Shown here: positions 1 through 64,000 of the stretch, piece after piece
How positions within the stretch are numbered: position 1 is the stretch's first letter
Layout: each line of letters starts with the position of its first letter
DNA from: a virus
IMG/VR virus record: IMGVR_UViG_3300043607_000009
Coordinates: 1 to 64,000 of that record
Direction: 5' to 3' (one strand)
DNA length: 64,000 nt
The notes under the pieces: generated by a model
The model's input: the letters and a program-made list of their open reading frames with translations, nothing else
Databases searched by the model: none
Told to the model about the DNA's origin: nothing
Made by a program: the position numbers and the translations under genes

Positions 1-23
1 GTCGAACATCATGACCGCCTCGC
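1..23. repeat. Terminal redundancy, left copy
   Basis: These 23 bases are identical to bases 63978-64000. A gene starting at ATG 63976 reads through the joint without a break, so the overlap indicates a circular or circularly permuted molecule of about 63,977 bp, or a window drawn past the end of a circular assembly. It is too short to be a physical terminal repeat of the virion. Confidence 0.9.
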
Positions 24-548
24 GCCAGTGGGCCACTCGTCCGTCGGACGAGCGCTTCTTGGATCTCAACGAGCTTCACAGCGCGACTCACGAGTCCCGT
101 AGGCTCTCCGCCGCGAAGGTTCTCTCGCATCGCGACCTTCCTCTTCGACTACGTGTGCATGAACCGCATCGTGTGGGGCGCCACGCAGTACAGCGAGATC
201 AAGATCCGCCACACGTCTGGCGCTCCGGCTCGCTTCATCGAAGAAGTTCTGCCGGCGATCAAGCGCTACGCGGCCGGCTCGGACACGTCGATCAAGGAGG
301 CGATCGAGAAGGCGCGCGCCGCGCGGATCGGCGACGAAGACAAGGTGCGTGACTTCCTCGCGAAGCGCTTCACGCGCACGCAGGCGGGCGCGATCATGAT
401 GGCCCACAAGAACGAGGAAGGCCGTCCGATCGAATCGCTCTGGGACGCGGCGGTCGGCGCCACTGCTTACGCCCGCGGCGTGCAGTACCAGAACGAGCGC
501 GTGGACCTCGAGCGCGAGGCCGGCAAGATCTTGGATCTCGCCAAGTAA
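1..548 (+). pseudogene. DUF932 family protein, internally deleted
   Basis: The gene begins at ATG 63976 and enters the window in the frame of the ATG at base 11. Its first ~38 residues (MTASRQWATRPSDER and on) look like the amino end of DUF932 / phage-plasmid-like proteins (TIGR03299). From about base 130 to the stop at 546-548, a different frame encodes the family's usual carboxyl end (FLFDYVC, IVWGAT, ARGVQYQNERVD). The middle of a normally ~300-residue protein is missing and the ends are joined out of frame somewhere between 105 and 140. It therefore looks like a remnant, unless the gap is an assembly error. The family's function is unknown. A rho-independent terminator follows directly. 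Confidence 0.75.
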
Positions 549-559
549 CTTCGGAGCAC

Positions 560-590
560 GGCGCGGGGGACTTACACCCCGCGCCTTTTT
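560..590 (+). terminator. Rho-independent terminator after DUF932 gene
   Basis: A perfect 9-bp GC stem, GGCGCGGGG (560-568) with CCCCGCGCC (577-585), encloses an 8-nt loop and is followed by TTTTT (586-590). It starts 12 nt after the DUF932 stop. It separates that gene from the next start at 610. Confidence 0.9.
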
Positions 591-609
591 CCGCAACCGG
601 AGAACACCC

Positions 610-824
610 ATGAGCAAGAACAAATACCACATGTCCAAGGCCGCCGCGCTGCGCGTCGCGTGCGAGATCGCCACGAGCGGCGAGACCTCGAGTACGCGAG
701 CGCCGTGGACGAGCTCCGCGCCAAGATCCGCGAGGCATACAACGCTTGCCGCGACGCGGGCCTCAAGTGCATTCGTGCGATCGGCGCCGAGCTCCGCGAG
801 AAGCTCCGCGGCTTGGAGCACTAA
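610..824 (+). pseudogene. Small helical protein, frameshifted
   Basis: ATG 610 has a GGAG ribosome binding site about 8 nt upstream. The first ~25 residues (MSKNKYHMSKAAALRV) are in one frame. From about 684 the protein-like, GC3-rich reading (EYASAVDELRAKIREAY up to the TAA at 822-824) is in the frame one base back. A single base appears to be missing near 680-690. I see no slippery heptamer that would favour programmed slippage, so decay or a sequencing error is more likely. Intact, it would be a ~71-residue, mostly helical protein of unknown role. Confidence 0.55.
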
Positions 825-825
825 G

Positions 826-1095
826 ATGCCAATCAGTTCCGGAGATCACGGTCCTTCGTACGAAGCTCCGCCGAAGTCGAGAGGCATAGAGCGCGTGAAC
901 CCCGACCGCATCCTCAACCACGCAGGCGCAATCGGCTTGCTCTGCGAGTTGAGCACGCGCATCCGCCCGACTCTCGAGAAGCAAGACGACCTCGATTCGA
1001 TCGAGCGTTGCGTGGCCGACTACTGCAAGGTCACGGGCGGCAGCTACCGTCGCGTGCTCGATCGCATCGAGTACACGCCTCCGAGGCCACGGTAA
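826..1095 (+). CDS. Hypothetical protein, 89 aa
   Basis: ATG 826 follows the preceding TAA by one base, and the stop TAA (1093-1095) overlaps the ATG of the next gene (TAATG), which suggests translational coupling. The protein starts MPISSGDHGPSYEAPP and then has a helical region (ILNHAGAIGLLCELSTRI, SIERCVADYCK). I do not recognise a domain. The same frame is open further upstream, but that part lies in the preceding gene, so the ATG after its stop is the better start. Confidence 0.65.
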   Translation: MPISSGDHGPSYEAPPKSRGIERVNPDRILNHAGAIGLLCELSTRIRPTLEKQDDLDSIERCVADYCKVTGGSYRRVLDRIEYTPPRPR

Positions 1096-1547
1096 TGGTC
1101 CGCGCACGCTACAAGGTCGATGCGAGTCCGCTCTTCCGCGCGATGAAGCGCGCGATCCGCAACGAAGTTGCCGAGCCCTTCTTCCGGATCGGGCCGTTCC
1201 AATTCACGTGGTGGGAATCGGCGCGCATGCGCGAGGGCGGGCGCATCCGCAAGGTGCCGATGATCCACGTCGCGTATCAAGGCAAGTACGTAGGCCGCAT
1301 CGAAGCCGATCGCTACCTCGCCGGTCCGAACGTATTCGACACCAAGGAGGCACGGCGCGAAGTCGCCGAGCAGATCAAGTTGATTGTCACGCACCCGCGG
1401 AAAGCGGCGGCAGCGGAAGCCGCAGTTACGCTCAAGGCGAGCGGCTCTCCGCGGTGTGCGTGTTGTGGCCGGCCGCTCGCTGGCGTCGAGGATCGACGCA
1501 GCGGCGTCGGCATGATGTGCTCGCGCAAGTGGGGTTTCGCAAGATGA
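1095..1547 (+). CDS. Zinc-binding hypothetical protein, 150 aa
   Basis: The start overlaps the previous stop (TAATG) and the stop TGA overlaps the following ATG (ATGA). The body (WWESARMREGGRIRKVPMIH; VAYQGKYVGRIEADRYL) is hydrophilic. The carboxyl end carries a treble-clef-like motif: CACCGRPL, then about 13 residues, then GVGMMC. Small phage proteins of the DUF6011 type carry the same CxxCGRxL..GxGxxC pattern. A structural zinc site is therefore likely, but no enzymatic role can be given. Confidence 0.7.
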   Translation: MVRARYKVDASPLFRAMKRAIRNEVAEPFFRIGPFQFTWWESARMREGGRIRKVPMIHVAYQGKYVGRIEADRYLAGPNVFDTKEARREVAEQIKLIVTHPRKAAAAEAAVTLKASGSPRCACCGRPLAGVEDRRSGVGMMCSRKWGFAR

Positions 1548-1696
1548 CCGAGCGTTGGCGCGTAATCCGAGGTTACGACTATGAGGTATCTGATCTCGGG
1601 CGCATTCGACATCATGTTACGAAACATGTCATATCCGATTTCGAGGGCATGTGCTCATGCTTGTTCAGTGGGCACAACTGCGAAGAATTAGCGTAG
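1544..1696 (+). pseudogene. NUMOD4 fragment of an HNH homing endonuclease
   Basis: ATG 1544 overlaps the preceding TGA. The first 20 residues (ERWRVIRGYDYEVSDLGRIR) match the NUMOD4 DNA-binding module found at the amino end of phage HNH homing endonucleases; the intact gene at 29878-30372 has the same module. The reading frame stops after 50 residues and no HNH catalytic region follows, so this is a truncated relic. It lies just upstream of the tRNA-like gene and the intein-bearing polymerase. Confidence 0.7.
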
Positions 1697-1771
1697 GCAC
1701 GCTACTTACTCGTTTTCGACGAGGCTGGAATACCAGACGCGCTTTGACGCAATCTGTCCAGAAGAAATCGC

Positions 1772-1875
1772 GCCGCGGTGGTGGAAACCGGAAGACACAC
1801 CCCATTTAACCAAGCGTGGGGCGAGGAGTGGGCGACCCCCTCGAATTGCACGTTCGAATCGTGCACGCGGCACCA
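1772..1875 (+). tRNA. tRNA-like gene, class II, probably Leu (UAA), irregular
   Basis: The T arm is perfect (GCACG TTCGAAT CGTGC, 1848-1864), the CCA end is encoded (1873-1875), and acceptor GCCGCG (1772-1777) pairs with CGCGGC (1866-1871). The D arm is GTG/CAC (1781-1783, 1796-1798) with GG in the loop. A long variable arm CGAGG...CCTCG (1822-1843) marks it as class II. The anticodon stem CCCCA/TGGGG (1800-1804, 1817-1821) encloses 12 nt (TTTAACCAAGCG) instead of 7; if read from the 5' side the anticodon is UAA. Position 7 of the acceptor is mismatched. It may be a decaying or unusual tRNA. TTTTT follows at 1876. Confidence 0.6.
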
Positions 1876-1888
1876 TTTTTCTAGGAAC

Positions 1889-1917
1889 GATTTACTCGGG
1901 AACGGTTTTGCTATAAC
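1889..1917 (+). promoter_or_regulatory. Putative extended -10 promoter for the polymerase gene
   Basis: TGCTATAAC (1909-1917) gives an extended -10 element. The -35 region is weak (TTTACT at 1891 with a short 15-bp spacer, or GATTTA at 1889 with 17 bp). It lies between the tRNA-like gene and the GTG at 1954, which has a purine-rich ribosome binding site (GGGGAAGGG, 1942-1950). Confidence 0.45.
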
Positions 1918-1953
1918 GTACCCCTCCCATACAAGAACAACGGGGAAGGGTTC

Positions 1954-4900
1954 GTGGGGAGCCTCAACCCGCACTGCCAGAAGTGCCCGCTACACGAGAC
2001 TAGCGACATCGTATGCCTTGCTGGCGAAGGTCGGCGCGGCGCCGAGGTCATGTTCGTTGGCGAAGCGCCCGGTGCGGAAGAAGAACGCGAAGAGCGACCG
2101 TTCGTCGGGCCGTCCGGCCGGCTGCTCCGTGATCAACTCAAACGCGCCGGCATCAAAGACGTGTTCATCACGAACACGGTCCGTTGCGTCGTGGGATCAA
2201 CGGCGGTAAGTTTTCCATCGCCCCCCACGGTAGGGTACAAACGCTATTACCAGGGCCTTCTCTTGACGATCAAGACGGCCTCGGGCAACGAGCTGGCCGT
2301 CACACCGAATCACCCGATACTCACGGCGCGTGGATGGGTTCGCGCTGAGGAGTTGCGCGGTCGAGATGACTACGTTCACTGCTTCGGGCGTAACTCTGGT
2401 ACAACGATTCAGCCACAAGTAGACGACCGCCCACTTCTCGCGGAGCAAGTATTCAGTACGCTTGCGCTTAGAAGCAGCTCGTGCCGGGTTGTTGGTCATC
2501 AAATGGATTTCCACGGCGACGGAACCGATCGCGAAGTCGAGATTGTAAGGGCCGACAGCGCATTGTTCTCGGAACACGACTTTTCTCTTGCGCAGTTCAG
2601 AAGCGAACCAACGATCAGTAGCTCCTTGTTTGCCCCTCGTCTGTTCGGCCGTTATTGCGCTAGTCTGCGCTCGTTTTTTGATCGCCTCAGGGCTCCACAG
2701 CCGTCGATTAGCATAGGCAGCTTGGCGCGCTGGCTCCGAGAGGGCCACACGTTCTTCAGTCGTGAGCTTGCTCCAATATTTTTTCAGAGTGCGCCCTGTA
2801 TCTGCGACCAAAGCAGCATCATGGTAGCTGCGGGCGTTGTAGCCGGCAGCCTTCAATCTAGCGGCAACAGTTCCATCACTAACCCCGAGAGCAACGGCGA
2901 TCTGGCAGAAAGATTCTCCGCGCTTAAAGCGCCCGACCAAATCATCGAGATCCAATCGCAGTTTTGGGCGGGCCATGTCTACAACTTCTCAACGCCGGGG
3001 GGGTGGTACATCTCGAACGGTATTATAACGCACAACTGCCGGCCACCGAGCAACCGACAACCGACTGCGACCGAGATCTCCGCGTGTCGTGGCTACCTCG
3101 CGGATGAGATCAAGCGTGTCAAGCCCAAGTATGTTGTGGCGCTTGGCGCAGTAGCCGCGAAGACGCTCTTCGTTGGCAAGTCCAAGGTCACGCAACACCA
3201 CGGCGCCTTCGTGGAGCCCACTGACAAGCACCCCTACCGCGGCTACGTCGCTTACCATCCTGCCTTCACGCTGCGCGACCCTAGCAAGTTGCCGGCGTTC
3301 ACTCAGGATCTAAAGCGATTGGCCCGTGCGGTCCACGGTGAAGAGCGAGCTCCCGAGGCGCCGTGGTCCCTACTGCGGCGCGGCAACCTGCGGAAGTTTC
3401 TGCGCGAGTTCATCGAAGCCCCGGAGTTCTCGTTCGACCTCGAGACCTCGGGCTACTTCATGCACGGGCCAGGCGGCTACATCAACGCGATGTCGATCGA
3501 CCTCCCGCACCGCACGTGGGTCGTGCCGTGCATGGACTACGATCCAATCAACAAGCGGCACAAGCACACTCCGTGGCGCCGCGGGAACGCCTTCCTCGAG
3601 CTCGTGAAGCTGTTGGTCAAGATCCAACGTGAGACTGCAAAGCGCTGCGTTGGCCACAACGGCAAGTTCGACAACCTCTGGCTCCGCCGTCTGACTGGCT
3701 TCTGGTTCAAGCTCACGTTCGACACGATGCTTGCGAGTCACACGCTGGACGAGAATCGCGAGCACGATCTCAAAACGCTCGCGCGCACCATCCTCGACGC
3801 GCCCGAGTACGACCTCACGCCAAAAGAGAAGAAGGGAATAGTTGTACCGCGCAAGCTCTACCGCTACGGCGCTTACGACGCCTATTACACGCGCAAGCTC
3901 AAGGAGATCTTCTACCGCGAGCTCCAAGACGAACCGGAGCTCCACCGGCTGTATCACAAGCTGATCATCCGCGTCGCGCGCTCGATGGAGAACCTCGAGA
4001 TGGTCGGCAAGACCGTGAATCTCGAGAAGTGGGACGCCACCACGATCGACGTGCAGTCCGAAGTCATCTTGCTCGAGATCGAGCTCAACAAGATGGTAGG
4101 AAAGACCATTAACTGGAATTCGCCGCCGCAGATCGGCCGGCTCTTGTTCGATGAGCTCGGACTCGAGGTCACGCAGTGGACCGACGGAGGGGCTCCGTCC
4201 ACGAGCGAAGAAGCGCTCTTCGATCTGCGCGACGAACACCCCGTCGTGAACAAGCTGCTCGAGTACCGCGAGCGCACCAAGTTCTTGGGCACATACCTGC
4301 ACGGTCTGCGCGAGTATATGGTGGGGCAAACGCTCTACATCCCCTACAAGATCCACGGCACGGTCGGCGGCCGCTACAGTTCGCCAATTCATTCGATTCC
4401 ACGCGACGGCACCATTCGCAACCTCGTCGAAGCACCGGACGGTTGGGATCTCTTCGTGGCCGACATCTCACAGGCGGAGCTCCGCTTCGCTGCACACTTG
4501 TCCGGCGATCTCGAGATGCGTCGCTGCTTCAAGAACAATATCGACATCCACTGGCGCACGCTCATGTACACGCTCGGCCAAGGCTACATCGGCACCGAAG
4601 AGTACGTGGATAACGTGTGGGGCACGGTGAAAGCTCTCGGCAAGCGTGTCAACTCTATCGGCGATGCGTGCGAGGTCTTGCTGCTCGCCGGCCACGATCG
4701 CTGCACCGAGATTTGGAAGGGCTGGAAGGAAGGTCGCTACCGCGCCAAGGCGCTGAACTTTGGGTTTTGCATCGCAGAAGGGCAACGTGTACTGACTCAC
4801 GTTGGTCTAGTACCAATCGAACAAGTGCAGGACTGGCACCTTGTATGGGATGGCGTAGAGTGGGTATCCCATAAAGGAGTTCAATTTAATGGCTACCAAG

Positions 4901-6102
4901 AAGTCATCGAATATCAAGGGCTCAAAGCAACCCCAGAACACGAAGTCTGGACGATGGGGGGGCAGAGGCTTCCCCTTTGGAGAGCGGCATCCGAAGGCCA
5001 TAGACTTGAGAAAACGGGAGCGGGACTTACAGCGTTTCCCTCTAGGGACACTAGTCGTTTTAGTGGGAACGATTCGTCGCGTCGAGAGATCGCGGTTAGT
5101 GATCGACGTTACTTGCACAGCATGCGAGAAACGACAGACGCTTCTCGTAGACAATTTATGGGCGAAGAAGACAACCAACTGTCGCTGTCAAAGAGCCAAG
5201 AAATACTTCGATCCTCGATCCGAAACTCTTGGAATGCGCTACGACACCATGATTCAGCGCTGCGAACGCGATACGCACGTTTCATCGAATCGCTACAAAG
5301 GGCGCGGAATCCAAGTGCTCTTCAAATCGCGAGAGGAGTTTATCCGTTGGGCGTTGAAGAAGTACCCCAACAGCGATTTCAAAGAATTGGTTTTCGATCG
5401 ACGGAACAACGACGGGAATTACTCCAAGGGCAATCTTCGCCTGACAACCTACAGCGTCAACAATCGAAACAGATTAAGGTCTACGATCTAATCGACGCGG
5501 GGCCACGTCACCGTTTCACAGTAGAAGACTGTCTCGTACACAACTGCTACGGGATGTTTGAAGACAAGTTCATCGAGCTTGCCAAGACCGACTACGAGTG
5601 GGAGCCCTCATGGGACGAAGCGCACTCGATGCGCCAAGGCTTCTTCGATCTCTACAGCGGACTCCCCAAGTGGCACGACAAAGAGAAGAAGATCGTGCGC
5701 AATAACGGCTTCGCACGGATCTTGTCGGGGCGTCGGCGCCGGCTGCCGGCGATCTACTCCAAGGAGAAGTGGATACGCGCAGAAGCCGAGCGCCAAGCGG
5801 TCAACATCCGCGTGCAGGGATTCATCGGCGACTACAAGTCCATGGCGCTCGTCGAAGCGGACGATCGGCTGAATCCGCACGAAGCGAAGCTCGTCGGCGA
5901 ACACCACGACGCGCTCCTCGGGATCGTGCGCAAGGACTGCCACGATGTGGTGCTGCCAGTGGTGCGCCAGATCATGAAGGCCCCCGCGCTGCTCCGCGCG
6001 TTCAACATCAAGCTCGACATCCCCATGAATTCGGACATCGAGCTCGGACGATGGGGCGCAGGCGTCAAATATCAAGACCCAGAACAAAGGAGAGCTGCGT
6101 GA
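1954..6102 (+). CDS. Uracil-DNA glycosylase / 3'-5' exonuclease / family A DNA polymerase with two inteins
   Basis: The 1,382-residue precursor splices to about 839 residues. Residues 1-77 and 362-460 form a family 4-like uracil-DNA glycosylase (CQKCPLH cysteines, GEAPGAEEE, PFVGPSGRLL, TNTVR joined to CRPPSNRQPT, HPAF). Residues ~490-620 are a DnaQ-like exonuclease (FDLET, GHNGKFDN). The polymerase domain has motif A (DISQAELR, ~836), motif B (RAKALNFGF, split by intein 2) and motif C (EHHDAL, ~1317). Inteins occupy residues 78-361 and 939-1197. It is presumably the replicative polymerase, and the fused glycosylase suggests that uracil in DNA is recognised during replication. The start is GTG 1954. 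The gene ends in a GTGA overlap with the next one. Confidence 0.92.
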   Translation: MGSLNPHCQKCPLHETSDIVCLAGEGRRGAEVMFVGEAPGAEEEREERPFVGPSGRLLRDQLKRAGIKDVFITNTVRCVVGSTAVSFPSPPTVGYKRYYQGLLLTIKTASGNELAVTPNHPILTARGWVRAEELRGRDDYVHCFGRNSGTTIQPQVDDRPLLAEQVFSTLALRSSSCRVVGHQMDFHGDGTDREVEIVRADSALFSEHDFSLAQFRSEPTISSSLFAPRLFGRYCASLRSFFDRLRAPQPSISIGSLARWLREGHTFFSRELAPIFFQSAPCICDQSSIMVAAGVVAGSLQSSGNSSITNPESNGDLAERFSALKAPDQIIEIQSQFWAGHVYNFSTPGGWYISNGIITHNCRPPSNRQPTATEISACRGYLADEIKRVKPKYVVALGAVAAKTLFVGKSKVTQHHGAFVEPTDKHPYRGYVAYHPAFTLRDPSKLPAFTQDLKRLARAVHGEERAPEAPWSLLRRGNLRKFLREFIEAPEFSFDLETSGYFMHGPGGYINAMSIDLPHRTWVVPCMDYDPINKRHKHTPWRRGNAFLELVKLLVKIQRETAKRCVGHNGKFDNLWLRRLTGFWFKLTFDTMLASHTLDENREHDLKTLARTILDAPEYDLTPKEKKGIVVPRKLYRYGAYDAYYTRKLKEIFYRELQDEPELHRLYHKLIIRVARSMENLEMVGKTVNLEKWDATTIDVQSEVILLEIELNKMVGKTINWNSPPQIGRLLFDELGLEVTQWTDGGAPSTSEEALFDLRDEHPVVNKLLEYRERTKFLGTYLHGLREYMVGQTLYIPYKIHGTVGGRYSSPIHSIPRDGTIRNLVEAPDGWDLFVADISQAELRFAAHLSGDLEMRRCFKNNIDIHWRTLMYTLGQGYIGTEEYVDNVWGTVKALGKRVNSIGDACEVLLLAGHDRCTEIWKGWKEGRYRAKALNFGFCIAEGQRVLTHVGLVPIEQVQDWHLVWDGVEWVSHKGVQFNGYQEVIEYQGLKATPEHEVWTMGGQRLPLWRAASEGHRLEKTGAGLTAFPSRDTSRFSGNDSSRREIAVSDRRYLHSMRETTDASRRQFMGEEDNQLSLSKSQEILRSSIRNSWNALRHHDSALRTRYARFIESLQRARNPSALQIARGVYPLGVEEVPQQRFQRIGFRSTEQRRELLQGQSSPDNLQRQQSKQIKVYDLIDAGPRHRFTVEDCLVHNCYGMFEDKFIELAKTDYEWEPSWDEAHSMRQGFFDLYSGLPKWHDKEKKIVRNNGFARILSGRRRRLPAIYSKEKWIRAEAERQAVNIRVQGFIGDYKSMALVEADDRLNPHEAKLVGEHHDALLGIVRKDCHDVVLPVVRQIMKAPALLRAFNIKLDIPMNSDIELGRWGAGVKYQDPEQRRAA
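2185..3036 (+). other. Intein 1, in the glycosylase domain, with an antisense endonuclease gene
   Basis: The 284-residue insertion interrupts the glycosylase motif exactly between TNTVR and CRPPSNR. Block A is CVVGSTAV, block B GNELAVTPNHPILTARGWV, block F GHVYNFST and block G NGIITHN followed by Cys, as in standard Cys1/Asn/Cys+1 inteins. Between the splicing halves (about 2400-2915) the intein frame encodes no LAGLIDADG or HNH motif; instead, the complementary strand there encodes an endonuclease-like protein (2197-2976). The host frame remains open throughout. The codon boundaries of the two strands coincide. Confidence 0.9.
2197..2976 (-). CDS. EDxHD/Vsr-like homing endonuclease nested antisense in intein 1
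   Basis: This 259-residue protein reads opposite to the polymerase. Residues ~8-45 form a helix-turn-helix (DDLVGRFKRGESFCQIAVAL, GVSDGTVAARLKAAG). Residues ~115-190 resemble the PD-(D/E)XK fold of Vsr-like EDxHD homing endonucleases (FREQCAVGPYNLDFAI, VAVEIH, a basic helix, then WAVVYLWLNR). That family was described as free-standing genes lying between the halves of split-intein genes. Here the gene lies wholly within one intein, and its last ~60 codons are complementary to intein blocks A and B, so the true functional end may be earlier. The ribosome binding site is weak (GAGAAG upstream of the ATG at 2976). The protein is likely real; its activity is untested. Confidence 0.75.
   Translation of the reverse strand: MARPKLRLDLDDLVGRFKRGESFCQIAVALGVSDGTVAARLKAAGYNARSYHDAALVADTGRTLKKYWSKLTTEERVALSEPARQAAYANRRLWSPEAIKKRAQTSAITAEQTRGKQGATDRWFASELRKRKVVFREQCAVGPYNLDFAIGSVAVEIHLMTNNPARAASKRKRTEYLLREKWAVVYLWLNRCTRVTPEAVNVVISTAQLLSANPSTRREYRVIRCDGQLVARGRLDRQEKALVIAFVPYRGGRWKTYRR
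4768..5544 (+). other. Intein 2, in polymerase motif B, with an out-of-frame endonuclease gene
   Basis: The 259-residue intein begins at Cys (CIAEGQRVLT, block A) directly after NFGF of polymerase motif B. Block B is LKATPEHEVWTMGG, block F IKVYDLIDAGPRHRF and block G EDCLVHN followed by Cys (CYGM). Motif B is essential, so the polymerase needs splicing to be active. The middle (~4960-5470) has no endonuclease motif in the intein frame, but the +1 frame of the same strand encodes an HNH-type endonuclease (4889-5491) with its own ribosome binding site. The intein frame has no stop through this stretch. Confidence 0.9.
4889..5491 (+). CDS. HNH-type homing endonuclease nested in the +1 frame of intein 2
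   Basis: The 200-residue protein starts at ATG 4889 behind a strong site, AAGGAG (4874-4879), 9 nt upstream, so it can be translated independently of the polymerase. It has a Cys-rich region (CTACEKR, NCRCQR) followed by the conserved core of a phage HNH-like family (RYDTMIQRCERD, YKGRGIQVLFKSREEFIRW, FDRRNNDGNYSKGNLRL). The same core occurs at 42064-42582 and 60069-60758. It lies entirely inside the intein DNA and shares it in another frame. It presumably mobilises the intein. Confidence 0.82.
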   Translation: MATKKSSNIKGSKQPQNTKSGRWGGRGFPFGERHPKAIDLRKRERDLQRFPLGTLVVLVGTIRRVERSRLVIDVTCTACEKRQTLLVDNLWAKKTTNCRCQRAKKYFDPRSETLGMRYDTMIQRCERDTHVSSNRYKGRGIQVLFKSREEFIRWALKKYPNSDFKELVFDRRNNDGNYSKGNLRLTTYSVNNRNRLRSTI

Positions 6103-6380
6103 GAGTCAATCTATACAGAGAAGAAATTACCGACCGCATGAAGATCGTGCGCAAAAGTACCGAAGCTGGCGACTTCATTGGCGTGCGCCTCTTCATCGAA
6201 ACCCCCGTGACACTTCACAACAAGCCGCAAGCAACGCAGATTGTGCGCGGGCCATACATGCGCACTGACGGGGATGACGATTCAAGCGCCGTGACCTTCT
6301 GGGCACTCGCGTCTGATACTCGAAAGCTCCGTGAGATGTTCTACAAGGCATGGAAGCTCCTCGAAGAAGAAGGCGCGTGA
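6099..6380 (+). CDS. Hypothetical protein, 93 aa
   Basis: GTG 6099 overlaps the polymerase stop (GTGA), which suggests coupling. AAAGGAGAGC lies just upstream. The protein (VNLYREEITDRMKIVRKS; TFWALASDTRKLREMFYKAW) has mixed strands and a helical carboxyl end. I do not recognise a family. Its coupling to the polymerase hints at an accessory role in replication, which is only inference. Confidence 0.65.
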   Translation: MRVNLYREEITDRMKIVRKSTEAGDFIGVRLFIETPVTLHNKPQATQIVRGPYMRTDGDDDSSAVTFWALASDTRKLREMFYKAWKLLEEEGA

Positions 6381-6381
6381 C

Positions 6382-6858
6382 TTGGGGTTTCCACGAACCG
6401 GAGCATGCGTAGATTGTTCGTCTTCTATACGACAGACATGCGGACGGCACCTGTACTGCGTCAAGTGCAAGTACAAGCGCCGGCTCAGAGCTCAATGGCG
6501 TTGGCGAGTCAGAACTGGTTCTATCAAAGACCCAACGAGGGGCGAGCCGCGCAAGAATCCGAAGAACTACCGCGGGGCGAAGAACCCCAACTGGCGTGGC
6601 GGCGGCATAGACTGGCAGCAACGACAGTTCAGAAAGAAGCGCTGCGATCGTTGCAAAAGTAAAAAGAAATTAGAGCTTCATCACAAAGACCGAAACCGAA
6701 GCAACTGGAAACCGAGTAACTTGGAGACGCTCTGCGAGAGTTGTCATCGTGACGAGCATCTCCCGTCCCGAGTCAAAGCAATCAAAAGTGCTGCTTCTCG
6801 AGGGCGCTACAGGAAAAACCTATGGCTGAACGCAATCACACATCTCAAAGCGAGATAA
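6382..6858 (+). CDS. HNH endonuclease (group I homing type)
   Basis: The protein has two amino-terminal cysteine pairs (CVDC, CVKC) and a classic HNH core: CDRCKSKKKLELHHKDRNRS, then WKPSNLETLCESCHRDEHLP. This is the family's metal-binding Cys2/His-His-Asn arrangement. The start is uncertain: TTG 6382, immediately after the previous stop, is used here; the frame is also open upstream inside the previous gene. The 3' end overlaps the next gene by 37 nt. Base composition is lower in GC than in the neighbours, as expected of a mobile insertion. Confidence 0.75.
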   Translation: MGFPRTGACVDCSSSIRQTCGRHLYCVKCKYKRRLRAQWRWRVRTGSIKDPTRGEPRKNPKNYRGAKNPNWRGGGIDWQQRQFRKKRCDRCKSKKKLELHHKDRNRSNWKPSNLETLCESCHRDEHLPSRVKAIKSAASRGRYRKNLWLNAITHLKAR

Positions 6859-7835
6859 CTCTAGGGCGACGCTGTAAAAGAGCGTGGAAGTACCGTTATC
6901 GCGATCGACTCCGCCGCAAACGGCCGTTCCGTGCGCCACTGATCGGCACCATCCTGCACGAGATGCTCGATCACTACGTGCGGGCGACGAACGACCCAAA
7001 GTTCGAGAGCGACCCGTGGAAGGTGTTCGCCAAGTACGAGAAGAAATACAGCGAGCTTTTCCGCGAAGAGCGCGAAGAGTACGGCGACATCCCGGCGACC
7101 GTGGAGGCCGTGTTCGAAGGCTACCTGCGACGCTGGAAGAACGACGATCTCATCTACGAATCGACCGAGGTCGAGATCGAAGCGGAGCTCATGAAGGGCG
7201 TCGCGCTGCGCTGCAAGCTGGACAAGATCGTTACGCAGCGCAAGAGCGGACTTCGGTTCCTCACTGATCACAAGTTCCATGCACGCATCCCCGACGCGCA
7301 GGATCGCTTTGCCGACATCCAAACGTTGCTGTATTTCTGGGCGTGGAATCTTACGCACTCGAAGGAGGATCGGCTCGCCGGCATCATCTGGGATTACGGC
7401 CGCATGAAGGCGCCCGCGATACCAGAGCTCTTGAAGGGGGGGGAGCTCACTCGTCGCTCGAACATCGACACTGATTCGTTCACATACATGCGCACTATCC
7501 GCGACAACGGTTTGAACGCACGCGACTACAAGGATATGCTCGAGTCCCTTCGGGGGAAGGAAAATACATTCTTCGAGCGCGTGACGCTTCCGTCACCGTC
7601 CAAAGCGTTGGTCGAGTCCGTCGTTGAAGATGCCAGGATCACGGTGCGTGAGCTCCGTGCGCTTCCTGACTACACACCACGCGATGGCATGTCCATGTTC
7701 AACTGCCGCGGATGCGAGTTTCGCGCCGTCTGTGAAGCGGAGCTTCGTGGGCTGGACTTCGAGTTCGTAAAAAAGCGCGACTACGTGATCCGTGACGAAG
7801 AGGAGAGGGAATTTGCCAACCAGGGGGCGGATTAG
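6822..7835 (+). CDS. PD-(D/E)XK nuclease, RecB/Cas4-like
   Basis: This is a 337-residue member of the PD-(D/E)XK superfamily (PDDEXK_1 type). Visible are a Cys near the amino end (RRCKRAWKY), GTILHEMLDHYV, the catalytic block GVALRCKLDKIV...FLTDHKF and a carboxyl-terminal cysteine cluster (CRGCEFRAVC). Together with the early Cys, this could hold an iron-sulfur cluster as in Cas4/AddB-type nucleases. It probably acts as an exonuclease or flap processor with the recombination genes immediately downstream. The ribosome binding site AGGAAAA precedes ATG 6822. Confidence 0.85.
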   Translation: MAERNHTSQSEITLGRRCKRAWKYRYRDRLRRKRPFRAPLIGTILHEMLDHYVRATNDPKFESDPWKVFAKYEKKYSELFREEREEYGDIPATVEAVFEGYLRRWKNDDLIYESTEVEIEAELMKGVALRCKLDKIVTQRKSGLRFLTDHKFHARIPDAQDRFADIQTLLYFWAWNLTHSKEDRLAGIIWDYGRMKAPAIPELLKGGELTRRSNIDTDSFTYMRTIRDNGLNARDYKDMLESLRGKENTFFERVTLPSPSKALVESVVEDARITVRELRALPDYTPRDGMSMFNCRGCEFRAVCEAELRGLDFEFVKKRDYVIRDEEEREFANQGAD

Positions 7836-8034
7836 ACGTAGAGGGCTATTCAAGTGGTACGCGGAAGTTGACGTGTACCACATCGACTACTCGACTAAGC
7901 CTCCGCGTCGGACTGACAGGCTTGCTCTCACAGCAATAGAAGGCCCGTTCTGGCGAAAACGTTTAGCCGAACGTGCTTCAGAGGAACTTGCAAAACATCA
8001 AGCTGCCTACGAATGGCGATTGGGAGTCATATGA
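7813..8034 (+). CDS. Hypothetical basic protein, 73 aa
   Basis: TTG 7813 is preferred because AGGAGAGGGA lies immediately upstream (7801-7810); GTG 7792 in the same frame is an alternative. The protein is basic (RIRRRGLFKWYAEVDVYHID) with a helical carboxyl half. Its stop overlaps ATG 8031 of the Sak4-like gene (ATGA), placing it in the recombination operon. The role is unknown. Confidence 0.6.
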   Translation: MPTRGRIRRRGLFKWYAEVDVYHIDYSTKPPRRTDRLALTAIEGPFWRKRLAERASEELAKHQAAYEWRLGVI

Positions 8035-8858
8035 AAAAAATCATCCGCAAAAAAGAAACGACCAAGCTCCCGCGCGTCGTGCGCAACATCTCCGACGTGG
8101 ACGACTTGAGTGAGAACCACGTGGCGCTCTTCTACGGTAAAGCCGGCCGCGGTAAGACCAAGACGGCCGCGTCGTATCCGAAGCCACTCTTGCTCCTCGA
8201 CATCAACAACGAGCGCGGCACCAAGACGGTGAAGACCGTGAAAGGGCTACGGATCGCACGCATCACGACGTGGGATGACTTCATCGACCTCTACTGGTGG
8301 CTGCGCGAGGGCCAGGACTACAAGTCCGTCGTACTTGATCAGATCACCGGCCTCCAAGATCTCGGCATGACCATGATCCGCGACAAGCACGGCAAGAGCG
8401 ACGACGACCTATTCACGCAGAAGAATTGGGGTGAGCTCTCCGGCGAGCTCAAGACGTGGCTCCAAAACTACCGCGAGCTCTCGGACCGCTACAACATCGT
8501 GTTCCTCGCGCACGAGCGGATCTTCGACGAAGACCAAGATGCCGAAGCTAGTGATCTTTCCCCGTCCGTCGGCGCGCGCGTGATGCCGAGCGTTGGCTCC
8601 TTCATCGACGGCGCCTGCGACATCATCGGCCAGAGCTTCGTGCACATGCGCAAAATCAAAGAGGGCGGCAAGACCGTGCACGATCCGCAATACTGCATGC
8701 GCATCGGACCGCACCCGAGTTACATCACCAAGATCAGGCGCCCGCCCGAAGCGGGGCCGCTCCCGCAATATATCGTCAACCCTTCCTACCAAAAGCTAGT
8801 TGCCATCGAGAATGGTGAGGAAGCATCTCAACCCTCGAAGCTGAAAAGGAGAAAGTAA
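8031..8858 (+). CDS. Sak4-like / AAA_24 recombination ATPase
   Basis: This is a 275-residue RecA-fold ATPase. It shows Walker A GKAGRGKTKT (residues ~38-47), a Walker B-like strand (YKSVVLDQITGL) and NIVFLAHERI. Phage AAA_24 proteins of this size include Sak4, which promotes single-strand annealing together with a DUF669-type ssDNA-binding partner. The partner candidate follows immediately (TAATG overlap). The start ATG 8031 is chosen over an upstream ATG because it overlaps the previous stop. Confidence 0.85.
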   Translation: MKKIIRKKETTKLPRVVRNISDVDDLSENHVALFYGKAGRGKTKTAASYPKPLLLLDINNERGTKTVKTVKGLRIARITTWDDFIDLYWWLREGQDYKSVVLDQITGLQDLGMTMIRDKHGKSDDDLFTQKNWGELSGELKTWLQNYRELSDRYNIVFLAHERIFDEDQDAEASDLSPSVGARVMPSVGSFIDGACDIIGQSFVHMRKIKEGGKTVHDPQYCMRIGPHPSYITKIRRPPEAGPLPQYIVNPSYQKLVAIENGEEASQPSKLKRRK

Positions 8859-9700
8859 TGGCAGTTCAGTCCCGCAGATCTTCAACCAAGAAGACGAGCA
8901 AACGCCGCGCGTCTCGATCGGTGGACTTCACCGATGTCGAGAGCGGTGGTCGAACCATCACCGATGGTTGGGCACGCGGCCGCGTCAAGGCCGCAGTCTG
9001 GAAGGAGTCGCAGTCGTCGGACAACGAGATGATCGAAGTCCAGTGGATGGCAGAGCGTGGCAAGGAGAAGGCGACCGTGTACGACAACATGGTCAACACG
9101 CCAAGTGCGCTGTGGAAGATGAAGACCATGCTCGAGGCGTGTGGCATCGAAGTGCCCGAAGGCGCGATGGATGTCGATGCCGGTGAGCTCGTCGATCTCG
9201 AGTGCGACATCGAAATCGTGAACGAAGAGTTCGACAACCGCGATCGGCCGCGGATCGTCGGCTTTGCCGAGACCGGCACGCACACCGAGGATGGCGGCTC
9301 GCCCAAGGAAGGCGCCGAAGACCCCGAGGCTGAGGAAGAGGAAGAGGCTCCGAAGCGCAAGCGCAAGACCTCCGAGAAGGAGGAGGAAGAGGAGGAGCCG
9401 GAAGAAGAGCCCGAAGAAGAGGAAGAAGAGGAGGAGAAACCTTCCCGCTCCAAGAAGCGTCGGACCCCCAAGGAAGAGGAGGAAGAAGAGCCGGAAGAAG
9501 AGGAAGAGGAGGAAGAAGAGGAGGAGGCGCCCAAAAAGAAAACCAAGTCCAAGATCCGCGCGGGCGCGAAGGTGAGTTTTCGCGATGGAAAAAAGACGCT
9601 CCGCGGCGTCGTCAAGTCGATCGAAGACGATCAAGTGCTCGTCGTGATGCCGAACAAGGACGAGTACGAGATGTCTTCAGAAGAGGTAACGTTGGCTTAA
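8858..9700 (+). CDS. DUF669-like ssDNA-binding protein with long acidic linker
   Basis: The 280-residue protein starts in a TAATG overlap with the Sak4-like gene. Residues ~25-140 (DGWARGRVKAAVWKESQSSD, TPSALWKMKTMLEACGIEVP) match the pattern of DUF669 proteins, phage ssDNA-binding partners of Sak4-like ATPases. Residues ~150-225 are an extreme low-complexity stretch of Glu with Lys/Pro, encoded by purine-only runs of GAAGAGGAGG type. Residues ~230-280 form a small beta domain resembling KOW/SH3 (AGAKVSFRDGKKTLRGVV). Acidic tails of SSBs commonly bind partners; this one is unusually long. Confidence 0.7.
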   Translation: MAVQSRRSSTKKTSKRRASRSVDFTDVESGGRTITDGWARGRVKAAVWKESQSSDNEMIEVQWMAERGKEKATVYDNMVNTPSALWKMKTMLEACGIEVPEGAMDVDAGELVDLECDIEIVNEEFDNRDRPRIVGFAETGTHTEDGGSPKEGAEDPEAEEEEEAPKRKRKTSEKEEEEEEPEEEPEEEEEEEEKPSRSKKRRTPKEEEEEEPEEEEEEEEEEEAPKKKTKSKIRAGAKVSFRDGKKTLRGVVKSIEDDQVLVVMPNKDEYEMSSEEVTLA

Positions 9701-9707
9701 CGGTATT

Positions 9708-10181
9708 ATGGGGCCTAAACCCAGATCCTTAAAAGTTCGGTTCTGGGCGAAGGTCCGCAAAACGCCAACATGTTGGCTTTGGACGGCGAGTCTGGCTCAT
9801 GGCTACGGTCAGATCTCGATTCGTCGCTCCAAAGCCGATTTTGCACATCGAGTCTCTTGGCAACTTCATTACGGGGAAATTCCCGAGGGGCTTTGTGTAT
9901 TGCACAAGTGCGATACCCCTAAATGCGTTCGACCAGAACATTTGTTCTTAGGCACACGAGCCGAGAACGTTTGGGACTGCCAACGCAAGGGTAGAATTCG
10001 GAGCGGGGGTGTTCAAGGCGAGAAAAATCACAACGCTAAACTAACGTCTATATCCGTTAGATACCTACGAAAAGAAATAGCCAAAGGTAGCACAATTAGC
10101 TCTCTTGCGAAGGAATTGCAAGTTGATTGGAACGCAATTAAAAGCGCAGCAACAAGGCGTACATGGAAGCACGTCGCATGA
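9708..10181 (+). CDS. HNH endonuclease with C-terminal HTH
   Basis: The 157-residue protein has an HNH_3-type core: CWLWTASLAHGYGQI, AHRVSWQLHYGEIPEG, LHKCDTPKCVRPEHLFLG. A helix-turn-helix follows (LAKELQVDWNAIKSAATR). The gene at 31457-31939 is a paralogue with the same core and tail layout. It sits between the ssDNA-binding and helicase genes, overlaps the helicase start and is AT-richer than either, as expected for a free-standing homing endonuclease. Confidence 0.85.
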   Translation: MGPKPRSLKVRFWAKVRKTPTCWLWTASLAHGYGQISIRRSKADFAHRVSWQLHYGEIPEGLCVLHKCDTPKCVRPEHLFLGTRAENVWDCQRKGRIRSGGVQGEKNHNAKLTSISVRYLRKEIAKGSTISSLAKELQVDWNAIKSAATRRTWKHVA

Positions 10182-11548
10182 TCCTAACGAAGCTGCGCAA
10201 GAATCAAAAAGAAGCGGTCGCTAAAGCGCTCAAGTACTACGGCTTTGCGATTTATTCACAACAGCGTGTGGGGAAATCTTTGGTCGCGCTTGCTATTGCA
10301 GACGAACGCAAGCCCGACATTTTATTTGTAATCTGCCCGAAGAAGGCGATCCAAGTCTGGCGCAAACAGCTAAAGGAACATCTCAAGATAGATTGGAAGT
10401 GCTCGGTCATCATCGTGCACTACGAGATGCTCTCCCGCGACGCGAAGGATCGCCGATGGTACAGACACAAGTTCCGTCATGAATGGCCCGACAAGACGAC
10501 CATGATCATCGTGGACGAAGGACATCGCATCAAACGCCGTGGCTCGATGCAGTCGCGCATGGTTCGTTCGCTCGGAATAATGTCCACGTGGCGTCTCCTA
10601 CTGAGTGGTACGCCGCTCGGCCAAGGCCGCGAAGACGTGTGGGCGCAGTTCGATTTCCTCGCGCCGGGGCTGCTCGAGTTCGAGTACGAAGACTTCCAAG
10701 ACGAATATCTCAAGCTCGGCGGCTACAAGAAGCGAGAGGTCGTCGGCTACAAGAACGTCGAGAAGTTCGACGCGATCTTTCACTCCCGATCGTTCCGGAT
10801 CACGCTCCGTGAAGCACAGATCGAGGCCGGCAAGAAGCCTTACCGTGTGCTGCGGCGGAAAGTCGAATTCGATTTGAAGCCCGAGACGCGCGTGATCTAC
10901 GACGAGCTCGAGAAGGAGCTTCGTGTCGTGGTGCGCAAGCGCAAGGTGAGCACGCCCCTCCTCATGACGCTCGTGCAGAAGCTACAACAAATCGCGGGCG
11001 GCTTCGTGATCCATACCGAGCAAGTTTACGACGAAGAGACCGGTGAGCCCAAGCTCACGCCCAAGGGCCATCCGGTCATGATCGAGGAGATCTTGACGGT
11101 CGGCCGCGAGAAGCTCGTGAAGCTTGGCCAACTCTTGGCCCTCGACGCCGTGTTTCGCACCGAAAAGTTCGTGATCTGCGCACGCTACACCCACGAGCTC
11201 GAGCGGATTGGGATACTCCTCGATCGTATGGGCTACACGTGGAAGCTCGTCTCCGGAGCCGGAGCCTTCGACGGCGAGTTCAACACCGATGCCGTGCTGT
11301 TACAGATCCAGATTGCCGAGGCGATCGACCTCGCGTTGGCGCCGAACTATATCTTCTACTCGTGGAATCATTCCTACATCAACTACGAGCAATCCAAATT
11401 CCGCGTGCTGAGCTTCGACACTAAGCTCGTGCGCTACTACTACCTGATCGCGCGTGACACCGTGGACGTGGACATCTACCACGTCGTAGCTGAGAAGATG
11501 AAGCTCTCGACGTACGTGTGTGACACGTACCGACGAAAAGCCGCGTGA
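10163..11548 (+). CDS. SNF2/DEAD-like superfamily 2 helicase
   Basis: The 461-residue protein has motif I QQRVGKSLVALAIA (~residue 35), motif Ia-like FVICPKKAIQVWRKQL, motif II IIVDEGHRIKRR, motif III LLLSGTPLGQG, and later a motif VI-like end (YEQSKFRVLSFDTK). This is the layout of phage SNF2-type ATPases acting in replication or recombination. Motif VI is not a canonical QxxGRxxR. ATG 10178 is an alternative start. The stop overlaps GTG 11545 (GTGA). Confidence 0.85.
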   Translation: MEARRMILTKLRKNQKEAVAKALKYYGFAIYSQQRVGKSLVALAIADERKPDILFVICPKKAIQVWRKQLKEHLKIDWKCSVIIVHYEMLSRDAKDRRWYRHKFRHEWPDKTTMIIVDEGHRIKRRGSMQSRMVRSLGIMSTWRLLLSGTPLGQGREDVWAQFDFLAPGLLEFEYEDFQDEYLKLGGYKKREVVGYKNVEKFDAIFHSRSFRITLREAQIEAGKKPYRVLRRKVEFDLKPETRVIYDELEKELRVVVRKRKVSTPLLMTLVQKLQQIAGGFVIHTEQVYDEETGEPKLTPKGHPVMIEEILTVGREKLVKLGQLLALDAVFRTEKFVICARYTHELERIGILLDRMGYTWKLVSGAGAFDGEFNTDAVLLQIQIAEAIDLALAPNYIFYSWNHSYINYEQSKFRVLSFDTKLVRYYYLIARDTVDVDIYHVVAEKMKLSTYVCDTYRRKAA

Positions 11549-11748
11549 TCACGGTCCAGAAAGCCTTGGTGGCGCTCCGCAAGGAGTTTGAGCAGCCGAT
11601 GCCACCGCCGAGAATTCCACCAGAGGAGAAAAAACGTCGTGTCAGAAAAAAGCGCAAAACCAAAGGTAAAGCTCATAAGCCTCGCGGATCTCATAAAGAG
11701 GTCGGCCCTCGACATCACGCCACACGCCGCAAGATTGCGGATGATTAA
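11545..11748 (+). CDS. Hypothetical basic protein, 67 aa
   Basis: GTG 11545 overlaps the helicase stop. The first ~40 residues (VQKALVALRKEFEQP, a Pro-rich linker, then Lys/Arg clusters) are protein-like. The last ~30 residues share DNA with the next gene in another frame, which suggests that one of the two is marginal. No domain is recognised. Confidence 0.4.
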   Translation: MITVQKALVALRKEFEQPMPPPRIPPEEKKRRVRKKRKTKGKAHKPRGSHKEVGPRHHATRRKIADD

Positions 11749-11839
11749 GCGTGGCATCAAACGCCCCGGCAAACAGTGGCGCTTCAAGCCGGGTTCGTCG
11801 GTGCTCGCGGCCGCAGCTAAGGCGATCAAGACTCCGTGA
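11639..11839 (+). CDS. Small HTH-like DNA-binding protein, 66 aa
   Basis: GTG 11639 lies 9 nt after AGAGGAG. Residues ~12-50 (LISLADLIKRSALDITPHAA, RLRMIKRGIKRPGKQWRF) have the look of an excisionase/MerR-type helix-turn-helix followed by a wing-like basic strand. The stop TGA overlaps GTG 11836. A small accessory DNA-binding protein is likely, but I cannot assign a target. Confidence 0.6.
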   Translation: MSEKSAKPKVKLISLADLIKRSALDITPHAARLRMIKRGIKRPGKQWRFKPGSSVLAAAAKAIKTP

Positions 11840-12264
11840 GCGAGAAGACGTTGTGGGGGTATTTGCGTGGGCTCGTGCCGATCGGCAAGTACACCCGCAT
11901 CGAGACCGGCGAAACAGGCCCCGGAGTCCCGGACGTGTACTACCGGCTGCAAGCGAAGAAGAACGGTTGGATGGAGCTCAAGGATTCGCGCACACCGAAC
12001 GCCGAGATCCCATTCAAGACCGAAGACGACGGCCTCCACACCACACAACTCGATTGGATTCGCGATGAAGTGCGAATGGGCGGCACGGTGTGGATCGTCG
12101 CGCGTGCCGGCACGCTCGTCTATTGGGTGCCGGGGCGTTTGGCCCCTCGCTTCAACGGCAATCCCAACCTGAGGCGGATCTCGTCGTGGGTGTTGAACGG
12201 TCGCACCATCCGCACCGAAGACACGTCCGCGATCCGTCGCATGCTCTGCGGAGAACTACAGTGA
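11836..12264 (+). CDS. VRR-NUC-like nuclease
   Basis: The 142-residue protein has a compact PD-(D/E)XK signature: GPGVPDVYYRL, then GWMELKDSR, then a helix reaching QLDWIRDEVRMGGTVWIVAR. This resembles phage VRR-NUC/Hjc-like resolvase proteins that finish replication or recombination operons. It starts at GTG 11836, which overlaps the previous stop, and ends overlapping GTG 12261. Confidence 0.75.
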   Translation: MSEKTLWGYLRGLVPIGKYTRIETGETGPGVPDVYYRLQAKKNGWMELKDSRTPNAEIPFKTEDDGLHTTQLDWIRDEVRMGGTVWIVARAGTLVYWVPGRLAPRFNGNPNLRRISSWVLNGRTIRTEDTSAIRRMLCGELQ

Positions 12265-12662
12265 GTGACATCGCGCTATGCCTCTACCGCCGCCCCAACG
12301 GCTCGTACGCCTGCACGGAGTGCGGCGCCGACCAACTCCTCTGCCAGTGCGCAGAGCCAGGCGACGCCGCGCACAAGCGGCTATGGTCTCGGGAGGGAAA
12401 GGTAGCGTCGGGGCTGTGGCGCCAGCTTCAGAACGAGATCTCGACGCACCCGTTCGCGCATGACTGGATGGCCGAAGCAACGTTGCGCATGGCGATGATA
12501 TTGCTCAAGCTACGCGAGCACAGCACCGTGCAAGGTACGACTTCGACCGACATCCACGAGGCGTGCGTCGCGGCAGCGAGCGCGTGCTTGATGCTCTCGC
12601 TCTACGGAGATCCGGCGTATCCGTACGAAGCAACGACCGTGCACGATCAAGAAGCCGGTTAG
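12261..12662 (+). CDS. Hypothetical protein with Cys cluster, 133 aa
   Basis: GTG 12261 overlaps the previous TGA. The amino end has a possible zinc site (CTECGADQLLCQC). The rest is helical (FAHDWMAEATLRMAMILLKL; EACVAAASACLMLSL). It is the last gene of the early plus-strand block, and its TAG (12660-12662) overlaps the stop of the convergent minus-strand gene, leaving no room for an intergenic terminator. Confidence 0.65.
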   Translation: MSDIALCLYRRPNGSYACTECGADQLLCQCAEPGDAAHKRLWSREGKVASGLWRQLQNEISTHPFAHDWMAEATLRMAMILLKLREHSTVQGTTSTDIHEACVAAASACLMLSLYGDPAYPYEATTVHDQEAG

Positions 12663-13189
12663 TCTTCGTCGGCTCCGGACGCGCTCATGAAGCGATTGCG
12701 ATCGAAGCGCTCGTTCGTGGTCTGCAAGTAGTCGGCCATGTCCTTGGCGATCTTCTTCGCTACGGGATCTTTCGCACCGGCTGCTTTGCCCGCGTCGATA
12801 TGGGACTTCATGATGTCGGCGATCGACTTGAAGTGCTTTCGCGTGAGTCCCCCCTTCGCGAACATCTGCACGCCGCCGCTCGGCCGCTTCGGAATCGCTT
12901 GGAGGCGATTCTGTGCATCGGCGAGTGAGCGATCGGCCACGTTGAGCGGATTGCCGAAGTTGCCAACGCCGCGCACCGGACGCCCCATTCCCGGACGAGC
13001 AGTCTTCGGCGCACGTGCCGTCATGCCGAGCGGTGCTACGGAACCGCCCATCGCCTTCTTCACTTTCTTTTTGTCGGCGTTCATGAACTCGCGTGCGACG
13101 GCGCGCGTCGGACCTTCGACGCGATCGGGCTTGAACCCGTGAGCAACAGCGCGCATGAACCGCGCCTGCTTCTTCGTCTTACTCGGCAT
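12659..13189 (-). CDS. Hypothetical virion-module protein, 176 aa
   Basis: The amino end (SKTKKQARFMRAVAHG..., VAREFMNADKKK) matches a widespread small phage protein type found beside structural genes. The carboxyl half has FAKGGLTRKHF, an AKGG/AEGG element that recurs in several proteins of this module (13179, 16539, 20512, 32025). The start overlaps the end of the upstream gene by 11 nt. It is the last gene of the minus-strand late unit. The function is unknown. Confidence 0.65.
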   Translation of the reverse strand: MPSKTKKQARFMRAVAHGFKPDRVEGPTRAVAREFMNADKKKVKKAMGGSVAPLGMTARAPKTARPGMGRPVRGVGNFGNPLNVADRSLADAQNRLQAIPKRPSGGVQMFAKGGLTRKHFKSIADIMKSHIDAGKAAGAKDPVAKKIAKDMADYLQTTNERFDRNRFMSASGADED

Positions 13190-16100
13190 CGGACCCCCCT
13201 AAAAGGTTGGCAATCATAGCTTGGTCGTCTTCGTCAGGCTCGGCCGACTCTTCGTCGTCGAGATCCATTGGTTGTTCACGTTGTGCGAGCTCGATCAAGA
13301 TGTCGGGCGGAAGTAGGTGCCGGCGTTCGCGCTCTTCCGGTGTCGCGGCCTCCCACGCCTCTACGCCGCGCTTCGCGACGCGCCACGGGTTGTCACGGTC
13401 CATGTGCTCGAGCACGGCTTCCGTCGCCTTGGGCAAGCCCATGGTGAGCGCGGTGCCCGCCGCGGTGCCGGTGAGGTAGTTGCCGAGCGACGGCTCAATC
13501 GTCGGCGAGAACCACTCCACGGCCGCGCCGGGGATCTTGCCGAGCTTCTTGAGCAATGCCGGCGCCTCCGGCAGCATCCGCGCCAGAGGCCCCAAGGCGC
13601 GCTCGGTGACGGCCTTGCCGACACCACCAGGGACGGGCACTTGAGCAAACATCGTGCCAAGGGCCTCCGCGGCGTAATCCTCGACGCCGGCAGGGTCGCC
13701 AATGCCTTCCTGAGCTCGCAACGCTACGTCCAGCGCTTGGGAGCGCTCGGAGGCCGCTGCCGAGGCGTCCGGCCCGTGGCCGAAGGTAAGGAGGTCCGGG
13801 AGGGCGATCGTCTCGTCCACGATCCCCGGCCGCACGGTGCGCGCCGGAGGGAGGTATTGCTGCGCCTCGGAGTTGAATTCCCACTGATCCTTCGGGGCAT
13901 CCCAATCGCTGTAGATCGCACTCTGTGGCTTGCCGGAGGGGTCGAGGCCCGTCCACTGCGTAGCGAAGCCGTGGCCCAAGTGCTTCACGAGATCTTGGAG
14001 GCTCGAGAGCTTCCGACGTGCCACGGGGGGCGGCCGATCGGGGCCGGCGATGTGCTCGGCGAGCTCGCGGCCGGGGTAGTCCACTTCGCCGCCCTCCGCG
14101 AACTTCGGCTCTTCGGCTTGGGCCTCGTCGTCGTGGCCACCAAGAAGCATCGCGCCTGCGGCCGCGCTCCACACCGGAACTCCCGTATCCAAGATCTTCT
14201 GACGGACTTCGGGCGTGAGCACGAGCGCCGGGAAAGTTTTCGGTTCGTTTAGCACTTCACTGCGGGAGCCGTTGTCTAGCTGATAACCGATCTCTTCCGA
14301 CATGTAGTTGATGATGTCGTTCCAACGATCAGTGAGATCTCCCTTCCCATAAGAGGGCGATCCGTGATCGCGCTTCCAATTAGAAATGGTGTCCCACAAA
14401 AACTCGTGATCCATGCCGCCGGGATCTACGAGCTTCGCAGTGCTCTCTAATGCTTCAATTTGTTCAGTGTCGATGTCGCCGGGATGTACCGGGGTCGTAA
14501 ACTTCCACGAATTGTAGAAATCAGCGGGAGTTTCGTACTCGGCCTCGCGCATCCACTCGGGGCGGCGGTCCTTAGACGAACCGACAGGCATTTTGATGTC
14601 GCGGACTTCCGTGCCGTACTGACGCGCGAGCGATTCGAGCTCGCTGCGATAGAGCTTGTCGTAGATGAACTGCATGCCACCGGCACTCTCGTCGTCTTCC
14701 CCCATGCCGTAGCGTTCCATCTGATCTTGACCACGCACGATCGCGAGGTAGTCTTCGCCATTCTTGGCCGCGTTCACGAGTTGCTTGCGAAGCTCGAGGC
14801 GACCGTACTCCTTCGGATCTTTGAACGGTGCATCGGGCGGCTTCTCTTCCTCGACGCCCATGCGGCGCACGAGGTCTTGCGCTTGAGAGAGCTTCTCGTC
14901 GTGCGTTTGGTACTCTCGAGAGTCACCAGACACCGAAGCATTCATCTCACCACGCACGGTCTCGTGCTGGCGCTTCAGATCGTCCAGCATTTCTTGCGAC
15001 CGATAGCCACGACGCGGCCGCGCATCGTACGCCTGGTTGACTAGCTCTTGACGCTCTTGCCCCAATTGGATAAGCAACGGCTCGATTTCGTCCCGCTCCT
15101 TGTTCGTGGCGCGCTCTTCCTGCGGCGTCAATACGCGATCGAATAGCTTCGTGCTCAGCGCTCCGCGTTGACGGTATAGATCCGCTTCTTGAAGCTCGAT
15201 CGAGCGGTATTTTTCCCAGAGGCCGGCGTCCTTCAATCCTTGACGAAGCCCGTGTTGCGATTTGAAGTCGCCAGTGCGCTCCGCCGCTTTTTCATGTAGA
15301 TCGGACTGGATCTCTTCGACGAGTCGCACTTTTCCTAGATCTGGAACATCATGTTGTGATGTACGGGACCACGACAAGGTGTTTTGAGCGAAGTGACTTG
15401 GATGAGCTAGTCCTTTCAGGTTAGTAATTGATTCGGCGTACTCCGAGTTAGGGGAGACATGTGACAGTCGTGCGTCTTCGTATTGCGAAGGGCTATACGC
15501 AGGGTTGTACGCCTGCACGCGGTTAGTCCCGAGATTGCGAAGCGTGTACCCTTCCTCGAGCAAGCGCCGATCCCCCGGCGCTAACGTGTTGATGTCGCCG
15601 AGAGCCTCGAGCTGCTCGATCGTGCGTGCACCTTTATCAGAGTCAGTCGCAAAGCCTAAGTGAAACTCCGGCCGCTGCGTTCGGATTGCTTCTAGGAGTT
15701 GTTCCTTCGTCAGTGACGCAGGTGGACCGTCAGTGCCAAAGGTCGTGCGCAGAGGCCCCTCGAGTGCGTATTGGAGCTCCTCCTTCTTCAACGGGAATTG
15801 CATACCGTTGCGCTTCAACATACGGCTGGGTTGCAGGAAGCCGCGCCACTGATCGACGGGAGCTCGCTCGAACGGCGCTTGCTGCACGAGCTCGTCGAGA
15901 GTGGAGAACATACCGCGCTGCGGCGCGAGTGCGTTCGCGTACTCCTTGAGCTCGTCCATCGCCGTGCGTGCGGCAGACGCTTTAACCTTTCCGCCTTTCG
16001 CGTAGCCAGGCTTCTTGCGTTCGTCGATCACGTACACGGGAACGGCGTCCATATCCTGCTCGAGCCACCACGCGAGACGATGGTTGCCGTCCGCGAGTTC

Positions 16101-16535
16101 GATCTTGCCCCTCGGATTCACACGCACCTTGAGCGGGGGAACACCACCGCCCCCCCGACTAGCCGCTTGGAGCTCCTCCCAATCGTAGCCGAGCTCGCTC
16201 GCGTCGAAGTCTTCGAGCTCCCCTTCATTCGGGGGCGCCGGCTCAGTGGACGGCCGCCCATGCTGAATGCCAGACCCTTTCGGTTGTGGTAGATCTGAAG
16301 GTTTCACCCAACGCATATAAACGGCGCCTTTGCCCCGTCCGTAGTCCTTCATGATACTTTCGTGCGTCGGTCGCTCCGAGTCTTGTAGGTCTCGGTTGTG
16401 CCAATCGACGTTAGGCGTGCGCGCGTCGGGCGGGGGATCGGCGTCGCCGAGCGGAGTGCCCCTCAAGAGATGCTTCACATCTTCCCGAAGTTGCCCGATA
16501 TTCGTACCCCATTTTGGTTTGCCGCCCTTTGCCAC
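13179..16535 (-). CDS. Very large polyvalent/internal virion-like protein, 1118 aa
   Basis: Residues ~150-185 (KIELADGNHRLAWWLEQDMD, AVPVYVID) resemble a ParB/sulfiredoxin-like fold. Around residue 400, VRLVEEIQSDLHEKA matches a motif widespread in large phage polyvalent proteins. A long Arg/Glu-rich coiled-coil stretch follows, and then an Ala/Pro-rich carboxyl third with hydrophobic GTAAGTALTMGLP. Large multidomain proteins at this position in short-tailed phages are usually ejected with the DNA. I infer that role from position and size only. Confidence 0.65.
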   Translation of the reverse strand: MAKGGKPKWGTNIGQLREDVKHLLRGTPLGDADPPPDARTPNVDWHNRDLQDSERPTHESIMKDYGRGKGAVYMRWVKPSDLPQPKGSGIQHGRPSTEPAPPNEGELEDFDASELGYDWEELQAASRGGGGVPPLKVRVNPRGKIELADGNHRLAWWLEQDMDAVPVYVIDERKKPGYAKGGKVKASAARTAMDELKEYANALAPQRGMFSTLDELVQQAPFERAPVDQWRGFLQPSRMLKRNGMQFPLKKEELQYALEGPLRTTFGTDGPPASLTKEQLLEAIRTQRPEFHLGFATDSDKGARTIEQLEALGDINTLAPGDRRLLEEGYTLRNLGTNRVQAYNPAYSPSQYEDARLSHVSPNSEYAESITNLKGLAHPSHFAQNTLSWSRTSQHDVPDLGKVRLVEEIQSDLHEKAAERTGDFKSQHGLRQGLKDAGLWEKYRSIELQEADLYRQRGALSTKLFDRVLTPQEERATNKERDEIEPLLIQLGQERQELVNQAYDARPRRGYRSQEMLDDLKRQHETVRGEMNASVSGDSREYQTHDEKLSQAQDLVRRMGVEEEKPPDAPFKDPKEYGRLELRKQLVNAAKNGEDYLAIVRGQDQMERYGMGEDDESAGGMQFIYDKLYRSELESLARQYGTEVRDIKMPVGSSKDRRPEWMREAEYETPADFYNSWKFTTPVHPGDIDTEQIEALESTAKLVDPGGMDHEFLWDTISNWKRDHGSPSYGKGDLTDRWNDIINYMSEEIGYQLDNGSRSEVLNEPKTFPALVLTPEVRQKILDTGVPVWSAAAGAMLLGGHDDEAQAEEPKFAEGGEVDYPGRELAEHIAGPDRPPPVARRKLSSLQDLVKHLGHGFATQWTGLDPSGKPQSAIYSDWDAPKDQWEFNSEAQQYLPPARTVRPGIVDETIALPDLLTFGHGPDASAAASERSQALDVALRAQEGIGDPAGVEDYAAEALGTMFAQVPVPGGVGKAVTERALGPLARMLPEAPALLKKLGKIPGAAVEWFSPTIEPSLGNYLTGTAAGTALTMGLPKATEAVLEHMDRDNPWRVAKRGVEAWEAATPEERERRHLLPPDILIELAQREQPMDLDDEESAEPDEDDQAMIANLLGGSDAE

Positions 16536-16538
16536 GGA

Positions 16539-19511
16539 TCACTCCTCGTCATCTCCGGCAAGTGCGGCCGCTGCGGCGCCGGCAGCCGCACCCAACGCGG
16601 CGGCGCCAGCACGACGGCCCGTGCGGTACTTCATGAATCGTGCGTGAGTGCCCGCACGGCGTGCGAAGTTCGCAAGCTCCACGGGATCGTTGCGGCGGAG
16701 CACTTCGAGCACGCGCTCTGCTTCTTTGTCGCTCATCTTCGGCCGATCCGCGATCACGCGCAGCGCCCATGCAGTCGGGACGCCCAACGGCGACACGAGC
16801 GCACGCACGCCAGATGCCGCCTTGTTCAGCATCTTGGAGCCCTCGCCCTCGGCCGCACGTGCTTCTATGCCACGCTCGCCGCGGGAGATCGCCACTTTGC
16901 TGCGTTCGAAGAGCTCCGCTTCACGCTCGAGCGCGGCCTTGAACACGCGGAACTCCCCCTTCGAATCGAAGAACGGTTCCAGCCGTGCCACCGTGGCCGG
17001 CGAGCCAATGATCTTGCGCGCGGTGTTGGCGTCCGTGGACGGTGCGGAGATGAGCTCGTGCAACCGTTGCGCCATGCCCGTGCGAAACGCATTGCGCTCG
17101 GCGAACGACATCGCCTTGGCTTGTGAGGCGAGTTCCTCAGGCTGGAATTGGTGGAACACGCGGCCTTCCTCGAGCGCGTCGCGCACTTCGAGATCTCCGG
17201 CGTATTGCTTGCGCGCCGCGCGGTACTCCTCCGGAGCCGCCGCATCCACCATCTCGACGTAGCGCTTGCGAGCTCGGCGCAGAGCTCGGCCATAGTCGGT
17301 AGGGCCGCCTTTCTCTTCGCCTTGAATCTGTTGATCCCACCCACGCTTCACGAGATCCAAAAATTGGAGCGACGGACTTGAGACCAATCCGATCGCGTCG
17401 GCTTTGCCGATCGGTGTGTTTTCGAGCTTGAGAATGCTCATCGCGTGAGCGATGGCCTTCTGGCCCTCGTCCGTCTCGAGGAGTTGCCGCATCTCCGGCG
17501 TCTCCTTGATCGCGGAGCCTTTCTCGTACGCAGCGTCGTAGAGCGGCTTCGCCTGCGTATAGAGGTTGTCGTTCAACTTGTCGAGATGTTCGAAGTAGCT
17601 GTAAGGCTTGAGGCCCTTGTTCACGCGCTCTTCGACGCGATCACGTCCCGAGTCATGCCGCTTCTGCATCGACTCGAGCTGACGGATCGCTTCTGCCGGC
17701 GACGCCGCGAGCAACGCTTCTTGCGAGAGCGCGCGTGTGTGCGGGCCGCCCATGTCGCCGAGCTCGAGCGGAACACCAGCACGTTGCCCACGTTTCAGAT
17801 CCGCGACGGCCGCGTTCGGGTCCACCATGTCGTTCTGAAGCGACCGGAGAACAGTGCGCTCGGACTTGCCCACGCCACTGCCAAGGCGCGCGGCCGCACG
17901 ACTGCCGAGCTCCTCGGCGCCTACGCCTGCGGCCGCACCGAGCGTGCCTCCGGAGAGCATCGGTAGCAACTGCATGAGCTGCTCGAGCATGTTGCGCGAC
18001 TGCGGCGCTTGTATGGCTGGCGCCTCTTCCTCCGGAGCGTCGGGCGTGACCACGGTGCCATCGCTGAGCACGACGCTGCCACCCGTCTGATAGTGCCGCT
18101 TGATGTGTCCGCCACGAGCGCGTTGCTGCGGAGCTCCTTGCTGTTGAATGAGTTGTTCGTACTCCGCCCGCTGCTCCGGCGAGAGTTGGTCCGGGGTCTT
18201 CGGCTTAGGACCGGCGTTGTTGCCTCCCTCGGGGAACAACGGATGCGCCGTCGCCCACTTGCCAAGCTCGTCGTAGAAGAACTCGTCGAACGTGCCGTGC
18301 GCCTTCTTGTATTCGCGCGCGAGCGCGGCGACCTCCATGTCCCGCTGCGAGAGCTTGGCAGCGGTCTCGAGGATCATCTTGCGGCCCTCGGGCGTTTGAC
18401 TGAGCCCCGGCGTCATCTGCGTCAAGAACTTGCGATCTGCATCCGACATGGCTCCCGGCATACCGGAGCCGCCCGATGGGTTGCGGTTCTGCAAGGCGAG
18501 TGAGCTCGCGATCGTGAGCGCCGCCTGTTTCTTGTCGAGATTGGGATCTACCTTGATCCCGAAGTAATCTAGCACGCTCGCGACATCGGTCATGATCGGC
18601 GTGAGCCGGCCCGTCTCGATCCCCTCGAGCAAGTCGCCCATGCGATCGAGCTGTGTCAATCGTTCCTGCGCCGGCAGCACCTTGTCTTGTAGCTCTACGT
18701 ATTGCTTACCGATGCCCGTGCCGATCGCCTCGGAACTCTTCTCGCCTTCCTTTGCGCCAAGCTCTTTGACGAGCGTGGAGAGCGGGATCTGTGCGCCTTC
18801 GACTTCTGCGCCTTCACTGTCGATGCCGACAAGCGTTGGCACGCCGTTCACCGTGCGTACGGTGTACTGGCCTGCACGGCTCTTGGTGCCCATCTTCACG
18901 CGCACCGCGCGGTCAATCTCCTCCGGAGTCATGTGCCCAAGATCAGCGAGTTTCTTGAACGCTTCGTAGTCCGCAGGGCTTCGCGCCGTCGATCCGGACA
19001 AGAGCTTCGCGAGCAGATTCACGCGGCCCGTCTTGTTGATCTTCTCGAGGCCGAGCTGCGCCGTCAGATAGTCTTTGTCGGCACCGGCCATTGCCGTATC
19101 GAGTTGCGAAAGCGAGTCGTCGCGGTTGCGATCGAACTCGCCCTTCTCGCCCGCGTACTTCGCGAGCGCCCCGGACATCTGGCCGAACGACTCGCCGATC
19201 TGCCCCGTGCGCGTCGGTGAGCCAAGCGCCGCGGATGCTGCGAGCAACGCCTGGCCGGGGTTGTAGCGCTCCGCCTGCAAGCGCTCCTTCGCCGTGCGCA
19301 GCGCCGCGCGGACTTGATCCGCCTGCGAGCGCATCTGGCCCATGATGGCCTTCTCGTTCTCGGACGGCTGCGAGAACTCGTTGAGAAGCTGTTGCGTAGG
19401 CGACGCCGTAGGCCCTGCCACTTCGTCGTCAGTAGTATCGTCGTCCGCGACGAGCTCCTCATCGTCGAGTCCCGCCAAACCCCCTTCTTGGAACTTACGC
19501 CGCACGCGCAT
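16539..19511 (-). CDS. Large internal virion-like protein, 990 aa
   Basis: It begins with a short basic RKFQEGGLAG segment and an acidic stretch, then a long helical region rich in Gln/Glu/Ala (residues ~40-430). Residues ~560-900 form a second helical block (LERTV..., MQKRHDSGRDRVEERVN, DYGRALRRARKRYVEMVDAA). The carboxyl end is Ala/Gly-rich with a weak membrane-like segment (AAALGAAAGAAAAALAG). Size, helicity and place between tail-hub and late genes suggest an ejection protein; no catalytic motif is visible. Confidence 0.6.
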   Translation of the reverse strand: MRVRRKFQEGGLAGLDDEELVADDDTTDDEVAGPTASPTQQLLNEFSQPSENEKAIMGQMRSQADQVRAALRTAKERLQAERYNPGQALLAASAALGSPTRTGQIGESFGQMSGALAKYAGEKGEFDRNRDDSLSQLDTAMAGADKDYLTAQLGLEKINKTGRVNLLAKLLSGSTARSPADYEAFKKLADLGHMTPEEIDRAVRVKMGTKSRAGQYTVRTVNGVPTLVGIDSEGAEVEGAQIPLSTLVKELGAKEGEKSSEAIGTGIGKQYVELQDKVLPAQERLTQLDRMGDLLEGIETGRLTPIMTDVASVLDYFGIKVDPNLDKKQAALTIASSLALQNRNPSGGSGMPGAMSDADRKFLTQMTPGLSQTPEGRKMILETAAKLSQRDMEVAALAREYKKAHGTFDEFFYDELGKWATAHPLFPEGGNNAGPKPKTPDQLSPEQRAEYEQLIQQQGAPQQRARGGHIKRHYQTGGSVVLSDGTVVTPDAPEEEAPAIQAPQSRNMLEQLMQLLPMLSGGTLGAAAGVGAEELGSRAAARLGSGVGKSERTVLRSLQNDMVDPNAAVADLKRGQRAGVPLELGDMGGPHTRALSQEALLAASPAEAIRQLESMQKRHDSGRDRVEERVNKGLKPYSYFEHLDKLNDNLYTQAKPLYDAAYEKGSAIKETPEMRQLLETDEGQKAIAHAMSILKLENTPIGKADAIGLVSSPSLQFLDLVKRGWDQQIQGEEKGGPTDYGRALRRARKRYVEMVDAAAPEEYRAARKQYAGDLEVRDALEEGRVFHQFQPEELASQAKAMSFAERNAFRTGMAQRLHELISAPSTDANTARKIIGSPATVARLEPFFDSKGEFRVFKAALEREAELFERSKVAISRGERGIEARAAEGEGSKMLNKAASGVRALVSPLGVPTAWALRVIADRPKMSDKEAERVLEVLRRNDPVELANFARRAGTHARFMKYRTGRRAGAAALGAAAGAAAAALAGDDEE

Positions 19512-20511
19512 ACGCCAACCTCAGTGGGCCACCACCCGCGTAGTGGATACGGCCGCCTCGCTTCAAATACCCGTACCCCGGATTCCCTCCGGCAGTCGCA
19601 TTGCTGCCGGTCTTCTTGCCACCGCCGAACAAGTTCACGAGGCCGGCGATCCCCGTCGCGAGCGAACCGGCTTGCGCGAGCGGCGACGGCCCCGACACCG
19701 TGCTCGGCCCCGTTTGAGAGGTCGTCGTCGTGCGATCGGTCTGAAGCCCCTGCAACAATTGCGCGAGCGCTCCGGCTTGTTGCATCGGGTAGTCGCGCTG
19801 TTGCGTGAAGTCTTGGTACGCGAGATCCGCCGAGCGCTGGTTCTGGTTTTGCTGCGTGGCGCCGATGTTCTCGAGTGCGGCTGCACCCGTGAGCCCCATC
19901 TGTTGCTGGATCTGCGCCAACGGGCCTTGCATGCCGGCGAGCTGCACGTTGCGCGACGCATCGTTGTTGAAGATGTTCGCCGCGTTGTTGTAGCCGGTGT
20001 CGAGAGCGGCCAAATTCTGCGCGTTCAAGCCTTCGGTGAGATCTCGCACGCCACGATCGACTTCGCCCCGGTAGGCAGACGAGCGCGTATCGTGGCCCAT
20101 CGCACCAAACTTCGACTCGACGGCCGGCATGAGCTTCTCGCGAAGCGCACGCTCGGTGAGCTGCGCGTTGCGATCGGTGACGTTCTGGGTGTATGGACTC
20201 ATGTACTCCGACGCTGCACCGGGGAACGTCTTGCCCGCCTGCGCGAGATACGGGGCGGCCATCGCCGTCGGACTCGGAGCGTTGGCGACTTGATCGCGCA
20301 CTTGGCCGAAGGCGCCCACTTGATCTGGCGTGAGGCCGGCGATCCTCGGTCCGGTGTACGGCTGGTACGGCTGCATGCCCGCCGCCATTCCTCCGGAGAG
20401 CAATTGCTGCACGTAGTCGGAGAGATATTGCGGCAGTCCTTGGACCGTCGATCCTGTCGTCGTCGATGCCGGAGGTTGGGTGCCCTCGAGCAAGAAATCC
20501 ATAACGCCCAT
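19495..20511 (-). CDS. Tail/ejection-module protein, 338 aa
   Basis: The segment SEYMSPYTQNVTDRNAQL, followed by LREKLMPAVESKFGAMG and a Gln/Asn-rich helical region, matches a common uncharacterised short-tailed phage protein found just before the ejection proteins. The carboxyl end is Gly-rich with LKRGGRIHYAGGG. It overlaps the following gene by 17 nt. A structural role is inferred from context. Confidence 0.65.
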   Translation of the reverse strand: MGVMDFLLEGTQPPASTTTGSTVQGLPQYLSDYVQQLLSGGMAAGMQPYQPYTGPRIAGLTPDQVGAFGQVRDQVANAPSPTAMAAPYLAQAGKTFPGAASEYMSPYTQNVTDRNAQLTERALREKLMPAVESKFGAMGHDTRSSAYRGEVDRGVRDLTEGLNAQNLAALDTGYNNAANIFNNDASRNVQLAGMQGPLAQIQQQMGLTGAAALENIGATQQNQNQRSADLAYQDFTQQRDYPMQQAGALAQLLQGLQTDRTTTTSQTGPSTVSGPSPLAQAGSLATGIAGLVNLFGGGKKTGSNATAGGNPGYGYLKRGGRIHYAGGGPLRLAYARAA

Positions 20512-22518
20512 TTATTCTCTCTCTAAGAGTTTCAAAGCCTCTGGATCTCGAAGCAACGGCTTCTTGTTGCGTTGCGCTGATTCGTAGCTTCGTAGCACGT
20601 CGGACTGCGGCTTGAGCTTGCGGAGCTCTTCGATGATCGACCGCACGCCCTCCGGATCGCCCGCGCGTTGTTTGAAGAAGTCGTCCACGAGCGACGGGAT
20701 CTTACCGCCCTTGGCGAAGCCTTCGCGAAGAAATTGCGCGCTTCCCGGTGCCGTCGTATTGAGCTGTTGCTCGAGCTCCGTCACACGAGCCCCACTATTG
20801 AGTACCGTCTCGAGTTCGCCTGCGAACTTCGTGAGCGATTCGACGGCACCGCCTCTCGACTTGACCACCGTGAGCTTCGGCGCACCGTCCGGCTTCTTCA
20901 TTGCGTCACGGAAACGTTGCACCGCGGCGAGTCGAGCCCGCTTCTCGACGTCGGTGAGCGGCGAACGAAGACCGCCTTCGCCCGTGACGATGCGTTCGAC
21001 CCAATCGCCACGGATGCGCCCCCCCTTGGCTTTGTGGATCGGCTCGCCCACGAGTTCGTCGATCTGTTGCTTCGCTTCCTCGAGCGTGCGCGGCGAAGAG
21101 ATGTGCGAGCCGTCCTTCGAAATGTAGAACTGCCCGTTCGGCCCCTGCATCGGCGCGTGCTTGATGAGGTAGCCGCGGTACGCCTGGCTCAAGTCGCCGC
21201 TCGGTGGCTTCACCTTACCGCCCTTCGCTTTGCGGAGATATTCCTCGGGGCGCTTTGCGTCGGCCGAGAACTTCCCTTTCGCGAGTTGTTGGCCCTTGTG
21301 CTTGCGGATGTTCGAACGGAGCTCGTCGAGGCGGCGTGCGCCTTCCTCCGGAGAGCCATCGCCGAGGAGTGCGACGGTCTCGGCGTCCATCACGTATTCG
21401 TCGTTCGAGAGCTTCGCGTCGATGTCGTCCGATCGACCCGAGCCTATGCCCTTGATGTAGTGTCCCCCGCGGCGCATCGGCGGCAGCGCGTTGTCGCTGA
21501 AGAATTGGTGCTCGCCGCCGTTCTGCCCGTACGTGAAGTAGTCCTCCGGTGACGGGAGCCCCGTCACGGTCCTATTGAGCGGCAGGCGCCGTAGCGGCGG
21601 CGACGCGAGAGCGGTAGGCCCTTGCGTCGGCCGCTCGCCGTGCGAGCCTCCTAGAAGAGCCAAGGCACCCGCCCCGGCGCCGGCAATGCGCCCCCACGCC
21701 GGAGCTCCGGTGTCCGGGTTGGTGAAGATGTTCTTGATCCCACCCCACAGCCCTCCGCCACCGCCGCCTCCACTGCCGCTCGGTGGGCCTCCGCCGCCCC
21801 CAGGGATGAACCCGCCGATGTCGCTCGCAGTGCTCAGCACGTTTTGCGCGTCGCTGCCTTCGGGCATGAGTTGCGAAAGCGCCCCCGCACCTTTGGCACC
21901 CAACGACAACGTGTTCATGAGACTGCTCCCGCCCCCGCCTCCTCCACCTCCGATGATGCTGCTCAGCCAACCGGGCGTGGACGCTGCGGCCGCGGTAGGA
22001 GCTGCCGCTGCGGCAGGAATGCTTCCGGAGACGCTCCCAAGACTCTGCCATCCTTGCCCAAGGAGATTCCCAACTCCGGTGCCGCCACTGGTGGCGCCGC
22101 CGCCTACAGCACTCAACCCGCCACCGCCGCCGCCCGCACCCGCGCCGAACGCTCCCATCGCGCCGGCTATGGCAAGAGGCGCGAGCAAGATCGCGGGGTG
22201 CTCCGCGGTGTAGTTGCCGATGCGACTGATATGTTCCGTGATCCACGGCGAAGAGTGCGCCGTCTCGGCGTTCCGTTCATTCATGAACGCGGTCCAATCT
22301 TCAGCCGGAATTCCATTCTCGACGGCAAGATCTTGTGCGAGCTGTGATTGGCCCCCGAAGTTCAAGTTGCTCAAAAAGTCGCCAAGCGGATCGCCCGCTT
22401 GTGGGACGCCTTGTGGGAACAAAGACTGACCCATCATGTTGGCGTTCTGTTCTTGCGCCGCAAGACGATCGGCGAGATCTTGCGAGACCGCGTAGTTGTT
22501 GTAGTTACTCGGCATCAC
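20512..22518 (-). CDS. Gly-rich virion-module protein, 668 aa
   Basis: The first ~330 residues are rich in Gly/Ala/Ser/Pro with membrane-like Ala stretches (AILLAPLAIAGAMGAFGAGA). A conserved block follows at ~355-440 (GSGRSDDIDAKLSNDEYVMD, AETVALLGDGS, NIRKHKGQQLAKGKFS), which is a recognisable phage domain of unknown function. AKGG elements recur. It lies between the tail hub and ejection genes. Several long Gly codon runs make the DNA locally repetitive. Confidence 0.65.
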   Translation of the reverse strand: MMPSNYNNYAVSQDLADRLAAQEQNANMMGQSLFPQGVPQAGDPLGDFLSNLNFGGQSQLAQDLAVENGIPAEDWTAFMNERNAETAHSSPWITEHISRIGNYTAEHPAILLAPLAIAGAMGAFGAGAGGGGGGLSAVGGGATSGGTGVGNLLGQGWQSLGSVSGSIPAAAAAPTAAAASTPGWLSSIIGGGGGGGGSSLMNTLSLGAKGAGALSQLMPEGSDAQNVLSTASDIGGFIPGGGGGPPSGSGGGGGGGLWGGIKNIFTNPDTGAPAWGRIAGAGAGALALLGGSHGERPTQGPTALASPPLRRLPLNRTVTGLPSPEDYFTYGQNGGEHQFFSDNALPPMRRGGHYIKGIGSGRSDDIDAKLSNDEYVMDAETVALLGDGSPEEGARRLDELRSNIRKHKGQQLAKGKFSADAKRPEEYLRKAKGGKVKPPSGDLSQAYRGYLIKHAPMQGPNGQFYISKDGSHISSPRTLEEAKQQIDELVGEPIHKAKGGRIRGDWVERIVTGEGGLRSPLTDVEKRARLAAVQRFRDAMKKPDGAPKLTVVKSRGGAVESLTKFAGELETVLNSGARVTELEQQLNTTAPGSAQFLREGFAKGGKIPSLVDDFFKQRAGDPEGVRSIIEELRKLKPQSDVLRSYESAQRNKKPLLRDPEALKLLERE

Positions 22519-22745
22519 TTCACCATCGACATGACTTGGTTGAACCGATCAGCCCACACGCGCCAATCGGCGAACTGATACGGATCAGGAACCTCCGGCT
22601 GCGCGCGCCGTGCGTTCGCCGCCCAATCGCGCCAAAGGTCGATGTCTAGCAGCGTGAACGGAGGAATGAGCTCCGCCATGATCTGCGTAGTACGATCGAA
22701 CCACTCGAGGCCGTCCATCTCTTCCGGAGCGATCGTCGTTGTCAC
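22515..22745 (-). CDS. Hypothetical small protein, 76 aa
   Basis: It is coupled at both ends: its start overlaps the stop of the tail-hub gene and its stop overlaps the ATG of the next gene by 4 nt. The protein is rich in Trp, Asp and Pro (LDIDLWRDWAANARRA, FADWRVWADRFNQVM). It may be an assembly chaperone or connector for the tail hub; this is context only. Confidence 0.65.
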   Translation of the reverse strand: MTTTIAPEEMDGLEWFDRTTQIMAELIPPFTLLDIDLWRDWAANARRAQPEVPDPYQFADWRVWADRFNQVMSMVK

Positions 22746-24259
22746 TGCGTCACTCTCGAGTCGGTGGGCTCAACATGTCCAAACGTCTCACCCATCTGGA
22801 AGTTCCCATCTAGTTCGTTAGTAGAGAATTTGAAGCTCATGAGCCGACGATTCTCTTTGAGGGGCACCGTTTGTTGACCGGCATTAGCTGCGGTCTCTGG
22901 AATCGTAAAGACCTCGCTGTCGTAGACCGTAGAGCGTGAGTTCGCACGGCCCCGCACGGTGAGTTGTAAGTTTCCCGCTTGTACGAAATCCGGCTCCATG
23001 CGCTCGATCCGAAGTTGCTTGTTCTCCGCGCTCTCATCCGAACCAACCACCGAGAACTCGTGCGTCTCGAAGTGCGCCGGGATCGGCTGAGTGCTCGCCA
23101 ACCGGACGCGATTGTAGCCGGTCTCGTGTTGCCACAGATCGAAACCGTCCGGCCCCTCATCGACGCCCGTCATGAACGGCTTGTTGTAGACCTTCGCGTA
23201 GATCCCGTCGGTGCGGCCGCCGTCCGGAAGCACGGTGTCGTACCACGAGTTCTCGCGAACGTTGTAGACGACGGCATGTGTGCACTCGGTGGCGTCGCCG
23301 AATGGGAAGCACCACCAAATCTCGCCGTACCGCGGCACCTTGTAGGCGTAAACCTTCTGTCGCTGTTGGAAGTTGAGGTTGTCGAAGAAGTAGTTGACGT
23401 TGAGGTTGTTCGCGATCTCTCGCACGACACCGTTGTACATCAAGAACCGATCGACACCGGGCCAGTAGAAGATCCCGTCGTACTCGACCACTCCTCGACT
23501 CGAGAGAATCGAAGTGTCGTCAGTGATGGTGTCAAAGTCCCACAAAGGGAAGTCACCCCCATCCACTCCCTGGAACGTCATCTGCAAGAGCGAATCTAGC
23601 GACCACAGAAGCGCTGAAGGTACGCCACTGCCCCTAATTCTTTTACCGACGATAATTTTCTGTTGCGTGAAGTTGCCCCCCGCCTCGGGGGGGATTACGG
23701 CGTTCTCTTTGCCCCATCCGACGAAGCCTCCGTTGCCGAAGGATACGAGGTAGTTGCCGACGACGATGACTCCACCACTGACTTGATCCCGCCCCGTATC
23801 CGCGAGGATACCGCCCCCGGTGATGTCTCCGTACCAGATATTGGCGTTCGTTTGATTCGATATATCCACGTTCTCGGCCGCGTGAGCAACCAGAACGGTA
23901 GAGCTCGTCGCTGTATTCCAGATTGCATCGAACTGCCAGATGTTAGCGGCGCTCGCGACGAGCCCCGCGGGAGTACGATCGTTGTCCGCCGTGACGGCGC
24001 CCATCGAGTTGAGAACGCGCTGTGCAAGCTGCGATGCGCTGCCAAGATGAAAGTATTGTTGCGCGTTCGCCGAGAACGAGTGGATTCCGTACACGAGCTC
24101 CGGAAGGTCTCTAGCTACGGAGAGGTAGCCGCCCATCTTGCGCGGTAGCCCGCGTTGGAAGCGCGTCCACTGCGCATCGACGTAGTAGTCCCCCTCGAGC
24201 CGCGTGCCGTCACGCTTCACGCCGGGGAGCGAGCGGATCTTGATGGGCTTCGCTGCCAT
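22742..24259 (-). CDS. Tail hub / packaged-DNA stabilisation-like protein
   Basis: The 505-residue beta-rich protein opens with GVKRDGTRLEGDYYVDAQWT and RGLPRKMGGY, and its body has repeated beta-propeller-like strands (DGIFYWPGVDRFLMYNGVV; HAVVYNVRENSWYDT). This is the pattern of P22 gp10-like hub (nozzle) proteins in short-tailed phages, which sit below the adaptor and plug the DNA channel. It lies near the adaptor genes. The assignment rests on the fold-like pattern and synteny. Confidence 0.65.
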   Translation of the reverse strand: MAAKPIKIRSLPGVKRDGTRLEGDYYVDAQWTRFQRGLPRKMGGYLSVARDLPELVYGIHSFSANAQQYFHLGSASQLAQRVLNSMGAVTADNDRTPAGLVASAANIWQFDAIWNTATSSTVLVAHAAENVDISNQTNANIWYGDITGGGILADTGRDQVSGGVIVVGNYLVSFGNGGFVGWGKENAVIPPEAGGNFTQQKIIVGKRIRGSGVPSALLWSLDSLLQMTFQGVDGGDFPLWDFDTITDDTSILSSRGVVEYDGIFYWPGVDRFLMYNGVVREIANNLNVNYFFDNLNFQQRQKVYAYKVPRYGEIWWCFPFGDATECTHAVVYNVRENSWYDTVLPDGGRTDGIYAKVYNKPFMTGVDEGPDGFDLWQHETGYNRVRLASTQPIPAHFETHEFSVVGSDESAENKQLRIERMEPDFVQAGNLQLTVRGRANSRSTVYDSEVFTIPETAANAGQQTVPLKENRRLMSFKFSTNELDGNFQMGETFGHVEPTDSRVTQ

Positions 24260-26467
24260 TTAGTTCGTCGCCGCAACGAAGGAAAACGCTTGGTCACTCG
24301 CCGTGCCGGCGCCCGCATCGGTGATGCCGATGAAGAATTGGTTGCCGTCGTTAGCCGAAGTCGAGTAGCCCGTTCGATTGCCGGCCGAAGCGAATACCGA
24401 CATGCCAATCGACAAGCGCGTCCCGTCCGCAAGCCCAAGGTTGTGTGTGACCGTGTACGCCCCGGTGCCCGTGCGTGCAGCCGACCATCCTGCGTGCGAG
24501 AAGCGATTCCCCGTCGTGCCGTCTGCACCGACGTAGCCGCGATAGAGGATGTTGGAGACGACCGTCGGCGGTGCGTCGGTGACGAGCAACCACAGTTGCG
24601 AGAGCACCTTGATCACGTAGCCGCTGTAACCCGGTGGGATGACGATGAAGTCGCCCGTACCCGTGGCATTACCGTGTCCGGTTATATTGTCCGGCCCCCC
24701 GATCGCGATCGTCAGAGCTCCGGAGGCACTCGGGTTGCAGAAGCCGATGTACGTACCGATCTCGAACGCCGTCGTGCCGTTTGCCGGAATCGTCAGGCGA
24801 TGCGGCGTCACGCTGTCGTGGTACGCGATGCGCCAGCTATCGCCAAGAACGAGCGTGTAATCTGCGGAGAACTGCACGTTGCCGGTGAACTGCGGCGTGA
24901 GCCAATTGGGGTTGTTGACGCCTCCGCCGTTGTTCGCCAAGAACTTCAAACCCGACGCGCTGTTCTTCGGAAGTCGTGACCACAGATTCGCCGCGGAGCC
25001 GTAGAGGAGATCTCCTTGCGCGACTGCACTCTGATCAGTGCCACCGTTGACGGCGCCAAGCACGCCCGTCACGGCTGCCGACATCGCGAGGTTCACGGCG
25101 CCGAACGCAAGTGCGTTGCCGGCGTCGTTGATGCGTAGCACTTGGCTTGCAGCCCCCACGATGGAAGCCACGTTGGCAACGGCGGCTCCGGCCACACCGA
25201 GCACGGAGAGCGCGGAGCCTTGTGCGAGGTTCGCGTACGGCAAGCGCCCGGTCACACCATTCGTGAGATCGACTTGCGCCCACGCAGGATTGTTGCTCGC
25301 GCCCGTATTGGAGATGTAGCGCGTCGCGTTGGTGTCCTTCGCAAGGATCGAGTAGACGTTCGCGGCGGAGCCGTACGGGATGCCCCCTTGCGCCACAGCC
25401 GTAAGCCCCAAGCCACCAAGCGGCACGGGGATGACGCCGGTCGTCGGATCTCCTTCCCACGCTACGACGTTGGTGCCGTCGCACGAGAGGATCAGCGCGT
25501 AGCCTTGTGGCACGACGACGCCCGTGCCGGCGAGCGTCTTCACCGTGAGAGCGAACGCGCCGTTCGTCTGGTTGTTGCACCAATACTCTTGCACGCTCGC
25601 CGGTACGACGACGTTGCGGGCTCCGCTGAGCGCCCCGGTGAAGCGATACGACTTCCGATCGAGCTCGGTGCCGGCGAGCACGTAGTTGCCGGTGCCGGCG
25701 ACGTTGATCGACGTGTAGTCGAACTCGCCCGTGGTGCCACTGACGAAGCCGATCGTGTAGTAGTTGGTGCCGTCCGTGATGATGATCGACGAGTCACCGG
25801 GGGCATAGACAAGCGACGCGGCGCCGTTGATCAGCCCCGCGGCCGGCGTAAGCGTGAGATTGCCGGTGCCGCCGTTGCGTACGTAGGTGAACCAATCGGA
25901 GCCTACCGTCGCAGGGTTCGGAAGTGACCATGCTCCGACGCCACCCGTGAAGACGAACGCTTCGGCACGATCAGCATTCAAGATCGCAAGCGGCGTCGTG
26001 GGCGTGACGGTCGGTGCGATCTTGACGTTCAACGTGGTCGTGATCGCCTTCAGACCCGCGCCTGCGAGCGCGGCCGCAACCGCAGACGACGAACCGGCGC
26101 CGAACTCGAACGTGCGCCACGTGCCGCCTTGCGTCGTGTTGTCTTGCAAGTAGAACTGCCAGATTTCGCCCGACGCGACCGAACCGATGTTGTTGCCCTC
26201 GTTGTCGAGGATCGAGACGGTCTGTGCGCCGACGTTGTTGATCAGTGTCGATTGTCCGTTGCTCGCGTTGCGTGCGTCGGGCATCGTAATCGAGAGCCCC
26301 GCCGTCGCCGTGACTTCGATGATGTCGGCGAACACGTCCGCGTCCGGGAGCGCTTGTTCTACCGGCCATTGGAGCCCCACATTCTCGGCGATGTCGAGAA
26401 TCAGTAGCGTGAGCTGCGCGGGGAAGATGTTCTGCCCGCCGAATACGTCGCTGTAGCTCCCCGTCAC
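24260..26467 (-). CDS. Tail fibre / virion surface protein, 735 aa
   Basis: The protein is long and made of short beta repeats rich in Gly, Thr, Asn and Ala (GGVGAWSLPNPATVGSDWF, VRNGGTGNLTLTP, QGGIPYGSAANVYSILAKD repeated with variation near QGDLLYGSAANLWSRLPKN). Such repeats are typical of trimeric fibres. No enzymatic motif is seen. The carboxyl domain (~600-735) is less repetitive and may bind the receptor. Confidence 0.7.
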   Translation of the reverse strand: MTGSYSDVFGGQNIFPAQLTLLILDIAENVGLQWPVEQALPDADVFADIIEVTATAGLSITMPDARNASNGQSTLINNVGAQTVSILDNEGNNIGSVASGEIWQFYLQDNTTQGGTWRTFEFGAGSSSAVAAALAGAGLKAITTTLNVKIAPTVTPTTPLAILNADRAEAFVFTGGVGAWSLPNPATVGSDWFTYVRNGGTGNLTLTPAAGLINGAASLVYAPGDSSIIITDGTNYYTIGFVSGTTGEFDYTSINVAGTGNYVLAGTELDRKSYRFTGALSGARNVVVPASVQEYWCNNQTNGAFALTVKTLAGTGVVVPQGYALILSCDGTNVVAWEGDPTTGVIPVPLGGLGLTAVAQGGIPYGSAANVYSILAKDTNATRYISNTGASNNPAWAQVDLTNGVTGRLPYANLAQGSALSVLGVAGAAVANVASIVGAASQVLRINDAGNALAFGAVNLAMSAAVTGVLGAVNGGTDQSAVAQGDLLYGSAANLWSRLPKNSASGLKFLANNGGGVNNPNWLTPQFTGNVQFSADYTLVLGDSWRIAYHDSVTPHRLTIPANGTTAFEIGTYIGFCNPSASGALTIAIGGPDNITGHGNATGTGDFIVIPPGYSGYVIKVLSQLWLLVTDAPPTVVSNILYRGYVGADGTTGNRFSHAGWSAARTGTGAYTVTHNLGLADGTRLSIGMSVFASAGNRTGYSTSANDGNQFFIGITDAGAGTASDQAFSFVAATN

Positions 26468-26469
26468 GC

Positions 26470-27123
26470 TTAGGTCTCCTTACGAGTGTCGGAATTGTCG
26501 ATCTGCCCTTGCAAGTCCTGAGCTCCGAGCGACTTGAGCTGATCGCTGTACATCGTGACCCACCGCTGAAACTCAGCGTCGTCCTTTAAGAACGGCGCCG
26601 CTTGAATCAGCGCGCCATAGAGCAGCACTTGCGGCGCGTAGTCGGTCCAGAAGTTCTGTTGGTTCTCGTCGCTGAGCAACGGCAAGAGTTGCCAATACAA
26701 GACCTCGAACGAATAGCTTGCGACCGGCGTCGGTACGATGATCCAGTGCTGGTAGTCGTAGTCTCCGTAGAAGAGTGGCACGTCGCGCTCGTCGCGGTTT
26801 GGCCAATACATGTTGCAGTATTCGTACGAACGCGGATAAAGCGGCGTGCGATTCTGAAGCGGTGGTGTGCCGACGCCGAAATTGAAAGAGCACGTCTCGC
26901 GCCAACGATCGGGCTTTGCGTAGACGGCCGTGCCGGCGACCATCGCCGACGTGACGACGTTCTTGTTGCCCAAGATCTTGAGCTTGGTCGCGAGATCCCG
27001 CTCCGTGAGGTTGATCAAGCTCGGAAGCTGCTCGTAGACCTCCGTGTCTTCTACGGAGCCACGCTCGAGGTAACGGCGCATGTCCGTGAGCAGCGAATCG
27101 AACGTCATTGCAGTGGCGGGCAC
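26470..27123 (-). CDS. Head-to-tail adaptor protein
   Basis: The 217-residue protein has the pattern of the SU10/P22-like phage adaptor family: a helical amino end (LLTDMRRYLERGS, LINLTERDLATKLKIL), then a beta region (PDRWRETCSFNFG, YPRSYEYCNMYWPN, DYDYQHWIIVPTP) and a helical end (FWTDYAPQVLLYGALIQAAP). Adaptors bind the portal and the tail hub. A tail fibre gene and the lysis genes flank it. Confidence 0.7.
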   Translation of the reverse strand: MPATAMTFDSLLTDMRRYLERGSVEDTEVYEQLPSLINLTERDLATKLKILGNKNVVTSAMVAGTAVYAKPDRWRETCSFNFGVGTPPLQNRTPLYPRSYEYCNMYWPNRDERDVPLFYGDYDYQHWIIVPTPVASYSFEVLYWQLLPLLSDENQQNFWTDYAPQVLLYGALIQAAPFLKDDAEFQRWVTMYSDQLKSLGAQDLQGQIDNSDTRKET

Positions 27124-27132
27124 GACTAGCTC

Positions 27133-27525
27133 CTACTGCTTCAGCGTCGTCGATCGAGCGCCAAAGGGATTCAGATCCGATACCGAATTCGCTGCGAACC
27201 CTATCAGCGTCGCCGACATGAAGTTGAGCGTGCCGCTGTGGACGAGCGAGAGGAACGCATAGCTGTTGATCGCGAGCGTGGTCAAGATCTCTTGGCCGTG
27301 CGAAAGATACGTTTTGATCGTCGTCTCCGAGCCCTCCATCTTCGCGACCCCCCACTGCTTCAGCCCCGAAATAATCGAGCCGAGCAGCATGAGCACGAAG
27401 AGTACGATCGGGTTGTCGAGCCAGCCTTTCATCTGTTCGTTCGTCTGCGCCACTGCGGGGACGGCAATCGCGAGTGCGTAGAGCACCAAACACACGAACA
27501 GGACCGAAACGAGTCGCTTCTGCAT
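27133..27525 (-). CDS. Holin-like membrane protein, 130 aa
   Basis: ATG 27525 has GGGAGGA 5 nt upstream; an open frame further upstream lies within the endolysin gene. Three hydrophobic segments are visible: VLFVCLVLYALAIAVPAVA (~8-26), IVLFVLMLLGSIISG (~43-58) and one near AINSYAFLSLV...LIGFAANS. The next gene is an M15-type endolysin, so a holin role is likely. The first segment could also be a signal anchor. Confidence 0.65.
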   Translation of the reverse strand: MQKRLVSVLFVCLVLYALAIAVPAVAQTNEQMKGWLDNPIVLFVLMLLGSIISGLKQWGVAKMEGSETTIKTYLSHGQEILTTLAINSYAFLSLVHSGTLNFMSATLIGFAANSVSDLNPFGARSTTLKQ

Positions 27526-27535
27526 GGCATCCTCC

Positions 27536-27961
27536 CTATCGAACAATTTCCACATGCGGTGCGTCCAAGAACGTTTCTCCCGGATCTCGGCCGGCGCTTC
27601 GGAAGTCGCCGTCCCAATCGAGGCCGAAGCGCAACTTCGTGCCGCGGTCGAACGCGATAGCCTGTATGATGCCCATGATCCGGCCGAAAGCGATGTAGTC
27701 ACTCCAATCTATGGCGCGCTTGTTCGCCTCGAAGTACACGGGGCCTATGTCCACGGCGACGGAAGGCATCTGGTTGTGCTTGCCCTCTGGCCAGTGGAGC
27801 TTCGTCTTGCCTTCGACGAACGCCTTCTCTTGCGCCACGCGACCGCGGAAGCCCTCGATCACCATGAACGGAACGATCCGAATCCCCTGGTGCAGGATGC
27901 TCACGAGCTCCGGATCGATCGAGCTGAGCTTCTCAAGATCGCTTGTAGTGAACTGCGGCAT
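27536..27961 (-). CDS. Endolysin, M15-type L-alanyl-D-glutamate/DD-peptidase
   Basis: The 141-residue protein carries the LAS-type peptidase metal signature: GKHNQMPSVAVDIGPV (His...Asp) in the middle and a downstream His (FLDAPHVEIV), with the LRFGLDWDGDFRS loop. Size and layout match phage M15 endolysins (T5-like). It lacks a signal peptide, so it would be released by the adjacent holin candidate. Confidence 0.8.
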   Translation of the reverse strand: MPQFTTSDLEKLSSIDPELVSILHQGIRIVPFMVIEGFRGRVAQEKAFVEGKTKLHWPEGKHNQMPSVAVDIGPVYFEANKRAIDWSDYIAFGRIMGIIQAIAFDRGTKLRFGLDWDGDFRSAGRDPGETFLDAPHVEIVR

Positions 27962-28321
27962 TTACTTTTGATTCAGTGCCGCAAGTACCGACTCCGCCGT
28001 GCGTAGCTTTCGCTCGGCCGTGTCGAGGTCGAGTTGATCGCGCTGCTCCCAACACATCGGCCGTGGGGAGCAATTGTCCCGTTTGTAGCGCAGTGCCGAG
28101 ATGCTAGTGACCAAGCTGTCGATCGTGCTCTCGGTGGAGATCTTCAACGCTTCGTTGATGGGCGTGAGCTTCGCTTCCATCTTCTTGTCGATCTCACCGG
28201 CCAACGCGCGTTCGGCCAGTGGCGCAGCCATCGCCCACACGGCCAGCAACGATCCCGCGACCGATGCGAGCGTCGAGAGCGATACCGTCAAACCCTGGTC
28301 CTTCGTCAATCGAACCCCCAC
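27962..28321 (-). CDS. Probable i-spanin (Rz-like)
   Basis: A single amino-terminal membrane segment (SLSTLASVAGSLLAVWAMAA) is followed by a Lys/Glu-rich helical region and another helix (DLDTAERKLRTAESVLAAL). It sits directly upstream of the endolysin in the lysis cassette. Type II topology plus coiled coil fits an inner-membrane spanin; I did not identify a separate Rz1-like lipoprotein. Two cysteines (NCSPRPMCW) are unusual. Confidence 0.5.
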   Translation of the reverse strand: MGVRLTKDQGLTVSLSTLASVAGSLLAVWAMAAPLAERALAGEIDKKMEAKLTPINEALKISTESTIDSLVTSISALRYKRDNCSPRPMCWEQRDQLDLDTAERKLRTAESVLAALNQK

Positions 28322-28333
28322 GTTCGTATTCCT

Positions 28334-29551
28334 TTAAGGAATGGTGTAGTTGAAGCGCCAACCGGCAGTAATGCCGCAGTCCGATCCGGTCATGCCCTCG
28401 AACGTGTTGTAGCCACTGCCGGTGTCCGGCAGCGCGCGACGCAAAATGATTTGCGTGTTCGCCCGATCCGTAGTCGCGCTGCCGATCGCCTGCGTACCGC
28501 CAGTGACGATCGGAACGATCTGGTTGACCACGTTGCCGGTGTTGGCGGCTGGCAGACACACGGCCGGGATGTTCTTGAGCAAGATCTCATCGAGCGGACT
28601 TACGCTGATCGTTGCCGAAGAAGTCTGTCGGTACTGAAGTGAAACCCACGTTCCAGCGATGACCGTGTAGTTGATCGTGACATCTAAGAACGGAGCCCCG
28701 CCGGACTTCGTGATCCGGCACGTGAAGCTGCCAGTCACGATGTCGGCAAGCTGCTTCGACACGCCATTGATCCGCGCGAAGACTGCCGCCACGGTGTTCC
28801 ACAAGTCTCCATCCTCGAAGACGGTCGGTGCGGTCCCCACACCCAAGTTGAACCCGGCTCGTCCCGAAGCCGTGACGTTGGACGATCGCGCGTAGAATTT
28901 CGCTCCTTGAGTGGCGACTACGTTCTCGGTTCCGTCGTTGGCTACCGAGAACGCCGGAATCACGTCGTTCTCGAGATCGTTGGACATGTCGATGCTGTCG
29001 CTAACTACGAGCCTCAGCAGATCGTTGAACGAGAACCCAAGCGCCGAGCCGAACGCGAGCAACATGCCCGCGTTTGGGAGATTCGCGAACGAATAGCTAG
29101 GCGCGGTCGGATCACCATCCGGAGCGAGCAACGGGAACGAAGCCGATCCACCGGCCGGCGCCCACGTTCCATCCGCCCGCAGGAAGTTCGTGGTGCCGCC
29201 GCCCGATGCCGGTACGCCACCCCCAAGGATCGACGTGAAGGCGGTGATCAGTGCTGTGAGCTGCGCCTGCGTGAGATCTTGAGGCTTACCCGTGCCGGCG
29301 CCGGCCGCACGGCCCTTTACCGTCGCTTGCGCCATGTCCGCGAGGTTGGCATTCGTGACTGGCACGATCGCGGCAATCGCTGCGGCCGTCGCAGCGGGAA
29401 CAATGACACCAGATGCTAACGTAACGAAGGCGCCACTCGTCGTTTGCTTGACGGCTCCGGCAACGCCTTGTGCGACCGGGACGAGCTCGTCGCCGGTCAG
29501 AGCGGTAGCCGCGGGGAGCGCAGCGATCGGGATACCTACTACCGTAGCCAC
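28334..29551 (-). CDS. Tail fibre-like protein, 405 aa
   Basis: The amino end has a common fibre-attachment pattern (GIPIAALPAATALTGDELVP, VAQGVAGAVKQTT), then Ala-rich helical repeats, the motif TTNFLRADGTWAPAG seen in many fibres, and a beta carboxyl domain (GDLWNTVAAVFARINGVSK). That last motif is shared with the fibre at 32757-34793 (GDVWTTTAGLFARINGA), so the two share a module. Confidence 0.7.
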   Translation of the reverse strand: MATVVGIPIAALPAATALTGDELVPVAQGVAGAVKQTTSGAFVTLASGVIVPAATAAAIAAIVPVTNANLADMAQATVKGRAAGAGTGKPQDLTQAQLTALITAFTSILGGGVPASGGGTTNFLRADGTWAPAGGSASFPLLAPDGDPTAPSYSFANLPNAGMLLAFGSALGFSFNDLLRLVVSDSIDMSNDLENDVIPAFSVANDGTENVVATQGAKFYARSSNVTASGRAGFNLGVGTAPTVFEDGDLWNTVAAVFARINGVSKQLADIVTGSFTCRITKSGGAPFLDVTINYTVIAGTWVSLQYRQTSSATISVSPLDEILLKNIPAVCLPAANTGNVVNQIVPIVTGGTQAIGSATTDRANTQIILRRALPDTGSGYNTFEGMTGSDCGITAGWRFNYTIP

Positions 29552-29552
29552 T

Positions 29553-29876
29553 CTAAACTCCTATCACAGTGAGGCCGACACCGGGTTCGACCTCGAGATA
29601 CGTGAGCGTGCTCGTGCCAATCAGGAAGAGCACGGCGGTATTGGGCGCCACGGTGTCGAGGGGCGTATCGGGGCGAACGAACGGAAGCGTGATGTCTTCC
29701 GTCTGCCGCGCCGGCAAACGATATGGATCGAGCTCGTCGAGATCCGGTCCGCACACCATGAGCCCCGGCGAGTTCGGGTCCGGCTGTAATTCCGCAAGCG
29801 GGAACTTCTGCGAACAGCGCGCACAGATGCCGATGCCGAAGGTTGGCTGGCCGGTGGGGTCGATGAAAATCGGCAT
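29553..29876 (-). CDS. Zinc-ribbon virion-module protein, 107 aa
   Basis: A zinc knuckle (CARC...) and PGLMVCGPDLDELDPYRLP followed by an RPD motif match a small, widely distributed phage structural-module protein. The beta carboxyl end (TAVLFLIGTSTLTYLEV) suggests a connector or decoration part. It lies two bases from the preceding HNH gene. Confidence 0.65.
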   Translation of the reverse strand: MPIFIDPTGQPTFGIGICARCSQKFPLAELQPDPNSPGLMVCGPDLDELDPYRLPARQTEDITLPFVRPDTPLDTVAPNTAVLFLIGTSTLTYLEVEPGVGLTVIGV

Positions 29877-29877
29877 G

Positions 29878-30372
29878 TTACTTCGTGCTGGCGCGGTGCT
29901 TACCGCTCAAAATTTCAGAGACGTAGCCTTGGGTACAGCCAATCCTCTTCGCGATGTCTTTTTGGAACATTCCTTTCTTTCGTAGTGAACGTGCCTTCCT
30001 CACAGCACCATCCGTGATGTAAGTGCCACGATGATCCCCAATGTTCTCAGCCTGAGTACCCCACCGAAGGTTAGAGAGTTTGCAGTTCGTCCTAGTTGAA
30101 TCGGGGAAGTGTCGAGCCTTATACCCCTCCGAGGGCGGCCCAACGAATGTCCTGAGCACGAGATCATGTACGTAGCGCTTCTCGCTCTCCTTTCCATCCC
30201 GCAAAGATACCGCCGGGTAGCCCATGACTAGCGCAGGTTCCAAAACCTTTCCGGGCCAATGGCGCAGTCCATGAGGCCCTCCGACTGTACGTGGCAGCGA
30301 TCTGACCCTACCTATGTTGCTTACTTCGTACATACCTTCGTACTTGAGAATCGCACGCCATTTCTCTGCCAT
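29878..30372 (-). CDS. HNH homing endonuclease with NUMOD4 and HTH
   Basis: NUMOD4 (KWRAILKYEGMYEVSNIGRV) is followed by a degenerate HNH core (YVHDLVLRTFVGPPSEG, HFPDSTRTNCKLSNLRWGT) and a helix-turn-helix (MFQKDIAKRIGCTQGYVSEI). It is inserted between two virion genes, has lower GC content, and its upstream gap contains a palindromic AGTATACT that may be its -10 region. Confidence 0.85.
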   Translation of the reverse strand: MAEKWRAILKYEGMYEVSNIGRVRSLPRTVGGPHGLRHWPGKVLEPALVMGYPAVSLRDGKESEKRYVHDLVLRTFVGPPSEGYKARHFPDSTRTNCKLSNLRWGTQAENIGDHRGTYITDGAVRKARSLRKKGMFQKDIAKRIGCTQGYVSEILSGKHRASTK

Positions 30373-30411
30373 GAGCTTCTCCGTTGCTGGATATTGCTCA
30401 TAGTATACTAA

Positions 30412-31467
30412 CTAGCGAGTGTACATTCCGATTCTAGGCATCAACGTAGTGCGCGAGCCATCGGACTGCCCGTCCCATGCTTTGAGCCACTCGCGCTCGC
30501 CAACACCATCGAGAGTCGCGGCAAGAGTCGGATCTACATCTTCGTCCGTGATCGCGAGATCTCCGGCGAGCCGTGCGACCATCGCCATGTACCACGACTG
30601 CGGTATCTCGAGCTCTTGAGAGAGTGAACCCACGTCTTGCACGTAGCGGTGCACGTAGCAGACGAGTTGCCAGAACGTGTACGCCTCACCCGGCGCCGGC
30701 CACAAGCGCATGTAGGGCTGCGGGATCTGTTTGTCGTACCAATATTGAACGGGTCGGCCGAGGAATGATTTGTTCGGCAGATCCGAATATTGATCACGGT
30801 TGAGCGCCGCGCACGGGATCTCGCTCGGCATGTTCGCGATCACGAATTCCGTGACATTCAGGATCGTGCCGTCGGTCGCTTGCAGGCGGAAGAACTCCCA
30901 CGCCTGCATGCCCTCGATGTCCCACCACTGCCACTCACCATCGACTACGGCGAGCTCTTCCGCGGTGTAGAAGGTCTCCCACGTTGCGCCGTCGTCAGAG
31001 CCTTGGACTTCGAAGCTCCACGTGCCAGTAGCATTTGGCATCAAGCCGAAGTTCGTTGCCTGCGTCGCGCTCTCGAGCTCGAGGTCTATGTTGCCGTCCG
31101 GCAGCGTTTGGATGCACGCCGTTTGCAGATCGTTGTCGAACGCATTTTCCGCGTCGCCTTCCGATGCCGACGCCGTACCGGAGAAGCGTTGGAGCTGCCG
31201 AAGGTTGACGTTCAAGAGATCGACGGAGCCTAGCGGCAGTGGCACCGAGAATGTGCCGGCGTAGAGCGGCAAGATTTCCTTCTGCACGGCCCACAATGCG
31301 ATGCCGTTGTTCGCCATCGCGGAGAGCCGCAAGAAGAGAATATCGAGCGCCGTCTGCACGCGCTCGGGGCCGAGCGCTTGGGGACGAATGCGGCAACGAC
31401 GATAGGCTTCTTCGACGACCTTCCTAGTCTTGAAGACCGTCGTCGAAACTGTTCCGCTAGTGGGCAT
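30412..31467 (-). CDS. Head-tail connector with inserted discoidin-like domain
   Basis: Residues 1-90 (RKVVEEAYRRCRIRPQAL, DILFLRLSAMANNGIALW) and ~225-351 (LNRDQYSDLPNKSFLGRP, MRLWPAPGEAYTFWQLV) match a short-tailed phage connector/tail-tube-A-like protein. Between them, residues ~95-220 form a separate beta domain like F5/8-type discoidin (NAFDNDLQTACIQTLPDG, WSFEVQGSDDGATWETFY, FFRLQATDG). Such domains bind carbohydrate and could decorate the neck. The module boundary is clear, but the function is inferred. Confidence 0.65.
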   Translation of the reverse strand: MPTSGTVSTTVFKTRKVVEEAYRRCRIRPQALGPERVQTALDILFLRLSAMANNGIALWAVQKEILPLYAGTFSVPLPLGSVDLLNVNLRQLQRFSGTASASEGDAENAFDNDLQTACIQTLPDGNIDLELESATQATNFGLMPNATGTWSFEVQGSDDGATWETFYTAEELAVVDGEWQWWDIEGMQAWEFFRLQATDGTILNVTEFVIANMPSEIPCAALNRDQYSDLPNKSFLGRPVQYWYDKQIPQPYMRLWPAPGEAYTFWQLVCYVHRYVQDVGSLSQELEIPQSWYMAMVARLAGDLAITDEDVDPTLAATLDGVGEREWLKAWDGQSDGSRTTLMPRIGMYTR

Positions 31468-31939
31468 CTCTCCTCCAATAAGATTCTAGGGCTACGCGCA
31501 ATGGCGTATATTTTTTGATTGCCCGATAAACAGTATGACTACAAACCCCCCAGCGGTTCGCTAGCTTGTGAATGGACTCAGTGGTATGCAAAGCCTCTGC
31601 GATTTGAGGCATTGTAAGACGACTTTTAGTAGCAGATCGCCCTTTAGCAGAGCGGTCTTTATTGTTTTCTGAGACCGTCCCTATAAAAAGGTGCTCCGGT
31701 CTAACGCACTTGGGATTATCACATTTGTGCAATACACACATTCCCGCAGGAATGGCACCAAAATGAAGAATCCATGAGAAGCGATGTGCGCGAATATCCT
31801 TGCCGTTTAAAGTAGTTTTTCCCTTTCCGCCGTGGCACAACGCCGCAGCCCATTCCCAGCAATTTTTTGTTTTGCGGACATGAGTCCAGAAGCGATGCGC
31901 TTCAGAAGGGCTTACCACAGCCGCATTCAGGCACAGCAC
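31457..31939 (-). CDS. HNH endonuclease with C-terminal HTH
   Basis: GTG 31939 is chosen because AGGAG lies 7 nt upstream. The core CWEWAAAL, AHRFSWILHFGAIPAG, LHKCDNPKCVRPEHLFIG is very close to that of the gene at 9708-10181, so the two are paralogues in distant parts of the genome. The tail (LANRWGVCSHTVYRAIKK) is a helix-turn-helix. The 3' end overlaps the connector gene by 11 nt. GC content is low for this genome. Confidence 0.85.
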   Translation of the reverse strand: MLCLNAAVVSPSEAHRFWTHVRKTKNCWEWAAALCHGGKGKTTLNGKDIRAHRFSWILHFGAIPAGMCVLHKCDNPKCVRPEHLFIGTVSENNKDRSAKGRSATKSRLTMPQIAEALHTTESIHKLANRWGVCSHTVYRAIKKYTPLRVALESYWRRDAH

Positions 31940-32024
31940 GCACCTACTCCTATAAGAAGAAAAGCGCCTACTCTTGCCAGCGGGCCCGACAGGGGGGTGT
32001 ACTACTTGAAAACCGGACCCGAAC

Positions 32025-32648
32025 TTACTTGCGGCGCATCTTACCCGAAGGCGCACACATCGTGCCGCCCTTCTTCGCTTTGACCGGGCCGCCGATCGCG
32101 CGTTTCGTTTTGCCGCCGCTCTTGAAGCCAGGACGCAGCGGCGTGCGGCCCCCCGACTCGGCATCAAGCTCGTTGGTCGGCTTCGAGCGACGCTCGAGCG
32201 CAGAGCCCTCGTCCAAGTCGTTCGAGTACACGATGCCGCCTTTCGCGTAGGCACGCCCCTTCGGTTTGGCGACGCCGCCGCGCGCGAGCCCGTTCTCGCG
32301 CATGCGCTTCTCGAGCGCGACTTGGCCGACGCCCTTCAAGCCACTCAGCGGACCTGCGGGTGCCGGTGCCGGTGCCGCCGCAGGCGGCGGCGTGTGATCC
32401 TGCATGATCGGGATCGACGCCCTCGTGTCGTTGTAGTCGTCCACGAGCTTTTGTTCTGCCGGTGTGCGCATGCTCGGACGCTTGTCCAAGATCTTCGCGA
32501 TCGACGACGGCACGGAGCCTCCTTCGGCGAAGCGAAGCGGGCGAGCGCGCTCGTGCGATTTGACCGTCGTCGTAGCACGATCGGCGGACGAGCCGGTGAA
32601 GCCGAAGTCACTCGGAAACGAGAAGTTATCGACGTACTTTACGCCCAT
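32025..32648 (-). CDS. Virion-module protein with GFTG amino motif, 207 aa
   Basis: ATG 32648 is preferred because GAGGAA lies 6 nt upstream. The first residues (GVKYVDNFSFPSDFGFTGSS) repeat those of the tiny gene just upstream (32660-32755). The rest is Pro/Ala-rich with several AKGG/SGGK elements and a basic end. Similar AKGG proteins occur elsewhere in the late region. The function is unknown. Confidence 0.6.
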   Translation of the reverse strand: MGVKYVDNFSFPSDFGFTGSSADRATTTVKSHERARPLRFAEGGSVPSSIAKILDKRPSMRTPAEQKLVDDYNDTRASIPIMQDHTPPPAAAPAPAPAGPLSGLKGVGQVALEKRMRENGLARGGVAKPKGRAYAKGGIVYSNDLDEGSALERRSKPTNELDAESGGRTPLRPGFKSGGKTKRAIGGPVKAKKGGTMCAPSGKMRRK

Positions 32649-32659
32649 GTTCATTTCCT

Positions 32660-32755
32660 CTAGTTGAGGGTATAAGACCAACTGTTGGCGGAGGCCGCGC
32701 CGGTGAACCCCGCGCTGCGCGGAAACTTGAAGTCTTTGACGTACTTGACAGCCAT
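32660..32755 (-). CDS. Short GFTG-motif protein, 31 aa
   Basis: ATG 32755 to TAG 32660 encodes AVKYVKDFKFPRSAGFTGAA and ten more residues. It is nearly a duplicate of the amino end of the following gene (VKYV..F.FP...GFTG..A). Its stop provides part of the ribosome binding site of that gene. It may be a functional micro-protein or the leftover of a partial tandem duplication. Confidence 0.55.
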   Translation of the reverse strand: MAVKYVKDFKFPRSAGFTGAASANSWSYTLN

Positions 32756-32756
32756 T

Positions 32757-34793
32757 TTAGCGTGCCTCCAACTCTTCTACTCGAGCTTTCAGTTCCTTGA
32801 CACTGTTAACCAATGCCGCGATGATCGCACGATCATCGACGGACCGTAGCCCGTCAGCCCCGTGGCCTACGGCTTCCGGAAAAGACTCCTCAAGATCTTG
32901 AGCCGAGAATGCCGCGTAGTCATTCTTGGTTTGGTCTAGTCCTGACTCTTTCGTGTACCCGAAGAGGATGGGATCAATAGTCTCTACCTCCTTAAGACCT
33001 TTACGGTACGGGCGGATGTTGCGTTTCACCCGCTCATCTGAGACCGCCGTAAGATTGCCGCTTGCGTCTGACGTGATAGCGCCTGACCCGTAACCGACGA
33101 ACTGTACCCCAGTACTAGCTGACTTAGAGCCATCGAGTGCGATACGTTGCGTACCGCCGGACTGAATTCGAATGATCCCCGTACCCCCGCTCGACGCGAT
33201 GAGGTCTACCGCGCAGCCCGCCCCCTGACAAGTGACCCCAACATTACCTCCATTTCCCCCTCCCGCCCCTTGTCCACTCCGAATGGTGATAGAGCCCCCA
33301 GTTCCAGAGGTAGTCGCCGATCCAGCATCAATTAAAATATTCTTCCCGTTGCCACTAGATACTGTACCTACGGTGATCGTACCTCCGCCGCCGGTAGTTA
33401 CCCCATCTGTTCCGAGTTGAAGAGTGCTCGTACCTGCATTTCCGGCTCCTACTGTTGTTGAAGTATTCACCCCGCTCTCGGCGTACGTGAACCGGGAGCT
33501 TCCAGTCAGCGCGTTGGCCCCACTCCCAAACCCGACCTGTGTAGAAGTGAGCGCCGCTCCGCCGGCACTGTACGGCCCTACAGTCGCGCCGTTGATCCGC
33601 GCGAATAGTCCGGCTGTCGTAGTCCAAACATCGCCGTTGACGGGAGACGTAGGAGCGGTACCGGCTGGAACGTTGAGCCCTGCCCCGCCGGTGGCTGAGG
33701 CTGGTGTCTGAACTAGTCCCGTAGTGGTTAGAGTTCCGTTGATCGTCAGGGCGTTGGTATCGAACCGACCAAAGATGAGAGGAGTTGTCGTGTTCGAATT
33801 GTCAATGTAAAGACGGCTGCTATTCGTCTCCTGATTTCCGGCCTCAGCCCCGATAAATACTGAACGATCGCCGTTGTAGGTACTAGACCCGTCGACTCCT
33901 GATCCGATGATTACGTTACCGTTACCGTCGATGATCGAGGTTCCTGTGGCCCAACCTACGAGGGTATTGTCTATTCCATGTCGAAGGGCCAGTCCCGACT
34001 CCTCACCAAGAGCGATATTCTGCCCGCCGTCTGCATTGGCAACCTCGGCCAATGAGCCCATGCCGGCCCTTGATCCGATATAGAGTGAATCGTACCCTCT
34101 GTTGAATTGCCCCGCCTGCGTTCCAATGAGCACGAGATCGTTCGAGTCAGTCGTCGCATTACCGGCGAGCGCGCCTATAGCAAGAACGCCATGTCCAGTC
34201 GTCTGTGATGTCAGCGCCCCATCGCCGATCCCGACATTCAGTGTACCCAGCCCTCCGAAAGTGGGGTTGGTCAGGTTGGTCAATGATGGAGGCTTCTCGG
34301 TGCCTAGATAAATAGATCCAGAGCGTACGTTCGAAGCCGCGGTATAGTTCGCGCCGTCAAGCACCGGCGTGAATCCGGCCTGTCCGTTGGCATTAGGGAT
34401 CTGGAGAGTGCCGTAGGTCGGTGCAGAAGTTCCGGACTTGAGCCCGAGTTGATATGCCCCGTAGACGTTGAGGGCATCCGTTGAAGAACTGTAGTTGAAC
34501 GCCGCCTCAGCCCCGAACGCTCCAGCGTTGTTGTACTGGACTTGCGTCGTTGACCCGGCTGGAGTTCCGCCCGCCGCCTGGAAAGTCGGCGCCGAGCCTG
34601 CGCCGTTCGACGTGAGCACTTGCCCCGACGTGCCAGGTCCGGCGCCGCCGAACGACGTGCCGTTGAGCTTGAACTGCGTCGAGTTGGTCGCGCCTCCCGG
34701 TAATCCGGTGCCGCTCTGTTGCGCCGTGACGTAGGTTACGGCTGCGGCCGCGATGAGGATCGCCGCAGCGATAACACCGATGTACTTCTTCAT
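32757..34793 (-). CDS. Tail fibre with signal-like amino end and Peptidase_S74 chaperone
   Basis: The 678-residue protein starts with an apparent Sec signal (KKYIGVIAAAILIAAAAVTY, VTAQQ). The shaft has head-like YadA repeats (GDGALTSQTTGHG, VLIGTQAGQFNRGYDS, SVFIGAEAG) and Gly/Thr-rich repeats. The carboxyl end has the intramolecular chaperone signature (SDERVKRNIRPY, LFGYTKESG, AFSAQDLEESFPEAV) that trims itself after trimerisation. It is AT-richer than its neighbours around 33.0-34.4 kb. A signal peptide on a phage fibre is odd; it could also be a hydrophobic anchor. Confidence 0.75.
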   Translation of the reverse strand: MKKYIGVIAAAILIAAAAVTYVTAQQSGTGLPGGATNSTQFKLNGTSFGGAGPGTSGQVLTSNGAGSAPTFQAAGGTPAGSTTQVQYNNAGAFGAEAAFNYSSSTDALNVYGAYQLGLKSGTSAPTYGTLQIPNANGQAGFTPVLDGANYTAASNVRSGSIYLGTEKPPSLTNLTNPTFGGLGTLNVGIGDGALTSQTTGHGVLAIGALAGNATTDSNDLVLIGTQAGQFNRGYDSLYIGSRAGMGSLAEVANADGGQNIALGEESGLALRHGIDNTLVGWATGTSIIDGNGNVIIGSGVDGSSTYNGDRSVFIGAEAGNQETNSSRLYIDNSNTTTPLIFGRFDTNALTINGTLTTTGLVQTPASATGGAGLNVPAGTAPTSPVNGDVWTTTAGLFARINGATVGPYSAGGAALTSTQVGFGSGANALTGSSRFTYAESGVNTSTTVGAGNAGTSTLQLGTDGVTTGGGGTITVGTVSSGNGKNILIDAGSATTSGTGGSITIRSGQGAGGGNGGNVGVTCQGAGCAVDLIASSGGTGIIRIQSGGTQRIALDGSKSASTGVQFVGYGSGAITSDASGNLTAVSDERVKRNIRPYRKGLKEVETIDPILFGYTKESGLDQTKNDYAAFSAQDLEESFPEAVGHGADGLRSVDDRAIIAALVNSVKELKARVEELEAR

Positions 34794-35071
34794 TGTTGCC
34801 CCTCCGGAGGATCTTGATCGTCGTTTTCACCGCCCTCTTCCGCGGGGGGCGGAGTCGGGAAAATCTGTTCGCCACACTCGGTGACGGGCTCGAGTTGCCA
34901 TTCGTCGGTGCGATCGACGGGCATCTGCGTGAGGTACGGAACTCCGTTGTCGTCGATGACGGTGGCGCGGAGCTCGTTGTTCACCCACAGGAACGAGAGT
35001 GCGAGGTAGCAAGCGTCCTTCGTGACGGAGCCGCCCTCGCCTCTGCCGACATACTTCAACTTCGTGATCAT
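34790..35071 (-). CDS. Hypothetical protein, 93 aa
   Basis: ATG 35071 overlaps the end of the upstream gene, and the stop overlaps the ATG of the fibre gene (ATGA). The body (YLALSFLWVNNELRATVIDD) is beta-like and the end is acidic (EEGGENDDQDPPEG). It may be a fibre-assembly or connector part; there is no domain match I can name. Confidence 0.6.
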   Translation of the reverse strand: MITKLKYVGRGEGGSVTKDACYLALSFLWVNNELRATVIDDNGVPYLTQMPVDRTDEWQLEPVTECGEQIFPTPPPAEEGGENDDQDPPEGQQ

Positions 35072-35406
35072 GAAACGGCGCCTCCTTGGACGATGCGCAA
35101 GATTGTTTGGTCGGCCGGATCGCCCACGGCGGTCTGGCGTATTCGAAATGCTCGCAAGGGCTCGTCGAACGTTGCCGTTGCATCGGCCACTGCGTTCTCC
35201 ATGCCGGCGACCGCGTTCCACTCGGAGCTCCCGGCGTTGGGATCATATCCCACGGCCCAGATGTCGTCTTGCGTCCACTCGACGGTGTACGTCGGCGTGC
35301 CCGTGATCTTGGTCTGCAAGCTCACCGAGAACGGGTTCAGATAGATGTCTACCGGAATGACGGCCGAGTCTGCGACGCCAACGACTGTCTTGGTGATCGG
35401 ACGCAT
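35068..35406 (-). CDS. Hypothetical beta-rich protein, 112 aa
   Basis: The protein (YLNPFSVSLQTKITGTPTYT, VEWTQDDIWAVGYD) is beta-rich, and similar small proteins are common beside capsid genes. It follows a possible hairpin terminator (35426-35447) and is coupled to the next gene by a 4-nt overlap. Confidence 0.6.
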   Translation of the reverse strand: MRPITKTVVGVADSAVIPVDIYLNPFSVSLQTKITGTPTYTVEWTQDDIWAVGYDPNAGSSEWNAVAGMENAVADATATFDEPLRAFRIRQTAVGDPADQTILRIVQGGAVS

Positions 35407-35425
35407 GTGCTCTCCTCGAGAAGGA

Positions 35426-35447
35426 GGGGGAGTGGAAGTCCTCCCCC
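35426..35447 (-). terminator. Hairpin after the beta-helix gene
   Basis: GGGGGAG (35426-35432) pairs with CTCCCCC (35441-35447) around an 8-nt loop; on the minus strand the stem is followed by a pyrimidine-rich run (TCCTTCTC) without a strict T tract. It lies in the 49-nt gap after the stop at 35456. A leaky terminator or RNA-stabilising stem is plausible. Confidence 0.35.
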
Positions 35448-35455
35448 GCCGAACG

Positions 35456-36424
35456 TTACGCCGGGTCTGCGGACGTGAAGCCCGCCGAGCTCGCGTTGCC
35501 GTACCAGTTGTCGCCGGCCCCGCCCACTCGATACCCGCCCGCGATCGAGTAGGTGCCCGAGAGATTGTTGCGCGTGACTTGGTTCGTCCCGGTGCCTCCG
35601 GTGAGGTCGATACCTCCGGTGTTGCCGCCCGACACGGTGAATGCGCCGAAGGAATTTCCCCGGATGAGGAAGTTCAGCGCAGGCATCGTGATCTGGTTGG
35701 TGTTCGCCGCGAAGAAGTTGTCGTGGATGAACCATTGGTTGCACTGGATCGCCGCCAACATTGCGTAGGTCATGTTGTCGAACTGCGAGTAGCCAACCTC
35801 GACGTTGAACGGGATCTCCGTGAAGAGCCCCGCGACGCCACCGCGAATGCCGATGCCGGCGCCGCTGAACCGCATGCCCAAGAACTGAGCATGCGATGCG
35901 TCGCGCTCGAGATCTCCCGCGCCGGCATTCCTCACGATCTCCACGCACGCGGCGTTCGCATCGACCGCCGTAAACAGGAAGTTAGAGAAGCGCCAACCTT
36001 GCTGAAGAACTCGAAGCGAAGCCGTAGCCGCAGTCAGCCCCGTCGCGCTCCATTGAGATGCGGCGTACTGGCCCCCGACCGGCGTCGCGTCCGCGTGGCG
36101 CGGACGATTGCCGAGGCCGTTGATCCATACGTCGAACACGTTCACCGGGGTCACGAGCTGTTCGTTGATCTTCCCCCGGAAGTTGATCACATCGCCGGAG
36201 CTGAGCGTTTGGAACGCTCGAGCCATGGTCGCGAAGGGCGTCTGCGGCGAGCTTCCGTCGTTGCCGTTGCCGCCGTAGACCGTATCCACGAACCAAGTGT
36301 TGCCGATGACGCTGATCGCGCCAACTGACTTGCCTGGTGCGCCGCTCGCGACCCGACCCGGACCGCCCCCGAAGAGGGGGATACCGAACGACGTTAGTCC
36401 GTTCGGAAAGTTGGTCGTAGTCAT
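35456..36424 (-). CDS. Parallel beta-helix virion protein, 322 aa
   Basis: The central ~200 residues show the short repeating strands of a right-handed beta-helix (WFVDTVYGGNGNDGSSPQTP, FATMARAFQTLSSGDVINF, then AGIGIRGGVAGLF, IHDNFFAANTNQITMPALN, GIDLTGGTGTNQVTRNNL). It follows the major capsid gene, so a head-fibre or decoration protein is likely. No catalytic residues are evident. Confidence 0.65.
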   Translation of the reverse strand: MTTTNFPNGLTSFGIPLFGGGPGRVASGAPGKSVGAISVIGNTWFVDTVYGGNGNDGSSPQTPFATMARAFQTLSSGDVINFRGKINEQLVTPVNVFDVWINGLGNRPRHADATPVGGQYAASQWSATGLTAATASLRVLQQGWRFSNFLFTAVDANAACVEIVRNAGAGDLERDASHAQFLGMRFSGAGIGIRGGVAGLFTEIPFNVEVGYSQFDNMTYAMLAAIQCNQWFIHDNFFAANTNQITMPALNFLIRGNSFGAFTVSGGNTGGIDLTGGTGTNQVTRNNLSGTYSIAGGYRVGGAGDNWYGNASSAGFTSADPA

Positions 36425-36475
36425 AGAACCGTATCTCCTCTGGAAGTTTTAGACGCCGTGCGGGGAACCGAGGTC

Positions 36476-37393
36476 TTACGACCCCGGAGTACCCCACACC
36501 GAGCGAGGATCGGTCCAGCCCTCTTTGTAGCGCTCGGTGCTCTTGTAGCGCATGGAGTCGGTTTCGAAGTCGCCCTCCATGCTCTTCTGGATGCGCCGAC
36601 GCATCATGAGCTGCAAGCCCTTCGGAGCGTTCGTCTGAATCCACCACGCTGTCGTGCTCGTGATGCGAGCCAGGTTCGCTTGCCCCTCCGACAACAGTCC
36701 CATCGACTTGACGGGGTTGATGTCGTTGTTCGCCGCGCCCGTGCGCAAGACGGACTTCAAGATGACCTCCGCCTGGAACACGTTGCTCGGCCCCGTCACG
36801 AGCTTCAGCGGGTTGAGCCGGATGCGCTTGCCGTTGTTGTCTACGGCGTTGCGGATCTGGATCAACATCTGCTCCACGGAGGTCTGCGACATGGCCGCCG
36901 ACTGCGTGAGCAGATTCGAGAACGTTCCGCCGACGATCGGATGCGACGCCGAGTTGAGCGGTTGACCATCGCCGCCGAGATACGAGCCGTTGAACGCGCG
37001 GTTCATGACGTTCGCGCACAACGTCTCCTTGGTCTCGATCATCGACTGAGCGAGCCCTTCGGAGTAGATCGTACCGATGCGGATGTGGTCACCGTCTTCG
37101 ACGAGGATCTTCGTCAACGCGAAGGCCAAGCCGTACACGCGGTACACGTACCGCTGCACGAAGAGCTCGCCGCCCGCGTCGTAGGTGACGGGAGTGCCGT
37201 CCGGAATCTCGGGCGCCACGCCGAAGGCGTAGAGCACGGGCTCCTCGTGGTAAGCGCGCGGAGTGCCGTTGCGCTCCTTGAAGATCTGCTTCCACTCGTC
37301 GGCGCGTTGGTCGTAAATGCCGTCGTAGACCTCGTTCAGGATCGGTTCGACAACCGACCGGAAGTCGGTACTACGCATGGGTGCCGTAGGCAT
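36476..37393 (-). CDS. Major capsid protein (HK97-type)
   Basis: The 305-residue protein has the E-loop/P-domain style of podovirus capsid proteins (FRSVVEPILNEVYDGIYDQR, an amino helical start; MSQTSVEQMLIQIRNAVDNN; NPLKLVTGPSNVFQAEVILK; WWIQTNAPKGLQLMMRRRI). Its place between the putative stabiliser and decoration genes, downstream of the scaffold and portal, supports this. No delta domain or internal protease is seen, in line with a separate scaffold. Confidence 0.8.
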   Translation of the reverse strand: MPTAPMRSTDFRSVVEPILNEVYDGIYDQRADEWKQIFKERNGTPRAYHEEPVLYAFGVAPEIPDGTPVTYDAGGELFVQRYVYRVYGLAFALTKILVEDGDHIRIGTIYSEGLAQSMIETKETLCANVMNRAFNGSYLGGDGQPLNSASHPIVGGTFSNLLTQSAAMSQTSVEQMLIQIRNAVDNNGKRIRLNPLKLVTGPSNVFQAEVILKSVLRTGAANNDINPVKSMGLLSEGQANLARITSTTAWWIQTNAPKGLQLMMRRRIQKSMEGDFETDSMRYKSTERYKEGWTDPRSVWGTPGS

Positions 37394-37420
37394 GTTTGCT
37401 TCCTCCTAGTAGGTTGTGGG

Positions 37421-37975
37421 TTACACCGACGCGCGGTCGGCGACGTACTGGTGCTCGGACGGTTGCACCAGAACGATCGGGAAGAGGTCTCCCCAGTTGT
37501 TGTCGGGGCCGGGAGCGAGACCGATGACGCGCATACCGGCGTTCGCGGCGGCCGAGGCGACGTTGAGACCCATCGTCGCGAGGCCGGTGACGCTGTTTCC
37601 GGAAAGCGCTTCCCAGTCGTACTGTTGCCCGATCGCAGCGACCGACAGAGTGGCGTTCGCTTGGATCTGGTAGACCATCGCCGGATCGAGCGTGTAGTAC
37701 GCCTGCACTTCCGTTGCGACGGTGTTCTCGAGCCAACGGTTGTAGTACGTGGGTTTGTTGAGCGCGTCTCGGTATTCGACTCCCGAGAACGCACCGAGCC
37801 AACGATCGCCAGCGGCGGCCGCCACCATGAAGCCAGCGGCACTCACGCCGACGGGGTAGCCGTTGTAAACGTTGACTGCGTAGGCCGACTCGATAGCCGG
37901 AGTCGGACCCATGGGGCGCAGCGTGCCGGACAAACTGTATGCCGGTCGCAGCCCAAAGGGCGCGTACGTCTGCAT
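37421..37975 (-). CDS. Capsid-stabilising/decoration protein, 184 aa
   Basis: The amino end (APFGLRPAYSLSGTLRP) is a recognisable signature of a small protein encoded just before the major capsid protein in many short-tailed phages. The rest is Ala/Gly-rich beta. It is likely a capsid accessory protein. A palindrome lies between it and the upstream gene (37992-38008). Confidence 0.65.
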   Translation of the reverse strand: MQTYAPFGLRPAYSLSGTLRPMGPTPAIESAYAVNVYNGYPVGVSAAGFMVAAAAGDRWLGAFSGVEYRDALNKPTYYNRWLENTVATEVQAYYTLDPAMVYQIQANATLSVAAIGQQYDWEALSGNSVTGLATMGLNVASAAANAGMRVIGLAPGPDNNWGDLFPIVLVQPSEHQYVADRASV

Positions 37976-37991
37976 GATGCAAGCACTCCTA

Positions 37992-38008
37992 GTTCAGTAA
38001 TACTGAAC
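37992..38008 (-). promoter_or_regulatory. 17-bp dyad upstream of capsid genes
   Basis: GTTCAGTA and TACTGAAC flank a single base. As RNA it could form a 6-bp stem with a 5-nt loop about 5 nt before the AGGAG of the decoration gene; as DNA it could be an operator. I see no clear -35/-10 here, so a translational or RNA-processing role is more likely. Confidence 0.35.
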
Positions 38009-38025
38009 CCGGAGCCTTGCCGTCG

Positions 38026-38592
38026 TTACGCTTCGCCAGTGGCCTTCGCGAATGACGGGGGCTTCCGGGACTTGCCCAAATCGCCCATGCCTTCCGCCAG
38101 TTCGACTTCAATCCCTTCGTTGCCGCTCGAAGCGAGGCCCGCGGCCTCTGCCTTCATCTGTTCCACGCGCTCACGGATCGCCGCTTCGTCTTCGAGCGGC
38201 CGGTCGTGATGGACATGACGCATCATCTCTTCCCAGAGATGCAATGGAATCTTGTAGGCGACCATCTCGTTGATCCCGATGACGCCCTCGTTGGCCCCGG
38301 TCTTCAGGGAGACGTGTTCCCATCCGGGGTGATCTTCAGCGCGCATCGGCTCGTAGCCAATCAACATCCGTTTGTGAACGGAGTCTTGGGGATTGTTCGT
38401 CGTCAACCAGCAGACATGGTATCCCGGTATCTTGGGCAGATCCGGGAGCACGTCTTTCTGTAATTGCTTGCGAAACTCATCCAGCCGTTCGCTGTCACTG
38501 AACGTGCGATCTTCCGACACTACTCGGTCTAGTGCCCGATCACGACGTGCGGTGCCTGCCAGCTTCGCGCCTCGATTCACTTTGCGTACCAT
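38026..38592 (-). CDS. Capsid-module hypothetical protein, 188 aa
   Basis: The protein (FRKQLQKDVLPDLPKIPGYH, WLTTNNPQDSVHKRMLIGYE, INEMVAYKIPLHLWEEMMRH) has the pattern of a conserved protein encoded between scaffold and capsid genes in podovirus-like phages. Its carboxyl end is disordered. The function is unknown. Confidence 0.65.
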   Translation of the reverse strand: MVRKVNRGAKLAGTARRDRALDRVVSEDRTFSDSERLDEFRKQLQKDVLPDLPKIPGYHVCWLTTNNPQDSVHKRMLIGYEPMRAEDHPGWEHVSLKTGANEGVIGINEMVAYKIPLHLWEEMMRHVHHDRPLEDEAAIRERVEQMKAEAAGLASSGNEGIEVELAEGMGDLGKSRKPPSFAKATGEA

Positions 38593-38606
38593 CTAGCCCA
38601 CTCCCT

Positions 38607-39728
38607 TCAGCGAGCGTTCTTCGGATCGCGATCGTGATCGCGATACCGCTTCAAAAGTCGTTTGCCCTGCGGCGAGTCGATCTCGATGCCGGCCTCGGCC
38701 ATGGCCTCGAGTCGATCGCGGCTCAGATAAACCTCGTTGTTGCCGAGCTCGCGATCTGCTCCGCCTTGGCGAAACCGCGGACCCGTGCCGTTCATGCGAC
38801 GACCATTGCCGTTGCCTTTCCCGTTGCTGCCGCCCCCCTTGTCCTTGTCGCCGCGCACGTCGTCGTCCGCTTCGTCGTCTTCGCGGTCGCGTCCGTTCGT
38901 CATACGCTTCTTCAAGTGTGAGAGTTTCTTGGCGATGCGGCGATCGAGCTCGTCCCAGTACGCATCGGTAGAGGGCTCGAGCCTACGTTCGCGCATGAGC
39001 GTGTCGTCCAAGGCACCGACAAGAGCGGAGTCTTCGTCGCTACGCCGCGGATCGAACCACGGGTTGTCGGAGAGCCACTCCTTGGTGCGCGCTACTACGC
39101 GCGGGTCTGGCTTGTTCTTGCCGTCGTCGTCGGCCGCTTCGCCGCGGGCTTCCTGCTCGGCCTTGTAGTTCTCGAGCTGGCCGAGCTTGTCTCGCAAGTC
39201 GTCGCGGATGCGTGTGGCCTCGACATTGGCCGTGCCGTCCTTGTCATCGACCGCAGCAGCCATCGTGGCCTCTGCCTGTCGGATCGCGGCTTTGAACTGG
39301 TTGATCCGACCATCAACGGTCGTGACCTCGAGCTGATCGACGCGACGCGCGAGCTCGGACGTTGAGCGCTCGAGGGTCTCGTTGCGCGTCGAGAGGAAGC
39401 GGTTCTCGCGCTCGAGCTCGATGCGACGCGCCTCGTTGCGGCGTCGCTTCTCGGAGCGTGACTTCCGTTCCTTGCGACGGTTCTCGCGAATCGCATCGCG
39501 ATCCTCGTCTTCGCTTTCGCCGGCCCGCGCGTCATCGCGGTCCGTGTCGTCGCGATCGTCGTCGCTCTCGCGATCGTCGTCGCTTTCCTCCCCGGCCGCT
39601 TCCTTGCGCTTGCCCTTCTTGCTGAGACCATCGTCGTCGGCGTGTTCGTCGAGCATACGCACGTCGTCGGTGACGATCGTGATCTCGTCTTCTTTGTCTT
39701 TGCCGTCGTTGTCTTTCTTGTCCGCCAT
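38607..39728 (-). CDS. Putative scaffolding protein, 373 aa
   Basis: The first ~120 residues are dominated by Asp/Glu/Arg/Lys (DDDRESDDDRDDTDRDD), followed by a long coiled coil (~115-215: ERSTSELARRVDQLEVT, RDDLRDKLGQLENYKAEQE) and a basic, Gly-rich segment. Scaffolding proteins have this charged, helical, low-complexity make-up, and it lies directly upstream of the capsid genes. The DNA of the acidic stretch is repetitive. Confidence 0.65.
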   Translation of the reverse strand: MADKKDNDGKDKEDEITIVTDDVRMLDEHADDDGLSKKGKRKEAAGEESDDDRESDDDRDDTDRDDARAGESEDEDRDAIRENRRKERKSRSEKRRRNEARRIELERENRFLSTRNETLERSTSELARRVDQLEVTTVDGRINQFKAAIRQAEATMAAAVDDKDGTANVEATRIRDDLRDKLGQLENYKAEQEARGEAADDDGKNKPDPRVVARTKEWLSDNPWFDPRRSDEDSALVGALDDTLMRERRLEPSTDAYWDELDRRIAKKLSHLKKRMTNGRDREDDEADDDVRGDKDKGGGSNGKGNGNGRRMNGTGPRFRQGGADRELGNNEVYLSRDRLEAMAEAGIEIDSPQGKRLLKRYRDHDRDPKNAR

Positions 39729-39754
39729 TGGTCCGCCCGTTTACGGGATTGTTT

Positions 39755-40216
39755 TCACTTCAGATAAGCGACGTGTGTGAGGGGGTCGCCTTCGATGAGC
39801 CCGGCAAGATCGCTGTCTCGGAACAACACGAAGAGCGCAGAATCCGGCGAGTTCGGGACGGGGACTTCCCATCGGTCCCCGCCGTACTTGGGGCAACGTA
39901 CGAAGTCCCCGACATCGCACCAAGCGCCTTCCGGCCAGGGCTTGTTGGTATCGCGGTCTTTGAAAGCGCCGGGTCCGAGCGCGATGACTTTCGCGACCTG
40001 AGTGTTCCAGAGCTCGGTCTCGCGGGTTTCCTCTGGAAGATGGATACCCGTTTTCGTCCGCGTCATTGGCGTCCGGATCTGCACAAGCACTCGAAAACCA
40101 AACGGTTTGACTCCGGCCGGAGCCACCGGGAAGGCGTGCTCGATGGAGTCGTATGCCAACGTCGATCTGGGAAGATCCCGGACCGAGAGAGAACGCGGGT
40201 TACTTTCTTTCGTCAT
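39755..40216 (-). CDS. GroES/Cpn10-like phage protein
   Basis: The 153-residue protein has the Cpn10 pattern: FGFRVLVQIRTPMTRTKTGI (mobile-loop side), IALGPGAFKD, VGDFVRCPKYGGDRW and FVLFRDSDLAGLI. Phage co-chaperonins such as T4 gp31 assist capsid folding, and this gene is next to the scaffold gene. It could instead be a virion protein that uses the GroES fold. Confidence 0.6.
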   Translation of the reverse strand: MTKESNPRSLSVRDLPRSTLAYDSIEHAFPVAPAGVKPFGFRVLVQIRTPMTRTKTGIHLPEETRETELWNTQVAKVIALGPGAFKDRDTNKPWPEGAWCDVGDFVRCPKYGGDRWEVPVPNSPDSALFVLFRDSDLAGLIEGDPLTHVAYLK

Positions 40217-40451
40217 TCTCGGTTTTCAGCACTTCCGCCAACAACTGCTCGGCGCGTAACAAGCCAGCCTGAACTCCGCATCGCTCGCCGTATTCGAACG
40301 CATCGCGCTCTCGCGGCTCTCGCAACGCTTCAAGTGCATGGTCAGCTTGAATACCCCAAAGCCCTGACAGGTAGCGGTCGAGAACTCTACTCCCCGTCCC
40401 AAGTTTTGTAAAAGGGGAACCCTTCGGCGGCTTCGTGATCGGTGCGGACAC
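40200..40451 (-). CDS. Hypothetical protein, 83 aa
   Basis: The 83-residue helical protein (YGERCGVQAGLLRAEQLLAE) overlaps the start of the GroES-like gene by 17 nt. No family is recognised. Its coupling suggests an accessory role in the same module. Confidence 0.6.
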   Translation of the reverse strand: MSAPITKPPKGSPFTKLGTGSRVLDRYLSGLWGIQADHALEALREPRERDAFEYGERCGVQAGLLRAEQLLAEVLKTENDERK

Positions 40452-40461
40452 GGGAACGGTT

Positions 40462-40638
40462 TTAGTAGTTCGGCCGTTCCGGAGCGTCGCCGCGACCGCC
40501 CTTGTCCTTGATCGCCGGAGGAGCGGATTTCGACTTCTGATCCGTGGGCTTACCCGTGGCGCCGGCCTTGCCGTCCGGGATCTCTTGGCCGAGCAAACCC
40601 GTCATCGCGAGCTTCTTGTGCTGTGGCAGAAAACCCAT
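40462..40638 (-). CDS. Small hypothetical protein, 58 aa
   Basis: ATG 40638 to TAA 40462, with GGAGATC upstream. The sequence (GFLPQHKKLAMTGLLGQEIP, then Lys/Pro/Gly-rich) resembles small disordered phage proteins near the capsid module. Confidence 0.55.
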   Translation of the reverse strand: MGFLPQHKKLAMTGLLGQEIPDGKAGATGKPTDQKSKSAPPAIKDKGGRGDAPERPNY

Positions 40639-40695
40639 GGTGATCTCCGTTTAGTGGGGAAGTCGGCGGCGAGTCTACACCCGCCGCCGCGCAGT

Positions 40696-40917
40696 TCACC
40701 ATCCCTCGGCTCGAGCTTGGATCAGCGCTTGGCGCCCGAGCTCGGTGGCTTGAATGGGTTGTCCGTTGATGAGGTTCCCCGTGTAGACGGCTAAGCCCTT
40801 GCGTACGAGAGCGTCGCCTGCCTGGCCGCAGCGCGCGCCTTTGTGGTTGTTTACCATCCTCGAGAGGCGTCGAAGTTGCGCGTCGGTGAGTTTGTGCGTA
40901 GTGTATTTCGTGCTCAT
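40696..40917 (-). CDS. Hypothetical protein, 73 aa
   Basis: The protein (KLTDAQLRRLSRMVNNHKGA, LVRKGLAVYTGNLINGQ, IQATELGRQALIQARA) looks like a small winged-helix/AAA-less DNA-binding fold in which the T..G...L pattern ends a wing. It is the first gene after the promoter and structured leader at 40934-41017. The ribosome binding site is AAGGAG. Confidence 0.6.
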   Translation of the reverse strand: MSTKYTTHKLTDAQLRRLSRMVNNHKGARCGQAGDALVRKGLAVYTGNLINGQPIQATELGRQALIQARAEGW

Positions 40918-40933
40918 GGTTTCTCCTTAATCG

Positions 40934-41017
40934 TTGTTCGAGAGTGCGGGACCTCCGGGGAGTTGACGCTCCCCGGAGTACCTTTCGAGACTTACCGTCC
41001 CGAACAACATTATACCA
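40934..41017 (-). promoter_or_regulatory. Extended -10 promoter with structured leader
   Basis: On the minus strand, TGGTATAAT (complement of 41009-41017) is a strong extended -10; the -35 is poor. Downstream, nested inverted repeats can fold: GTTGTTC (41008-41002) with GAACAAC (40940-40934), GGGAC with GTCCC, and a perfect 10-bp stem CTCCGGGGAG/CTCCCCGGAG (40978-40953) with a 6-nt loop. The start of the 73-aa gene follows 36 nt later. This may be a regulatory 5' leader for the capsid transcript, or the outermost repeat may act as a DNA operator. Confidence 0.55.
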
Positions 41018-41035
41018 CAAACAAGAAAACTTTAT

Positions 41036-42067
41036 TTACGGCTCGAACTGCGCGAGCTGATCGAACGGCACGCGGAATCCCGCGGCGTTATTGTGACCGC
41101 CACCACCATACTCTGCCGCGATCATGCCCACGTCGGCCCCGCCCTCGCGTGAGCGCAGAGAGAAGTTGCGGCCGTCCGGAGAGTCGTAGAAGCAGCCGGC
41201 AAACGCATGCGAGTAGCGCAACGGATTGATGTCGGAGTCCACGGTGTTCGGCAGCGGATGCCCCTTCACATTGCGCTCGCAGAGCATGTGCCCCGCGTCC
41301 GACGACAAGGTGTATGGCAAGTTCGCAATCGGCACGACCATGAACCCTAGATCCGCAGCCGTAGGACCATCGAGCCACGGAGCTCGGAATTTCATTGGCC
41401 GAGTGACGACGCGCGCGAGCTCGTCGATGTCCTTGAAGTGCTTGCGCTCGATCGCCTCACCGTTCGCCGCGAACACGTCGCGGTACGGAGCGCTCGCTTC
41501 GAACTCTCGTACGAGATCGCTCCATACCGAGAAGTTGTATGGGAACGAGAACAAGTTTGCTTGAATCTCGCGAGTGTACGGCAGCTTGAAGCGCCAAAGA
41601 TCTCGATCCTCGACGTGATTGAGCAACATCGGCCGCGCGACGCCGGGATTGAAGAAATCCCACGCGAGGCCGGCGCCCGAGCGCTCCAAGTCGTAGATCG
41701 TGTAGATGCCGCCTGTCGAGTCTTCGTCGAGCGTATCCAAGAACGTTTCCCATGACACGTCCTTTGGGTTCGGCGCGGCGAAGATCCGATCCGCTTTGTC
41801 GGGTGCCAAGTCATCACGCGCCGTCTTGTGGTGATCGAGCACAAGCACGATGTTGCGGTTCAACGCGATCGACTTCATCACGTGGCGCTTGTACGCAAAG
41901 TCCACGAAGATGACGATCGAGTCGTAGATCTCGGGCGGCGGCCGCTGATACACGCTGGCATGGAACTCGGGACGACCGCCCTTCCGGTCCTTGAGTGCTT
42001 GGTTCACGACCCATGCGGCGCCGAAGCCATCCGCGCACGGATAATGAAAAATACAATGCACTTTCAT
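41036..42067 (-). CDS. DHH-family phosphoesterase
   Basis: ATG 42067 follows AAGGAAAAA; an open frame upstream lies in the HNH gene. The 343-residue protein has DHH motifs: FHYPCADGFGAAW, IVIFVDFAY, LVLDHHKTA (DHH), HVEDRDLWRF, and a DHHA1-like end AEYGGGGHNNAAGF. DHH/DHHA1 proteins cleave short oligonucleotides or cyclic dinucleotides; a phage copy could recycle nanoRNA or disarm cyclic-nucleotide defence. The choice between them is not visible here. Confidence 0.85.
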   Translation of the reverse strand: MKVHCIFHYPCADGFGAAWVVNQALKDRKGGRPEFHASVYQRPPPEIYDSIVIFVDFAYKRHVMKSIALNRNIVLVLDHHKTARDDLAPDKADRIFAAPNPKDVSWETFLDTLDEDSTGGIYTIYDLERSGAGLAWDFFNPGVARPMLLNHVEDRDLWRFKLPYTREIQANLFSFPYNFSVWSDLVREFEASAPYRDVFAANGEAIERKHFKDIDELARVVTRPMKFRAPWLDGPTAADLGFMVVPIANLPYTLSSDAGHMLCERNVKGHPLPNTVDSDINPLRYSHAFAGCFYDSPDGRNFSLRSREGGADVGMIAAEYGGGGHNNAAGFRVPFDQLAQFEP

Positions 42068-42582
42068 TTGTTTTTCCTTTCTTGTTTGTAACCTTTGCGA
42101 TTCTGAAGAAGATGTTCTACTTGTTGTTCTCGAGTCGCCCATCTACAGTTCGTCGGCGTGTAGTTTCCACGACGATTGGGATACCGATCCAACTCGTGCT
42201 CCTCTGAAGGGCATTCTCCCATATCCTTCAAAAAAGTTTCGTAACTGTTCCAGCGGGGGCAGATACGAACGTTCTTGTAGTGTTTGTAGTCACGTCGTTT
42301 GGTGTTCTTAGACAGACATCGTGCTCGCATAGAGCGCCAAATGCGATAACTCCGAGGAAACTTACCCTTGCGTGCGGCTCCATGAGATCGTGCAGGTCGA
42401 TTTGAAAAAGCGCATCGACGGCATTGGGTCGAAGCGCCATTGCGCAGATGAGTAGCTGACACAACATGCTTCTGCCCACAAGCACATCGACAAAGCCATT
42501 GAGTAAAGGGACTAGTTCTAACTAGCTTGATGACTATCCACTGGCTGAACGATTGCCCTCTAAGATTCTGGAAAGTAGGCAT
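42064..42582 (-). CDS. HNH-like homing endonuclease
   Basis: Residues 1-60 (LRGQSFSQWIVIKLV, LCRCACGQKHVVSATHLRNG, CRRC) are the zinc-binding module and residues ~85-155 the catalytic core (YRIWRSMRARCLSKNTKRRD, YKHYKNVRICPRW, LDRYPNRRGNYTPTNCRWAT) of a phage family also seen inside intein 2 and in the chimera at 60069. The stop overlaps the ATG of the DHH gene. It is AT-rich and inserted between the portal and DHH genes. Confidence 0.8.
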   Translation of the reverse strand: MPTFQNLRGQSFSQWIVIKLVRTSPFTQWLCRCACGQKHVVSATHLRNGASTQCRRCAFSNRPARSHGAARKGKFPRSYRIWRSMRARCLSKNTKRRDYKHYKNVRICPRWNSYETFLKDMGECPSEEHELDRYPNRRGNYTPTNCRWATREQQVEHLLQNRKGYKQERKNK

Positions 42583-42658
42583 AGTACAAGGGTATCACTA
42601 CACTTGTGCTGAGAGATAGGGCGAATCGAAGGGAAAAGGGGTATTCCTACCTTTGCAG

Positions 42659-45430
42659 TCAGCGTTGCCTCGAACCTGACGGGTTGGGGTTATTCCCCGT
42701 GCCAGTCGATTGAGGCACCTTATCCCCCGATTCGATCTCGGCAGCCGCAATCCGGACCGCGGTCACATTGTCGCCAATGTTGCGACGTTCCAGAGAGTCG
42801 AGTTCAGCGGCCGCACGCTCATCCTCGCCGCGCTCACGCTGTGCAAGCTCTTGGAGCCGAGCAGCGATCTCCGCAGTTTGCCGTGCGTCGTCTTGTGCAG
42901 CTTTGATAGCAGCCTGCCGCTCCGCTGCCGAAAGTTTTGCGAAATCGACCTCCGTGATTGCCTGTCGCTCTTCGCGACGAGCTTGGAGGTCGATGACCTT
43001 CTCTTGCGTACGCGACTGGATCTTCTTGTCTTCGGTCTGCGCACGGAGTTGGTCGCCCTCGCGCTTCGCTTGAACCGCAGCCATCTTGTTCGGATCGGAC
43101 GGCATGCCCATGTTGGGCGGTGCGAGCTGCGAGAGGAATTGTTGGGCCTTCTGAATGATCGGTGGGAGCTGCTTCCACACTTCTTCGGCGCGCTTCATGA
43201 TCCGACTCGAAGCAGCCTCGAGCGTTTGATCGAGCTCTCGACGGGCGCCCACGTCCTGCTCGGACATGATCGTCTTCATCTGCTCCTCGTCCGCGTCGGC
43301 CGCTTGCATTACGAGCTCGTAGAACTCGTTCGCGTACCAGTAGACCAAGTGCTCCTTCAAGTGCCCGAGCGCGGCGCTCAGGAAGGTCGGTGCGATGATG
43401 ATGTTCTGCCCAAAGATGGGAGATTCCATAAAGTCCACGAGCACTTGGATGTGCGCGAGCTGATCTTGATCCGGGAACGCGGCTACCGGCCGACCGAGCG
43501 TCATCGCGACGTTCTCGTTGACTTGGTTCATCCGCTGCGGCTTGGGCACCGGAATGAGCAAGCGGTCGCGGTTCGGGATCTTGGCGCGCTCGAGGAGCAT
43601 GAGCTCCGCCTCGCGTTGGTCGTAGAGCGCCGGCATGGTCGCGGCGCGATCGGCCACGATCTGCGCTTGCGCGATCCGCTGCACGTCGGAGAAGACCTCC
43701 GGGTCGGCGACGGGGATGCAGTCTAGCGGGCCCTCGAAGTCTTCGCGGTACGCGAGCACTTCACCGATGTCGTTCAACATCTCCTCTTCGGTGACGTACA
43801 TGCGGTCGATCCGGTGGAGCACGTTGATGACGTACTCCATCGAGTGGTAGAGCCGCAGATGGATCGCCGCTTGGACCCGCATGCCCTCCTCGATCAGCGC
43901 GAGCGTAGTGCCCACGGGCATGTCCGCACTGCCCTCGGAGAGCTTCTCCATTGCGATATGGATCGCGTTCTGGCCGGCGTCGGTGAGGAAGCCGAGCAGC
44001 TTGAAGAGCGTCTCCGACGGGCCGGGGAACGGGATGTGCATCAAGAGCTCGCGAATGTCCTTCGTGCCCGTGACGCCGCCCTCGATCTCGAGCACTTGCG
44101 TCGGGTCGATCGCGGCTTGCTGGCCCGTGAAGTTGGTGCCCTTGAGCTTGGCGAGCACTTGTGAGTTCTGGATCAGTGCAGCATCGAGCAGCGCGCGTAA
44201 AGCTCCGGTCGCGGCTCCTGCCAACGAGCCAATGAGTTGGCCCAAGCCAATGTGGTAGGCGCCGCGCCACGGGATCATCCCGAACGACACCATCCACTGC
44301 ATGCGCTCGAAGTCTTCGTCTTCCTGTTCCCAATTGCGGACGATCGACACGATCTTGTGCGACGGTCCGTCGATCGAGATCAGGTACGGAGCGGAACCCT
44401 TCTGCGACTCGGCGTCTTGCTCGAAGCTCTCGAAGCACGAGCATTCGTGCACGATCTTGAGCCCGTCCTTGTTGTAGCCAGAATCTTCCTTGCCTTCGAT
44501 CTTCTCGGTCGCGGCTTGTGGCTTGGTGGGCTCGGGCATCTGCGACGACGTGTCCGGACCGATGTCGCGGTACATGCCCTCATCGACGCGCTTGCGAAAC
44601 TCGTAGCGCGTCATCGGCTCGTGGTACGTCTGCCGCTCGGCCGAGTAGAAGTTCGCGGCCGCAAACGGGATCGACACTTCGTCGATCGGCACGCAGCGCG
44701 GCACGGGACGACGACGACGCTTGGCGTAGTCGGGCGTGAGCCGTAGATACTGCTCGCCGGCCAACGGTAGTTGCGTGAGGAGCTTCTCGAGCTCGGAGCG
44801 GAACTCCGGCATCTGCTTCACGAACTGCCAGTTCATGTATGCCTTCTTGCGCTCGGCCTTCTTCATCCGATCCGCAGAGGGGTTGTCGCCGGGGACGAAC
44901 ATCCGCACCGGGCCATTGGGCGGCATGAGCTCCTTGATCGCGCGCGCTTCGAAGTCCACCGACGACTGCGCGATCATCGGGTGCACGGCCTTGCTCGCAC
45001 CTTCGAACGAGGCGCCGCCCGGTGCTTCTTTCCCGAGTCCAGTACGTTTGATGGCTTCGGCGTACTGATCGTCGCGCTTTTTGCGTGACTCCTTGTCGAG
45101 GTCGATCGACTCGAGCAGCCGCGTCGAGAGGGAGTCCAAGAACGGCTCGTCGAAGAGATCTACGATGTTGTCGTAGAAGTCTCCGACCTCGGTGGCGGCC
45201 TTGTCGTCTTCCTCGAGCCGGATGATCGCGCCACCGTCGTCGGTGTTCTCGATCTTCATGCCCTTCTTGTCGTCGTCGCCGAGCACTTCCGCGATGAGCG
45301 GTTCGGTGTCGGGATCTCCGCCGAGCTTGACGCGCTTCGCATCCAATGGGATGCGATGACGATCCTCCGGCAGCGCGAAACGGTTCGGATCTTCTTCGTC
45401 TTGTGGGATAAGCGGATCGAAGCCCGTCAT
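42659..45430 (-). CDS. Portal protein
   Basis: The 923-residue protein has the pattern of large P22/SU10-like portals: DDQYAEAIKRTGLGKEAPG, FEARAIKELMPPNGPVRMF, LPLAGEQYLRL, FERMQWMVSFGMIPWRGAYH, LIGSLAGAATGALRALLDAA, then PALYDQREAELMLLE. The last ~120 residues are a Gln/Glu/Arg/Ala coiled coil, as in the barrel of P22-type portals. It lies next to the large terminase, as usual. Confidence 0.85.
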   Translation of the reverse strand: MTGFDPLIPQDEEDPNRFALPEDRHRIPLDAKRVKLGGDPDTEPLIAEVLGDDDKKGMKIENTDDGGAIIRLEEDDKAATEVGDFYDNIVDLFDEPFLDSLSTRLLESIDLDKESRKKRDDQYAEAIKRTGLGKEAPGGASFEGASKAVHPMIAQSSVDFEARAIKELMPPNGPVRMFVPGDNPSADRMKKAERKKAYMNWQFVKQMPEFRSELEKLLTQLPLAGEQYLRLTPDYAKRRRRPVPRCVPIDEVSIPFAAANFYSAERQTYHEPMTRYEFRKRVDEGMYRDIGPDTSSQMPEPTKPQAATEKIEGKEDSGYNKDGLKIVHECSCFESFEQDAESQKGSAPYLISIDGPSHKIVSIVRNWEQEDEDFERMQWMVSFGMIPWRGAYHIGLGQLIGSLAGAATGALRALLDAALIQNSQVLAKLKGTNFTGQQAAIDPTQVLEIEGGVTGTKDIRELLMHIPFPGPSETLFKLLGFLTDAGQNAIHIAMEKLSEGSADMPVGTTLALIEEGMRVQAAIHLRLYHSMEYVINVLHRIDRMYVTEEEMLNDIGEVLAYREDFEGPLDCIPVADPEVFSDVQRIAQAQIVADRAATMPALYDQREAELMLLERAKIPNRDRLLIPVPKPQRMNQVNENVAMTLGRPVAAFPDQDQLAHIQVLVDFMESPIFGQNIIIAPTFLSAALGHLKEHLVYWYANEFYELVMQAADADEEQMKTIMSEQDVGARRELDQTLEAASSRIMKRAEEVWKQLPPIIQKAQQFLSQLAPPNMGMPSDPNKMAAVQAKREGDQLRAQTEDKKIQSRTQEKVIDLQARREERQAITEVDFAKLSAAERQAAIKAAQDDARQTAEIAARLQELAQRERGEDERAAAELDSLERRNIGDNVTAVRIAAAEIESGDKVPQSTGTGNNPNPSGSRQR

Positions 45431-45434
45431 AGTG

Positions 45435-48155
45435 TCACCCGTATGGAGAGTCGCGGCTCTTGAGCTTGAGTTGTTTGGCGCGCTCGATCTGCGCCTTGAG
45501 CTTCTCGGCCTCGGGATCTTTGGGGATTGTGAGTGCGCCGATGAAGTTATCCATCAACGTTTTGAGACCTTGCGTAGAAGTGTCGAGTAGATCGTCATGC
45601 TTGAGCGAACCTTCGCCCGAGTACGTACATACCTGCGAGATAACAGGCTCGGCCCAATTGCGGAACTCCCGAGGCTTTTGATCTGACTCGATGGCCCACA
45701 CCCGGCCATGCGACCACAGCGGCGATACTACGTGAAGACGAGCGAGCTTGTCCAAATCGCCTGGATCGTAGCCTTCGGCCAAGATCTCTTCGGCGGCCAA
45801 CGACTGAATCAGCGAGATCCCGGAGCTCTTCGTCTCGATCAGGATCACGTCGATCTTCTTGCCTTGAGGGCTGCGCTTGTACGGCCCGACGATCATCGGC
45901 TTGCCGCGGAACGAGTGCACGTTCACTGGCTCGCCGTAGCGACGAAGCCGTTCGGTCTTCACGCGCTTGATGAGCTGCGGAAAACCAAGCCATTCTTGCC
46001 ACGCATCGAGCAGCATCACGTGGTAGACGGGCGGCGTGCCGTACTTGAAGAGGCCCCACACTGTGCACGCGGACGGATCGTTCTCTTGCGAGCGCTCGCG
46101 AACTTCGTTCTTCTGGCGCACCGCGCGTACGCGCCGGCCCTTGTCGTGCTGCTCCTCGGTGAACGCGGTGTCGAGTGACATGAGCACGAACTGGAACTTC
46201 GGCAACGCTCTGTCGTTCGGCCACATGCGCCACTGCGAGCGCTTCACCCACCCGGACTCTTCCGGATCGAGCACTTCGCCGTGGATCTCTTGTCGGCCGA
46301 TCTTGGTGCCTTCGTACTTGGCAACGTTCTTAAAGTAGGAAGCAGTCAAGTTCTCGCGGTTCTCGTACGTGGAACCGACCGTGATGATCACGTCGGTCCG
46401 CTTCATGAGATCCCGGATGAAGATCGAGGGCTTCGGCGTGCCCGTCACGCACAAGCGCGGGTGCGGCCCGAGGCGTAAGCCAAACTGCAAGTTGTCCCAC
46501 GCATCGTCGGGGTACATCCACGACGCGATCTCGTCGAGCCAACCGGCTGCGTGCTGCGGACCACGAAGTCGCTCCGGTGCGTCGCCTGCGAAGCCGCGGA
46601 TGATCGAGCCGTTCCACAGCGTGATCGACGGCAACGCAAGGTTCTTGTCCACGATCAGTTGCGGCGGCACGACGGCGTAGAGTCCGGTCGGACCTTCGAA
46701 GCACGTATAGCGCACGTCGTCTTTGGTGGGTGCCACGACGCAGTACATCGACGGGTAGGTGGCGCCCTCGATACCCAACCAATTCGCGCCCGCGAGGGTA
46801 TTGTGCGTAGGGATTAGTCCTTCGCCTAGCAAGTACAACGAATGGGGCGAATCTACTGAAATGCATCGCATGGGTTTAGATGCGATACGTTCGAAACCCA
46901 CGATCATTCGATGATGATTCCTACTTCCTTGAGATCCTTCTTCCAATCGCACTAGGGCTGCTTTTCGTTTCAGTCGAAAACATTGAATAGTAGGGCGCCA
47001 AGTTACTCTCCACTTCGGGCCGCAATCCCGACCATAGATAGTTGCACGCCCCTCGACTGTTTTGGGCTTTTGCCCTAACGAACGGGCGATTTCTACGACT
47101 GCGTCAACCAACCGTTTATTAGTATTCGTGAACTCTACGTAGCCCCTCACAGGGCTGATAAAGCCGTCCGAATCTAAAAGTCCTTGAAGAAGAGCTATGC
47201 GTTGCTCTATAGACGTCAGTAGATAAATCGCAGGAACGTGTTTGTTCTTTATCAGTCCACAGGCTTTGAGCAGCCCCCGCAACCCCACAAAACGGACCAA
47301 AATTGCTTGAGATCGTTTGTCATACCCCAAGCTTTTAACTTCATAGGGGACATACGATGCTTCTTCTTGCCATTCCCTCTTATGACAAGTTATCCCGCCG
47401 TGCAAGCTATCCCCGTCGCCCAGCCAGAGGCCCAACGTGTAGGGGTCGATCGGTAAATCTTTTCGCGGGAAAACTAGTGCCTTACACAGGGGGATGGAAT
47501 GATTCGTATCTTTTCGGTTTCCGTAAGTAAATGTCCGAATCAGAGTATTCGTTGAGATCGTCTGGGGCCCAGCCCCCCTACCCGAGCGCCATACAGGCCA
47601 GTCTTCAGAAAACGTTCCTGAGGTCTCAGGAACTGCGCGGTTATACGCTTGACGTGCAGCATGAGTCCACGTTGTCCACTGATGGTCTCCGCAGCAATCG
47701 ATATACAACCCGTCCGAAAAATACAATCGATAGGCTTCCGCAGGATTAGGTACTTCGAATGTACCTGTCACATTGCAGGGACTCCCGGCCGCATCAAAAA
47801 CCCGATCCCCTATAACTAAGTCCGCAAGACGCTTCCAACCCTCGGGCGTACAGACGGGAGTTTCAATGTCGGCCGCCTTACCGAACCCTCGGCCGGAACG
47901 GATGATCCAGATGTCCTTCAGGAATTGGTCGAATTCCTTCGGCGGGAGTTGTTTCTGACGCGCGAGCGACTTCCACACCATGCGCCATCGCAGGTATTGG
48001 AGTTCCTCGGGCGTGAACGACTCTAGGTCCGAACGGAATTGCTGAAGCGGCTTGGGGAGTTTCTCTAGATCGAGCTCGTAATTGAACTCGACCTTCCGAT
48101 GAAGCGAGGAGAAATTCACGCTCACCACTTGATTCGTAATCATAAGTGGCGCCAA
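45435..48155 (-). CDS. terL: Terminase large subunit with class 3-like intein
   Basis: The 906-residue precursor yields about 547 residues after splicing. The P-loop reads SGRGFGK, then the intein (residues 94-452), then TLAGANW. Walker B is AAGWLDEIA; the RNase H-like nuclease has LMSLDTAF, VILIETKSSGISL and HDDLLDT. It packages DNA with the portal, whose gene lies downstream. Because the intein splits the ATPase P-loop, packaging requires splicing. Confidence 0.9.
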   Translation of the reverse strand: MAPLMITNQVVSVNFSSLHRKVEFNYELDLEKLPKPLQQFRSDLESFTPEELQYLRWRMVWKSLARQKQLPPKEFDQFLKDIWIIRSGRGFGKAADIETPVCTPEGWKRLADLVIGDRVFDAAGSPCNVTGTFEVPNPAEAYRLYFSDGLYIDCCGDHQWTTWTHAARQAYNRAVPETSGTFSEDWPVWRSGRGAGPQTISTNTLIRTFTYGNRKDTNHSIPLCKALVFPRKDLPIDPYTLGLWLGDGDSLHGGITCHKREWQEEASYVPYEVKSLGYDKRSQAILVRFVGLRGLLKACGLIKNKHVPAIYLLTSIEQRIALLQGLLDSDGFISPVRGYVEFTNTNKRLVDAVVEIARSLGQKPKTVEGRATIYGRDCGPKWRVTWRPTIQCFRLKRKAALVRLEEGSQGSRNHHRMIVGFERIASKPMRCISVDSPHSLYLLGEGLIPTHNTLAGANWLGIEGATYPSMYCVVAPTKDDVRYTCFEGPTGLYAVVPPQLIVDKNLALPSITLWNGSIIRGFAGDAPERLRGPQHAAGWLDEIASWMYPDDAWDNLQFGLRLGPHPRLCVTGTPKPSIFIRDLMKRTDVIITVGSTYENRENLTASYFKNVAKYEGTKIGRQEIHGEVLDPEESGWVKRSQWRMWPNDRALPKFQFVLMSLDTAFTEEQHDKGRRVRAVRQKNEVRERSQENDPSACTVWGLFKYGTPPVYHVMLLDAWQEWLGFPQLIKRVKTERLRRYGEPVNVHSFRGKPMIVGPYKRSPQGKKIDVILIETKSSGISLIQSLAAEEILAEGYDPGDLDKLARLHVVSPLWSHGRVWAIESDQKPREFRNWAEPVISQVCTYSGEGSLKHDDLLDTSTQGLKTLMDNFIGALTIPKDPEAEKLKAQIERAKQLKLKSRDSPYG
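46800..47876 (-). other. Intein 3 in the terminase P-loop, LAGLIDADG, class 3-like
   Basis: The 359-residue intein starts with Ala (AADIETPVCTPEGW) rather than Cys or Ser. Block B contains GDHQW, block F RCISVDSPHSLYL and block G IPTHN followed by Thr. This Trp/Cys/Thr set is the WCT signature of class 3 inteins, which use a block F cysteine nucleophile. Both LAGLIDADG helices are present in frame (LGLWLGDGDS and LLQGLLDSDGF). Thus its endonuclease is conventional, unlike those of the two polymerase inteins. It is AT-richer than the terminase exteins. Confidence 0.88.
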
Positions 48156-48236
48156 TTCTCCCCTGCGTACGAGTACGCTCGCGACTGCATCACAGCCACG
48201 GGAGTTTACGCTAGTGCAGGTCGTCTCGGGGTGGCG

Positions 48237-48653
48237 TTACTCGGAAGCCTTGTCCACGGTCGCGGGCTCCGGCTCGATACCGAAGAAGGCCCGCACGATC
48301 GCGACGAACATGTTCCCTTTGCCCTTGTGATAGGCGCCGAGCATGTCCCACGGCAGTAATGCCGGATGTCGCTTCGCCTTGGCGTCCAAGATCGGACCGA
48401 GCGTGTAGCCGATCTTCGCCATGATCGAGAGCCACTTGTTGTGGTGTTCCTCGGCCGTGGCTTCGCGGTTCTCGATCACGGCCTTCACGCCCTTGATCGC
48501 CGCCTGCTTCGCTTCGTCGGTGAGCGCTGCCCACGGATCGCGGTGCTCGTTCTGCGCCGCGGAGTAGGCGACGATTGCCTGGTGCGCTATCTTCGCAGCC
48601 ATTTCGATGTTCTCGTCGGTGATAGCACGTCGGAGTGTCTTCGCCATGATCAT
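48237..48653 (-). CDS. RyR-domain protein, 138 aa
   Basis: The protein matches the RyR domain pattern: KIAHQAIVAYSAAQNEHRD, PWAALTDEAKQAAIKGVKAV, HHNKWLSIMAKIGYTLGPIL, HPALLPWDML, FVAIVRAFFG. RyR domains occur in bacterial and phage proteins of unknown ligand specificity. It stands between the terminase and secreted-protein genes, not fused to anything. The start overlaps the upstream gene by 4 nt. Confidence 0.7.
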   Translation of the reverse strand: MIMAKTLRRAITDENIEMAAKIAHQAIVAYSAAQNEHRDPWAALTDEAKQAAIKGVKAVIENREATAEEHHNKWLSIMAKIGYTLGPILDAKAKRHPALLPWDMLGAYHKGKGNMFVAIVRAFFGIEPEPATVDKASE

Positions 48654-48883
48654 CCCCCGTAAGGTTGAATCGGTTGATTGGGCGGACTAGTGAACCACTT
48701 CTGTTGAGCGCGCGCCACGTGAAGCTGGTAGAGCACGTACTCCCGCGGCGGTTGGATCACTTCGTTGGGCGGCGGAAGCTGCGCGCCGTGAAGCGTCGGC
48801 ACGAGCGACTCCGTGCTGCGCATGCCGATCCACACGCCGATCGCGTGCTTGGTCGGCTGCGTGGTGATGCTATCGCGGGGCAC
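48650..48883 (-). CDS. Hypothetical protein, 77 aa
   Basis: GTG 48883 to 48650. The protein is Pro-rich (LHGAQLPPPNEVIQPPREY). The segment before it holds a 16-codon open frame (48920-48870; KFSTRELNVPKRAPR) that has its own AGGA site and overlaps this start, so it may be a leader peptide coupling translation. The function is unknown. Confidence 0.5.
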   Translation of the reverse strand: MPRDSITTQPTKHAIGVWIGMRSTESLVPTLHGAQLPPPNEVIQPPREYVLYQLHVARAQQKWFTSPPNQPIQPYGG

Positions 48884-48945
48884 GTTTCGGGACGTTGAGC
48901 TCGCGAGTTGAGAACTTCATTGTTGTTATTCCTGAGAGTGAGAGC

Positions 48946-48965
48946 GAGCGGGCCGAAGCCCGCTC
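48946..48965 (-). other. UUCG tetraloop hairpin
   Basis: On the minus strand GAGCGGGC TTCG GCCCGCTC forms a perfect 8-bp stem with the very stable C(UUCG)G loop. No T run follows, so it is not a standard terminator; it may stabilise or punctuate the late mRNA between 49021 and 48883. Confidence 0.6.
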
Positions 48966-49020
48966 ACCTAGTGAAACAACCGTCGAAGGAAATCGACGAT
49001 CGCCTTTACCGCCCTCCTGA

Positions 49021-49335
49021 TTAGTTCCAGGACGGAGCGGCCGGGGCCACCAGATCCAAAGGGACGCCCGCCTTGACCACGAAGTCGGACTCGTTGCCGG
49101 CCGCGTCCAGCGCGGTCAGGTAGAGGTCCGCGACGAAACCGTCCGGGGGCGTGCCGCCGCCCAAGCCGGCGATCTCGGCCGAGTCCACGACGCCATCGAC
49201 GCCCACGGCGCTGAACGGCGCCGCGTAGACCTCGTTCGCCGTCACGACTTGACCGGCCGGGAACGCACGAAGCCGATGCTCCACTGCCCCCGGCGTCGGG
49301 TTGAACGATAGATTCGTGAAATTGATCTTTGCCAT
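49021..49335 (-). CDS. Hypothetical FN3/Ig-like protein, 104 aa
   Basis: ATG 49335 to 49021. The protein is beta-like (FTNLSFNPTPGAVEHRLRA; ADLYLTALDAAGNESDFVVK), resembling half of a fibronectin type III fold. It directly follows the secreted FN3-like gene, so the two may act together at the cell or virion surface. Confidence 0.6.
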   Translation of the reverse strand: MAKINFTNLSFNPTPGAVEHRLRAFPAGQVVTANEVYAAPFSAVGVDGVVDSAEIAGLGGGTPPDGFVADLYLTALDAAGNESDFVVKAGVPLDLVAPAAPSWN

Positions 49336-49355
49336 GAGAACTCCCTTGTGGTGGT

Positions 49356-50033
49356 TTAGAACGTCGGAGGCTTGATCCAGAAGTGCAGCCAATACCCCTT
49401 GTCGATCGACGAGAGCCACGCGCTGCACCCGATCGCGTTGCACGCACGCACGCGCGGGGTCCAATGCCCGTTGCGTGTCGCAGTGAAGAGTCGCGTCGGC
49501 ACCGTGGTCGTGGTCGCATCGACGACTTTGTTCTCGTAGTGGGTGAGCTCCCATTCGTAGCGCGTCGCCGTCGGAACGGCCGGTGTCGCGAGCACCATCG
49601 AGTCGCCGAGGTAGCCGATCCGCGTCGAGAGAACGGTCGTAAACGTCGCCGGGGGCATCGGTGTAGTCGTGATGTCGGTCGGGCGCGCAGGCGCCGTGGG
49701 CTCGGCCGAGATCGTCTTCGTCGCGACGTTCGAGAACGCGCTCTCGACGGCCGCTGCGTTGTATGCCGTGACGACGAAGAACCATACGCCCGCGCACAAG
49801 TTGGTCACTTGGTACGAAGCGGCCGCAGGGTTGGTGATCTGTTGGTTGTTCGGGTAGTTGCCTTGCGCGAGGCCCCAATAGGCTTTGAAGCCCGCGAGGT
49901 TCGTAAGCGCCGTGCCATCGGTGTTCTGCGTCGGCGGGTTCCACGTGAGCAACGCCGAGCCCATGCACGATTGCGCGTGCGCGAGCGACGAGCAGAGCAA
50001 CGCGAGAGCGAACGCGAAGAGGTAGCGGAACAA
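49356..50033 (-). CDS. Secreted FN3-domain protein, 225 aa
   Basis: A clear signal peptide (FRYLFAFALALLCSSLAHA) is followed by two fibronectin type III-like repeats: LTWNPPTQNTDGTALTNLAG ... FFVVTAYNAAAVESAFSNV, and APARPTDITTT ... RVRACNAIGCSAW. It would be exported by the host. Phages rarely encode signal-bearing FN3 proteins outside tail fibres; roles in adhesion, exclusion or lysis are possible but not visible. Confidence 0.7.
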   Translation of the reverse strand: MFRYLFAFALALLCSSLAHAQSCMGSALLTWNPPTQNTDGTALTNLAGFKAYWGLAQGNYPNNQQITNPAAASYQVTNLCAGVWFFVVTAYNAAAVESAFSNVATKTISAEPTAPARPTDITTTPMPPATFTTVLSTRIGYLGDSMVLATPAVPTATRYEWELTHYENKVVDATTTTVPTRLFTATRNGHWTPRVRACNAIGCSAWLSSIDKGYWLHFWIKPPTF

Positions 50034-50085
50034 GGAGGGGGCCTCGTATTTTTCGGCGATGCTACACCCGGCCGCGGGGCGGACG

Positions 50086-50325
50086 CTAGCTTCGGTTGGA
50101 GAACGTTACCGTGTAAGCGTCGTACCCCTCGGCGGGGTTGATCGTGATCGTGATCGTGTCGTAGCCTTGCTCGTGGACCGGCTCGTGGACGTGCTCGAGC
50201 TCCTCGAGCGTGGTGTGCGTGATCAGGAACGTTCGTAGTGGGGGGCGGATCGACGCCGCTCCCATCACAACCGACGGGACTACCGCGGTCGTTAAAGCGC
50301 CGGTTAGGAACGAGCGTCGATCCAT
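50086..50325 (-). CDS. Small protein with Tat-like signal, 79 aa
   Basis: The amino end DRRSFLTGALTTAVVPSVVM has the twin-arginine pattern RRxFL followed by a hydrophobic stretch and a small-residue cleavage region. The remaining ~50 residues contain a His/Glu-rich helix (LEELEHVHEPVHEQGYD) and a beta hairpin. It is a candidate Tat-exported phage protein; a plain Sec or membrane anchor cannot be excluded. Confidence 0.55.
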   Translation of the reverse strand: MDRRSFLTGALTTAVVPSVVMGAASIRPPLRTFLITHTTLEELEHVHEPVHEQGYDTITITINPAEGYDAYTVTFSNRS

Positions 50326-50340
50326 GCGCGCAATCTACGC

Positions 50341-50640
50341 CTAGATGTCGAGAATGTGAATGGGGCGGATCTCGAGCCGGCACATCGTAGGGTCGTGGCT
50401 CTCGGCGAACCAGCACAAGACCCAACCACGGTACTGCGGCCGCGGATCGTAGCGCTTCCACGCCTTGCCCTCGTACACGCCTGTCGGGTTGGTACCTGAG
50501 TAGTCCATCAACGCGAGGAATTCACGCGGCGAAAGGATCGCGACTCCGCGCTCGATCATGAGCCGCTTCGGCTGATCCCAACTGCGGCCGAGCGGGTCCG
50601 TGATCGGCGGAAGTCGTTCCGGGAGTGAGAAGCCAATCAT
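50341..50640 (-). CDS. Hypothetical protein, 99 aa
   Basis: ATG 50640 overlaps the stop of the HerA-like gene (ATGA). The protein (WDQPKRLMIERGVAILSPRE, YDPRPQYRGWVLCWFAES) is mixed alpha/beta. I recognise no family. Its coupling to the ATPase suggests it works with it. Confidence 0.6.
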   Translation of the reverse strand: MIGFSLPERLPPITDPLGRSWDQPKRLMIERGVAILSPREFLALMDYSGTNPTGVYEGKAWKRYDPRPQYRGWVLCWFAESHDPTMCRLEIRPIHILDI

Positions 50641-52361
50641 TCGAAGAGATACGACGCAGCCATCGCATTCCCGTTGTCGAGAGTGATGAGCTTGCGCGCG
50701 CGAAGCTCCTTCAACGTCTGGTACGTGGTCGTAGTCTTGTAACCGGTCTGCTCTGCGATTGTGCTCTTGTGCACGTACTCGGGGTACGCATCCACGATGA
50801 CTGAGAAGATCTTGGAGCCGCCCGCCCCGAGTGTGCGATACCAATAGTCGATCAGCGCACGTCCGGTCGGAAGCTGCGCGTAGTCGCCGAGCACGTCGAG
50901 GCCCTCTTGCGTTGGCAGCCACTTGTCACCATCACGCTTCGCGTAGCCCGCCGCGCGCAACTCCTTCAACGTTTGGTAGCGCGTGGTGGCCTTGTAGCCG
51001 GTGATGATCGCGATCTGCGTCTCGTCTGCGCCGTCGTACTGCGCGAGCACGGTCAAGACCTTGCGATGGCCCTTGCCGAGCTTCACGTCGATCGCGTCGC
51101 GTGCGAGCTTCTTCATCTGCGGACCGAGCACCTTCGCGAACTGCGCCGGCCGAGGGGCACCCGTCACGCGCCCCGGTCCACCAGGCTGCAAGATCGGCTT
51201 CAGTTCGGTGAGCAGCGCTTCGACGTTGGTCTCGTTGAGCTCGTCGGGCGTGACGGAGATCTTGTTGATCGACGCGAGGCGCCGACGCAGCAAGTGGTTC
51301 TGCGTGCGCAAGCCGCTGCGTTCCTTCGCAACGGCCTTGAGATTTTCGCGGAGTTTGTTGTGCCTCTCACGCCACGAGGCGTACGTGCGCGTTTCCTTCG
51401 CTGCGGCCGGTGCCTTCTTGCCGAGCTCCTTCGTGAGCCGCTTCACTTCTGCGCGGAGCGACTCGACGGTCTCGGCCACGACTGGCGTCTTCAGTTGCGA
51501 TTGCAAGCGTTCGACGAACGCACCGACGTTGGCGATCTTGCCCGCGCGCTTGGCGAGCTCGGGCCGGCGCCGATCCGGATGGTAGGTCTTGATCTTACCC
51601 GCCTGCACCCGCTTCACGTCGTTCTCGTCGCCGCGGAACACCCACGCTTCGCCGGCATCCATGTTCGGCATGGAGTTGGTGATCTCGGTGCTCATCGCAG
51701 GCGTTACGCGGTCGATCCACTTCGAGAGCGCGTCGATCGCGTGCGAGCCGCGCTGCTTCATGAGCACGAGGTTCTCGCACATCTCAAGCACGGCCTTGTT
51801 CACTTCCTGCGAGCGCTGATTGATGAGCGTGATGCCAATCGACTGGTTGCCGCCCATGCGCACGATCTTCTCGATCTCGGCGTAGGTCTCGCCATCCAAG
51901 ATCCGCTGCGGCACGAACTCGGCCGCCTCTTCGAGGAAGATGTGCCGCACGCCCTTGTTCTCGTAGTGCAGCACGCGGAAGCACTCGCGGACGATCGTCC
52001 GCCACGCGGCCTTGGAGAGTTTCTTGTCGTAGAGATCGAAGACTATTGGGATGTTCTCGGTAATGGCCGAACGCATGATGAGCGGCGCGGTTGCAGGCGT
52101 GAGCTCGAGATCTGGCTCTACGCCACCAGCCACCACGATCGGGTAGCCCTTGCCGCCCTTCGTTGCGGAGCGGCGCAAATGACGCCACACGCCAGTCGGA
52201 TCGAACACGACGGGTGGGATGCGTGCATCCAAGAGCTGCTCGGCGATGCCTTTCGCGAGCGTGGTCTTGCCGGTGCCGCGGATGCCTAGAATCGCGTTCG
52301 CTTGGATCGCGTAATCCTCGTCGCGGATCTGCGCCGAGCCAATCTTGATCGTGCTAGCCAT
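50637..52361 (-). CDS. HerA-like ATPase with tandem winged-helix repeats
   Basis: Residues 1-280 are a HerA/DUF87-type ATPase: Walker A GIRGTGKTTLAKGIAEQ (~26), Walker B-like HIFLEEAAEFVPQ, sensor-like IGITLINQRSQEVNK and an arginine-finger region. A coiled coil (~295-370) leads to two homologous winged-helix repeats (~440-480 ITGYKATTRYQTLKELRAAG; ~535-570 QTGYKTTTTYQTLKELRARK). HerA enzymes pump or translocate DNA; this one could feed packaging, recombination or defence. It stands alone without a NurA-like nuclease. Confidence 0.8.
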   Translation of the reverse strand: MASTIKIGSAQIRDEDYAIQANAILGIRGTGKTTLAKGIAEQLLDARIPPVVFDPTGVWRHLRRSATKGGKGYPIVVAGGVEPDLELTPATAPLIMRSAITENIPIVFDLYDKKLSKAAWRTIVRECFRVLHYENKGVRHIFLEEAAEFVPQRILDGETYAEIEKIVRMGGNQSIGITLINQRSQEVNKAVLEMCENLVLMKQRGSHAIDALSKWIDRVTPAMSTEITNSMPNMDAGEAWVFRGDENDVKRVQAGKIKTYHPDRRRPELAKRAGKIANVGAFVERLQSQLKTPVVAETVESLRAEVKRLTKELGKKAPAAAKETRTYASWRERHNKLRENLKAVAKERSGLRTQNHLLRRRLASINKISVTPDELNETNVEALLTELKPILQPGGPGRVTGAPRPAQFAKVLGPQMKKLARDAIDVKLGKGHRKVLTVLAQYDGADETQIAIITGYKATTRYQTLKELRAAGYAKRDGDKWLPTQEGLDVLGDYAQLPTGRALIDYWYRTLGAGGSKIFSVIVDAYPEYVHKSTIAEQTGYKTTTTYQTLKELRARKLITLDNGNAMAASYLFE

Positions 52362-52525
52362 TCAAGGTCTCCAACTTATGCACCTAGCCAAGGAAGATCC
52401 CACAACCAGCCGCGTTTTTGTTCCGGCGTGTATGCGCAGCGTCTACGACGCCGCACGAGCGCAAGGTGCCAACGAATTGAACGGTGACTGCATGCGGCAG
52501 AGCCATGCAGGCTTCGTCTTCATCA

Positions 52526-52675
52526 CTACTCCACCGCCAATTCGGTTGGGGCTCGCGGAGGCGCGCGGTGTTGCACGATCTCGTAGACGTAGCCCGCGAC
52601 GTAGAAGCACGTCAACAGCACGATCACGACGACCACGATCAACGCGACCATGGAGCCGTTGTTCTTGTTAGCCAC
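52526..52675 (-). CDS. Single-pass membrane micro-protein, 49 aa
   Basis: GTG 52675 to TAG 52526; AGGAG lies just upstream. Residues ~9-30 (MVALIVVVVIVLLTCFYVAG) form a strong transmembrane helix, followed by a Pro/Arg tail. It stands ahead of the HerA-like gene. It may be a lysis or superinfection factor; no family can be named. The remaining gap 52362-52525 shows no convincing gene. Confidence 0.55.
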   Translation of the reverse strand: MANKNNGSMVALIVVVVIVLLTCFYVAGYVYEIVQHRAPPRAPTELAVE

Positions 52676-52684
52676 TGAGGTCTC

Positions 52685-52915
52685 CTAAAACGGAATTTCG
52701 TCGTCCCATTCGGGGTCGTAACGCACGGGCTTCGACGAGGCATCGCCCACAATAGGCTCTAAGAAGTCGAACGCGAACTGTTGCTCGCGTCGCTTGCTCT
52801 TGTCGAAGAGCGGCACGTCATGCTTCGTCGAACGCGAACGCTTGCGGTCGTCAAAGTTTACGCGCCGCTTGTTGCCCCCAGACTTCACCTTGCGCACGGT
52901 CATTGGCTGCCCCAA
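52685..52915 (-). CDS. KRRVNF-motif small protein A, 76 aa
   Basis: The basic amino half (KSGGNKRRVNFDDRKRSRST) and acidic end (DPEWDDEIPF) resemble those of the neighbouring gene 52900-53097 (DKRRVNFAESTHRRSTSR; EWDDFDEI). The two are tandem paralogues overlapping by 16 nt. The function is unknown. Confidence 0.55.
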   Translation of the reverse strand: MGQPMTVRKVKSGGNKRRVNFDDRKRSRSTKHDVPLFDKSKRREQQFAFDFLEPIVGDASSKPVRYDPEWDDEIPF

Positions 52916-53097
52916 TTGCCAAAATTGCCGAGGATCTCGTCGAAGTCATCCCACTCGCCGTAGGCGCACGTCGAGCCTCGAGGGACGTCTCCGCCCATAC
53001 GCGATGTCGAACGCCGGTGCGTTGATTCAGCGAAGTTGACGCGCCGCTTATCCGATCGGGAGCGCGGGGTCTTCTTCGTCGGCCGCTTCTTCGCCAT
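52900..53097 (-). CDS. KRRVNF-motif small protein B, 65 aa
   Basis: Paralogue of the following gene: it shares KRRVNF, a basic Ser/Thr/Arg patch and EWDD near the end. It overlaps the upstream Cys-rich gene by 50 nt, which is long for this genome, so one of the two ends may be misjudged. Confidence 0.5.
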   Translation of the reverse strand: MAKKRPTKKTPRSRSDKRRVNFAESTHRRSTSRMGGDVPRGSTCAYGEWDDFDEILGNFGNWGSQ

Positions 53098-53209
53098 CGT
53101 CTGCCTCGTACATCACGCACATGCAGTCATCGGCTTCGCACTCGCGCGATTCGTCACGGTGTTCTTCGACCGAGTGCCCGCACATGCACGGACGGAGCTC
53201 CGTAGTCAC
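53048..53209 (-). CDS. Cys-rich zinc-binding small protein, 53 aa
   Basis: GTG 53209 overlaps the stop of the upstream micro-gene (GTGA). The pattern CMCGHSVEEH...CEADDCMC is a compact zinc-site motif found in many small phage proteins; the end is acidic. A regulatory or inhibitor role is possible. Confidence 0.6.
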   Translation of the reverse strand: MTTELRPCMCGHSVEEHRDESRECEADDCMCVMYEADDGEEAADEEDPALPIG

Positions 53210-53289
53210 CGCTGCTCCAAGATCTCGACGAGCTCGCCGAGGAGGAAGAGGGCCGTGAGTGCCAACCAACACGCGATCAAGATGCTCAT
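53206..53289 (-). CDS. Membrane micro-peptide, 27 aa
   Basis: ATG 53289 to TGA 53206 encodes SILIACWLALTALFLLGELV plus an acidic tail, a single hydrophobic helix. Its stop overlaps the GTG of the zinc-binding gene, and this coupling supports its reality. Confidence 0.5.
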   Translation of the reverse strand: MSILIACWLALTALFLLGELVEILEQR

Positions 53290-53293
53290 CGGC

Positions 53294-53830
53294 TTACGAC
53301 TTCTTCTTCGAGACCGTCTTGGCGCCCGTGACTTTCTTCACGGCCGGCTTGCCGGTTGGCGTGCCGTTCAACTTGTGCAGGTTCTTCGCGACCAAGCGTT
53401 GCTTGCGCCGGTCGTTCGGGTCGTCCTTGTACGTGAGCCAATCGTTGTTGAAGAGATCGAACGCGAGCCGCGAGACGGTCGAGATCGGCATGCCGCAGTC
53501 GCGTGCCACGTCGTTGATGGTCGGCGGCGTCGGGCACGAGGCGACGTAGAAGAGGATCGCCGCGCCGTTCAACGTGTTGATGTTCGACTTCGCGATCTTC
53601 GCGAGCAGATCCCGCGACGTGATGATTTCTGACTTGTCCATGATTACTCCGTGAGAATGGATATACCGAGGGCAAGTGTATCGCGTAGCCGAGGCGTTTG
53701 CACGCTCTTGTTTCCGTAAATGAGGGCATTTCGCCCACGTACACAAGCAATGTCGCGTCTGGCAACGACGACACCACACCTTGCGGCCATAGCACGCAGA
53801 GCAGTATTGCGCGTAGGCCGAAGGGCTCAC
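53294..53830 (-). CDS. MarR-like winged-helix regulator with Cys-rich amino domain
   Basis: GTG 53830 overlaps the preceding stop. Residues 1-60 have many cysteines (YCSACYGRKVWCRRCQTRHC, LCTWAKC), suggesting zinc binding. Residues ~70-150 are a winged helix (LNGAAILFYVASCPTPPTIN, DVARDCGMPISTVSRLAFDL, DDPNDRRKQRLVAKNL), as in MarR proteins; the tail is Lys-rich. ATG 53641, with GGAG ahead, is an internal alternative start giving only the winged helix. It probably controls late or regulatory transcription. Confidence 0.65.
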   Translation of the reverse strand: MSPSAYAQYCSACYGRKVWCRRCQTRHCLCTWAKCPHLRKQERANASATRYTCPRYIHSHGVIMDKSEIITSRDLLAKIAKSNINTLNGAAILFYVASCPTPPTINDVARDCGMPISTVSRLAFDLFNNDWLTYKDDPNDRRKQRLVAKNLHKLNGTPTGKPAVKKVTGAKTVSKKKS

Positions 53831-54129
53831 ACCGAGGGCTTACCCTGCTCGTGCGCGAGCTTCGCTTTCGTCCAGCCTTGGTAGTACGCCCATGGCTTGC
53901 CTCGTTCGGCTCGGCCGCGGTGTGTAAGGTTACGAGGGGGCTTGGGCTCGCCGCGATGGTATGCACGCCAGCCCTTAGCCATCATGCCGTTGAACGGGCA
54001 CTTGGTCTTCGGCCGCGCCTTGTCGCCGCCTCGGTAGCGGCCCGCACGGAAGCGTTCGTTTAATGCTGCCGTTGACCCCGGCTTCGGCGGAGCTCCGCGC
54101 CTAGTCATTGCGGCTCCGCGCCTAGTCAT
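53827..54129 (-). CDS. Small basic protein with duplicated start region, 100 aa
   Basis: ATG 54129 overlaps the stop of the upstream gene. A 21-bp tandem repeat (54092-54138) repeats the first seven codons, so TRRGAA occurs twice and a second ATG (54108) exists. The body (KGWRAYHRGEPKPPRN, WAYYQGWTKAKLAH) weakly resembles ribosome modulation factor (RMF)-type proteins seen in phages; this is tentative. Confidence 0.5.
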   Translation of the reverse strand: MTRRGAAMTRRGAPPKPGSTAALNERFRAGRYRGGDKARPKTKCPFNGMMAKGWRAYHRGEPKPPRNLTHRGRAERGKPWAYYQGWTKAKLAHEQGKPSV

Positions 54130-54138
54130 TGCGGCTCC
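54092..54138. repeat. 21-bp tandem repeat at a stop/start junction
   Basis: Two perfect copies of a 21-bp unit (54092-54112, 54113-54133) plus 5 bp. Each unit contains ATGACTAG in the minus direction, i.e. the start of one gene and the stop of the previous one. The length is a multiple of three, so neither frame is disturbed. Confidence 0.9.
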
Positions 54139-54709
54139 TATCGCGATCGAGCTCGGTGCCGTAGCTAGCGGCCGCTTGTCCTTCGTTGTCGTCCGGATCA
54201 TCCGGCAGCGTCGGCTTCAAGAAGTTCTCGGCGGTTGTGACAAGCTCGTTCACCGAGTCATACGCCTTCACGTAGAGCTCGTAGAGCTTCGGCGCGCAGA
54301 GGAACTTGATCGTGCGGGGCCAGTTCCCCCACGGCCGCACGTCCAGCTTCTCGTTGCCGGTCGGCACGGCGCTGTGCGCGACTTGCGAGATCACGATGTG
54401 CCACTCCGCACCGATGCGCGTGAAGCCTAAGAACGTCTCGTGAAGGCGCGCATCGACTTGCAGCGACACTTCGAGGTTCACGCGGCGCAGCTCCATCTCC
54501 ATGTTGCGGTAGCGCTCGTTGATCAAATCGCACAATTGATCGAGCCGTTGCACCGCAGTCGGCATGCGCAACAGCATGTCGGAGAGCGGCAGCATCGGCG
54601 GAGGCGGAGCAGGGACTTCGACGCGCGCGGGGGCTTTCCTCCGCTTGTACTTCAACGATGTCATGCGAGCAGGACGAGGCGGCGCTTCGCGGACTTTCTT
54701 CACGGCCAT
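54122..54709 (-). CDS. Hypothetical protein, 195 aa
   Basis: The basic amino end (ARMTSLKYKRRKAPA) is followed by a coiled coil (LDQLCDLINERYRNMEMELR) and an alpha/beta part (WHIVISQVAHSAVP, LYELYVKAYDSVNELVTTAE). It heads a coupled series of regulators and small proteins. No family is recognised. Confidence 0.6.
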   Translation of the reverse strand: MAVKKVREAPPRPARMTSLKYKRRKAPARVEVPAPPPPMLPLSDMLLRMPTAVQRLDQLCDLINERYRNMEMELRRVNLEVSLQVDARLHETFLGFTRIGAEWHIVISQVAHSAVPTGNEKLDVRPWGNWPRTIKFLCAPKLYELYVKAYDSVNELVTTAENFLKPTLPDDPDDNEGQAAASYGTELDRDRSRND

Positions 54710-54876
54710 GCTAGTTCTCCTTGGTGCCGGCTAGGCACTCGTTTGTTAGCTGGCCTAACGAGTTACGAGTTCAGAGCCCGCGGAGATGTGTAGGGATGGA
54801 CCGTGGGGACCGAGAGCACCAACGCCGCAACTCGTAGGCCAGTCGGTACGCTAGCCGAATGCGCGTACCGAATCAA

Positions 54877-55029
54877 CTAGCTCCGCTGCGCGGGCAAGGT
54901 TGTTGGCACCAGTGAGGCGCGAAGATGCTCGTCCGTGATCGCTTTGAGCTTGACATACAGAGGGTCATCGTGGGCGAGCTCGCGGCCGCGCTTATCCCAG
55001 ATCCGGCAAAGGCCATAGGTCCGATGCAC
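54877..55029 (-). CDS. Hypothetical small protein, 50 aa
   Basis: GTG 55029 begins one base after the stop of the LuxR-like gene (55031-55033). The protein (YGLCRIWDKRGRELAHDD, ITDEHLRASLVPT) is compact and mixed. The open frame upstream shares DNA with the LuxR-like gene and is not used. The function is unknown. Confidence 0.5.
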   Translation of the reverse strand: MHRTYGLCRIWDKRGRELAHDDPLYVKLKAITDEHLRASLVPTTLPAQRS

Positions 55030-55030
55030 G

Positions 55031-55252
55031 TTAGCGCTCGGTCGTAGGGAGCTGAAGCGTAGCGAGATCCACGGCGCCGGACTTGAGCGCTCGAACCACC
55101 AGCCCCACACGGTTGCGAGCATAGAAACGTCTCATCAACGATTCCAAATGAGCGCGCACTGTGGAGCATGAGATCCCGAGCACGTGTCCGATCTCCTTGT
55201 CGATGAGCCCGCGACAGAGCTGCTCGAGAACTTGTGCCTCGCGGTCCGTCAT
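55031..55252 (-). CDS. LuxR/GerE-type HTH regulator, 73 aa
   Basis: ATG 55252 overlaps the stop of the upstream gene (ATGA); a longer frame to 55330 is less likely. The protein is almost only a GerE domain: TDREAQVLEQLCRGLIDKEI, GHVLGISCSTVRAHLESLMR, then a basic recognition end. Domain-only LuxR-type proteins bind DNA constitutively and control phage or host promoters. Confidence 0.8.
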   Translation of the reverse strand: MTDREAQVLEQLCRGLIDKEIGHVLGISCSTVRAHLESLMRRFYARNRVGLVVRALKSGAVDLATLQLPTTER

Positions 55253-55377
55253 CCGCCGCGTTGTTTCCGCCGTGCCTTGCGGGCGGCCTTCGACTTGCTC
55301 TTGCTGAGTTGTTTCTTCTTCACGAACCATGGAAGCGGTCCTGTATAGCCTGCGGGTCTCGGAGCTTTGTTAGCCAT
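55249..55377 (-). CDS. Basic small protein, 42 aa
   Basis: ATG 55377 to TGA 55249. The sequence (PAGYTGPLPWFVKKKQLSKS and an Arg/Lys-rich tail) is a short cationic peptide coupled to the LuxR-like gene by a 4-nt overlap. It may be a leader or a nucleic-acid binding peptide. Confidence 0.5.
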   Translation of the reverse strand: MANKAPRPAGYTGPLPWFVKKKQLSKSKSKAARKARRKQRGG

Positions 55378-55378
55378 G

Positions 55379-55951
55379 CTATTCATCTGGGTCTGGCTTG
55401 GGCTTTATCAAGTTCAAGATCGAATTGATCACTTCGAGCTTGGTCTCATCGCGCATGCCGATCGGCTGCCCACCAGGGATGCCGCCATGCTCGTGCTTCT
55501 GCGGTTGATCCCATCCGAGCTCGGGCTGGCGCACCGCGAGCCATCGAAGTGCTGCCGCGGTGTCGGGCGGGTAGTGACGCTTGGTCCGCACCCGCACGAC
55601 CTTGCCGTCCGTCCAACGTGTTTCCGGGTGCGAGAAGATCTTCTCCTCGGTGTGCGTGTAGCCGGTCGCGCGATGGAACAGCGCACCGGCCACTGCACCA
55701 TCGGCCGCGAGCTTGCCCGCCTCGAGCGCCGCCTTGAACGCCGGGAACTTGGTGCGCCACATGTGGTACGTGGCTTCGGCGATCCCGAGTGCTTCGCAGA
55801 TCTGCGCCACCTTGGCGCCGAGCATCGCGAGGTTGCGTGCGGTCGCGGGCGTGCGCGTCGGCGAATAGATCGGCGGCCGCCCGCCTTTGGAGATCGCGTC
55901 GGACTCCGGATCGTGGTCGCCTCGGTGGCGGATTCGTTTGCGAACGGCCAT
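55379..55951 (-). CDS. Terminase small subunit-like protein
   Basis: The 190-residue protein has a helix-turn-helix (KVAQICEALGIAEATYHMWR), then AFKAALEAGKLAADGAVAGA, LFHRATGYTHTEEKIF and PPDTAAALRWLAVRQPELG. This is the pattern of phage small terminase/TerS-like proteins that recognise the packaging site. It is 7 kb from the large terminase, which is unusual but not unknown. Confidence 0.7.
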   Translation of the reverse strand: MAVRKRIRHRGDHDPESDAISKGGRPPIYSPTRTPATARNLAMLGAKVAQICEALGIAEATYHMWRTKFPAFKAALEAGKLAADGAVAGALFHRATGYTHTEEKIFSHPETRWTDGKVVRVRTKRHYPPDTAAALRWLAVRQPELGWDQPQKHEHGGIPGGQPIGMRDETKLEVINSILNLIKPKPDPDE

Positions 55952-55985
55952 GCGCGCGCGAGTCTATCACTTGAGCTCGGGCAAC

Positions 55986-56417
55986 TCACGATGCTGCGTG
56001 CGAGGCCCGGCCCACCGAGCGGGCGAGTGCGCTCGGTAGTAGCATCGGCGTTCCCCAAAACGCGCGCCAAGCGTTGCTTGGCATCGAGCGGATCTTGCCG
56101 GCGAGCGCAATCTCTTCGAGCGTCGCGAGTCGCTTGCGGTAGACCGCGATCACGTAGTCTTCGCTGCGCACGTAGTCTTCGTACTGCACGATCTGCGACA
56201 CGAGCTCGCACGTGCGCACGCGCCGATCGTACGCGGGGCCACGCACGACGTTCGGTCGTTGGCCTTGATCGAACATCGGTACGACTTCGAAGGCGTAGTT
56301 GAACCAACAGCACCAACACACTTCGTGCGTATTGGGTGCCCCGAGCTTGAGGCGGAACTCTGCGATGTGCACGTGCTCGTGCCCGCGGTTCTTGCACAGC
56401 GTGCAGTAGCGAATCAA
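55986..56417 (-). CDS. Zinc-binding hypothetical protein, 143 aa
   Basis: The amino end has YCTLCKNRGHEHVHIAEF and EVCWCCWFN, a probable zinc ribbon, then charged helices (DYVIAVYRKRLATLEEIALA). The start overlaps the preceding stop. No family is recognised. Confidence 0.55.
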   Translation of the reverse strand: MIRYCTLCKNRGHEHVHIAEFRLKLGAPNTHEVCWCCWFNYAFEVVPMFDQGQRPNVVRGPAYDRRVRTCELVSQIVQYEDYVRSEDYVIAVYRKRLATLEEIALAGKIRSMPSNAWRAFWGTPMLLPSALARSVGRASHAAS

Positions 56418-56605
56418 CGTCGTTTCCTCAAGCGGATTGGTGACGACCCCACACAGGCGATTGGCCGATCTCGATCTGTAGTGTCTCGAGCGATTCGCTT
56501 CGCATCCGCGGGCGAAAGATCCGCTGCCATAAGCTGCGCCACCACGGCGTTACTTGCGGATGCTTCGCAGACTTCAGTGCTACGCCGTCGTCGTTCATGT
56601 GTCAT
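56414..56605 (-). CDS. Hypothetical small protein, 63 aa
   Basis: ATG 56605 overlaps the stop of the upstream gene (ATGA). The middle (VVAQLMAADLSPADAKRIAR) is helical, the ends basic. Another frame of the same DNA (ATG at about 56597) is also open for 56 codons; the coupling favours the frame given. Confidence 0.45.
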   Translation of the reverse strand: MTHERRRRSTEVCEASASNAVVAQLMAADLSPADAKRIARDTTDRDRPIACVGSSPIRLRKRR

Positions 56606-56958
56606 CTCCCTCGTTTCACCAAACGTACCGTCGAAGGAGCGGCGAATCTCTTCACGAGCTCGCGCTCCATCCAACGCACCAAAGTCTTTGCGCTCGGATC
56701 GTAATTGATCAGCGTTCCTTGATCGCGTACACGAGCGAAGCGCTGCGCCTGACTGTTCCACGCGAGCCAGTAGTTCGCTTTGTGCATGCGCTTGCGCACT
56801 GAGATTAACTTCAGCGCGATCCACGGCGGATTGCTGGCGCGAGAGCGCTCCCACAACTGCCAGTGGTTGAAGCCTGCGGTGCCTTGCGAGAGTTCGAGCT
56901 CCGCGATGAGCACACCGTGATCCGGAACATGTCCTTTCCATCCAGTCGTGCGTCCCAA
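56602..56958 (-). CDS. Hypothetical protein, 118 aa
   Basis: The protein (LIAELELSQGTAGFNHWQLW, IALKLISVRKRMHKANYWLA) is basic and rich in Trp. It is the first gene downstream of the repeat-rich region 56959-57294, so its promoter must lie there. No family is recognised. Confidence 0.55.
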   Translation of the reverse strand: MGRTTGWKGHVPDHGVLIAELELSQGTAGFNHWQLWERSRASNPPWIALKLISVRKRMHKANYWLAWNSQAQRFARVRDQGTLINYDPSAKTLVRWMERELVKRFAAPSTVRLVKRGR

Positions 56959-57310
56959 ACCGATTTCTCCACATTATGAGCACTCCTTCAGCGCTCTCCC
57001 TTGTAAGGATATATCAATAACCTCTGCCGCAACTGCCGATTTAACCCTTCCAAGCATCTCGAGCGAACGTCCGGCCTAGACGTTCACGACGGGGTGAACG
57101 CTGCGAACGCCGGGGTGGTAGATCCCTTGTAAGGATCTACCCCCGCCGCCGACGTTCGGTAGCAGCGCTACACACACTCCCCGTCGCGAAGCGTCTACGG
57201 CTTGCGCCTCTGGGCCGCCGCCGGACGTACGTTCGCATCTCGATTGAATGCCGAACGCTCCCCGAACGTTGCGTTCGAAACGTTCGCACAACGTTCACGC
57301 GGCGTTCGCT
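56959..57310. repeat. GAACG-repeat region, possible replication origin
   Basis: This 336-nt gene-free gap and the adjacent end of the primase gene hold twelve copies of GAACG/CGTTC between 57064 and 57308, several as AACGTTCG or CGAACGTT dyads, clustered near 57252-57308. By chance fewer than one would be expected in this length. CCCTTGTAAGGAT occurs twice (57000-57012, 57125-57137), the second inside a perfect hairpin GGTAGATCC/GGATCTACC that may end transcription of the primase gene. Iterons beside a primase/helicase gene suggest an origin. Confidence 0.6.
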
Positions 57311-59136
57311 CTGCGCACGGTCGATTTGCGCGCCTCGGAGGGCCTTACAGGGGGTACACGCTTCGCAATCACCTTGCCTTCAGGCGTCAGTGACACGCGG
57401 CCTTTGCGAGCGAGCGACACGAGTGCTTGATTCACGCGCTGGCGCAACATCTTCAACTTCACGCACCGATCGCGGATCTCCGAGCGCGACTTGCCCGAGA
57501 GCTTCAAGCACACGTCGTACACCTTCTGCTCGTTCGCGCCGAGCGGGGCAGATTTCGCGGCATCGTTGCGCGCCACATCGGCCGGCTTCGGCACTTCATC
57601 GAGCACCACCGACCACACGGTCTTGCCTTCACGGCGGGTGCGCGTGGCGACGCGCTTCAACTTGAAGTATTTCGGCGCGCAGAGCTCACCATCCTTCTGC
57701 TTCGTGTTCTCCAAACACCGCACGGTCTGCATCGACGGCGCCGCGCCTTCGGGCACGTCCACCGACAACACGAATTCCGTATCCACTGCCTGCACCCATG
57801 CGGACGAACCACGGCCGCGCTTCGCATCCATGTGCCCGGTGTGATGCAGCACCAACCGCGCGATGCCGCCGCACTGCTCGGCCAACGCGCCGAAGAAGGC
57901 ATAGAGATCGCCCGAGGCATTTTCGTCCGCGTCGCGCCCCAAGTAACGCGAGAACGTGTCCACGATGATCAGCGCGGGCAACCCGCCGTAGCGTTCCTCG
58001 AATTCGTCGAGCGCTTCACCGATCTCGGGGCCGCCCATATCGAACGCCTGCGGCAGCACGGCGAACGGCACGCCAGTCGTCTTGATCCCGCGGGCGAGCG
58101 CGAGCGCTTGGAAGCGTCGCCGAATACCTCCGGCGCCCTCACCACAGAGGTAGAGCACTGGACCCGCATGCGTCTTGTGCCCGAAGAACCTTCGCCCCAC
58201 CGACACCGAGAGGCCGAGCTCGAGCACGAGCAGCGACTTTGCGGCGCCGGCCGGTCCAATCACCGAGGCTTCCGTGTCCTGCTCGAGCAAACCCTCCACC
58301 AACTGCGCGGGGAGCTCTTGCCGCTCGAAGAGGAGCTCGGCCGGGAGCAGCATGCCGTCGATCGACTTCGTGCGCGCGCGCTGCTCGCGTGGCGCGTGCT
58401 CTTCGTCGTAATACTTGCGCACCGACTTGAGCACGGTCTTCTCGAGCTCCTCCTCATCGAACGGCGGCCGGCAGCGGTCGCCCTCGTAGCGGAGCTTCTT
58501 CTCGATCTTCTTCCACGACCAATGCTGCGACACCCACGCGCCACCCATGCGGATGAGCCGATCGGAGCGCTCGCCCTCTTCGGGGTGCGCCTCGTCGAAG
58601 CGCACGCGCCGCTTCTCACTCGCCGCACGCAGTGCACGGGGAACCGGCCCGTACGGACCGAGCGCGGGGGTATCACCGTAGAAGACGACGTAGCCGCCCT
58701 CGCCACGCACGTCCACACCGGGCGCGATCATGGACGCCGAATTAGCGATCGGCCGGCTCTTGCCGTCGGCTTTGGGTGCGCGGTAGTAAAGATGCTTGCC
58801 GCCGCTAGGCGTGTCGATCTCGTACGGTGAGCCGAGGGCATCGCCTTGCGCGCGCTGCGCGTCGTACCATGCGCCGCCTCCGTGCCGCGGATCGACATCA
58901 ATCACGACCAAGCCGGACTCGCCCGTCGCAACACCTATTCTCGCATCTGGGAACTTGTCGAAGACACGAGCGACGACTGCTACGTCGTCGGATGCGGACC
59001 ATCGGGCATCGGAGAATTGCCCCCGTTCGGTGACGGGCTTCTTGCTTTTTGAATTGACCGGGAAAACCCACAGCCCTTGCTTGGCGAGCGCAATGGCCCT
59101 TGCACGCGCCGAAGCGCGTGTGTCGGATGACCCCAC
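57295..59136 (-). CDS. Primase-polymerase / RepA-type helicase
   Basis: Residues ~10-190 are a bifunctional primase-polymerase (PF09250-like): VVIDVDPRHGG (DxD), TPSGGKHLYYRAPK, MIAPGVDVRGEGGYVV. Residues ~270-530 are an AAA_25/RepA-type hexameric helicase: Walker A VIGPAGAAKSLL, ALIIVDTFSRYLG (Walker B), LVLHHTGHMDAKRGRGSSAW. A winged-helix-like tail follows (SEIRDRCVKLKMLRQRVNQA). It primes and unwinds DNA for the family A polymerase. The start is GTG 59136. Confidence 0.88.
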   Translation of the reverse strand: MGSSDTRASARARAIALAKQGLWVFPVNSKSKKPVTERGQFSDARWSASDDVAVVARVFDKFPDARIGVATGESGLVVIDVDPRHGGGAWYDAQRAQGDALGSPYEIDTPSGGKHLYYRAPKADGKSRPIANSASMIAPGVDVRGEGGYVVFYGDTPALGPYGPVPRALRAASEKRRVRFDEAHPEEGERSDRLIRMGGAWVSQHWSWKKIEKKLRYEGDRCRPPFDEEELEKTVLKSVRKYYDEEHAPREQRARTKSIDGMLLPAELLFERQELPAQLVEGLLEQDTEASVIGPAGAAKSLLVLELGLSVSVGRRFFGHKTHAGPVLYLCGEGAGGIRRRFQALALARGIKTTGVPFAVLPQAFDMGGPEIGEALDEFEERYGGLPALIIVDTFSRYLGRDADENASGDLYAFFGALAEQCGGIARLVLHHTGHMDAKRGRGSSAWVQAVDTEFVLSVDVPEGAAPSMQTVRCLENTKQKDGELCAPKYFKLKRVATRTRREGKTVWSVVLDEVPKPADVARNDAAKSAPLGANEQKVYDVCLKLSGKSRSEIRDRCVKLKMLRQRVNQALVSLARKGRVSLTPEGKVIAKRVPPVRPSEARKSTVRRANAA

Positions 59137-59393
59137 GATTACTACCCCACGGGTCTTTTATCGAACGCGGATGGTCTCGCGAAGAACCCCCCACCGCAAG
59201 CGGCTAGGGGACAATTACTTCGAATTACTTCGTGAGAATTACACCGTTCACTCCACCGCCTCCGTTACGTCAAATCGAGAGCGATGATTGAAATAGCACT
59301 TGACTCCACCGGAGACGTGGAGTAATCTACATACACGGTCGAGATACGACCTGACTGGCGCCTCGCAGGAATACAGGGGCGACTGGAGACACC
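59137..59393. promoter_or_regulatory. Divergent control region with two ACTCCACCG operators
   Basis: The gap between the divergent primase-helicase gene (minus) and the first early gene (plus, 59394) holds ACTCCACCG at 59250-59258 and again at 59303-59311. Direct repeats of AATTACTTCG lie near 59213-59232. The second ACTCCACCG is half of a dyad inside the plus-strand promoter. One repressor could therefore control both directions. Confidence 0.55.
59300..59328 (+). promoter_or_regulatory. Early promoter with dyad operator
   Basis: TTGACT (59300-59305), 17-bp spacer, TAATCT (59323-59328). The dyad ACTCCAC (59303-59309)/GTGGAGT (59317-59323) fills the spacer and touches both hexamers, the usual arrangement for repression. 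It drives 59394 and the genes after it. Confidence 0.75.
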
Positions 59394-59771
59394 ATGACGA
59401 CGACGACCAAGACCCTCCGTTACGGCAAAGGCTACTCGGGCAAGCTCGGCAACAAGTGCTGGATTGCCGAAATTACCGGCACCGACGACAAATACGGTCT
59501 CAAGCGCGTATTTCTCGAACCTTCCACGGTCGAGCGCGAGCACTTCAATCGCTCGCGCACGATCGTCAATTTCTCGTATGAGCTGGGGACCAACGGCCTG
59601 TACGAGCTGAGCGAAGGAGGCGAGCGCCAGTTCGTCGGCATGTTCGCCGACGAGGACTCCGGTGCCGTCAAATGGATGCAGCTGTCTGACGCGCGCGTGA
59701 AAGCGTGGGCTGCGGCGCTCGACGAAGGCAAATCCGACAGTGAGGCTCGCGTTGCGAGCGAGGGGCTCTAG
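59394..59771 (+). CDS. Early hypothetical protein, 125 aa
   Basis: GGAG lies 8 nt before ATG 59394. The protein (TLRYGKGYSGKLGNKCWIAE, RVFLEPSTVEREHFNRS, NGLYELSEGGERQFV) is beta-rich with a helical end. It is the first gene behind the strong early promoter, a place often used by host-takeover proteins. No family is recognised. Confidence 0.65.
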   Translation: MTTTTKTLRYGKGYSGKLGNKCWIAEITGTDDKYGLKRVFLEPSTVEREHFNRSRTIVNFSYELGTNGLYELSEGGERQFVGMFADEDSGAVKWMQLSDARVKAWAAALDEGKSDSEARVASEGL

Positions 59772-59774
59772 TAC

Positions 59775-60065
59775 ATGACCAATCACCCGCGACGTTCCCG
59801 CGCACGCCTGGCTCGATACGGAGCCAGACTGCGCACCGTCGACGGCGAGCGTGTCGTCGAAATGGTTGACCCGAACGACAACGCACGCCGCCGCTACCAG
59901 TACCGCGCGACCGGCGGCGGCACGCTCGAAACACGCATTCTTCGTGCGGACGGATCGCCGATGCTCGAAGGGTCTGCGTGGGAGGCATACGCAGACAACG
60001 AGCTTGCGGCGCTGCGCGGCGTCCGCGGCACGTATCACCCGATACTTGATCCGCTCGGGCTCTGA
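59775..60065 (+). CDS. Early hypothetical protein, 96 aa
   Basis: ATG 59775 lies three bases after the preceding stop. The protein is very basic at the start (RRSRARLARYGARLRTVDGE) and has a WD/strand-like middle (RYQYRATGGGTLETRIL). It is the second early gene. The function is unknown. Confidence 0.6.
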   Translation: MTNHPRRSRARLARYGARLRTVDGERVVEMVDPNDNARRRYQYRATGGGTLETRILRADGSPMLEGSAWEAYADNELAALRGVRGTYHPILDPLGL

Positions 60066-60068
60066 AGC

Positions 60069-60758
60069 ATGAACGACGACATCAGCACGTTTCAGCTCAT
60101 GGAGCTGTTCCCGGACGAGATCGACGCGCGCGCGTACCTCGAAAAACGCCGATGGGGTGACGCGCCGTGGTGCCCGCGGTGCAGCGACGAACGGATCACG
60201 ACGCGCGGCGGAGATCGTGTCGGCTATTACCGCTGCGGCGCGTGCTCGCTCGAATTCACCGTGCGCAGCGGGACGCTGATGGACCGCAGCCATGTGCCGT
60301 TGGCCGGCTGGCTCGCGGCTCTGATGTATCGCGATCAGTCGATCTCTGACATGGCGCGCGCGCTCGACGTCACTCGCAACTCTGCTGCCAGGCTGCGCGA
60401 TGTGCTGACTGCCGCTCCCACGGCGCTCGACGCGGCCGTTGGCAAACTCGTCGAGACCGTGGCGACGCCGCGCGGGACGCCTGCCCCGCCGAAGCGCTAC
60501 CGTGTAATGCGCGATCCGGTGCTCAGCGTTTGGAGCGGCATGCTTTCGCGCTGTACGAATCCGCGCAGCTCCTCGTATCGCAACTACGGCGGCAGGGGGA
60601 TCACCGTCTGTAAGCGCTGGCGAGTGTTTGCGCATTTCCGCAGCGATATGAGTCCGCGACCGCCGGGTACGACGCTCGATCGCTACCCGAACAACGACGG
60701 TGACTACGAGCCGGGCAACTGCCGCTGGATCAGCGGTGGAAGTACCGCGGCGTGGTGA
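60069..60758 (+). CDS. IS1595-type zinc ribbon/HTH fused to an HNH endonuclease core
   Basis: Residues 1-130 match the amino half of an IS1595 transposase: ISTFQLMELFPDEIDARAYL, CPRC...CGAC zinc ribbon, TVRSGTLMDRSHVPLAGWLA, a helix-turn-helix. The same elements occur in the transposase at 62181. Instead of the DDE domain, residues ~150-225 are a phage HNH-like core (SVWSGMLSRCTNPRSSSYRN, YGGRGITVCKRW, LDRYPNNDGDYEPGNCRWIS). A tail in the next frame (60731-60847; KYRGVVTTPNGPLFVFEE) may be the remnant of a former carboxyl end. It may be a new targeting nuclease or an endonuclease that invaded a domesticated transposase. Confidence 0.7.
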   Translation: MNDDISTFQLMELFPDEIDARAYLEKRRWGDAPWCPRCSDERITTRGGDRVGYYRCGACSLEFTVRSGTLMDRSHVPLAGWLAALMYRDQSISDMARALDVTRNSAARLRDVLTAAPTALDAAVGKLVETVATPRGTPAPPKRYRVMRDPVLSVWSGMLSRCTNPRSSSYRNYGGRGITVCKRWRVFAHFRSDMSPRPPGTTLDRYPNNDGDYEPGNCRWISGGSTAAW

Positions 60759-60850
60759 CGACTCCGAACGGTCCGCTCTTTGTCTTCGAAGAGCCGGCCG
60801 ACGCGCAGTCGACGCTCCTCGTTCCCAGCCGCACCGCGCGAGCGTGACAC

Positions 60851-61111
60851 ATGCCGATGGCACACAACGGCCTCGCGAAGCTCGTTGAAGAGAGCGGCGA
60901 GCTCTCGCAAGTCGCGGGCAAGCTCCTTCAGTATCCGCACGGCGAGCACCCTGACGGCCAAGGCCCGTTGCTCCACCGCCTCGAGCTCGAGATGGGTGAC
61001 GTTCTCGCGGCGCTTCGCTTCGTCGCGCAGAAGCACCAGATCGACTCCTCGCGCGTGAACTTCTACGCCGCGTCGAAACTCGAACTATTCAACAAGTGGG
61101 ACAAAGAATGA
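60851..61111 (+). CDS. MazG-like nucleotide pyrophosphohydrolase
   Basis: The 86-residue protein has the MazG metal motif: KLVEESGELSQV (ExxE) and LELEMGDVLAALRFV (ExxD), with the four-helix pattern of MazG/HisE proteins. It would hydrolyse (d)NTPs or alarmones such as ppGpp. Its stop overlaps the ATG of the ThyX remnant. ATG 60857 is an alternative start. Confidence 0.75.
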   Translation: MPMAHNGLAKLVEESGELSQVAGKLLQYPHGEHPDGQGPLLHRLELEMGDVLAALRFVAQKHQIDSSRVNFYAASKLELFNKWDKE

Positions 61112-61310
61112 AAGCCGACTTGCTCGATCACGGTTACGTTCGCATGGTGTCGTACACGCAGCCGGTGCCAGAGGAAGGCGAGACAACGTTCACGCATGGA
61201 ATGCTCTATCGCCCCGCGAGATCCGTGTGTACGCCGAAGCGATGATCGACATGCTCGCGGCGGTCTGCCCGATTGCGGTTAGTGCGTTCAAAGAGCACAT
61301 GCCGCTATGA
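61108..61310 (+). pseudogene. thyX: ThyX (FAD-dependent thymidylate synthase) remnant
   Basis: ATG 61108 (KADLLDHGYVRMVSYTQPV) is like the start of ThyX. From 61215 a different frame encodes the ThyX carboxyl end (REIRVYAEAMIDMLAAVCPI, AVSAFKEH) up to the TGA at 61308-61310. The central ~150-200 residues, including the RHRxxSxNExSxRY-type motif, are absent and the frames do not match. The product cannot be functional unless the gap is an assembly fault. Confidence 0.7.
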
Positions 61311-61522
61311 CGACCGACGCGACACCGCCGCCACCCGTCGAGATCCTCTATCGCGATTGGCAGAACGCAGAGCAACCAATGGTGCAGATCCAACAAGTCG
61401 CGGGGCACTTGGACGTGAAGCAGTTCTTGGCCGTGCAACAGTGGATCAAGACCGCCTTCGTCGCCGGCTCCGGTCTCACGGCCGAGGCCATCAAGACCCA
61501 CGCCTTCGATCCGGGGGATTGA
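61307..61522 (+). CDS. Hypothetical protein, 71 aa
   Basis: ATG 61307 overlaps the stop of the ThyX remnant (ATGA), and its stop directly precedes the DUF1643 start. The helical middle (QVAGHLDVKQFLAVQQWIKT) is unassigned. Confidence 0.6.
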   Translation: MTTDATPPPPVEILYRDWQNAEQPMVQIQQVAGHLDVKQFLAVQQWIKTAFVAGSGLTAEAIKTHAFDPGD

Positions 61523-61649
61523 TGTTGCGCGTTGCGCTCTCCGTTCAAGACTTCGATACGACGGGCGCGACGCTCTCGGCATGTGGCCTCTATCGCTTCG
61601 CACTGTGGCGCCAAGTGCAGCACCCCGGCATCGGGGACGGCCATCGAAG
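61522..61649 (+). pseudogene. DUF1643 gene, 5' part, split by the IS element
   Basis: ATG 61522 encodes LRVALSVQDFDTTGATLSAC, GLYRFALWRQVQHPGIGDGH. Joining this to 63288 after removing the IS and one copy of CATCGAAG restores an unbroken frame (...GDGHRSMLFLMNNPSTADA). DUF1643 proteins are uncharacterised and common in phages and mobile DNA. The interruption makes the gene non-functional. Confidence 0.85.
61642..61649. repeat. Target site duplication, left copy
   Basis: CATCGAAG directly precedes the left inverted repeat and recurs at 63280-63287 directly after the right one. Eight bases is the size made by IS1595-family elements. Confidence 0.9.
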
Positions 61650-61673
61650 GGGAATTATATACATGAGTCCCTT
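61650..61673. repeat. IS left inverted repeat
   Basis: 24 bp, exactly complementary to 63256-63279. It begins GGGAATTATATACATGAG. Confidence 0.95.
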
Positions 61674-61700
61674 GACACGGCCGAGGGAGTCAAGTACATT
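61672..61700 (+). promoter_or_regulatory. Promoter at the left end of the IS
   Basis: TTGACA (61672-61677), 17-bp spacer, TACATT (61695-61700). CTTGAC/GTCAAG form a dyad across the -35 and spacer. It overlaps the inner edge of the inverted repeat, so transposase binding to the end could repress it. Confidence 0.7.
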
Positions 61701-61734
61701 GGAACCGTCGAAACCACCAACCCCGGAGACTCCA

Positions 61735-61926
61735 ATGAACAAAGTAGGCTTCACGATCTACGCCGCAACGCTCAAGGCTGATGGCATCCCCGACGTGCGG
61801 GCCACCGTCCCGGACGAGACGAGCGCGCGTCGCCTTGGCCGCCTACTGCTGGCTGACGGGTTCACGGACGTTCGGGTGCATACCTGGAACGATCGCGCCG
61901 AGGAATACAGTGAGCTGGTGCTGTGA
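61735..61926 (+). CDS. IS passenger protein, 63 aa
   Basis: CGGAG precedes ATG 61735. The protein (KVGFTIYAATLKADGIPDVR, SARRLGRLLLADGFTDVRV) is a small alpha/beta fold. Its stop overlaps the next start (TGATG). The function is unknown. Confidence 0.65.
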   Translation: MNKVGFTIYAATLKADGIPDVRATVPDETSARRLGRLLLADGFTDVRVHTWNDRAEEYSELVL

Positions 61927-62177
61927 TGCCGCGTCTTAGCTTCCACCAACTGCACACGCTTGTGCACTATGCCAAGTTCAACCATGGCCGTGGCGCCGAG
62001 CTTCGCAAAAGTCGTGGCACCACGATGTTCGCGCTGCGTGAAAAAGGGCTGATTGAGTTCGTCGATGCGCGCGGTACTTTCGTCCCAACCGCGCGCGGAG
62101 AGAAGGCGTTGGATGAGCACGGGTATGAAGCAAACGGCGAATGGCGCGGCTCCAATCAGCCGCGGAAGTACGGGTGA
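61926..62177 (+). CDS. IS passenger, winged-helix-like protein, 83 aa
   Basis: ATG 61926 overlaps the previous TGA. The pattern HQLHTLVHYAKFNHGRG, TTMFALREKGLIEFVDARG, FVPTARGEKALDEHG fits a small winged helix with a T..G...L wing. It may regulate the element. Confidence 0.65.
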   Translation: MPRLSFHQLHTLVHYAKFNHGRGAELRKSRGTTMFALREKGLIEFVDARGTFVPTARGEKALDEHGYEANGEWRGSNQPRKYG

Positions 62178-62180
62178 GCT

Positions 62181-63050
62181 ATGGAAGATCACGTCACCAT
62201 CAGCACGTTCCAACTGTTCCAGTTGTTCCCCGACCAGGAGTCCGCGCGCGACTACCTCGAAGCGCGCTTGTGGCCGAACGGCGCAACGTGCCCGGTCTGC
62301 GCCAAGGGCGACCGGATCACGACGCGCAAGGCTGTCGGCTTCTACCGTTGCAATCGCTGCAAAGAGGACTTCACCGTTCGCACTGGCACGATCTTCGAGC
62401 GGTCCAAGGTGCCGTTGCACAAGTGGCTCTATGCCATGTACCTGCTCGTGACGGCTCGCAAAGGCATCAGCAGCCTGCAACTGTCGAAGCAGATCGGCAT
62501 CACGCAGAAGTCCGCGTGGTTCGTGCTGCACCGGCTGCGCGAGGCGGTCGGCGGTGAAATGGACAAGCTGCGCGGCATCGTCGAGATCGACGAGACGTAC
62601 TTCGGCGGCAAGGAGGCGAACAAGCACAGCGGAAAAAAACTTCGGGCCGGGCGCGGCGCAGTCGGTAAGGCTGCGGTGCTCGGCCTGCGGGAGCGCGGTG
62701 GCCGCACTCGCGCCCTGCCGATCGAGAGCACCGACCGCGACACGCTGCACCGGGCGATCCACGCCAACGTCGAAGTCGGCTCGGTCATTCACAGCGACGA
62801 GGCTACGGCCTACGACGGCATCGGCGGGCTGTTCTTCGGTCACAGCATCGAGAGCGTTTTTGCCGTCATGAAGCGCGGCGTGCTCGGCGTCTACCACCAC
62901 ACGAGCAAGAAGCACCTTGGCCGATACGTCGATGAGTTCGCGTTCCGGCTGAACGAAGGCAACGTCAAGCAGCACACGCTGGCGCGCCTGGATGCGCTGG
63001 TAGACGCGACGGTCGGCAAGCGCCTCACCTACGCGGGGTTGATCTCGTGA
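62181..63050 (+). CDS. IS1595 family transposase, incomplete DDE domain
   Basis: The 289-residue protein has a zinc ribbon (CPVC...CNRC), a helix-turn-helix (LQLSKQIGITQKSAWFVLHR), and the ISXO2-like domain (VEIDETYFGGKE, HSDEATAYDG, IESVFAVMKRGVLGVYHHTS, YVDEFAFRLNEG). Family members have about 20 residues (NHS...GEYV...HTN) between the second Asp block and IES; here GHS runs straight into IES, so the third catalytic region is shortened. The gap is in frame. Activity is doubtful. Confidence 0.85.
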   Translation: MEDHVTISTFQLFQLFPDQESARDYLEARLWPNGATCPVCAKGDRITTRKAVGFYRCNRCKEDFTVRTGTIFERSKVPLHKWLYAMYLLVTARKGISSLQLSKQIGITQKSAWFVLHRLREAVGGEMDKLRGIVEIDETYFGGKEANKHSGKKLRAGRGAVGKAAVLGLRERGGRTRALPIESTDRDTLHRAIHANVEVGSVIHSDEATAYDGIGGLFFGHSIESVFAVMKRGVLGVYHHTSKKHLGRYVDEFAFRLNEGNVKQHTLARLDALVDATVGKRLTYAGLIS

Positions 63051-63250
63051 GAAGCCGAGACGAGATCGACTACGACAACCACGTTTCGGTTCCGAAGCAG
63101 TGCGGACCAGGCTGCGAGTTCTGCAAGCACGAACGCGAACAGGCGAAGGCACTCGACGCCATCGCAGACGTGGTGCTGCGCTACAAGCCGAAGCCAAAGA
63201 GCGAGGCCGGGAAGGCCCGCAAGCGGAAAGCCCGGAAGGCGCGCCGCTAA
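63047..63250 (+). CDS. IS passenger, basic Cys-containing protein, 67 aa
   Basis: GTG 63047 overlaps the transposase stop. The protein has CGPGCEFC, a helix (EREQAKALDAIADVVLRYKP) and a Lys/Arg-rich tail. It ends six bases before the right inverted repeat. Confidence 0.65.
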   Translation: MRSRDEIDYDNHVSVPKQCGPGCEFCKHEREQAKALDAIADVVLRYKPKPKSEAGKARKRKARKARR

Positions 63251-63255
63251 TGGCT

Positions 63256-63279
63256 AAGGGACTCATGTATATAATTCCC
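63256..63279. repeat. IS right inverted repeat
   Basis: 24 bp, the exact inverse complement of 61650-61673. Confidence 0.95.
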
Positions 63280-63714
63280 CATCGAAGCATGCTGTTCTTG
63301 ATGAACAACCCGAGCACCGCGGACGCGCGCGAAGATGACTCCACTATTCGGCGCGTGAAGGGCTTCGCGTGGGAGTGGGGCTTCCACCGCGTGTACGTCG
63401 GCAACACCAATCCGACGCGCGGCACCGATCCCAAAGCCGTGAAGCTCGCCGAGGAACCGTGGTTGTTCGAGAACGATCGCCAGCTACGCAGGCTCGCTGC
63501 GCGCGTGGAGACCATCATCGCTGCATGGGGCAACGATGCCGATCGAGAGCTCGCGAAGCGTGCATACCTCGTGGTTCGAGACATCAAGCCCGTGCACGTG
63601 CTCGGGCTCACCAAGCTCGGCGCTCCGAAGCATCCGCTATACTTAGCCGCCAACACCAAGCCGAAGGTATGGATACCCAAAGAGGAGCAACTTAGAAATG
63701 CCCGTTCCGTCTGA
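63280..63714 (+). pseudogene. DUF1643 gene, 3' part, with right target duplication
   Basis: CATCGAAG (63280-63287) is the right target duplication. The frame then continues MLFLMNNPSTADAREDDSTI, RRVKGFAWEWGFHRVYVGN, the signature of DUF1643, and ends at TGA 63712-63714. Read with 61522-61649 it rebuilds the whole gene. Confidence 0.85.
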
Positions 63715-63871
63715 ACTGCGCGCGAAGGTCTCGCGCCGCTATCGAAAGAACTCCCGTAAACGGGGACTTACCGAGGTTCGCGTGTGGGTGCCCGAGGGGC
63801 AAGAGCCCATCATCCGCGACCAGGCGGCCAAAATGCGCCGCGATTTCGAAGGAGCGCCCAACATTAAGTGA
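63698..63871 (+). CDS. Ribbon-helix-helix-like small protein, 57 aa
   Basis: ATG 63698 overlaps the end of DUF1643 by 17 nt. The pattern SRRYRKNSRKRGLTEVRVW, VPEGQEPIIRDQAAKMRRDF (basic start, strand, two helices) fits an Arc/MetJ-type ribbon-helix-helix protein, often an autorepressor. A promoter and a dyad follow it, upstream of the DUF932 gene, and could be its target. Confidence 0.6.
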   Translation: MPVPSELRAKVSRRYRKNSRKRGLTEVRVWVPEGQEPIIRDQAAKMRRDFEGAPNIK

Positions 63872-63879
63872 AATAGGGC

Positions 63880-63908
63880 TTGCATGTAGGAATGCGCGCA
63901 TTCATACT
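63880..63908 (+). promoter_or_regulatory. Promoter of the DUF932 gene
   Basis: TTGCAT (63880-63885), 17-bp spacer, CATACT (63903-63908). Directly downstream, ACGGGC AAG GCCCGT (63916-63930) is a 6-bp dyad that could be an operator or leader hairpin. GGAAGGAG precedes ATG 63976. Confidence 0.6.
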
Positions 63909-63977
63909 CTCTTCCACGGGCAAGGCCCGTAACGCGCGGGGACTGCGGAACGTCCTCACCGGAAGGAGTACGAAAAT

Positions 63978-64000
63978 GTCGAACATCATGACCGCCTCGC
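63978..64000. repeat. Terminal redundancy, right copy
   Basis: Identical to bases 1-23; it marks the circular junction inside the DUF932 reading frame. Confidence 0.9.

Follow-up and report, generated by a model that had tools for sequence, protein, structure and literature searches.

The DNA analysed here (the window) comprises 64,000 nucleotides, positions 1 to 64,000 of the IMG/VR virus record IMGVR_UViG_3300043607_000009, which has 64,682 bases. Its plus strand carries a host ORF in which a uracil-DNA glycosylase (UDG) domain and a family A DNA polymerase are fused (Pfam E-values: UDG, 3e-26; DNA_pol_A, 4.3e-53; DNA_pol_A_exo1, 3.1e-12) and which contains two inteins, the second of which, intein 2, is overlapped by an endonuclease gene in the +1 frame. 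A UDG-like part and DNA polymerase I also share a single ORF in the related loci L006 and L011. The features considered are as follows.

1954–6102, plus strand: host ORF, UDG domain and family A DNA polymerase fused, with two inteins (Pfam).
2185–3036, plus strand: intein 1 (bounds predicted), within the glycosylase portion of the host ORF (motif; Pfam Intein_splicing E 5.5e-6, below the cut-off).
2197–2976, minus strand: antisense ORF in intein 1, 259 aa, helix–turn–helix and DUF559-like (tblastn relatives, substitution test).
4768–5544, plus strand: intein 2, 259 aa, interrupting the polymerase at NFGF|CYGM (splicing motifs; relatives L006, L007, L008, L013 and L014; AlphaFold; Foldseek).
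4768–4797, plus strand: splicing block A, with Cys1.
4874–4879, plus strand: AAGGAG, Shine–Dalgarno-like, ending 9 nt before the ATG at 4889 (motif).
4889–5491, plus strand: endonuclease gene, 200 aa, +1 relative to the polymerase, PHROG 374 (ORF, profile match, AlphaFold mean pLDDT 86).
4927–4953, plus strand: splicing block B, ATPEHEVWT; the endonuclease ORF overlaps it with its 5′ part (motif).
5114–5188, plus strand: four-Cys (zinc-type) motif of the endonuclease, C76, C79, C98 and C100 (conservation).
5294–5311, plus strand: YKGRGI motif of the endonuclease (Y136, R139 and G140 invariant, 52/52).
5390–5440, plus strand: HNH-like core of the endonuclease, VFDRRNNDGNYSKGNLR, DR...Y...N (R171, Y178 and N182 invariant).
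5479–5517, plus strand: splicing block F, VYDLIDAGPRHRF (motif).
5489–5491, plus strand: stop codon of the endonuclease gene, within host-frame block F (sequence).
5533–5544, plus strand: splicing block G, LVHN, followed by Cys+1 (motif).

Intein 2 starts with Cys1 at 4768, its last Asn codon ends at 5544, and Cys+1 comes next. An earlier note on this DNA had placed an intein with standard splicing blocks at both ends here and had described the polymerase frame as open throughout; re-reading of the coordinates and of blocks A, B, F and G bore this out, and ORF 1954–6102 contained no stop across its whole length. The empty junction, given in that note as NFG|CYG, was corrected to NFGF|CYG. The attributes expected of an intein (Cys1, block B, terminal Asn, the +1 residue and one open frame with both exteins) were all found in intein 2. 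Thr55 and His58, which form the Thr-x-x-His signature of block B, were invariant among 42 aligned inteins, and Cys1, the terminal Asn and a C, S or T at position +1 were each present in 104/104 large inteins of the survey described below (phage set from the best 80 of 112 phage-side relatives, plus genome set). The host frame of intein 2 matched no Pfam family at E ≤ 1, PF14890 included.

The 200-codon gene that the earlier note had read in the +1 frame, with AAGGAG 9 nt before its ATG, was correct in frame, length and ribosome site. Its product belonged to PHROG 374 (HNH endonuclease; E 8.5e-20, residues 37–197) and also matched three further endonuclease families; it matched no Pfam family at E ≤ 1, and Pfam and NCBIfam scans of 52 endonucleases gave scattered weak matches at most. 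In these 52 aligned sequences, Cys76, Cys79, Cys98, Arg124, Tyr136, Arg139, Gly140, Tyr178 and Asn182 were invariant and Cys100 was kept in 51, and strict core motifs were present in 97/104 large inteins (phage set from the best 80 of 112, plus genome set). However, the position of the usual first His of the HNH motif was occupied by Arg171 in 52/52 sequences, and we thus class the endonuclease as HNH-like only; the "well-formed HNH-type core" of the earlier note is not a textbook HNH motif. The endonuclease profile aligned weakly to I-HmuI 67–122 (E 0.0074), with Arg171 opposite the D-H of I-HmuI, and still more weakly to PacI (E 0.33). PacI, too, has Asp-Arg at this position. A comparison of the A5 profile with PDB sequences gave nothing at E ≤ 0.01.

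The AlphaFold model of the host frame of intein 2 showed pLDDT values of 95–98 at residues 1–90, 88–97 at residues 231–259 and below 50 for most of residues 101–207. In Foldseek, its best match was the Npu DnaE intein (4kl5; E 1.1e-3, probability 1.00), indicating a Hint fold, and the 50 matches listed were all inteins, intein-like domains or hedgehog autoprocessing domains. The endonuclease frame was modelled with pLDDT 90–96 over most of residues 41–190, but not confidently over its N-terminal 30 residues, where it overlaps block B. Foldseek with the endonuclease model gave no clear nuclease match in the PDB; VIA-align gave none either and re-aligns Foldseek's own list, so that absence there is not evidence. 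As the first splicing half of the host frame ends at about residue 90 and the endonuclease is confident from residue 41, the folded endonuclease probably begins about where that half ends, with the upstream start adding an overprinted tail. In these models, overlap with working splicing code is predicted for only the first ~40 endonuclease residues (block B region), the remaining host frame being a presumed unfolded, merely stop-free spacer.

A viral-contig search with the first 71 intein residues as the query identified 112 relatives among 113 candidates, and the best 80 of the 112 were used. With the window, three loci found via the endonuclease and two GenBank phages, and after the removal of two duplicates (L012 and L059, from the same contigs as L006 and L007, respectively), these made up a phage set of 84 loci. 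Five lacked an intein end (L038, L042, L054 and L066 run off the contig; the host frame of L069 is broken), and the 79 inteins with both ends were reduced to 67 by collapsing 12 near-identical ones at 90% identity. The endonuclease was out of frame in all 59 non-redundant large inteins of this set (best 80 of 112), 54 in +1 and five in +2. Small inteins made up the remaining eight of the 67; six had no endonuclease gene and two retained a fragment (best 80 of 112). An independent scan of bacterial genomes yielded 65 loci, the rows of which were not collapsed; 60 were complete, and the five without an intein end comprised four contig ends and one broken frame (L119). In none of the 45 large inteins of this genome set was the endonuclease in frame (44 in +1 and one in +2), and none of its 15 small inteins had an endonuclease. 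Frame 0 was covered in the genome-set classification, with no match there, and the phage-set classification covered shifted frames only. The genome-set matches included Gardnerella, Anaerococcus, Peptoniphilus, Selenomonas, Streptococcus and Corynebacterium records.

The host frame was open in 59/59 large phage-set (best 80 of 112) and 45/45 large genome-set inteins, both counts presupposing a complete host frame, with the broken loci L069 and L119 set aside. In those two loci the endonuclease is present and the host frame is broken before the C-terminus of the intein, as in a pseudogene, a sequencing error or a split form. Among 12 GenBank regions, nine carried the endonuclease gene (four in +1 and five in +2), and the remaining three comprised a small intein (L094), an intein without a match to the endonuclease profile (L098) and a region without an intein (L100). 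Among cultured phages, the HNH gene is in +1 in Caulobacter phage RW and in +2 in fPoEco01. The exteins of the 67 representatives mostly matched DNA polymerase A (49/67), and others matched helicase families, among them DEAD (14) and ResIII (13) (best 80 of 112). A distant blastn search of the polymerase region against phages gave no match. The comparison of relatives with and without the insert, proposed in the earlier note, was possible within the survey: L006, L007, L008 and L014 carry the insert, and L013 has a small intein of 129 aa without an endonuclease at the same NFGF|CYGM site. The polymerase of L011, 64% identical, lacks intein 2, reads SFGYIYGM and is the sole empty relative of the window polymerase. 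The further check of that note, on conservation of the frames, came out in favour of its reading, in that the +1 frame was kept and the host frame remained open. An annotation or assembly artefact was rejected because independent contigs and cultured phages share the layout. The architecture of intein 2, with an endonuclease hidden out of frame, is confirmed and general.

The comparison of substitutions in the two frames, also proposed in the earlier note, used eight disjoint pairs out of 24 pairs at 72–98.5% identity. The substitution rates at host positions 1, 2 and 3 were.142,.075 and.426 in the host-only 5′ part,.136,.066 and.207 in the block B overlap,.376,.172 and.132 in the endonuclease core, and.073,.033 and.500 in the tail. 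Selection therefore acts on the host frame in the 5′ part, on both frames in the overlap, on the endonuclease in the core and on the host frame again in the tail, and the comparison found both the purifying selection on the +1 frame (eight pairs pooled) and the host-frame selection in the splicing blocks that the note's reading calls for. Within the block B overlap, host third positions changed at half the host-only rate (Fisher P 4e-8). The +2 relatives followed this pattern as well: when EnJE6 was compared with EP23, the changes in the core numbered 17 at endonuclease position 2, 72 at position 3 and 34 at position 1.

Given the endonuclease proteins, approximately 496 host-frame stops were expected in the cores of the 59 large phage-set inteins (best 80 of 112) and none was observed, consistent with the claim of the earlier note that the intein frame was kept open. 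Endonuclease codons ending in T preceded AA, AG or GA in 0/2141 cases, compared to 1706/6483 elsewhere (best 80 of 112). Broken host frames could escape this count because a complete host frame was required; among the loci not cut by a contig end, the host frame was broken only in L069 of the 84 phage-set loci (best 80 of 112) and in L119 of the 65 genome-set loci. When the endonuclease codons of the window core were reshuffled with the protein fixed, 7.0 host-frame stops were expected compared to zero observed, and the host frame was open in 0/400 shuffles. A chance open frame was rejected on these counts.

The combined start and ribosome-site score of the window was matched in 0.5% of synonymous shuffles, and a start with a Shine–Dalgarno match was found in 54/59 phage-set (best 80 of 112) and 41/45 genome-set large inteins. 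The mean scores were 4.8 in the phage set (best 80 of 112) and 4.9 in the genome set, compared to 0.77 and 0.70, respectively, after synonymous shuffling, with shuffles that closed the endonuclease frame scored as zero; taken singly, only 28/59 (best 80 of 112) and 23/45 inteins reached P ≤ 0.05. In the commonest layout, the host residues K-E-V-I-T-Y-D/G are spelled to give a strong ribosome site and an ATG 9 nt on. The endonuclease thus appears, from these scores, to have its own translation start.

The trees of the splicing domain and the endonuclease co-varied (Mantel r 0.64; best of 999 permutations 0.255), suggesting that the two layers mostly travel together. Small inteins were scattered among large ones in the tree, many forks of which are weak. 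The small intein L039 keeps a remnant of the +1 endonuclease (GHYEPGNLRWTT), the small intein L072 keeps the zinc region, and in L174 the endonuclease frame is broken and the host frame is intact; such losses and remnants are a prediction of a homing cycle. Present-day small inteins, including L013 at the same polymerase site, look from their sequences like losses rather than ancestors predating an invasion. The proposal in the earlier note that a free-standing endonuclease gene invaded a mini-intein is supported, as free-standing phage relatives of the endonuclease, listed in Staphylococcus, Enterococcus and Vibrio phages, are consistent with such a gene invading an intein.

Intein DNA of the Jerseyvirus type was found in 166 phage records, 147 of them Salmonella (distant search), and the Jerseyvirus C-extein in 376, 315 of them Salmonella (near search). 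The polymerases of PHZ055 and skrot lack the intein and share 94% identity with the EnJE6 exteins. EnJE6 and FSL SP-101 shared 92.9% identity in the intein and 76.1% in the N-exteins, and FSL SP-101 (Salmonella, Jerseyvirus) and fPoEco01 (Escherichia coli Kagunavirus) shared 98.4% in the intein and 89.2% in the C-extein. These identities point to recent transfer of the intein between genera in the cultured relatives, phages of enterobacteria. The marks of a homing element, alleles with and without the insert together with horizontal transfer, were found for the Jersey/Kagunavirus relatives and not for the window contig itself.

We propose, as very probable, that intein 2 is a two-layer mobile element with a splicing domain in the polymerase frame and a separately translated homing endonuclease in the +1 frame. 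The polymerase frame would encode a small splicing domain with its halves joined by a long unfolded spacer, and the +1 frame a complete zinc-finger/HNH-like PHROG 374 endonuclease with its own ribosome binding site, which may be translated independently from the polymerase mRNA. The endonuclease would cut intein-free polymerase alleles at NFGF|CYG, and repair from an intein-bearing copy would install the intein. The polymerase precursor would excise the intein by protein splicing, and an insertion in a catalytic motif could thus be tolerated. Because a stop would kill the polymerase, selection would exclude host-frame stops across the endonuclease gene. The computed basis of this scenario comprises the architecture, its conservation, dual selection, stop avoidance, ribosome-site enrichment, the folds, and the alleles and transfer in cultured relatives, from which we infer splicing, separate translation, cutting and homing; confidence is high for the architecture and lower for the mechanism. 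In the most likely reading, homing is driven by an endonuclease with a translation start of its own, and splicing hides the insert; the sequence comparisons support the interpretation of intein 2 given in the earlier note.

The GenBank note "type I self-splicing intron" for gp38/gp39 of Sodalis phage SO-1 would suit a group I (RNA-splicing) intron with an endonuclease gene, in which the open host frame and the intein-like motifs are incidental. Such an intron is scarcely credible, since the sole Rfam matches at the gathering threshold in 18 loci including SO-1 were three small RNAs in L096, outside the intein, and positions 1–12000 of the window had no Rfam match at E ≤ 1; it was rejected on these scans, and the universal Cys1, terminal Asn and +1 residue (104/104; phage set from the best 80 of 112, plus genome set), host-frame selection in the splicing blocks and the predicted Hint fold speak against it as well. 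Programmed frameshifting from the host frame, producing an intein/endonuclease fusion without a start of its own, is quite improbable: the frames overlap on the same strand, as it requires, and nine of the 104 large inteins (phage set from the best 80 of 112) had no start with a ribosome-site match in the range scanned, but the other 95 had both, far above synonymous shuffles, and the existence of both +1 and +2 layouts means that two kinds of shift would be needed.

The endonuclease ORF might also be a passenger, a decaying or regulatory relic in a vertically inherited intein, and the remnants and losses in L039, L072 and L174 would fit this. We regard it as unlikely in view of the purifying selection on the endonuclease frame (eight pairs pooled), the strict core motifs in 97/104 large inteins (phage set from the best 80 of 112, plus genome set) and the recent transfer in enterobacterial phages. 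The two-layer element with a separately translated homing endonuclease is preferred over all three.

"Fractured genes", reportedly described by Dassa in 2009, are said to be split inteins whose halves are separated by an endonuclease gene that stands on its own. Intein 2 resembles them in that its endonuclease gene is independent of the intein polypeptide and differs in that the host gene and the intein form one open frame overlapping the endonuclease gene. In GenBank, the DNA polymerase genes of phage APSE-1 (P45/P46) and Sodalis phage SO-1 (gp38/gp39) each have an HNH gene annotated inside them; neither is described as an intein with an overlapping gene, and the SO-1 entry speaks of a type I intron. 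In Salmonella phage SS3e (L106), an HNH gene separates two annotated parts of the polymerase, and the intein match is 2 nt longer than the query. In canonical large inteins, the splicing domain is split by the endonuclease between blocks B and F of the same polypeptide (PMC6801210), whereas here a gene of its own, in a different frame, encodes the endonuclease, and the host-frame spacer is predicted to be unfolded.

The closest published case is the ShiLan domain (Arsenault, Gosselin and Gogarten 2025, PMC11855218), an insertion open in the host frame with an HNH endonuclease in another frame; its patchy distribution is interpreted as homing. According to that paper, the insert has neither a splicing domain nor a detectable ribosome site, and it is suggested to stay in the protein (PMC11855218). 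Intein 2 shares with it the open host frame, the HNH-type endonuclease in the other frame and the patchy distribution. It differs in that its host frame carries splicing blocks with a predicted Hint fold and in that a ribosome site is present. Intein 2 is not a ShiLan element because splicing blocks and AAGGAG are present, though it may work in a similar way. The same paper cites a 2025 preprint by Gosselin, Arsenault and Gogarten on actinobacteriophage inteins of "non-canonical architecture" with overlapping frames (PMC11855218), which may already cover part of this architecture; apart from what that preprint may contain, our searches of open-access literature turned up no description of an intein whose endonuclease is out of frame.

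The antisense ORF of intein 1 had relatives in 112 phage records (tblastn; best E 4e-21), and a viral-contig scan with it gave no tblastn relative among 11 candidates. In 9/9 fetched loci it lay opposite a host gene, always in the same phase, the host genes being mostly annotated as head-morphogenesis or minor capsid genes. In the antisense overlap, the host third positions lose their usual lead, and host position 1, which is the antisense third position, varied most in 6/6 pairs, a sign of selection on the antisense frame in these pairs. The match to DUF559 (E 0.0016) was below the cut-off, and the function of the antisense ORF is therefore less sure. Judging from these comparisons, hidden intein endonucleases likely come in a second kind, encoded antisense, to which this ORF would belong. 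PHROG 15127 matched intein 1 (E 4.8e-28) and may partly describe a shadow frame. The antisense ATG is the reverse strand of a His codon in the intein motif GHVYN/DL, and GAGG stands upstream of the antisense start in 4/6 relatives. In the capsid-gene inteins L108–L116, a conserved host motif, DFHGDG..GEVEVV, lies opposite the antisense motif AVEVH. Salmonella virus VSe103 (H190, H264; L115) has both a +2 HNH-type intein in polA and the antisense type in a capsid-region gene.

Taken more widely, these loci probably represent overprinted inteins as a widespread class, present in phages as well as in bacterial genomes: their homing endonuclease would be separately translated from the +1, +2 or, in a second family, antisense frame, intein motifs would double as ribosome site and start, and many "large" inteins with unexplained middles would be small inteins with a hidden gene. 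Annotation would have overlooked them because the host frame stays open. If so, the two halves of an intein are decoupled, and the splicing polypeptide could stay as it is when the endonuclease is expressed, lost or replaced, the dose of the endonuclease being set by translation and not by splicing. The middles of many annotated large inteins, and the profile motifs derived from them, may then be shadows of another frame. Overprinted inteins would also provide a natural dual-coding system with a built-in control in the small inteins at the same site, and as cultured phages carry both alleles, homing by an overlapping gene is directly testable.

Two further HNH-type ORFs lie near the polymerase on the plus strand of the window, at 6331–6858 (Pfam HNH, E 2.7e-4) and 9708–10181 (HNH_3, E 9.8e-16). 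Furthermore, the product of positions 60390–60731, also on the plus strand, is distantly related to the hidden endonuclease (30% identity, E 4.5e-5).

Follow-up and report, generated by a model that had tools for sequence, protein, structure and literature searches.

A viral intein that very likely encodes its homing endonuclease on its own complementary strand

EDxHD endonuclease genes are known from fractured genes (Dassa et al. 2009, as cited in PMC12350094 and in the review PMC3943268). The element described here was found in a viral DNA polymerase gene within the window, a stretch of 64,000 nucleotides (positions 1 to 64,000 of the IMG/VR record IMGVR_UViG_3300043607_000009, a virus contig of 64,682 bases). 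It resembles the EDxHD/Vsr-like homing endonucleases, such as I-Bth0305I (PDB entry: 3r3p), in its nuclease fold, its phage setting, its association with an intein and the presence of an N-terminal DNA-binding part. The EDxHD systems are described as separate, non-overlapping genes or intron ORFs, whereas in the window a contiguous intein has the endonuclease gene on its opposite strand, with shared codon boundaries. The residues of the motif differ too: throughout the antisense family the third acidic position is always E156, and the His varies. With the classical homing inteins of the LAGLIDADG or HNH type, the element shares the Hint domain, a nuclease coded between the N- and C-terminal splicing blocks, insertion at conserved motifs and the existence of empty-site alleles. 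In those inteins, however, nuclease and splicing domain are normally made as one polypeptide, encoded in frame on the sense strand, whereas in the window family the nuclease is a separate protein of the opposite strand with its own start codon, Shine-Dalgarno (SD) sequence and promoter-like box.

Overlapping endonuclease genes have been described in other settings. The ShiLan domain is an out-of-frame, hidden HNH endonuclease in the insertion of a phage methylase (Arsenault et al. 2025, PMC11855218). It is similar in that a phage endonuclease overlaps an open, in-frame insertion and is overlooked since the host frame stays open, but it is encoded on the same strand in another frame, it belongs to the HNH family, and the insertion is reportedly not an intein (PMC11855218). 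Antisense homing endonuclease genes also exist in nuclear group I introns (PMC9548176), where the endonuclease is likewise encoded opposite the interrupted gene, inside a self-splicing element. The group I intron is, however, an RNA element whose sense strand need not code for protein, and therefore no double coding in codon register is needed. For the nuclease domain, the best sequence matches in Pfam and the PDB are the DUF559/MTES_1575 proteins (PDB entry: 3hrl), but they are not described as homing enzymes, and those records have no helix-turn-helix (HTH) or intein association. Within the limits of the open-access literature searched, none of these nearest published systems unites an intein and an antisense endonuclease that share their register. 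Inteins harboring an endonuclease gene on the opposite strand were not reported in this literature, most subscription papers and the defining EDxHD papers being outside the scope of the search.

The intein and the gene on its opposite strand

The translated host gene (Table 1) matches the Pfam families UDG (3e-26), DNA_pol_A (4e-53) and DNA_pol_A_exo1 (3e-12). Intein 1 of this gene is a complete intein of 284 residues. It meets the sequence criteria of a Hint intein, having nucleophiles at positions 1 and +1, the TxxH and HN motifs and a precise insertion, and it is matched by the profiles Intein_splicing (E 5e-7) and intein_Nterm (2.7e-5). In the AF2 model the splicing domain has pLDDT values above 90, and its comparison with solved inteins by Foldseek gives a probability of 1.0. 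The boundary of the intein agrees with the junction ITNVVK^CRPPGNR of an intein-less UDG-polymerase, which reads ITNVVKCRPPGNR over the insertion junction of the window. That splicing is autocatalytic is inferred. Residues 125-240 of the sense product are predicted to be disordered (pLDDT about 30-45), and the segment 81-122 is modeled with moderate confidence. A fractured gene with a split intein is ruled out, the host gene being one continuous ORF.

Table 1. Window coordinates of the host gene, intein 1 and the antisense gene with its putative expression signals.
Feature	Position	Strand	Description or basis
Host gene	1954-6102	+	family-4 UDG / 3'-5' exonuclease / PolA polymerase fusion, 1382 codons, two inteins
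Intein 1	2185-3036	+	284 codons, open, in frame with the host gene
Intein 1, C1	at 2185	+	
Intein 1, block B TPNH (T40-H43)	2302-2313	+	
Intein 1, C-terminal His-Asn (H283-N284)	3031-3036	+	Cys+1 next
Antisense endonuclease gene	2197-2976	-	259 residues and stop, codon register shared with the host gene
HTH, residues 10-43	2848-2949	-	weak matches in the window protein; relatives; model
Vsr-like/DUF559-like nuclease domain, residues 119-224	2305-2622	-	conserved residues, fold match to 3r3p
Nuclease residue Y144	2545-2547	-	
Nuclease residue D147	2536-2538	-	
Nuclease residue E156	2509-2511	-	
Antisense start codon ATG	2974-2976	-	complement of block F His264 (GHVYN)
SD-like GAGAAG	2985-2990	-	8 nt before the antisense start
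-10 box TATAAT	3022-3027	-	in block G codons, about 50 nt upstream of the start

The antisense gene is in register with the host gene, as (2197-1954)/3 = 243/3 = 81, and its C-terminus opposes the intein blocks A and B. The antisense frame itself has no TTA, CTA or TCA codon. When the expected number of antisense stops is computed from the sense amino acids and the codon usage of the exteins, 4.6 stops are expected for the window copy (P of none 0.008) and 18-21 for AT-richer relatives, where none is observed either (P 5e-12 to 8e-10). The share of TTA, CTA and TCA among the Leu/Ser codons is 0.7% in the endonuclease span, compared with 11.9% in the exteins, and of the 121 complete inteins only three have the antisense frame interrupted by a stop ahead of residue 190.

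The assignment of the nuclease and HTH domains rests on the family, because the Pfam matches of the window protein itself (DUF559 and HTH) are sub-threshold; its match to the NCBIfam DUF559 model (4e-6) is also far under the cut-off of that model. A profile made from 50 relatives matches the PDB entries 3hrl (DUF559, 1.5e-6) and 3r3p (I-Bth0305I, 7.8e-6), and 26 and 21 of these 50 family members match REase_MTES_1575 and HTH_23, respectively. HTH matches in relatives reach 1.3e-8 (HTH_23) and 7e-10 (HTH_38), and one or two HTH units are frequent among them. The AF2 model of the window protein (mean pLDDT 83.6) has the corresponding helices at residues 10-18, 23-30 and 34-43, and its top Foldseek match is 3r3p, with a probability of 0.99 and a modest E-value of 6.5e-3. 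D147 and E156 are conserved in all 121 relatives and Y144 in 119. At the first acidic position, 114 of the 121 have a glutamate, and the window copy has D121. A His at position 158 is present in just 22 of the 121 relatives; the window copy has it. At the family level, profiles and structure comparison thus show that the antisense protein has an I-Bth0305I/DUF559/Vsr-like nuclease fold together with an HTH, as also predicted by the model of the window protein; cleavage activity is inferred.

This is in agreement with most of an earlier note made from sequence alone. The proposed 852-nucleotide intein with splicing blocks at both ends is confirmed by the blocks and by the two intein profiles. 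The claims that both strands use the same codon boundaries, that the endonuclease gene lacks TTA, CTA and TCA (in the window copy) and that the antisense tail is complementary to blocks A and B hold as well. The complementary-strand protein of 259 residues with an HTH and a Vsr-like nuclease is supported through the family profile and the fold, the HMM search with the window protein alone remaining below threshold. The EDxHD label holds in part, as E and D are present, His is variable and the full motif is unconfirmed.

Selection on the two strands and the putative antisense expression signals

In frames that share their register, position 1 of the sense codon is position 3 of the antisense codon. 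In the splicing blocks, the changes at sense positions 1 and 3 number 117 and 231, whereas in the middle of the intein 286 changes fall at sense position 1 (antisense position 3) and 142 at sense position 3. This contrast between blocks and middle is highly significant (Fisher p = 2e-20, 13 independent pairs); the flanking extein control gives 14/7/116. Clearly, selection acts on the sense frame in the splicing blocks and on the antisense frame in the middle, and purifying selection on the antisense frame is also seen between close relatives. The codon-level selection check proposed in the earlier note has therefore been made, and in it the middle segment evolves as the antisense protein.

The sense strand of the catalytic core encodes a conserved motif, DFHGDG..EVEIV, which is exactly complementary to the antisense core YNLDF..VAVE. 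In this segment (sense residues 96-130), changes that are silent in the sense frame and alter the antisense protein are as rare (rate 0.071) as changes that alter both (0.065), and therefore the sense motif is largely a shadow of the antisense core. Changes that are silent in the antisense frame and alter the sense product are about three times commoner (0.196). The constraint on sense third bases is highest opposite Y144 (2.66 bits) and N145 (2.18 bits) of the antisense protein.

The block F His, whose codon opposes the antisense start, is present in 96 of 121 relatives and is encoded by CAT, giving ATG on the other strand, in 86 of these 96, when 36 are expected (p 4e-26). Most relatives have GGAGGT at the SD position, the GAGAAG of the window being weaker, and a typical sequence at the antisense SD and start is GGAGGTCGTACACATG. 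Pairing with the anti-SD exceeds that of synonymous-codon shuffles (p 1.6e-10), compared with p 0.88 for the control at the block B His. At the -10 box with its TGn, the third codon positions are constrained with z values of 12.9, 11.1 and 6.6 (observed counts of 58, 50 and 48 versus 14.8, 14.4 and 22.4 expected, in 101 representatives with less than 75% identity). The third-base signal is flat on the extein side, and the control codon position -6 has some third-base bias too (z 4.1). The box is not universal, being matched at five or more of its six positions in 43 of the 101 representatives. An extended TGn element precedes it in many relatives; the window copy, whose TATAAT is perfect, has CGn instead. 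A generic sigma-70 promoter scan of the window region flagged no promoter, and the -10 signal emerged only from the family-wide synonymous-shuffle test. The start codon, the SD sequence and the promoter-like box are conserved beyond what the sense amino acids require; that the antisense gene is expressed is inferred. As far as promoter function can be inferred from such conservation, the element seems to have an extended -10 promoter of its own, independent of the host gene.

Distribution, free-standing copies and mobility

The antisense-endonuclease intein is a widespread family and not a one-off. By tblastn, the antisense protein has matches in 112 phage records (132 when E-values up to 1 are admitted), and the intein query returns an overlapping set of records on the opposite strand. 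At most of the listed matches, the gene annotated there is a minor head, MuF or head-morphogenesis gene. Annotated loci are found in phages of Gordonia, Mycobacterium, Rhodococcus, Pseudomonas, Salmonella, Escherichia, Klebsiella, Vibrio, Aggregatibacter (Aaphi23), Idiomarinaceae and Edwardsiella, and in an uncultured virus. A nuclease-core pattern retrieves 45 IMG/VR loci, 43 of which have an intein on the opposite strand. When loci are sampled by block B only, which was chosen to remove the bias of sampling through the nuclease core, an antisense homologue is present in 80 of the 80 retained loci, these being the best-scoring of 408. The register is 0 at every intein locus in both sets. The earlier note had suggested that one contiguous DNA segment serves as intein linker and as opposite-strand endonuclease, and this is supported, the arrangement proving to be a widespread family with its own signals. 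According to the same note, this reading would be refuted by a lack of homologues or by homologues interrupted in the antisense frame while the intein persists; the former did not occur, as homologues antisense to inteins exist in over 100 phage records, and the latter is limited to the three interrupted copies mentioned above.

The scan of genome contigs added only two further members (L072 and L074) and one unrelated protein (L073), and single-protein scans of viral contigs (with P0001, P0003 and polymerase extein queries) were unproductive. Two local observations concern family members. One gene (L032/L033) has two intein/antisense-endonuclease elements, at 2081-2878 and 3020-3814, with about 140 bases between them. 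In the Salmonella phage vB_StyS-sam (L006, 1697-2098, plus strand), an annotated hypothetical protein that overlaps the head morphogenesis gene corresponds to a fragment of the antisense gene.

The endonuclease also exists as a separate gene without intein, in Acinetobacter phage P1068 and in IMG/VR sequences (L042/L043). The free-standing copies at L019 1321-2214 and L042/L043 1988-2821 are convergent with, and touch the 3' end of, intein-less minor head genes. The nuclease core is kept in these intein-less copies, and the Acinetobacter copy has 12 TTA, CTA and TCA codons, an unrestricted use as expected because the sense constraint is gone. The free-standing copies show that the enzyme stands on its own as a protein, and they suggest a route by which gene and intein joined or parted, the direction being unresolved.

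Intein-less alleles are common in close relatives: 133 of 161 Guernseyvirinae records and 60 of 80 Gordonia records match a joined empty-site probe at a single place across 80% or more of the probe. Between the Gordonia phages Vivi2 and Keitabear the exteins are 95.3% identical and the inteins at the same site only 58.5%, and between the Escherichia phages Snoke and KMB36 (91.5%) the inteins are at different sites. The element resides in host genes of at least five families: MuF, Phage_min_cap2, UDG (the window and L152), RtcB and dCMP deaminase. The distances between splicing domains and between endonucleases are correlated (Mantel r 0.60). The exact-site presence and absence in near-identical genes and the spread over several genes are a hallmark of homing.

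Full-length, same-register antisense overlaps with evidence of selection on both strands are few. The present family adds about a hundred diverged cases, in each of which one strand would encode an enzyme and its complement a protein that splices itself, providing a natural system for the origin and upkeep of double coding, with the free-standing enzyme copies as controls. In the annotated phage records examined, the nucleases are hidden beneath minor head protein annotations. Gene callers thus overlook a mobile nuclease that is common, and counts of endonuclease-free inteins may be wrong, antisense nucleases being missed.

Alternative readings, the proposed mechanism and neighboring genes

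The antisense gene could be a real but inactive relic, kept open only by the limits that the sense frame sets on its decay, with homing in the past. The D121 and weaker signals of the window copy and the few interrupted frames are in favor of this, and decay is a regular phase of the homing cycle. The relic is nevertheless very unlikely, given the purifying selection on the antisense frame between close relatives, the full conservation of the catalytic D and E, and the recent presence/absence and replacement of the element at 95% extein identity. There is equally little support for a nuclease or DNA-binding protein that has another job, such as regulation, exclusion of rival phages or repair, and that is not the homing enzyme of the intein. 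The fold does resemble DUF559 and Vsr repair-type proteins too, and free-standing copies adjoin intein-less minor head genes. However, the strict linkage to the intein, the exact-site presence/absence alleles and the jumps between host genes are predictions of homing, and the correlated distances noted above also argue against a separate role, as does the absence of a PADLOC match, by which a defence system is ruled out within that search.

The antisense similarity could also be the mirror image of a conserved sense motif. The conservation of DFHGDG..EVEIV, its exact complementarity to the antisense core and the moderate AF2 confidence of the sense segment 81-122 are compatible with this, but the four-class substitution rates, the third-base constraint maxima opposite Y144 and N145 and the retention of the core in intein-less, free-standing copies leave practically no room for it. 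That the antisense ORF is open merely by chance, in a GC-rich gene of the kind in which long antisense frames are frequent (several of similar length exist in the window), is excluded almost beyond doubt by the missing stops, the invariant catalytic D and E, the substitutions that track antisense codons and the free-standing homologues.

The element is therefore very likely a mobile intein with its homing endonuclease encoded on its own complementary strand. The family, the register, the strand-switched selection, the conservation of the signals, the empty-site alleles and the several host genes are shown; antisense transcription, cleavage, splicing and homing are inferred. In the proposed mechanism, the ends of the segment, read on the host-gene strand, would form the Hint splicing domain, and the middle would be tolerated as a largely disordered linker and removed upon splicing. 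Read on the opposite strand with the same codon boundaries, the segment would give a DNA-binding HTH and a Vsr-like nuclease. The C-terminal splicing blocks would hold the antisense extended -10 promoter, the ribosome-binding site and the start codon, such that the element would take its own expression signals to any landing site. The nuclease may then cleave the insertion site in alleles that lack the intein, and repair would copy the intein and the endonuclease in together. In this way an intein can carry a nuclease outside the precursor protein, with its own expression signals. It is possible that the window copy itself is weak or decaying, as D121 in place of E, the weaker SD sequence and the absence of TGn speak against its activity.

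A bolder reading, which is likely though less firmly supported, is that these inteins are a distinct class of homing elements in phages of very different hosts, in which the splicing blocks carry the complete expression module of the endonuclease and the gene runs on the opposite strand in register. If this is true, a single DNA duplex is read in two ways, for protein splicing and for DNA homing, and the separation of the strands could permit an early nuclease and a late host structural gene.

Other endonuclease-like sequences are present near the locus. Intein 2, at window positions 4768-5544 (plus strand) in the polymerase domain, has an HNH ORF at 4889-5491 on the same strand, out of frame, which matches phrog_374 (8.5e-20). 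Relatives of this HNH protein are encoded out of frame in the DNA polymerase genes of Salmonella phage EnJE6 (L156) and Caulobacter phage GB2A (L157), at differing offsets. Just 3' of the polymerase gene, the ORF 6331-6858 (plus strand) has, as judged by eye, an HNH-like motif, LELHHKDRNRSNWKPSNLETLCESCHRDEH, and would be the third putative endonuclease within about 5 kb. A short frame at about 1543-1696 (plus strand), MTERWRVIRGYDYEVSDLGRIRHH, resembles by eye the NUMOD4 start of a truncated homing endonuclease gene. Further downstream, window positions 8858-9700 (plus strand) encode a protein with a very long, Glu-rich repeat tail, and the opposite strand is open there in two frames.

Follow-up and report, generated by a model that had tools for sequence, protein, structure and literature searches.

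Two inteins in one phage polymerase gene, each overlapped in another frame by a putative endonuclease gene

The window analysed here, a stretch of 64,000 nt, represents nearly all of a 64,682-base IMG/VR virus record. Close to its beginning lies a host gene (1954..6102, plus strand, 1382 aa, GTG start as listed) with profile matches to UDG family 4 (TIGR00758), an exonuclease (PF01612) and PolA (PF00476), i.e. a fusion of a family-4 UDG with a PolA-type 3′-5′ exonuclease/polymerase that contains two inteins. Intein 1 (2185..3036, plus strand, 284 aa, host residues 78-361) sits in the UDG part at NTVR^CRPP, with Cys1, TPNH as block B, GHVYN as block F, a THN end and Cys+1. Intein 2 (4768..5544, plus strand, 259 aa, host residues 939-1197) sits in the polymerase motif NFGF^CYG, with Cys1, TPEH, GPRHRF, an LVHN end and Cys+1. 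Class 1 residues are present in both (C...TPNH...THN^C and C...TPEH...VHN^C), in motifs that we take to hold the expected catalytic residues. Intein 1 matches the profiles PF14890 and TIGR01445, and the ends of its structural model (pLDDT >90) adopt a Hint fold for which Foldseek returns the solved inteins 1am2 (7.8e-4) and 6frg (9.8e-4); the N and C splice blocks of intein 2 are recognized by block profiles with E values of 7.8e-34 and 4e-15. Judged from profile and motif, and for intein 1 also from the model, both inserts are class 1 inteins.

Among homologues of the spliced host protein, site 1 is empty in 15 of 15 and site 2 in 14 of 15, the sole occupied site 2 (L429) carrying a relative of intein 2. 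At this NFGF^CYG site (4768, 5545) the residue following the intein is the required Cys in the window and in L429, and V, I or L in the intein-free homologues. Another UDG-PolA homologue has about 95 additional residues shortly ahead of the polymerase intein-2 site (L434:3509-3835). The host gene itself is flanked on its 5′ side by a NUMOD4 fragment (PF07463; 1550-1696, plus strand), perhaps what is left of a further homing endonuclease, and is adjoined downstream by a separate HNH endonuclease ORF (PF01844; 6331-6858, plus strand).

A canonical endonuclease domain in the intein frame is absent from both inteins: one nuclease gene (HEN1) runs antisense, the other (HEN2) in +1, and none was found in frame in relatives among the best 80 per scan. 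HEN1 (2976..2197, minus strand, 259 aa) is codon-aligned antisense to intein 1 over 92% of the intein length, its ATG facing the CAT codon of the block-F His264. Profile searches match it to 3hrl (E 1.3e-8) and 3r3p (E 9.2e-5), and the Pfam family MTES_1575 is found in 47 of 73 HEN1 relatives (best 2.4e-9). The model (mean pLDDT 86.9) combines an N-terminal helix-turn-helix with a Vsr-like nuclease domain; its closest structural comparison is Vsr 1cw0 (Z 11.3, rmsd 2.5, 108 aligned), with further matches to 1vsr (Z 10.4) and 3hrl (Z 9.2, rmsd 2.2, 87 aligned). As modelled, HEN1 is a Vsr/DUF559-like endonuclease with a Vsr-type catalytic fold. EDxHD homing endonucleases are named after their E-D-x-H-D residues. 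Y144, D147 and E156 of HEN1 are invariant in 73 of 73 relatives, D147 and E156 being kept in the window, position 121 is D in the window and E in 69 of the 73, and a GGxWH motif present in most relatives is absent from the window protein. A scan of 2100-3700 for the sigma-70 consensus gave no promoter for HEN1; two terminator-like stems, one on the minus strand (2178-2160), lie in the same region, where 1.5 are expected.

HEN2 (4889..5491, plus strand, 200 aa) lies in the +1 frame over 78% of the length of intein 2. A Shine–Dalgarno sequence, AAAGGAG (4873..4879, plus strand), is found 9 nt ahead of its ATG within intein 2 codons. The protein matches phrog_374 (E 8.5e-20) and phrog_3377 (8.4e-15), and a Pfam search found no family for it; by profile it is a member of the phage HNH endonuclease families. 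The window contains an HNH relative of HEN2 at 42067-42594 on the minus strand (E 1.7e-18), and an ORF at 60069-60758 (plus strand) in which an IS1595-type transposase zinc ribbon (PF12760) is joined to a HEN2-like HNH core. A preliminary description of this DNA had placed both endonucleases outside the intein frame, one antisense and one in +1, had assigned them to different nuclease families and had put the open host frame at about 500 nt. The positions of HEN1 and HEN2 and their Vsr-like and HNH affiliations bear this out, and the host frame is open; only the length needs correction, the overlaps being longer (780 nt for HEN1 and intein 1, 603 nt for HEN2 and intein 2).

The simplest alternative would be that the host frame stays open over the nuclease genes by chance, through GC-rich DNA, and that the overlap is meaningless. 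There is some reason to take this seriously, since codon-aligned antisense frames are readily open at high GC (intein-1 relatives with a GC of 0.65-0.75 have a mean probability of 0.30 of an open frame) and a seemingly spurious antisense ORF of 532 aa exists elsewhere in the window. The latter (60863-59265, minus strand) was considered as a third overlap case and rejected, as the genes there are on the plus strand. In this GC-rich phage an open antisense frame on its own is weak evidence. In simulations the nuclease amino acids were fixed and codons drawn from the phage's own long ORFs, loci with fewer than 300 flanking codons being left out. For intein 1 of the window 3.8 stops are expected in the intein frame and the probability of an open frame is 0.018; for intein 2, 8.7 stops are expected and none of 2000 simulations remained open. 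The expected stops amount to 376 in 130 intein-1 relatives, 853 in 75 intein-2 relatives of the +1 type and 14.6 in four of the +2 type, while none is observed; these relatives had been selected for a complete intein frame, and a check by N block gave one interrupted case, L380. At GC below 0.45 all 11 intein-1 relatives are open at a mean probability of 0.036 and all 17 intein-2 relatives at a mean probability of 0.0. HNH relatives provide a control: an alternative forward frame is open in 78 of 78 cases inside intein-2-type inteins but in only 3 of 71 outside them, and two of these three (L236 and L241) are intein-2-type inteins truncated where the contig stops; without them the count is 1 of 69. 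At one HNH outside intein-2-type inteins (L310:2713-3360, plus strand) a second forward frame is open too, as an ORF of 807 nt, possibly another overprinted insertion. Simulation and HNH control together refute the chance reading for both families, and we regard it as extremely improbable; for intein 1 of the window taken alone, chance openness has a likelihood of about 2%. The alternative offered in the preliminary description, frames opened by GC-rich DNA, falls with it: the outcome that would have overturned that description, open host frames being common for such nucleases, did not emerge from the simulations or the control.

The arrangement extends well beyond this phage. Among 50,697 phage records, intein 1 gives 115 matches and HEN1 73, and in the records compared between the 60 matches listed for each the two occupy the same places on opposite strands. 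The intein-1 matches are from Salmonella, Gordonia, Pseudomonas and others, in many cases in genes annotated as head morphogenesis or MuF-like minor capsid. Intein 2 and HEN2 give 29 and 80 matches, and of the additional phage records fetched 15 of 15 have the intein-1 antisense arrangement. Scans of viral contigs, with the best 80 kept per scan, supplied loci L011-L330, in which the N and C splice blocks were located by block-only profiles and the nucleases by their own profiles. On this basis 163 of the 169 N-block matches of the intein-1 family are complete, and all 163 have an antisense codon-aligned nuclease. Six lack an in-frame C block: four are open to the contig end, one (L074) has an open frame in which no C block is recognized and one (L242) looks like a spurious short match. 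The 108 complete inteins of the intein-2 family divide into 89 with a +1 HNH, four with a +2 HNH and 15 with no HNH match, with none in frame, and in three N-block matches without a C block the frame runs open until the contig stops. When identical DNAs and the window copies (L001 and L002) are set aside, the antisense codon-aligned nuclease is present in 130 of 130 intein-1 relatives, and the 92 intein-2 relatives comprise 75 in +1, four in +2, 13 without an HNH match and none in frame, again among the best 80 per scan.

Because the original query contained the middle of the intein, the intein-1 scan was repeated with the splice blocks alone. All 80 loci (the best 80 of 578, many of the contigs being common to the earlier scans) have the antisense nuclease: 74 are complete, five run off the contig and one is interrupted. 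In the last (L380:2501-3479) the antisense nuclease is broken along with the intein frame. Another locus, L047:2002-3735, holds two neighbouring intein-1-type inteins with an antisense nuclease in each. Seen from the nuclease side, no free-standing HEN1 relative occurs among the loci with a HEN1 match (the best 80 of 204 relatives in the viral scan); the N block of the intein is absent only at L001, which is itself part of this window. HEN1 relatives also occur on two GTDB genome contigs (local GC 0.45 and 0.62), in both cases antisense to an intein.

Codon positions indicate which of the overlapping frames is under selection. In the splice regions of intein-2 pairs (60-97% identity), divergence at the three intein codon positions is 0.206/0.117/0.476, highest at the third, whereas in the overlap it is 0.450/0.232/0.202, highest at the first, which is the third position of the HNH frame, in 109 of 109 pairs. 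The shift is weaker for intein 1, where, of 39 pairs, 30 show a first position exceeding the third within the overlap and 8 within the splice regions; the pairs in these counts are non-independent. Between the window and L171 the corresponding values are 0.49/0.215/0.20 in the overlap and 0.075/0.025/0.425 in the N splice block, and the HNH frame is 69% identical while the intein-frame linker is 41% identical.

Intein 1 of the window has no close relative, and selection in the antisense family was measured in relatives, namely 15 distinct Guernseyvirinae copies (L423, of different length, was left out). In their N splice block (codons 1-65) replacements are 31 observed versus 48.5 expected for the intein and 47 versus 47.9 for the nuclease. 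The pattern is reversed further on, with 37 versus 35.7 for the intein and 23 versus 34.4 for the nuclease at codons 66-110, and 136 versus 122.4 and 66 versus 117.4, respectively, at codons 111-236; in the C splice block the intein is again the constrained frame (6 versus 16.5, nuclease 16 versus 16.4). This hand-off of constraint between middle and ends has a P of 4e-11 with the variants taken as independent, and there are no intein-frame stops across the overlap where 6.1 are expected. An earlier pooled-region test, limited to 6 and 9 pairs, was mixed for the six intein-1 pairs and suggested some intein-frame constraint. Taken together, the substitutions show an overlap that evolves as nuclease, with an intein frame that is merely stop-free, and splice blocks that evolve as intein.

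These data also bear on whether the intein-frame middle is itself a functional domain, for instance around its DFHGDG stretch, with the nuclease frame as by-product. The intein frame conserves DFHGDG, and within the overlap AF2 models residues 81-100 with confidence (pLDDT near 90), an outcome not expected of a passive spacer. However, the bulk of the intein-frame middle is modelled poorly, with pLDDT <50 over most of residues 129-233, including 187-233, while HEN1 folds as a Vsr-like nuclease, and substitutions in the overlap track the nuclease frame. In addition, the intein-frame motif DFHGDG...EVEIV faces the nuclease core VGPYNLD...VAVEV codon for codon, so that its conservation needs no intein-frame function. 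The region of residues 81-100 is without intein-frame constraint in the Guernseyvirinae, as seen in codons 66-110. On the selection evidence we reject a real in-frame middle domain as very unlikely, although this does not account for the confident modelling of residues 81-100.

Start signals of the nuclease genes are written into intein codons. The block-F motif occurs in 168 of 174 distinct inteins of the intein-1 family, and the HEN1 start faces the block-F His. Its codon is CAT (ATG antisense) in 132 of the 168, CAC (GTG) in 25 and not a His in 11; for comparison, the block-B His of the same inteins is CAC in 143 and CAT in 29, and His codons of the exteins are CAC in 944 and CAT in 507 cases. 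The VYNLQT codons that follow the block-F His read as GGAGG on the antisense strand, 8 nt before the HEN1 start. Here Leu is CTC in 128 of 163 inteins; exteins use this codon for 31% of their Leu residues (P 3e-35), and at block B it is found in 53 of 159 cases (P 2e-16). GGAGG, GGAG or GAGG lies ahead of the start in 88 of 116 inteins with a GH block F, a count for which starts were taken without Shine–Dalgarno preference; a Shine–Dalgarno match of at least 4 accompanies 163 of 1701 extein His codons, in a slightly different window. HEN1 of the present window has the CAT and none of the three sequences, and its Shine–Dalgarno is weak. In many relatives of intein 2 the Shine–Dalgarno of the HNH is likewise built from intein codons, as AAGGAGGT within KEV. 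Some of the start-signal fractions, the intein-2 part among them, are biased upward because the choice of start favours Shine–Dalgarno candidates.

As to origin, distances between splice domains and between nucleases agree in both families (Mantel r 0.54, largest permuted 0.15, and 0.66, largest permuted 0.13), which implies that intein and nuclease mostly moved together. The intein-1 exteins (n=176) fall into one head-protein cluster in 147 cases, with four clustering with the UDG of the window and 25 elsewhere; the intein-2 exteins (n=89) are PolA in 78 cases, with two further clusters of 8 and 3. The names of the unannotated extein clusters are our reading. In the HNH tree the HEN2 of the window falls within a starred clade of 13 intein-borne and six non-intein HNHs, the latter interrupted by 5-8 and 14-29 stops in the remaining two forward frames, and the starred branches force at least four switches between the intein-borne and non-intein states. 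The +2 HNHs form one clade (SH-aLRT 86). The mixed clade and the forced switches make exchange between free-standing and overprinted states likely for the HNH nucleases. With 6 of its 84 inner branches starred, the splice-domain tree of intein 2 has too little resolution to date HNH gain and loss. From their distribution, both inserts are best described as old composites, widespread in phages, and not as two fresh settlements in this gene. The preliminary description had proposed a recurrent route by which free-standing endonucleases settle in mini-inteins. At the level of families a recurrent route is supported, with two unrelated intein/nuclease pairs on opposite strands, a third frame in the +2 clade and the mixed HNH clade, a free-standing origin being no more than conjectural for HEN1; two independent fresh settlements in this gene are not supported, given the Mantel correlations and the presence of the composites elsewhere.

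We favour, at a probability of about 0.8, the view that this phage gene holds two mobile composites, each a splicing intein with a complete endonuclease gene overprinted in another frame. Sequence demonstrates the architecture and its conservation, the frame selection in relatives, the avoidance of stops, the start signals and the empty sites of homologues; splicing, nuclease activity, homing and the HEN1 transcript are predicted. During synthesis of the host protein the ribosome would translate the nuclease gene out of frame, and the resulting peptide would serve as a spacer joining the two halves of the splicing domain, to be removed along with the intein. The nuclease would be made by separate initiation, internally for HEN2 and from an antisense transcript for HEN1, and would cut intein-free alleles, leading to homing. 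A fuller reading, which we find probable, is that these are two old, widespread phage intein families without any in-frame endonuclease, the nuclease being an independent overprinted gene. Block F of the antisense family (GHVYNLQT) would double as ribosome-binding site and start codon of the opposite strand, DFHGDG would be merely the shadow of the nuclease active site, and the intein frame over the nuclease would be selected for little except the absence of stops.

It may be that the nuclease ORFs of the window are decayed passengers, i.e. that the old composites have kept splicing while these two copies have lost the ability to home. HEN1 of the window indeed lacks several residues conserved in its family as well as a good Shine–Dalgarno, both frames are interrupted in L380, and the intein-2 relatives without an HNH match (13 of 92) indicate that loss occurs. 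Yet both ORFs of the window are full length, HEN1 retains the invariant D147 and E156, and the HNH frame is better conserved than the linker between the window and L171, with changes mainly at the third HNH codon position. Decay is the unlikely though not negligible alternative to two composites that remain mobile.

Canonical homing inteins such as PI-PfuI (1dq3) have a Hint domain with the nuclease between its halves, as in inteins 1 and 2. In these inteins the nuclease is a domain within the same polypeptide, whereas here it is in another frame (HEN2) or on the other strand (HEN1). Split inteins with a free-standing endonuclease between the halves have host gene and intein divided into two ORFs; the host here is a single uninterrupted ORF. 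I-Bth0305I (3r3p, Vsr-like/EDxHD) shares the Vsr-type catalytic fold with HEN1 (Z 10.1, rmsd 2.9, 91 aligned), but is listed in the PDB as a mobile intron protein, while HEN1 lies antisense in an intein and has an N-terminal helix-turn-helix. Parts of the arrangement are visible in GenBank records without explanation. In APSE-1 (AF157835) the CDS P46 lies in +1 inside the PolA gene P45, and P46 matches HEN2 and P45 intein 2; it differs in that P46 is given no function in the record and the intein occupies another PolA site. Phage PK1 has an intein with antisense 'hypothetical proteins', and the Snoke intein is annotated without a nuclease feature.

The closest published parallel is the part of PMC11855218 (2025) on ShiLan and Pacc40, where out-of-frame HNH insertions in phage methylases leave the host frame open and, by its account, lack a splicing domain. 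They share with the present case the open host frame, a homing-type HNH in another forward frame and a disordered host-frame model, but HEN2 is nested in an intein with N and C splice blocks and HEN1 is antisense; conservation, frame-wise selection and start signals are also measured here. The same source cites a 2025 preprint (title ending 'Non-Canonical Architecture') for frequent overlapping frames in actinobacteriophages. Our literature search turned up no intein bearing an endonuclease gene on its opposite strand, and this preprint on actinophage inteins may already describe part of the present arrangement. A metagenomic study (PMC7468147) describes a 0.8-kb intein/homing endonuclease of a phage minor head protein as variable.

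If our reading is true, overprinting would be a standard route to a homing intein, alongside in-frame fusion. A search restricted to endonucleases in the intein frame would see only large inteins with an odd unknown middle, and once the arrangement is recognized, a conserved motif can be understood as the shadow of a gene on the opposite strand. A large set of natural overlaps, antisense and +1, would be gained, with a clear hand-off of selection between frames, and the assembly route of homing inteins becomes testable. The arrangement also suggests that nuclease output can be uncoupled from the output of the host protein.
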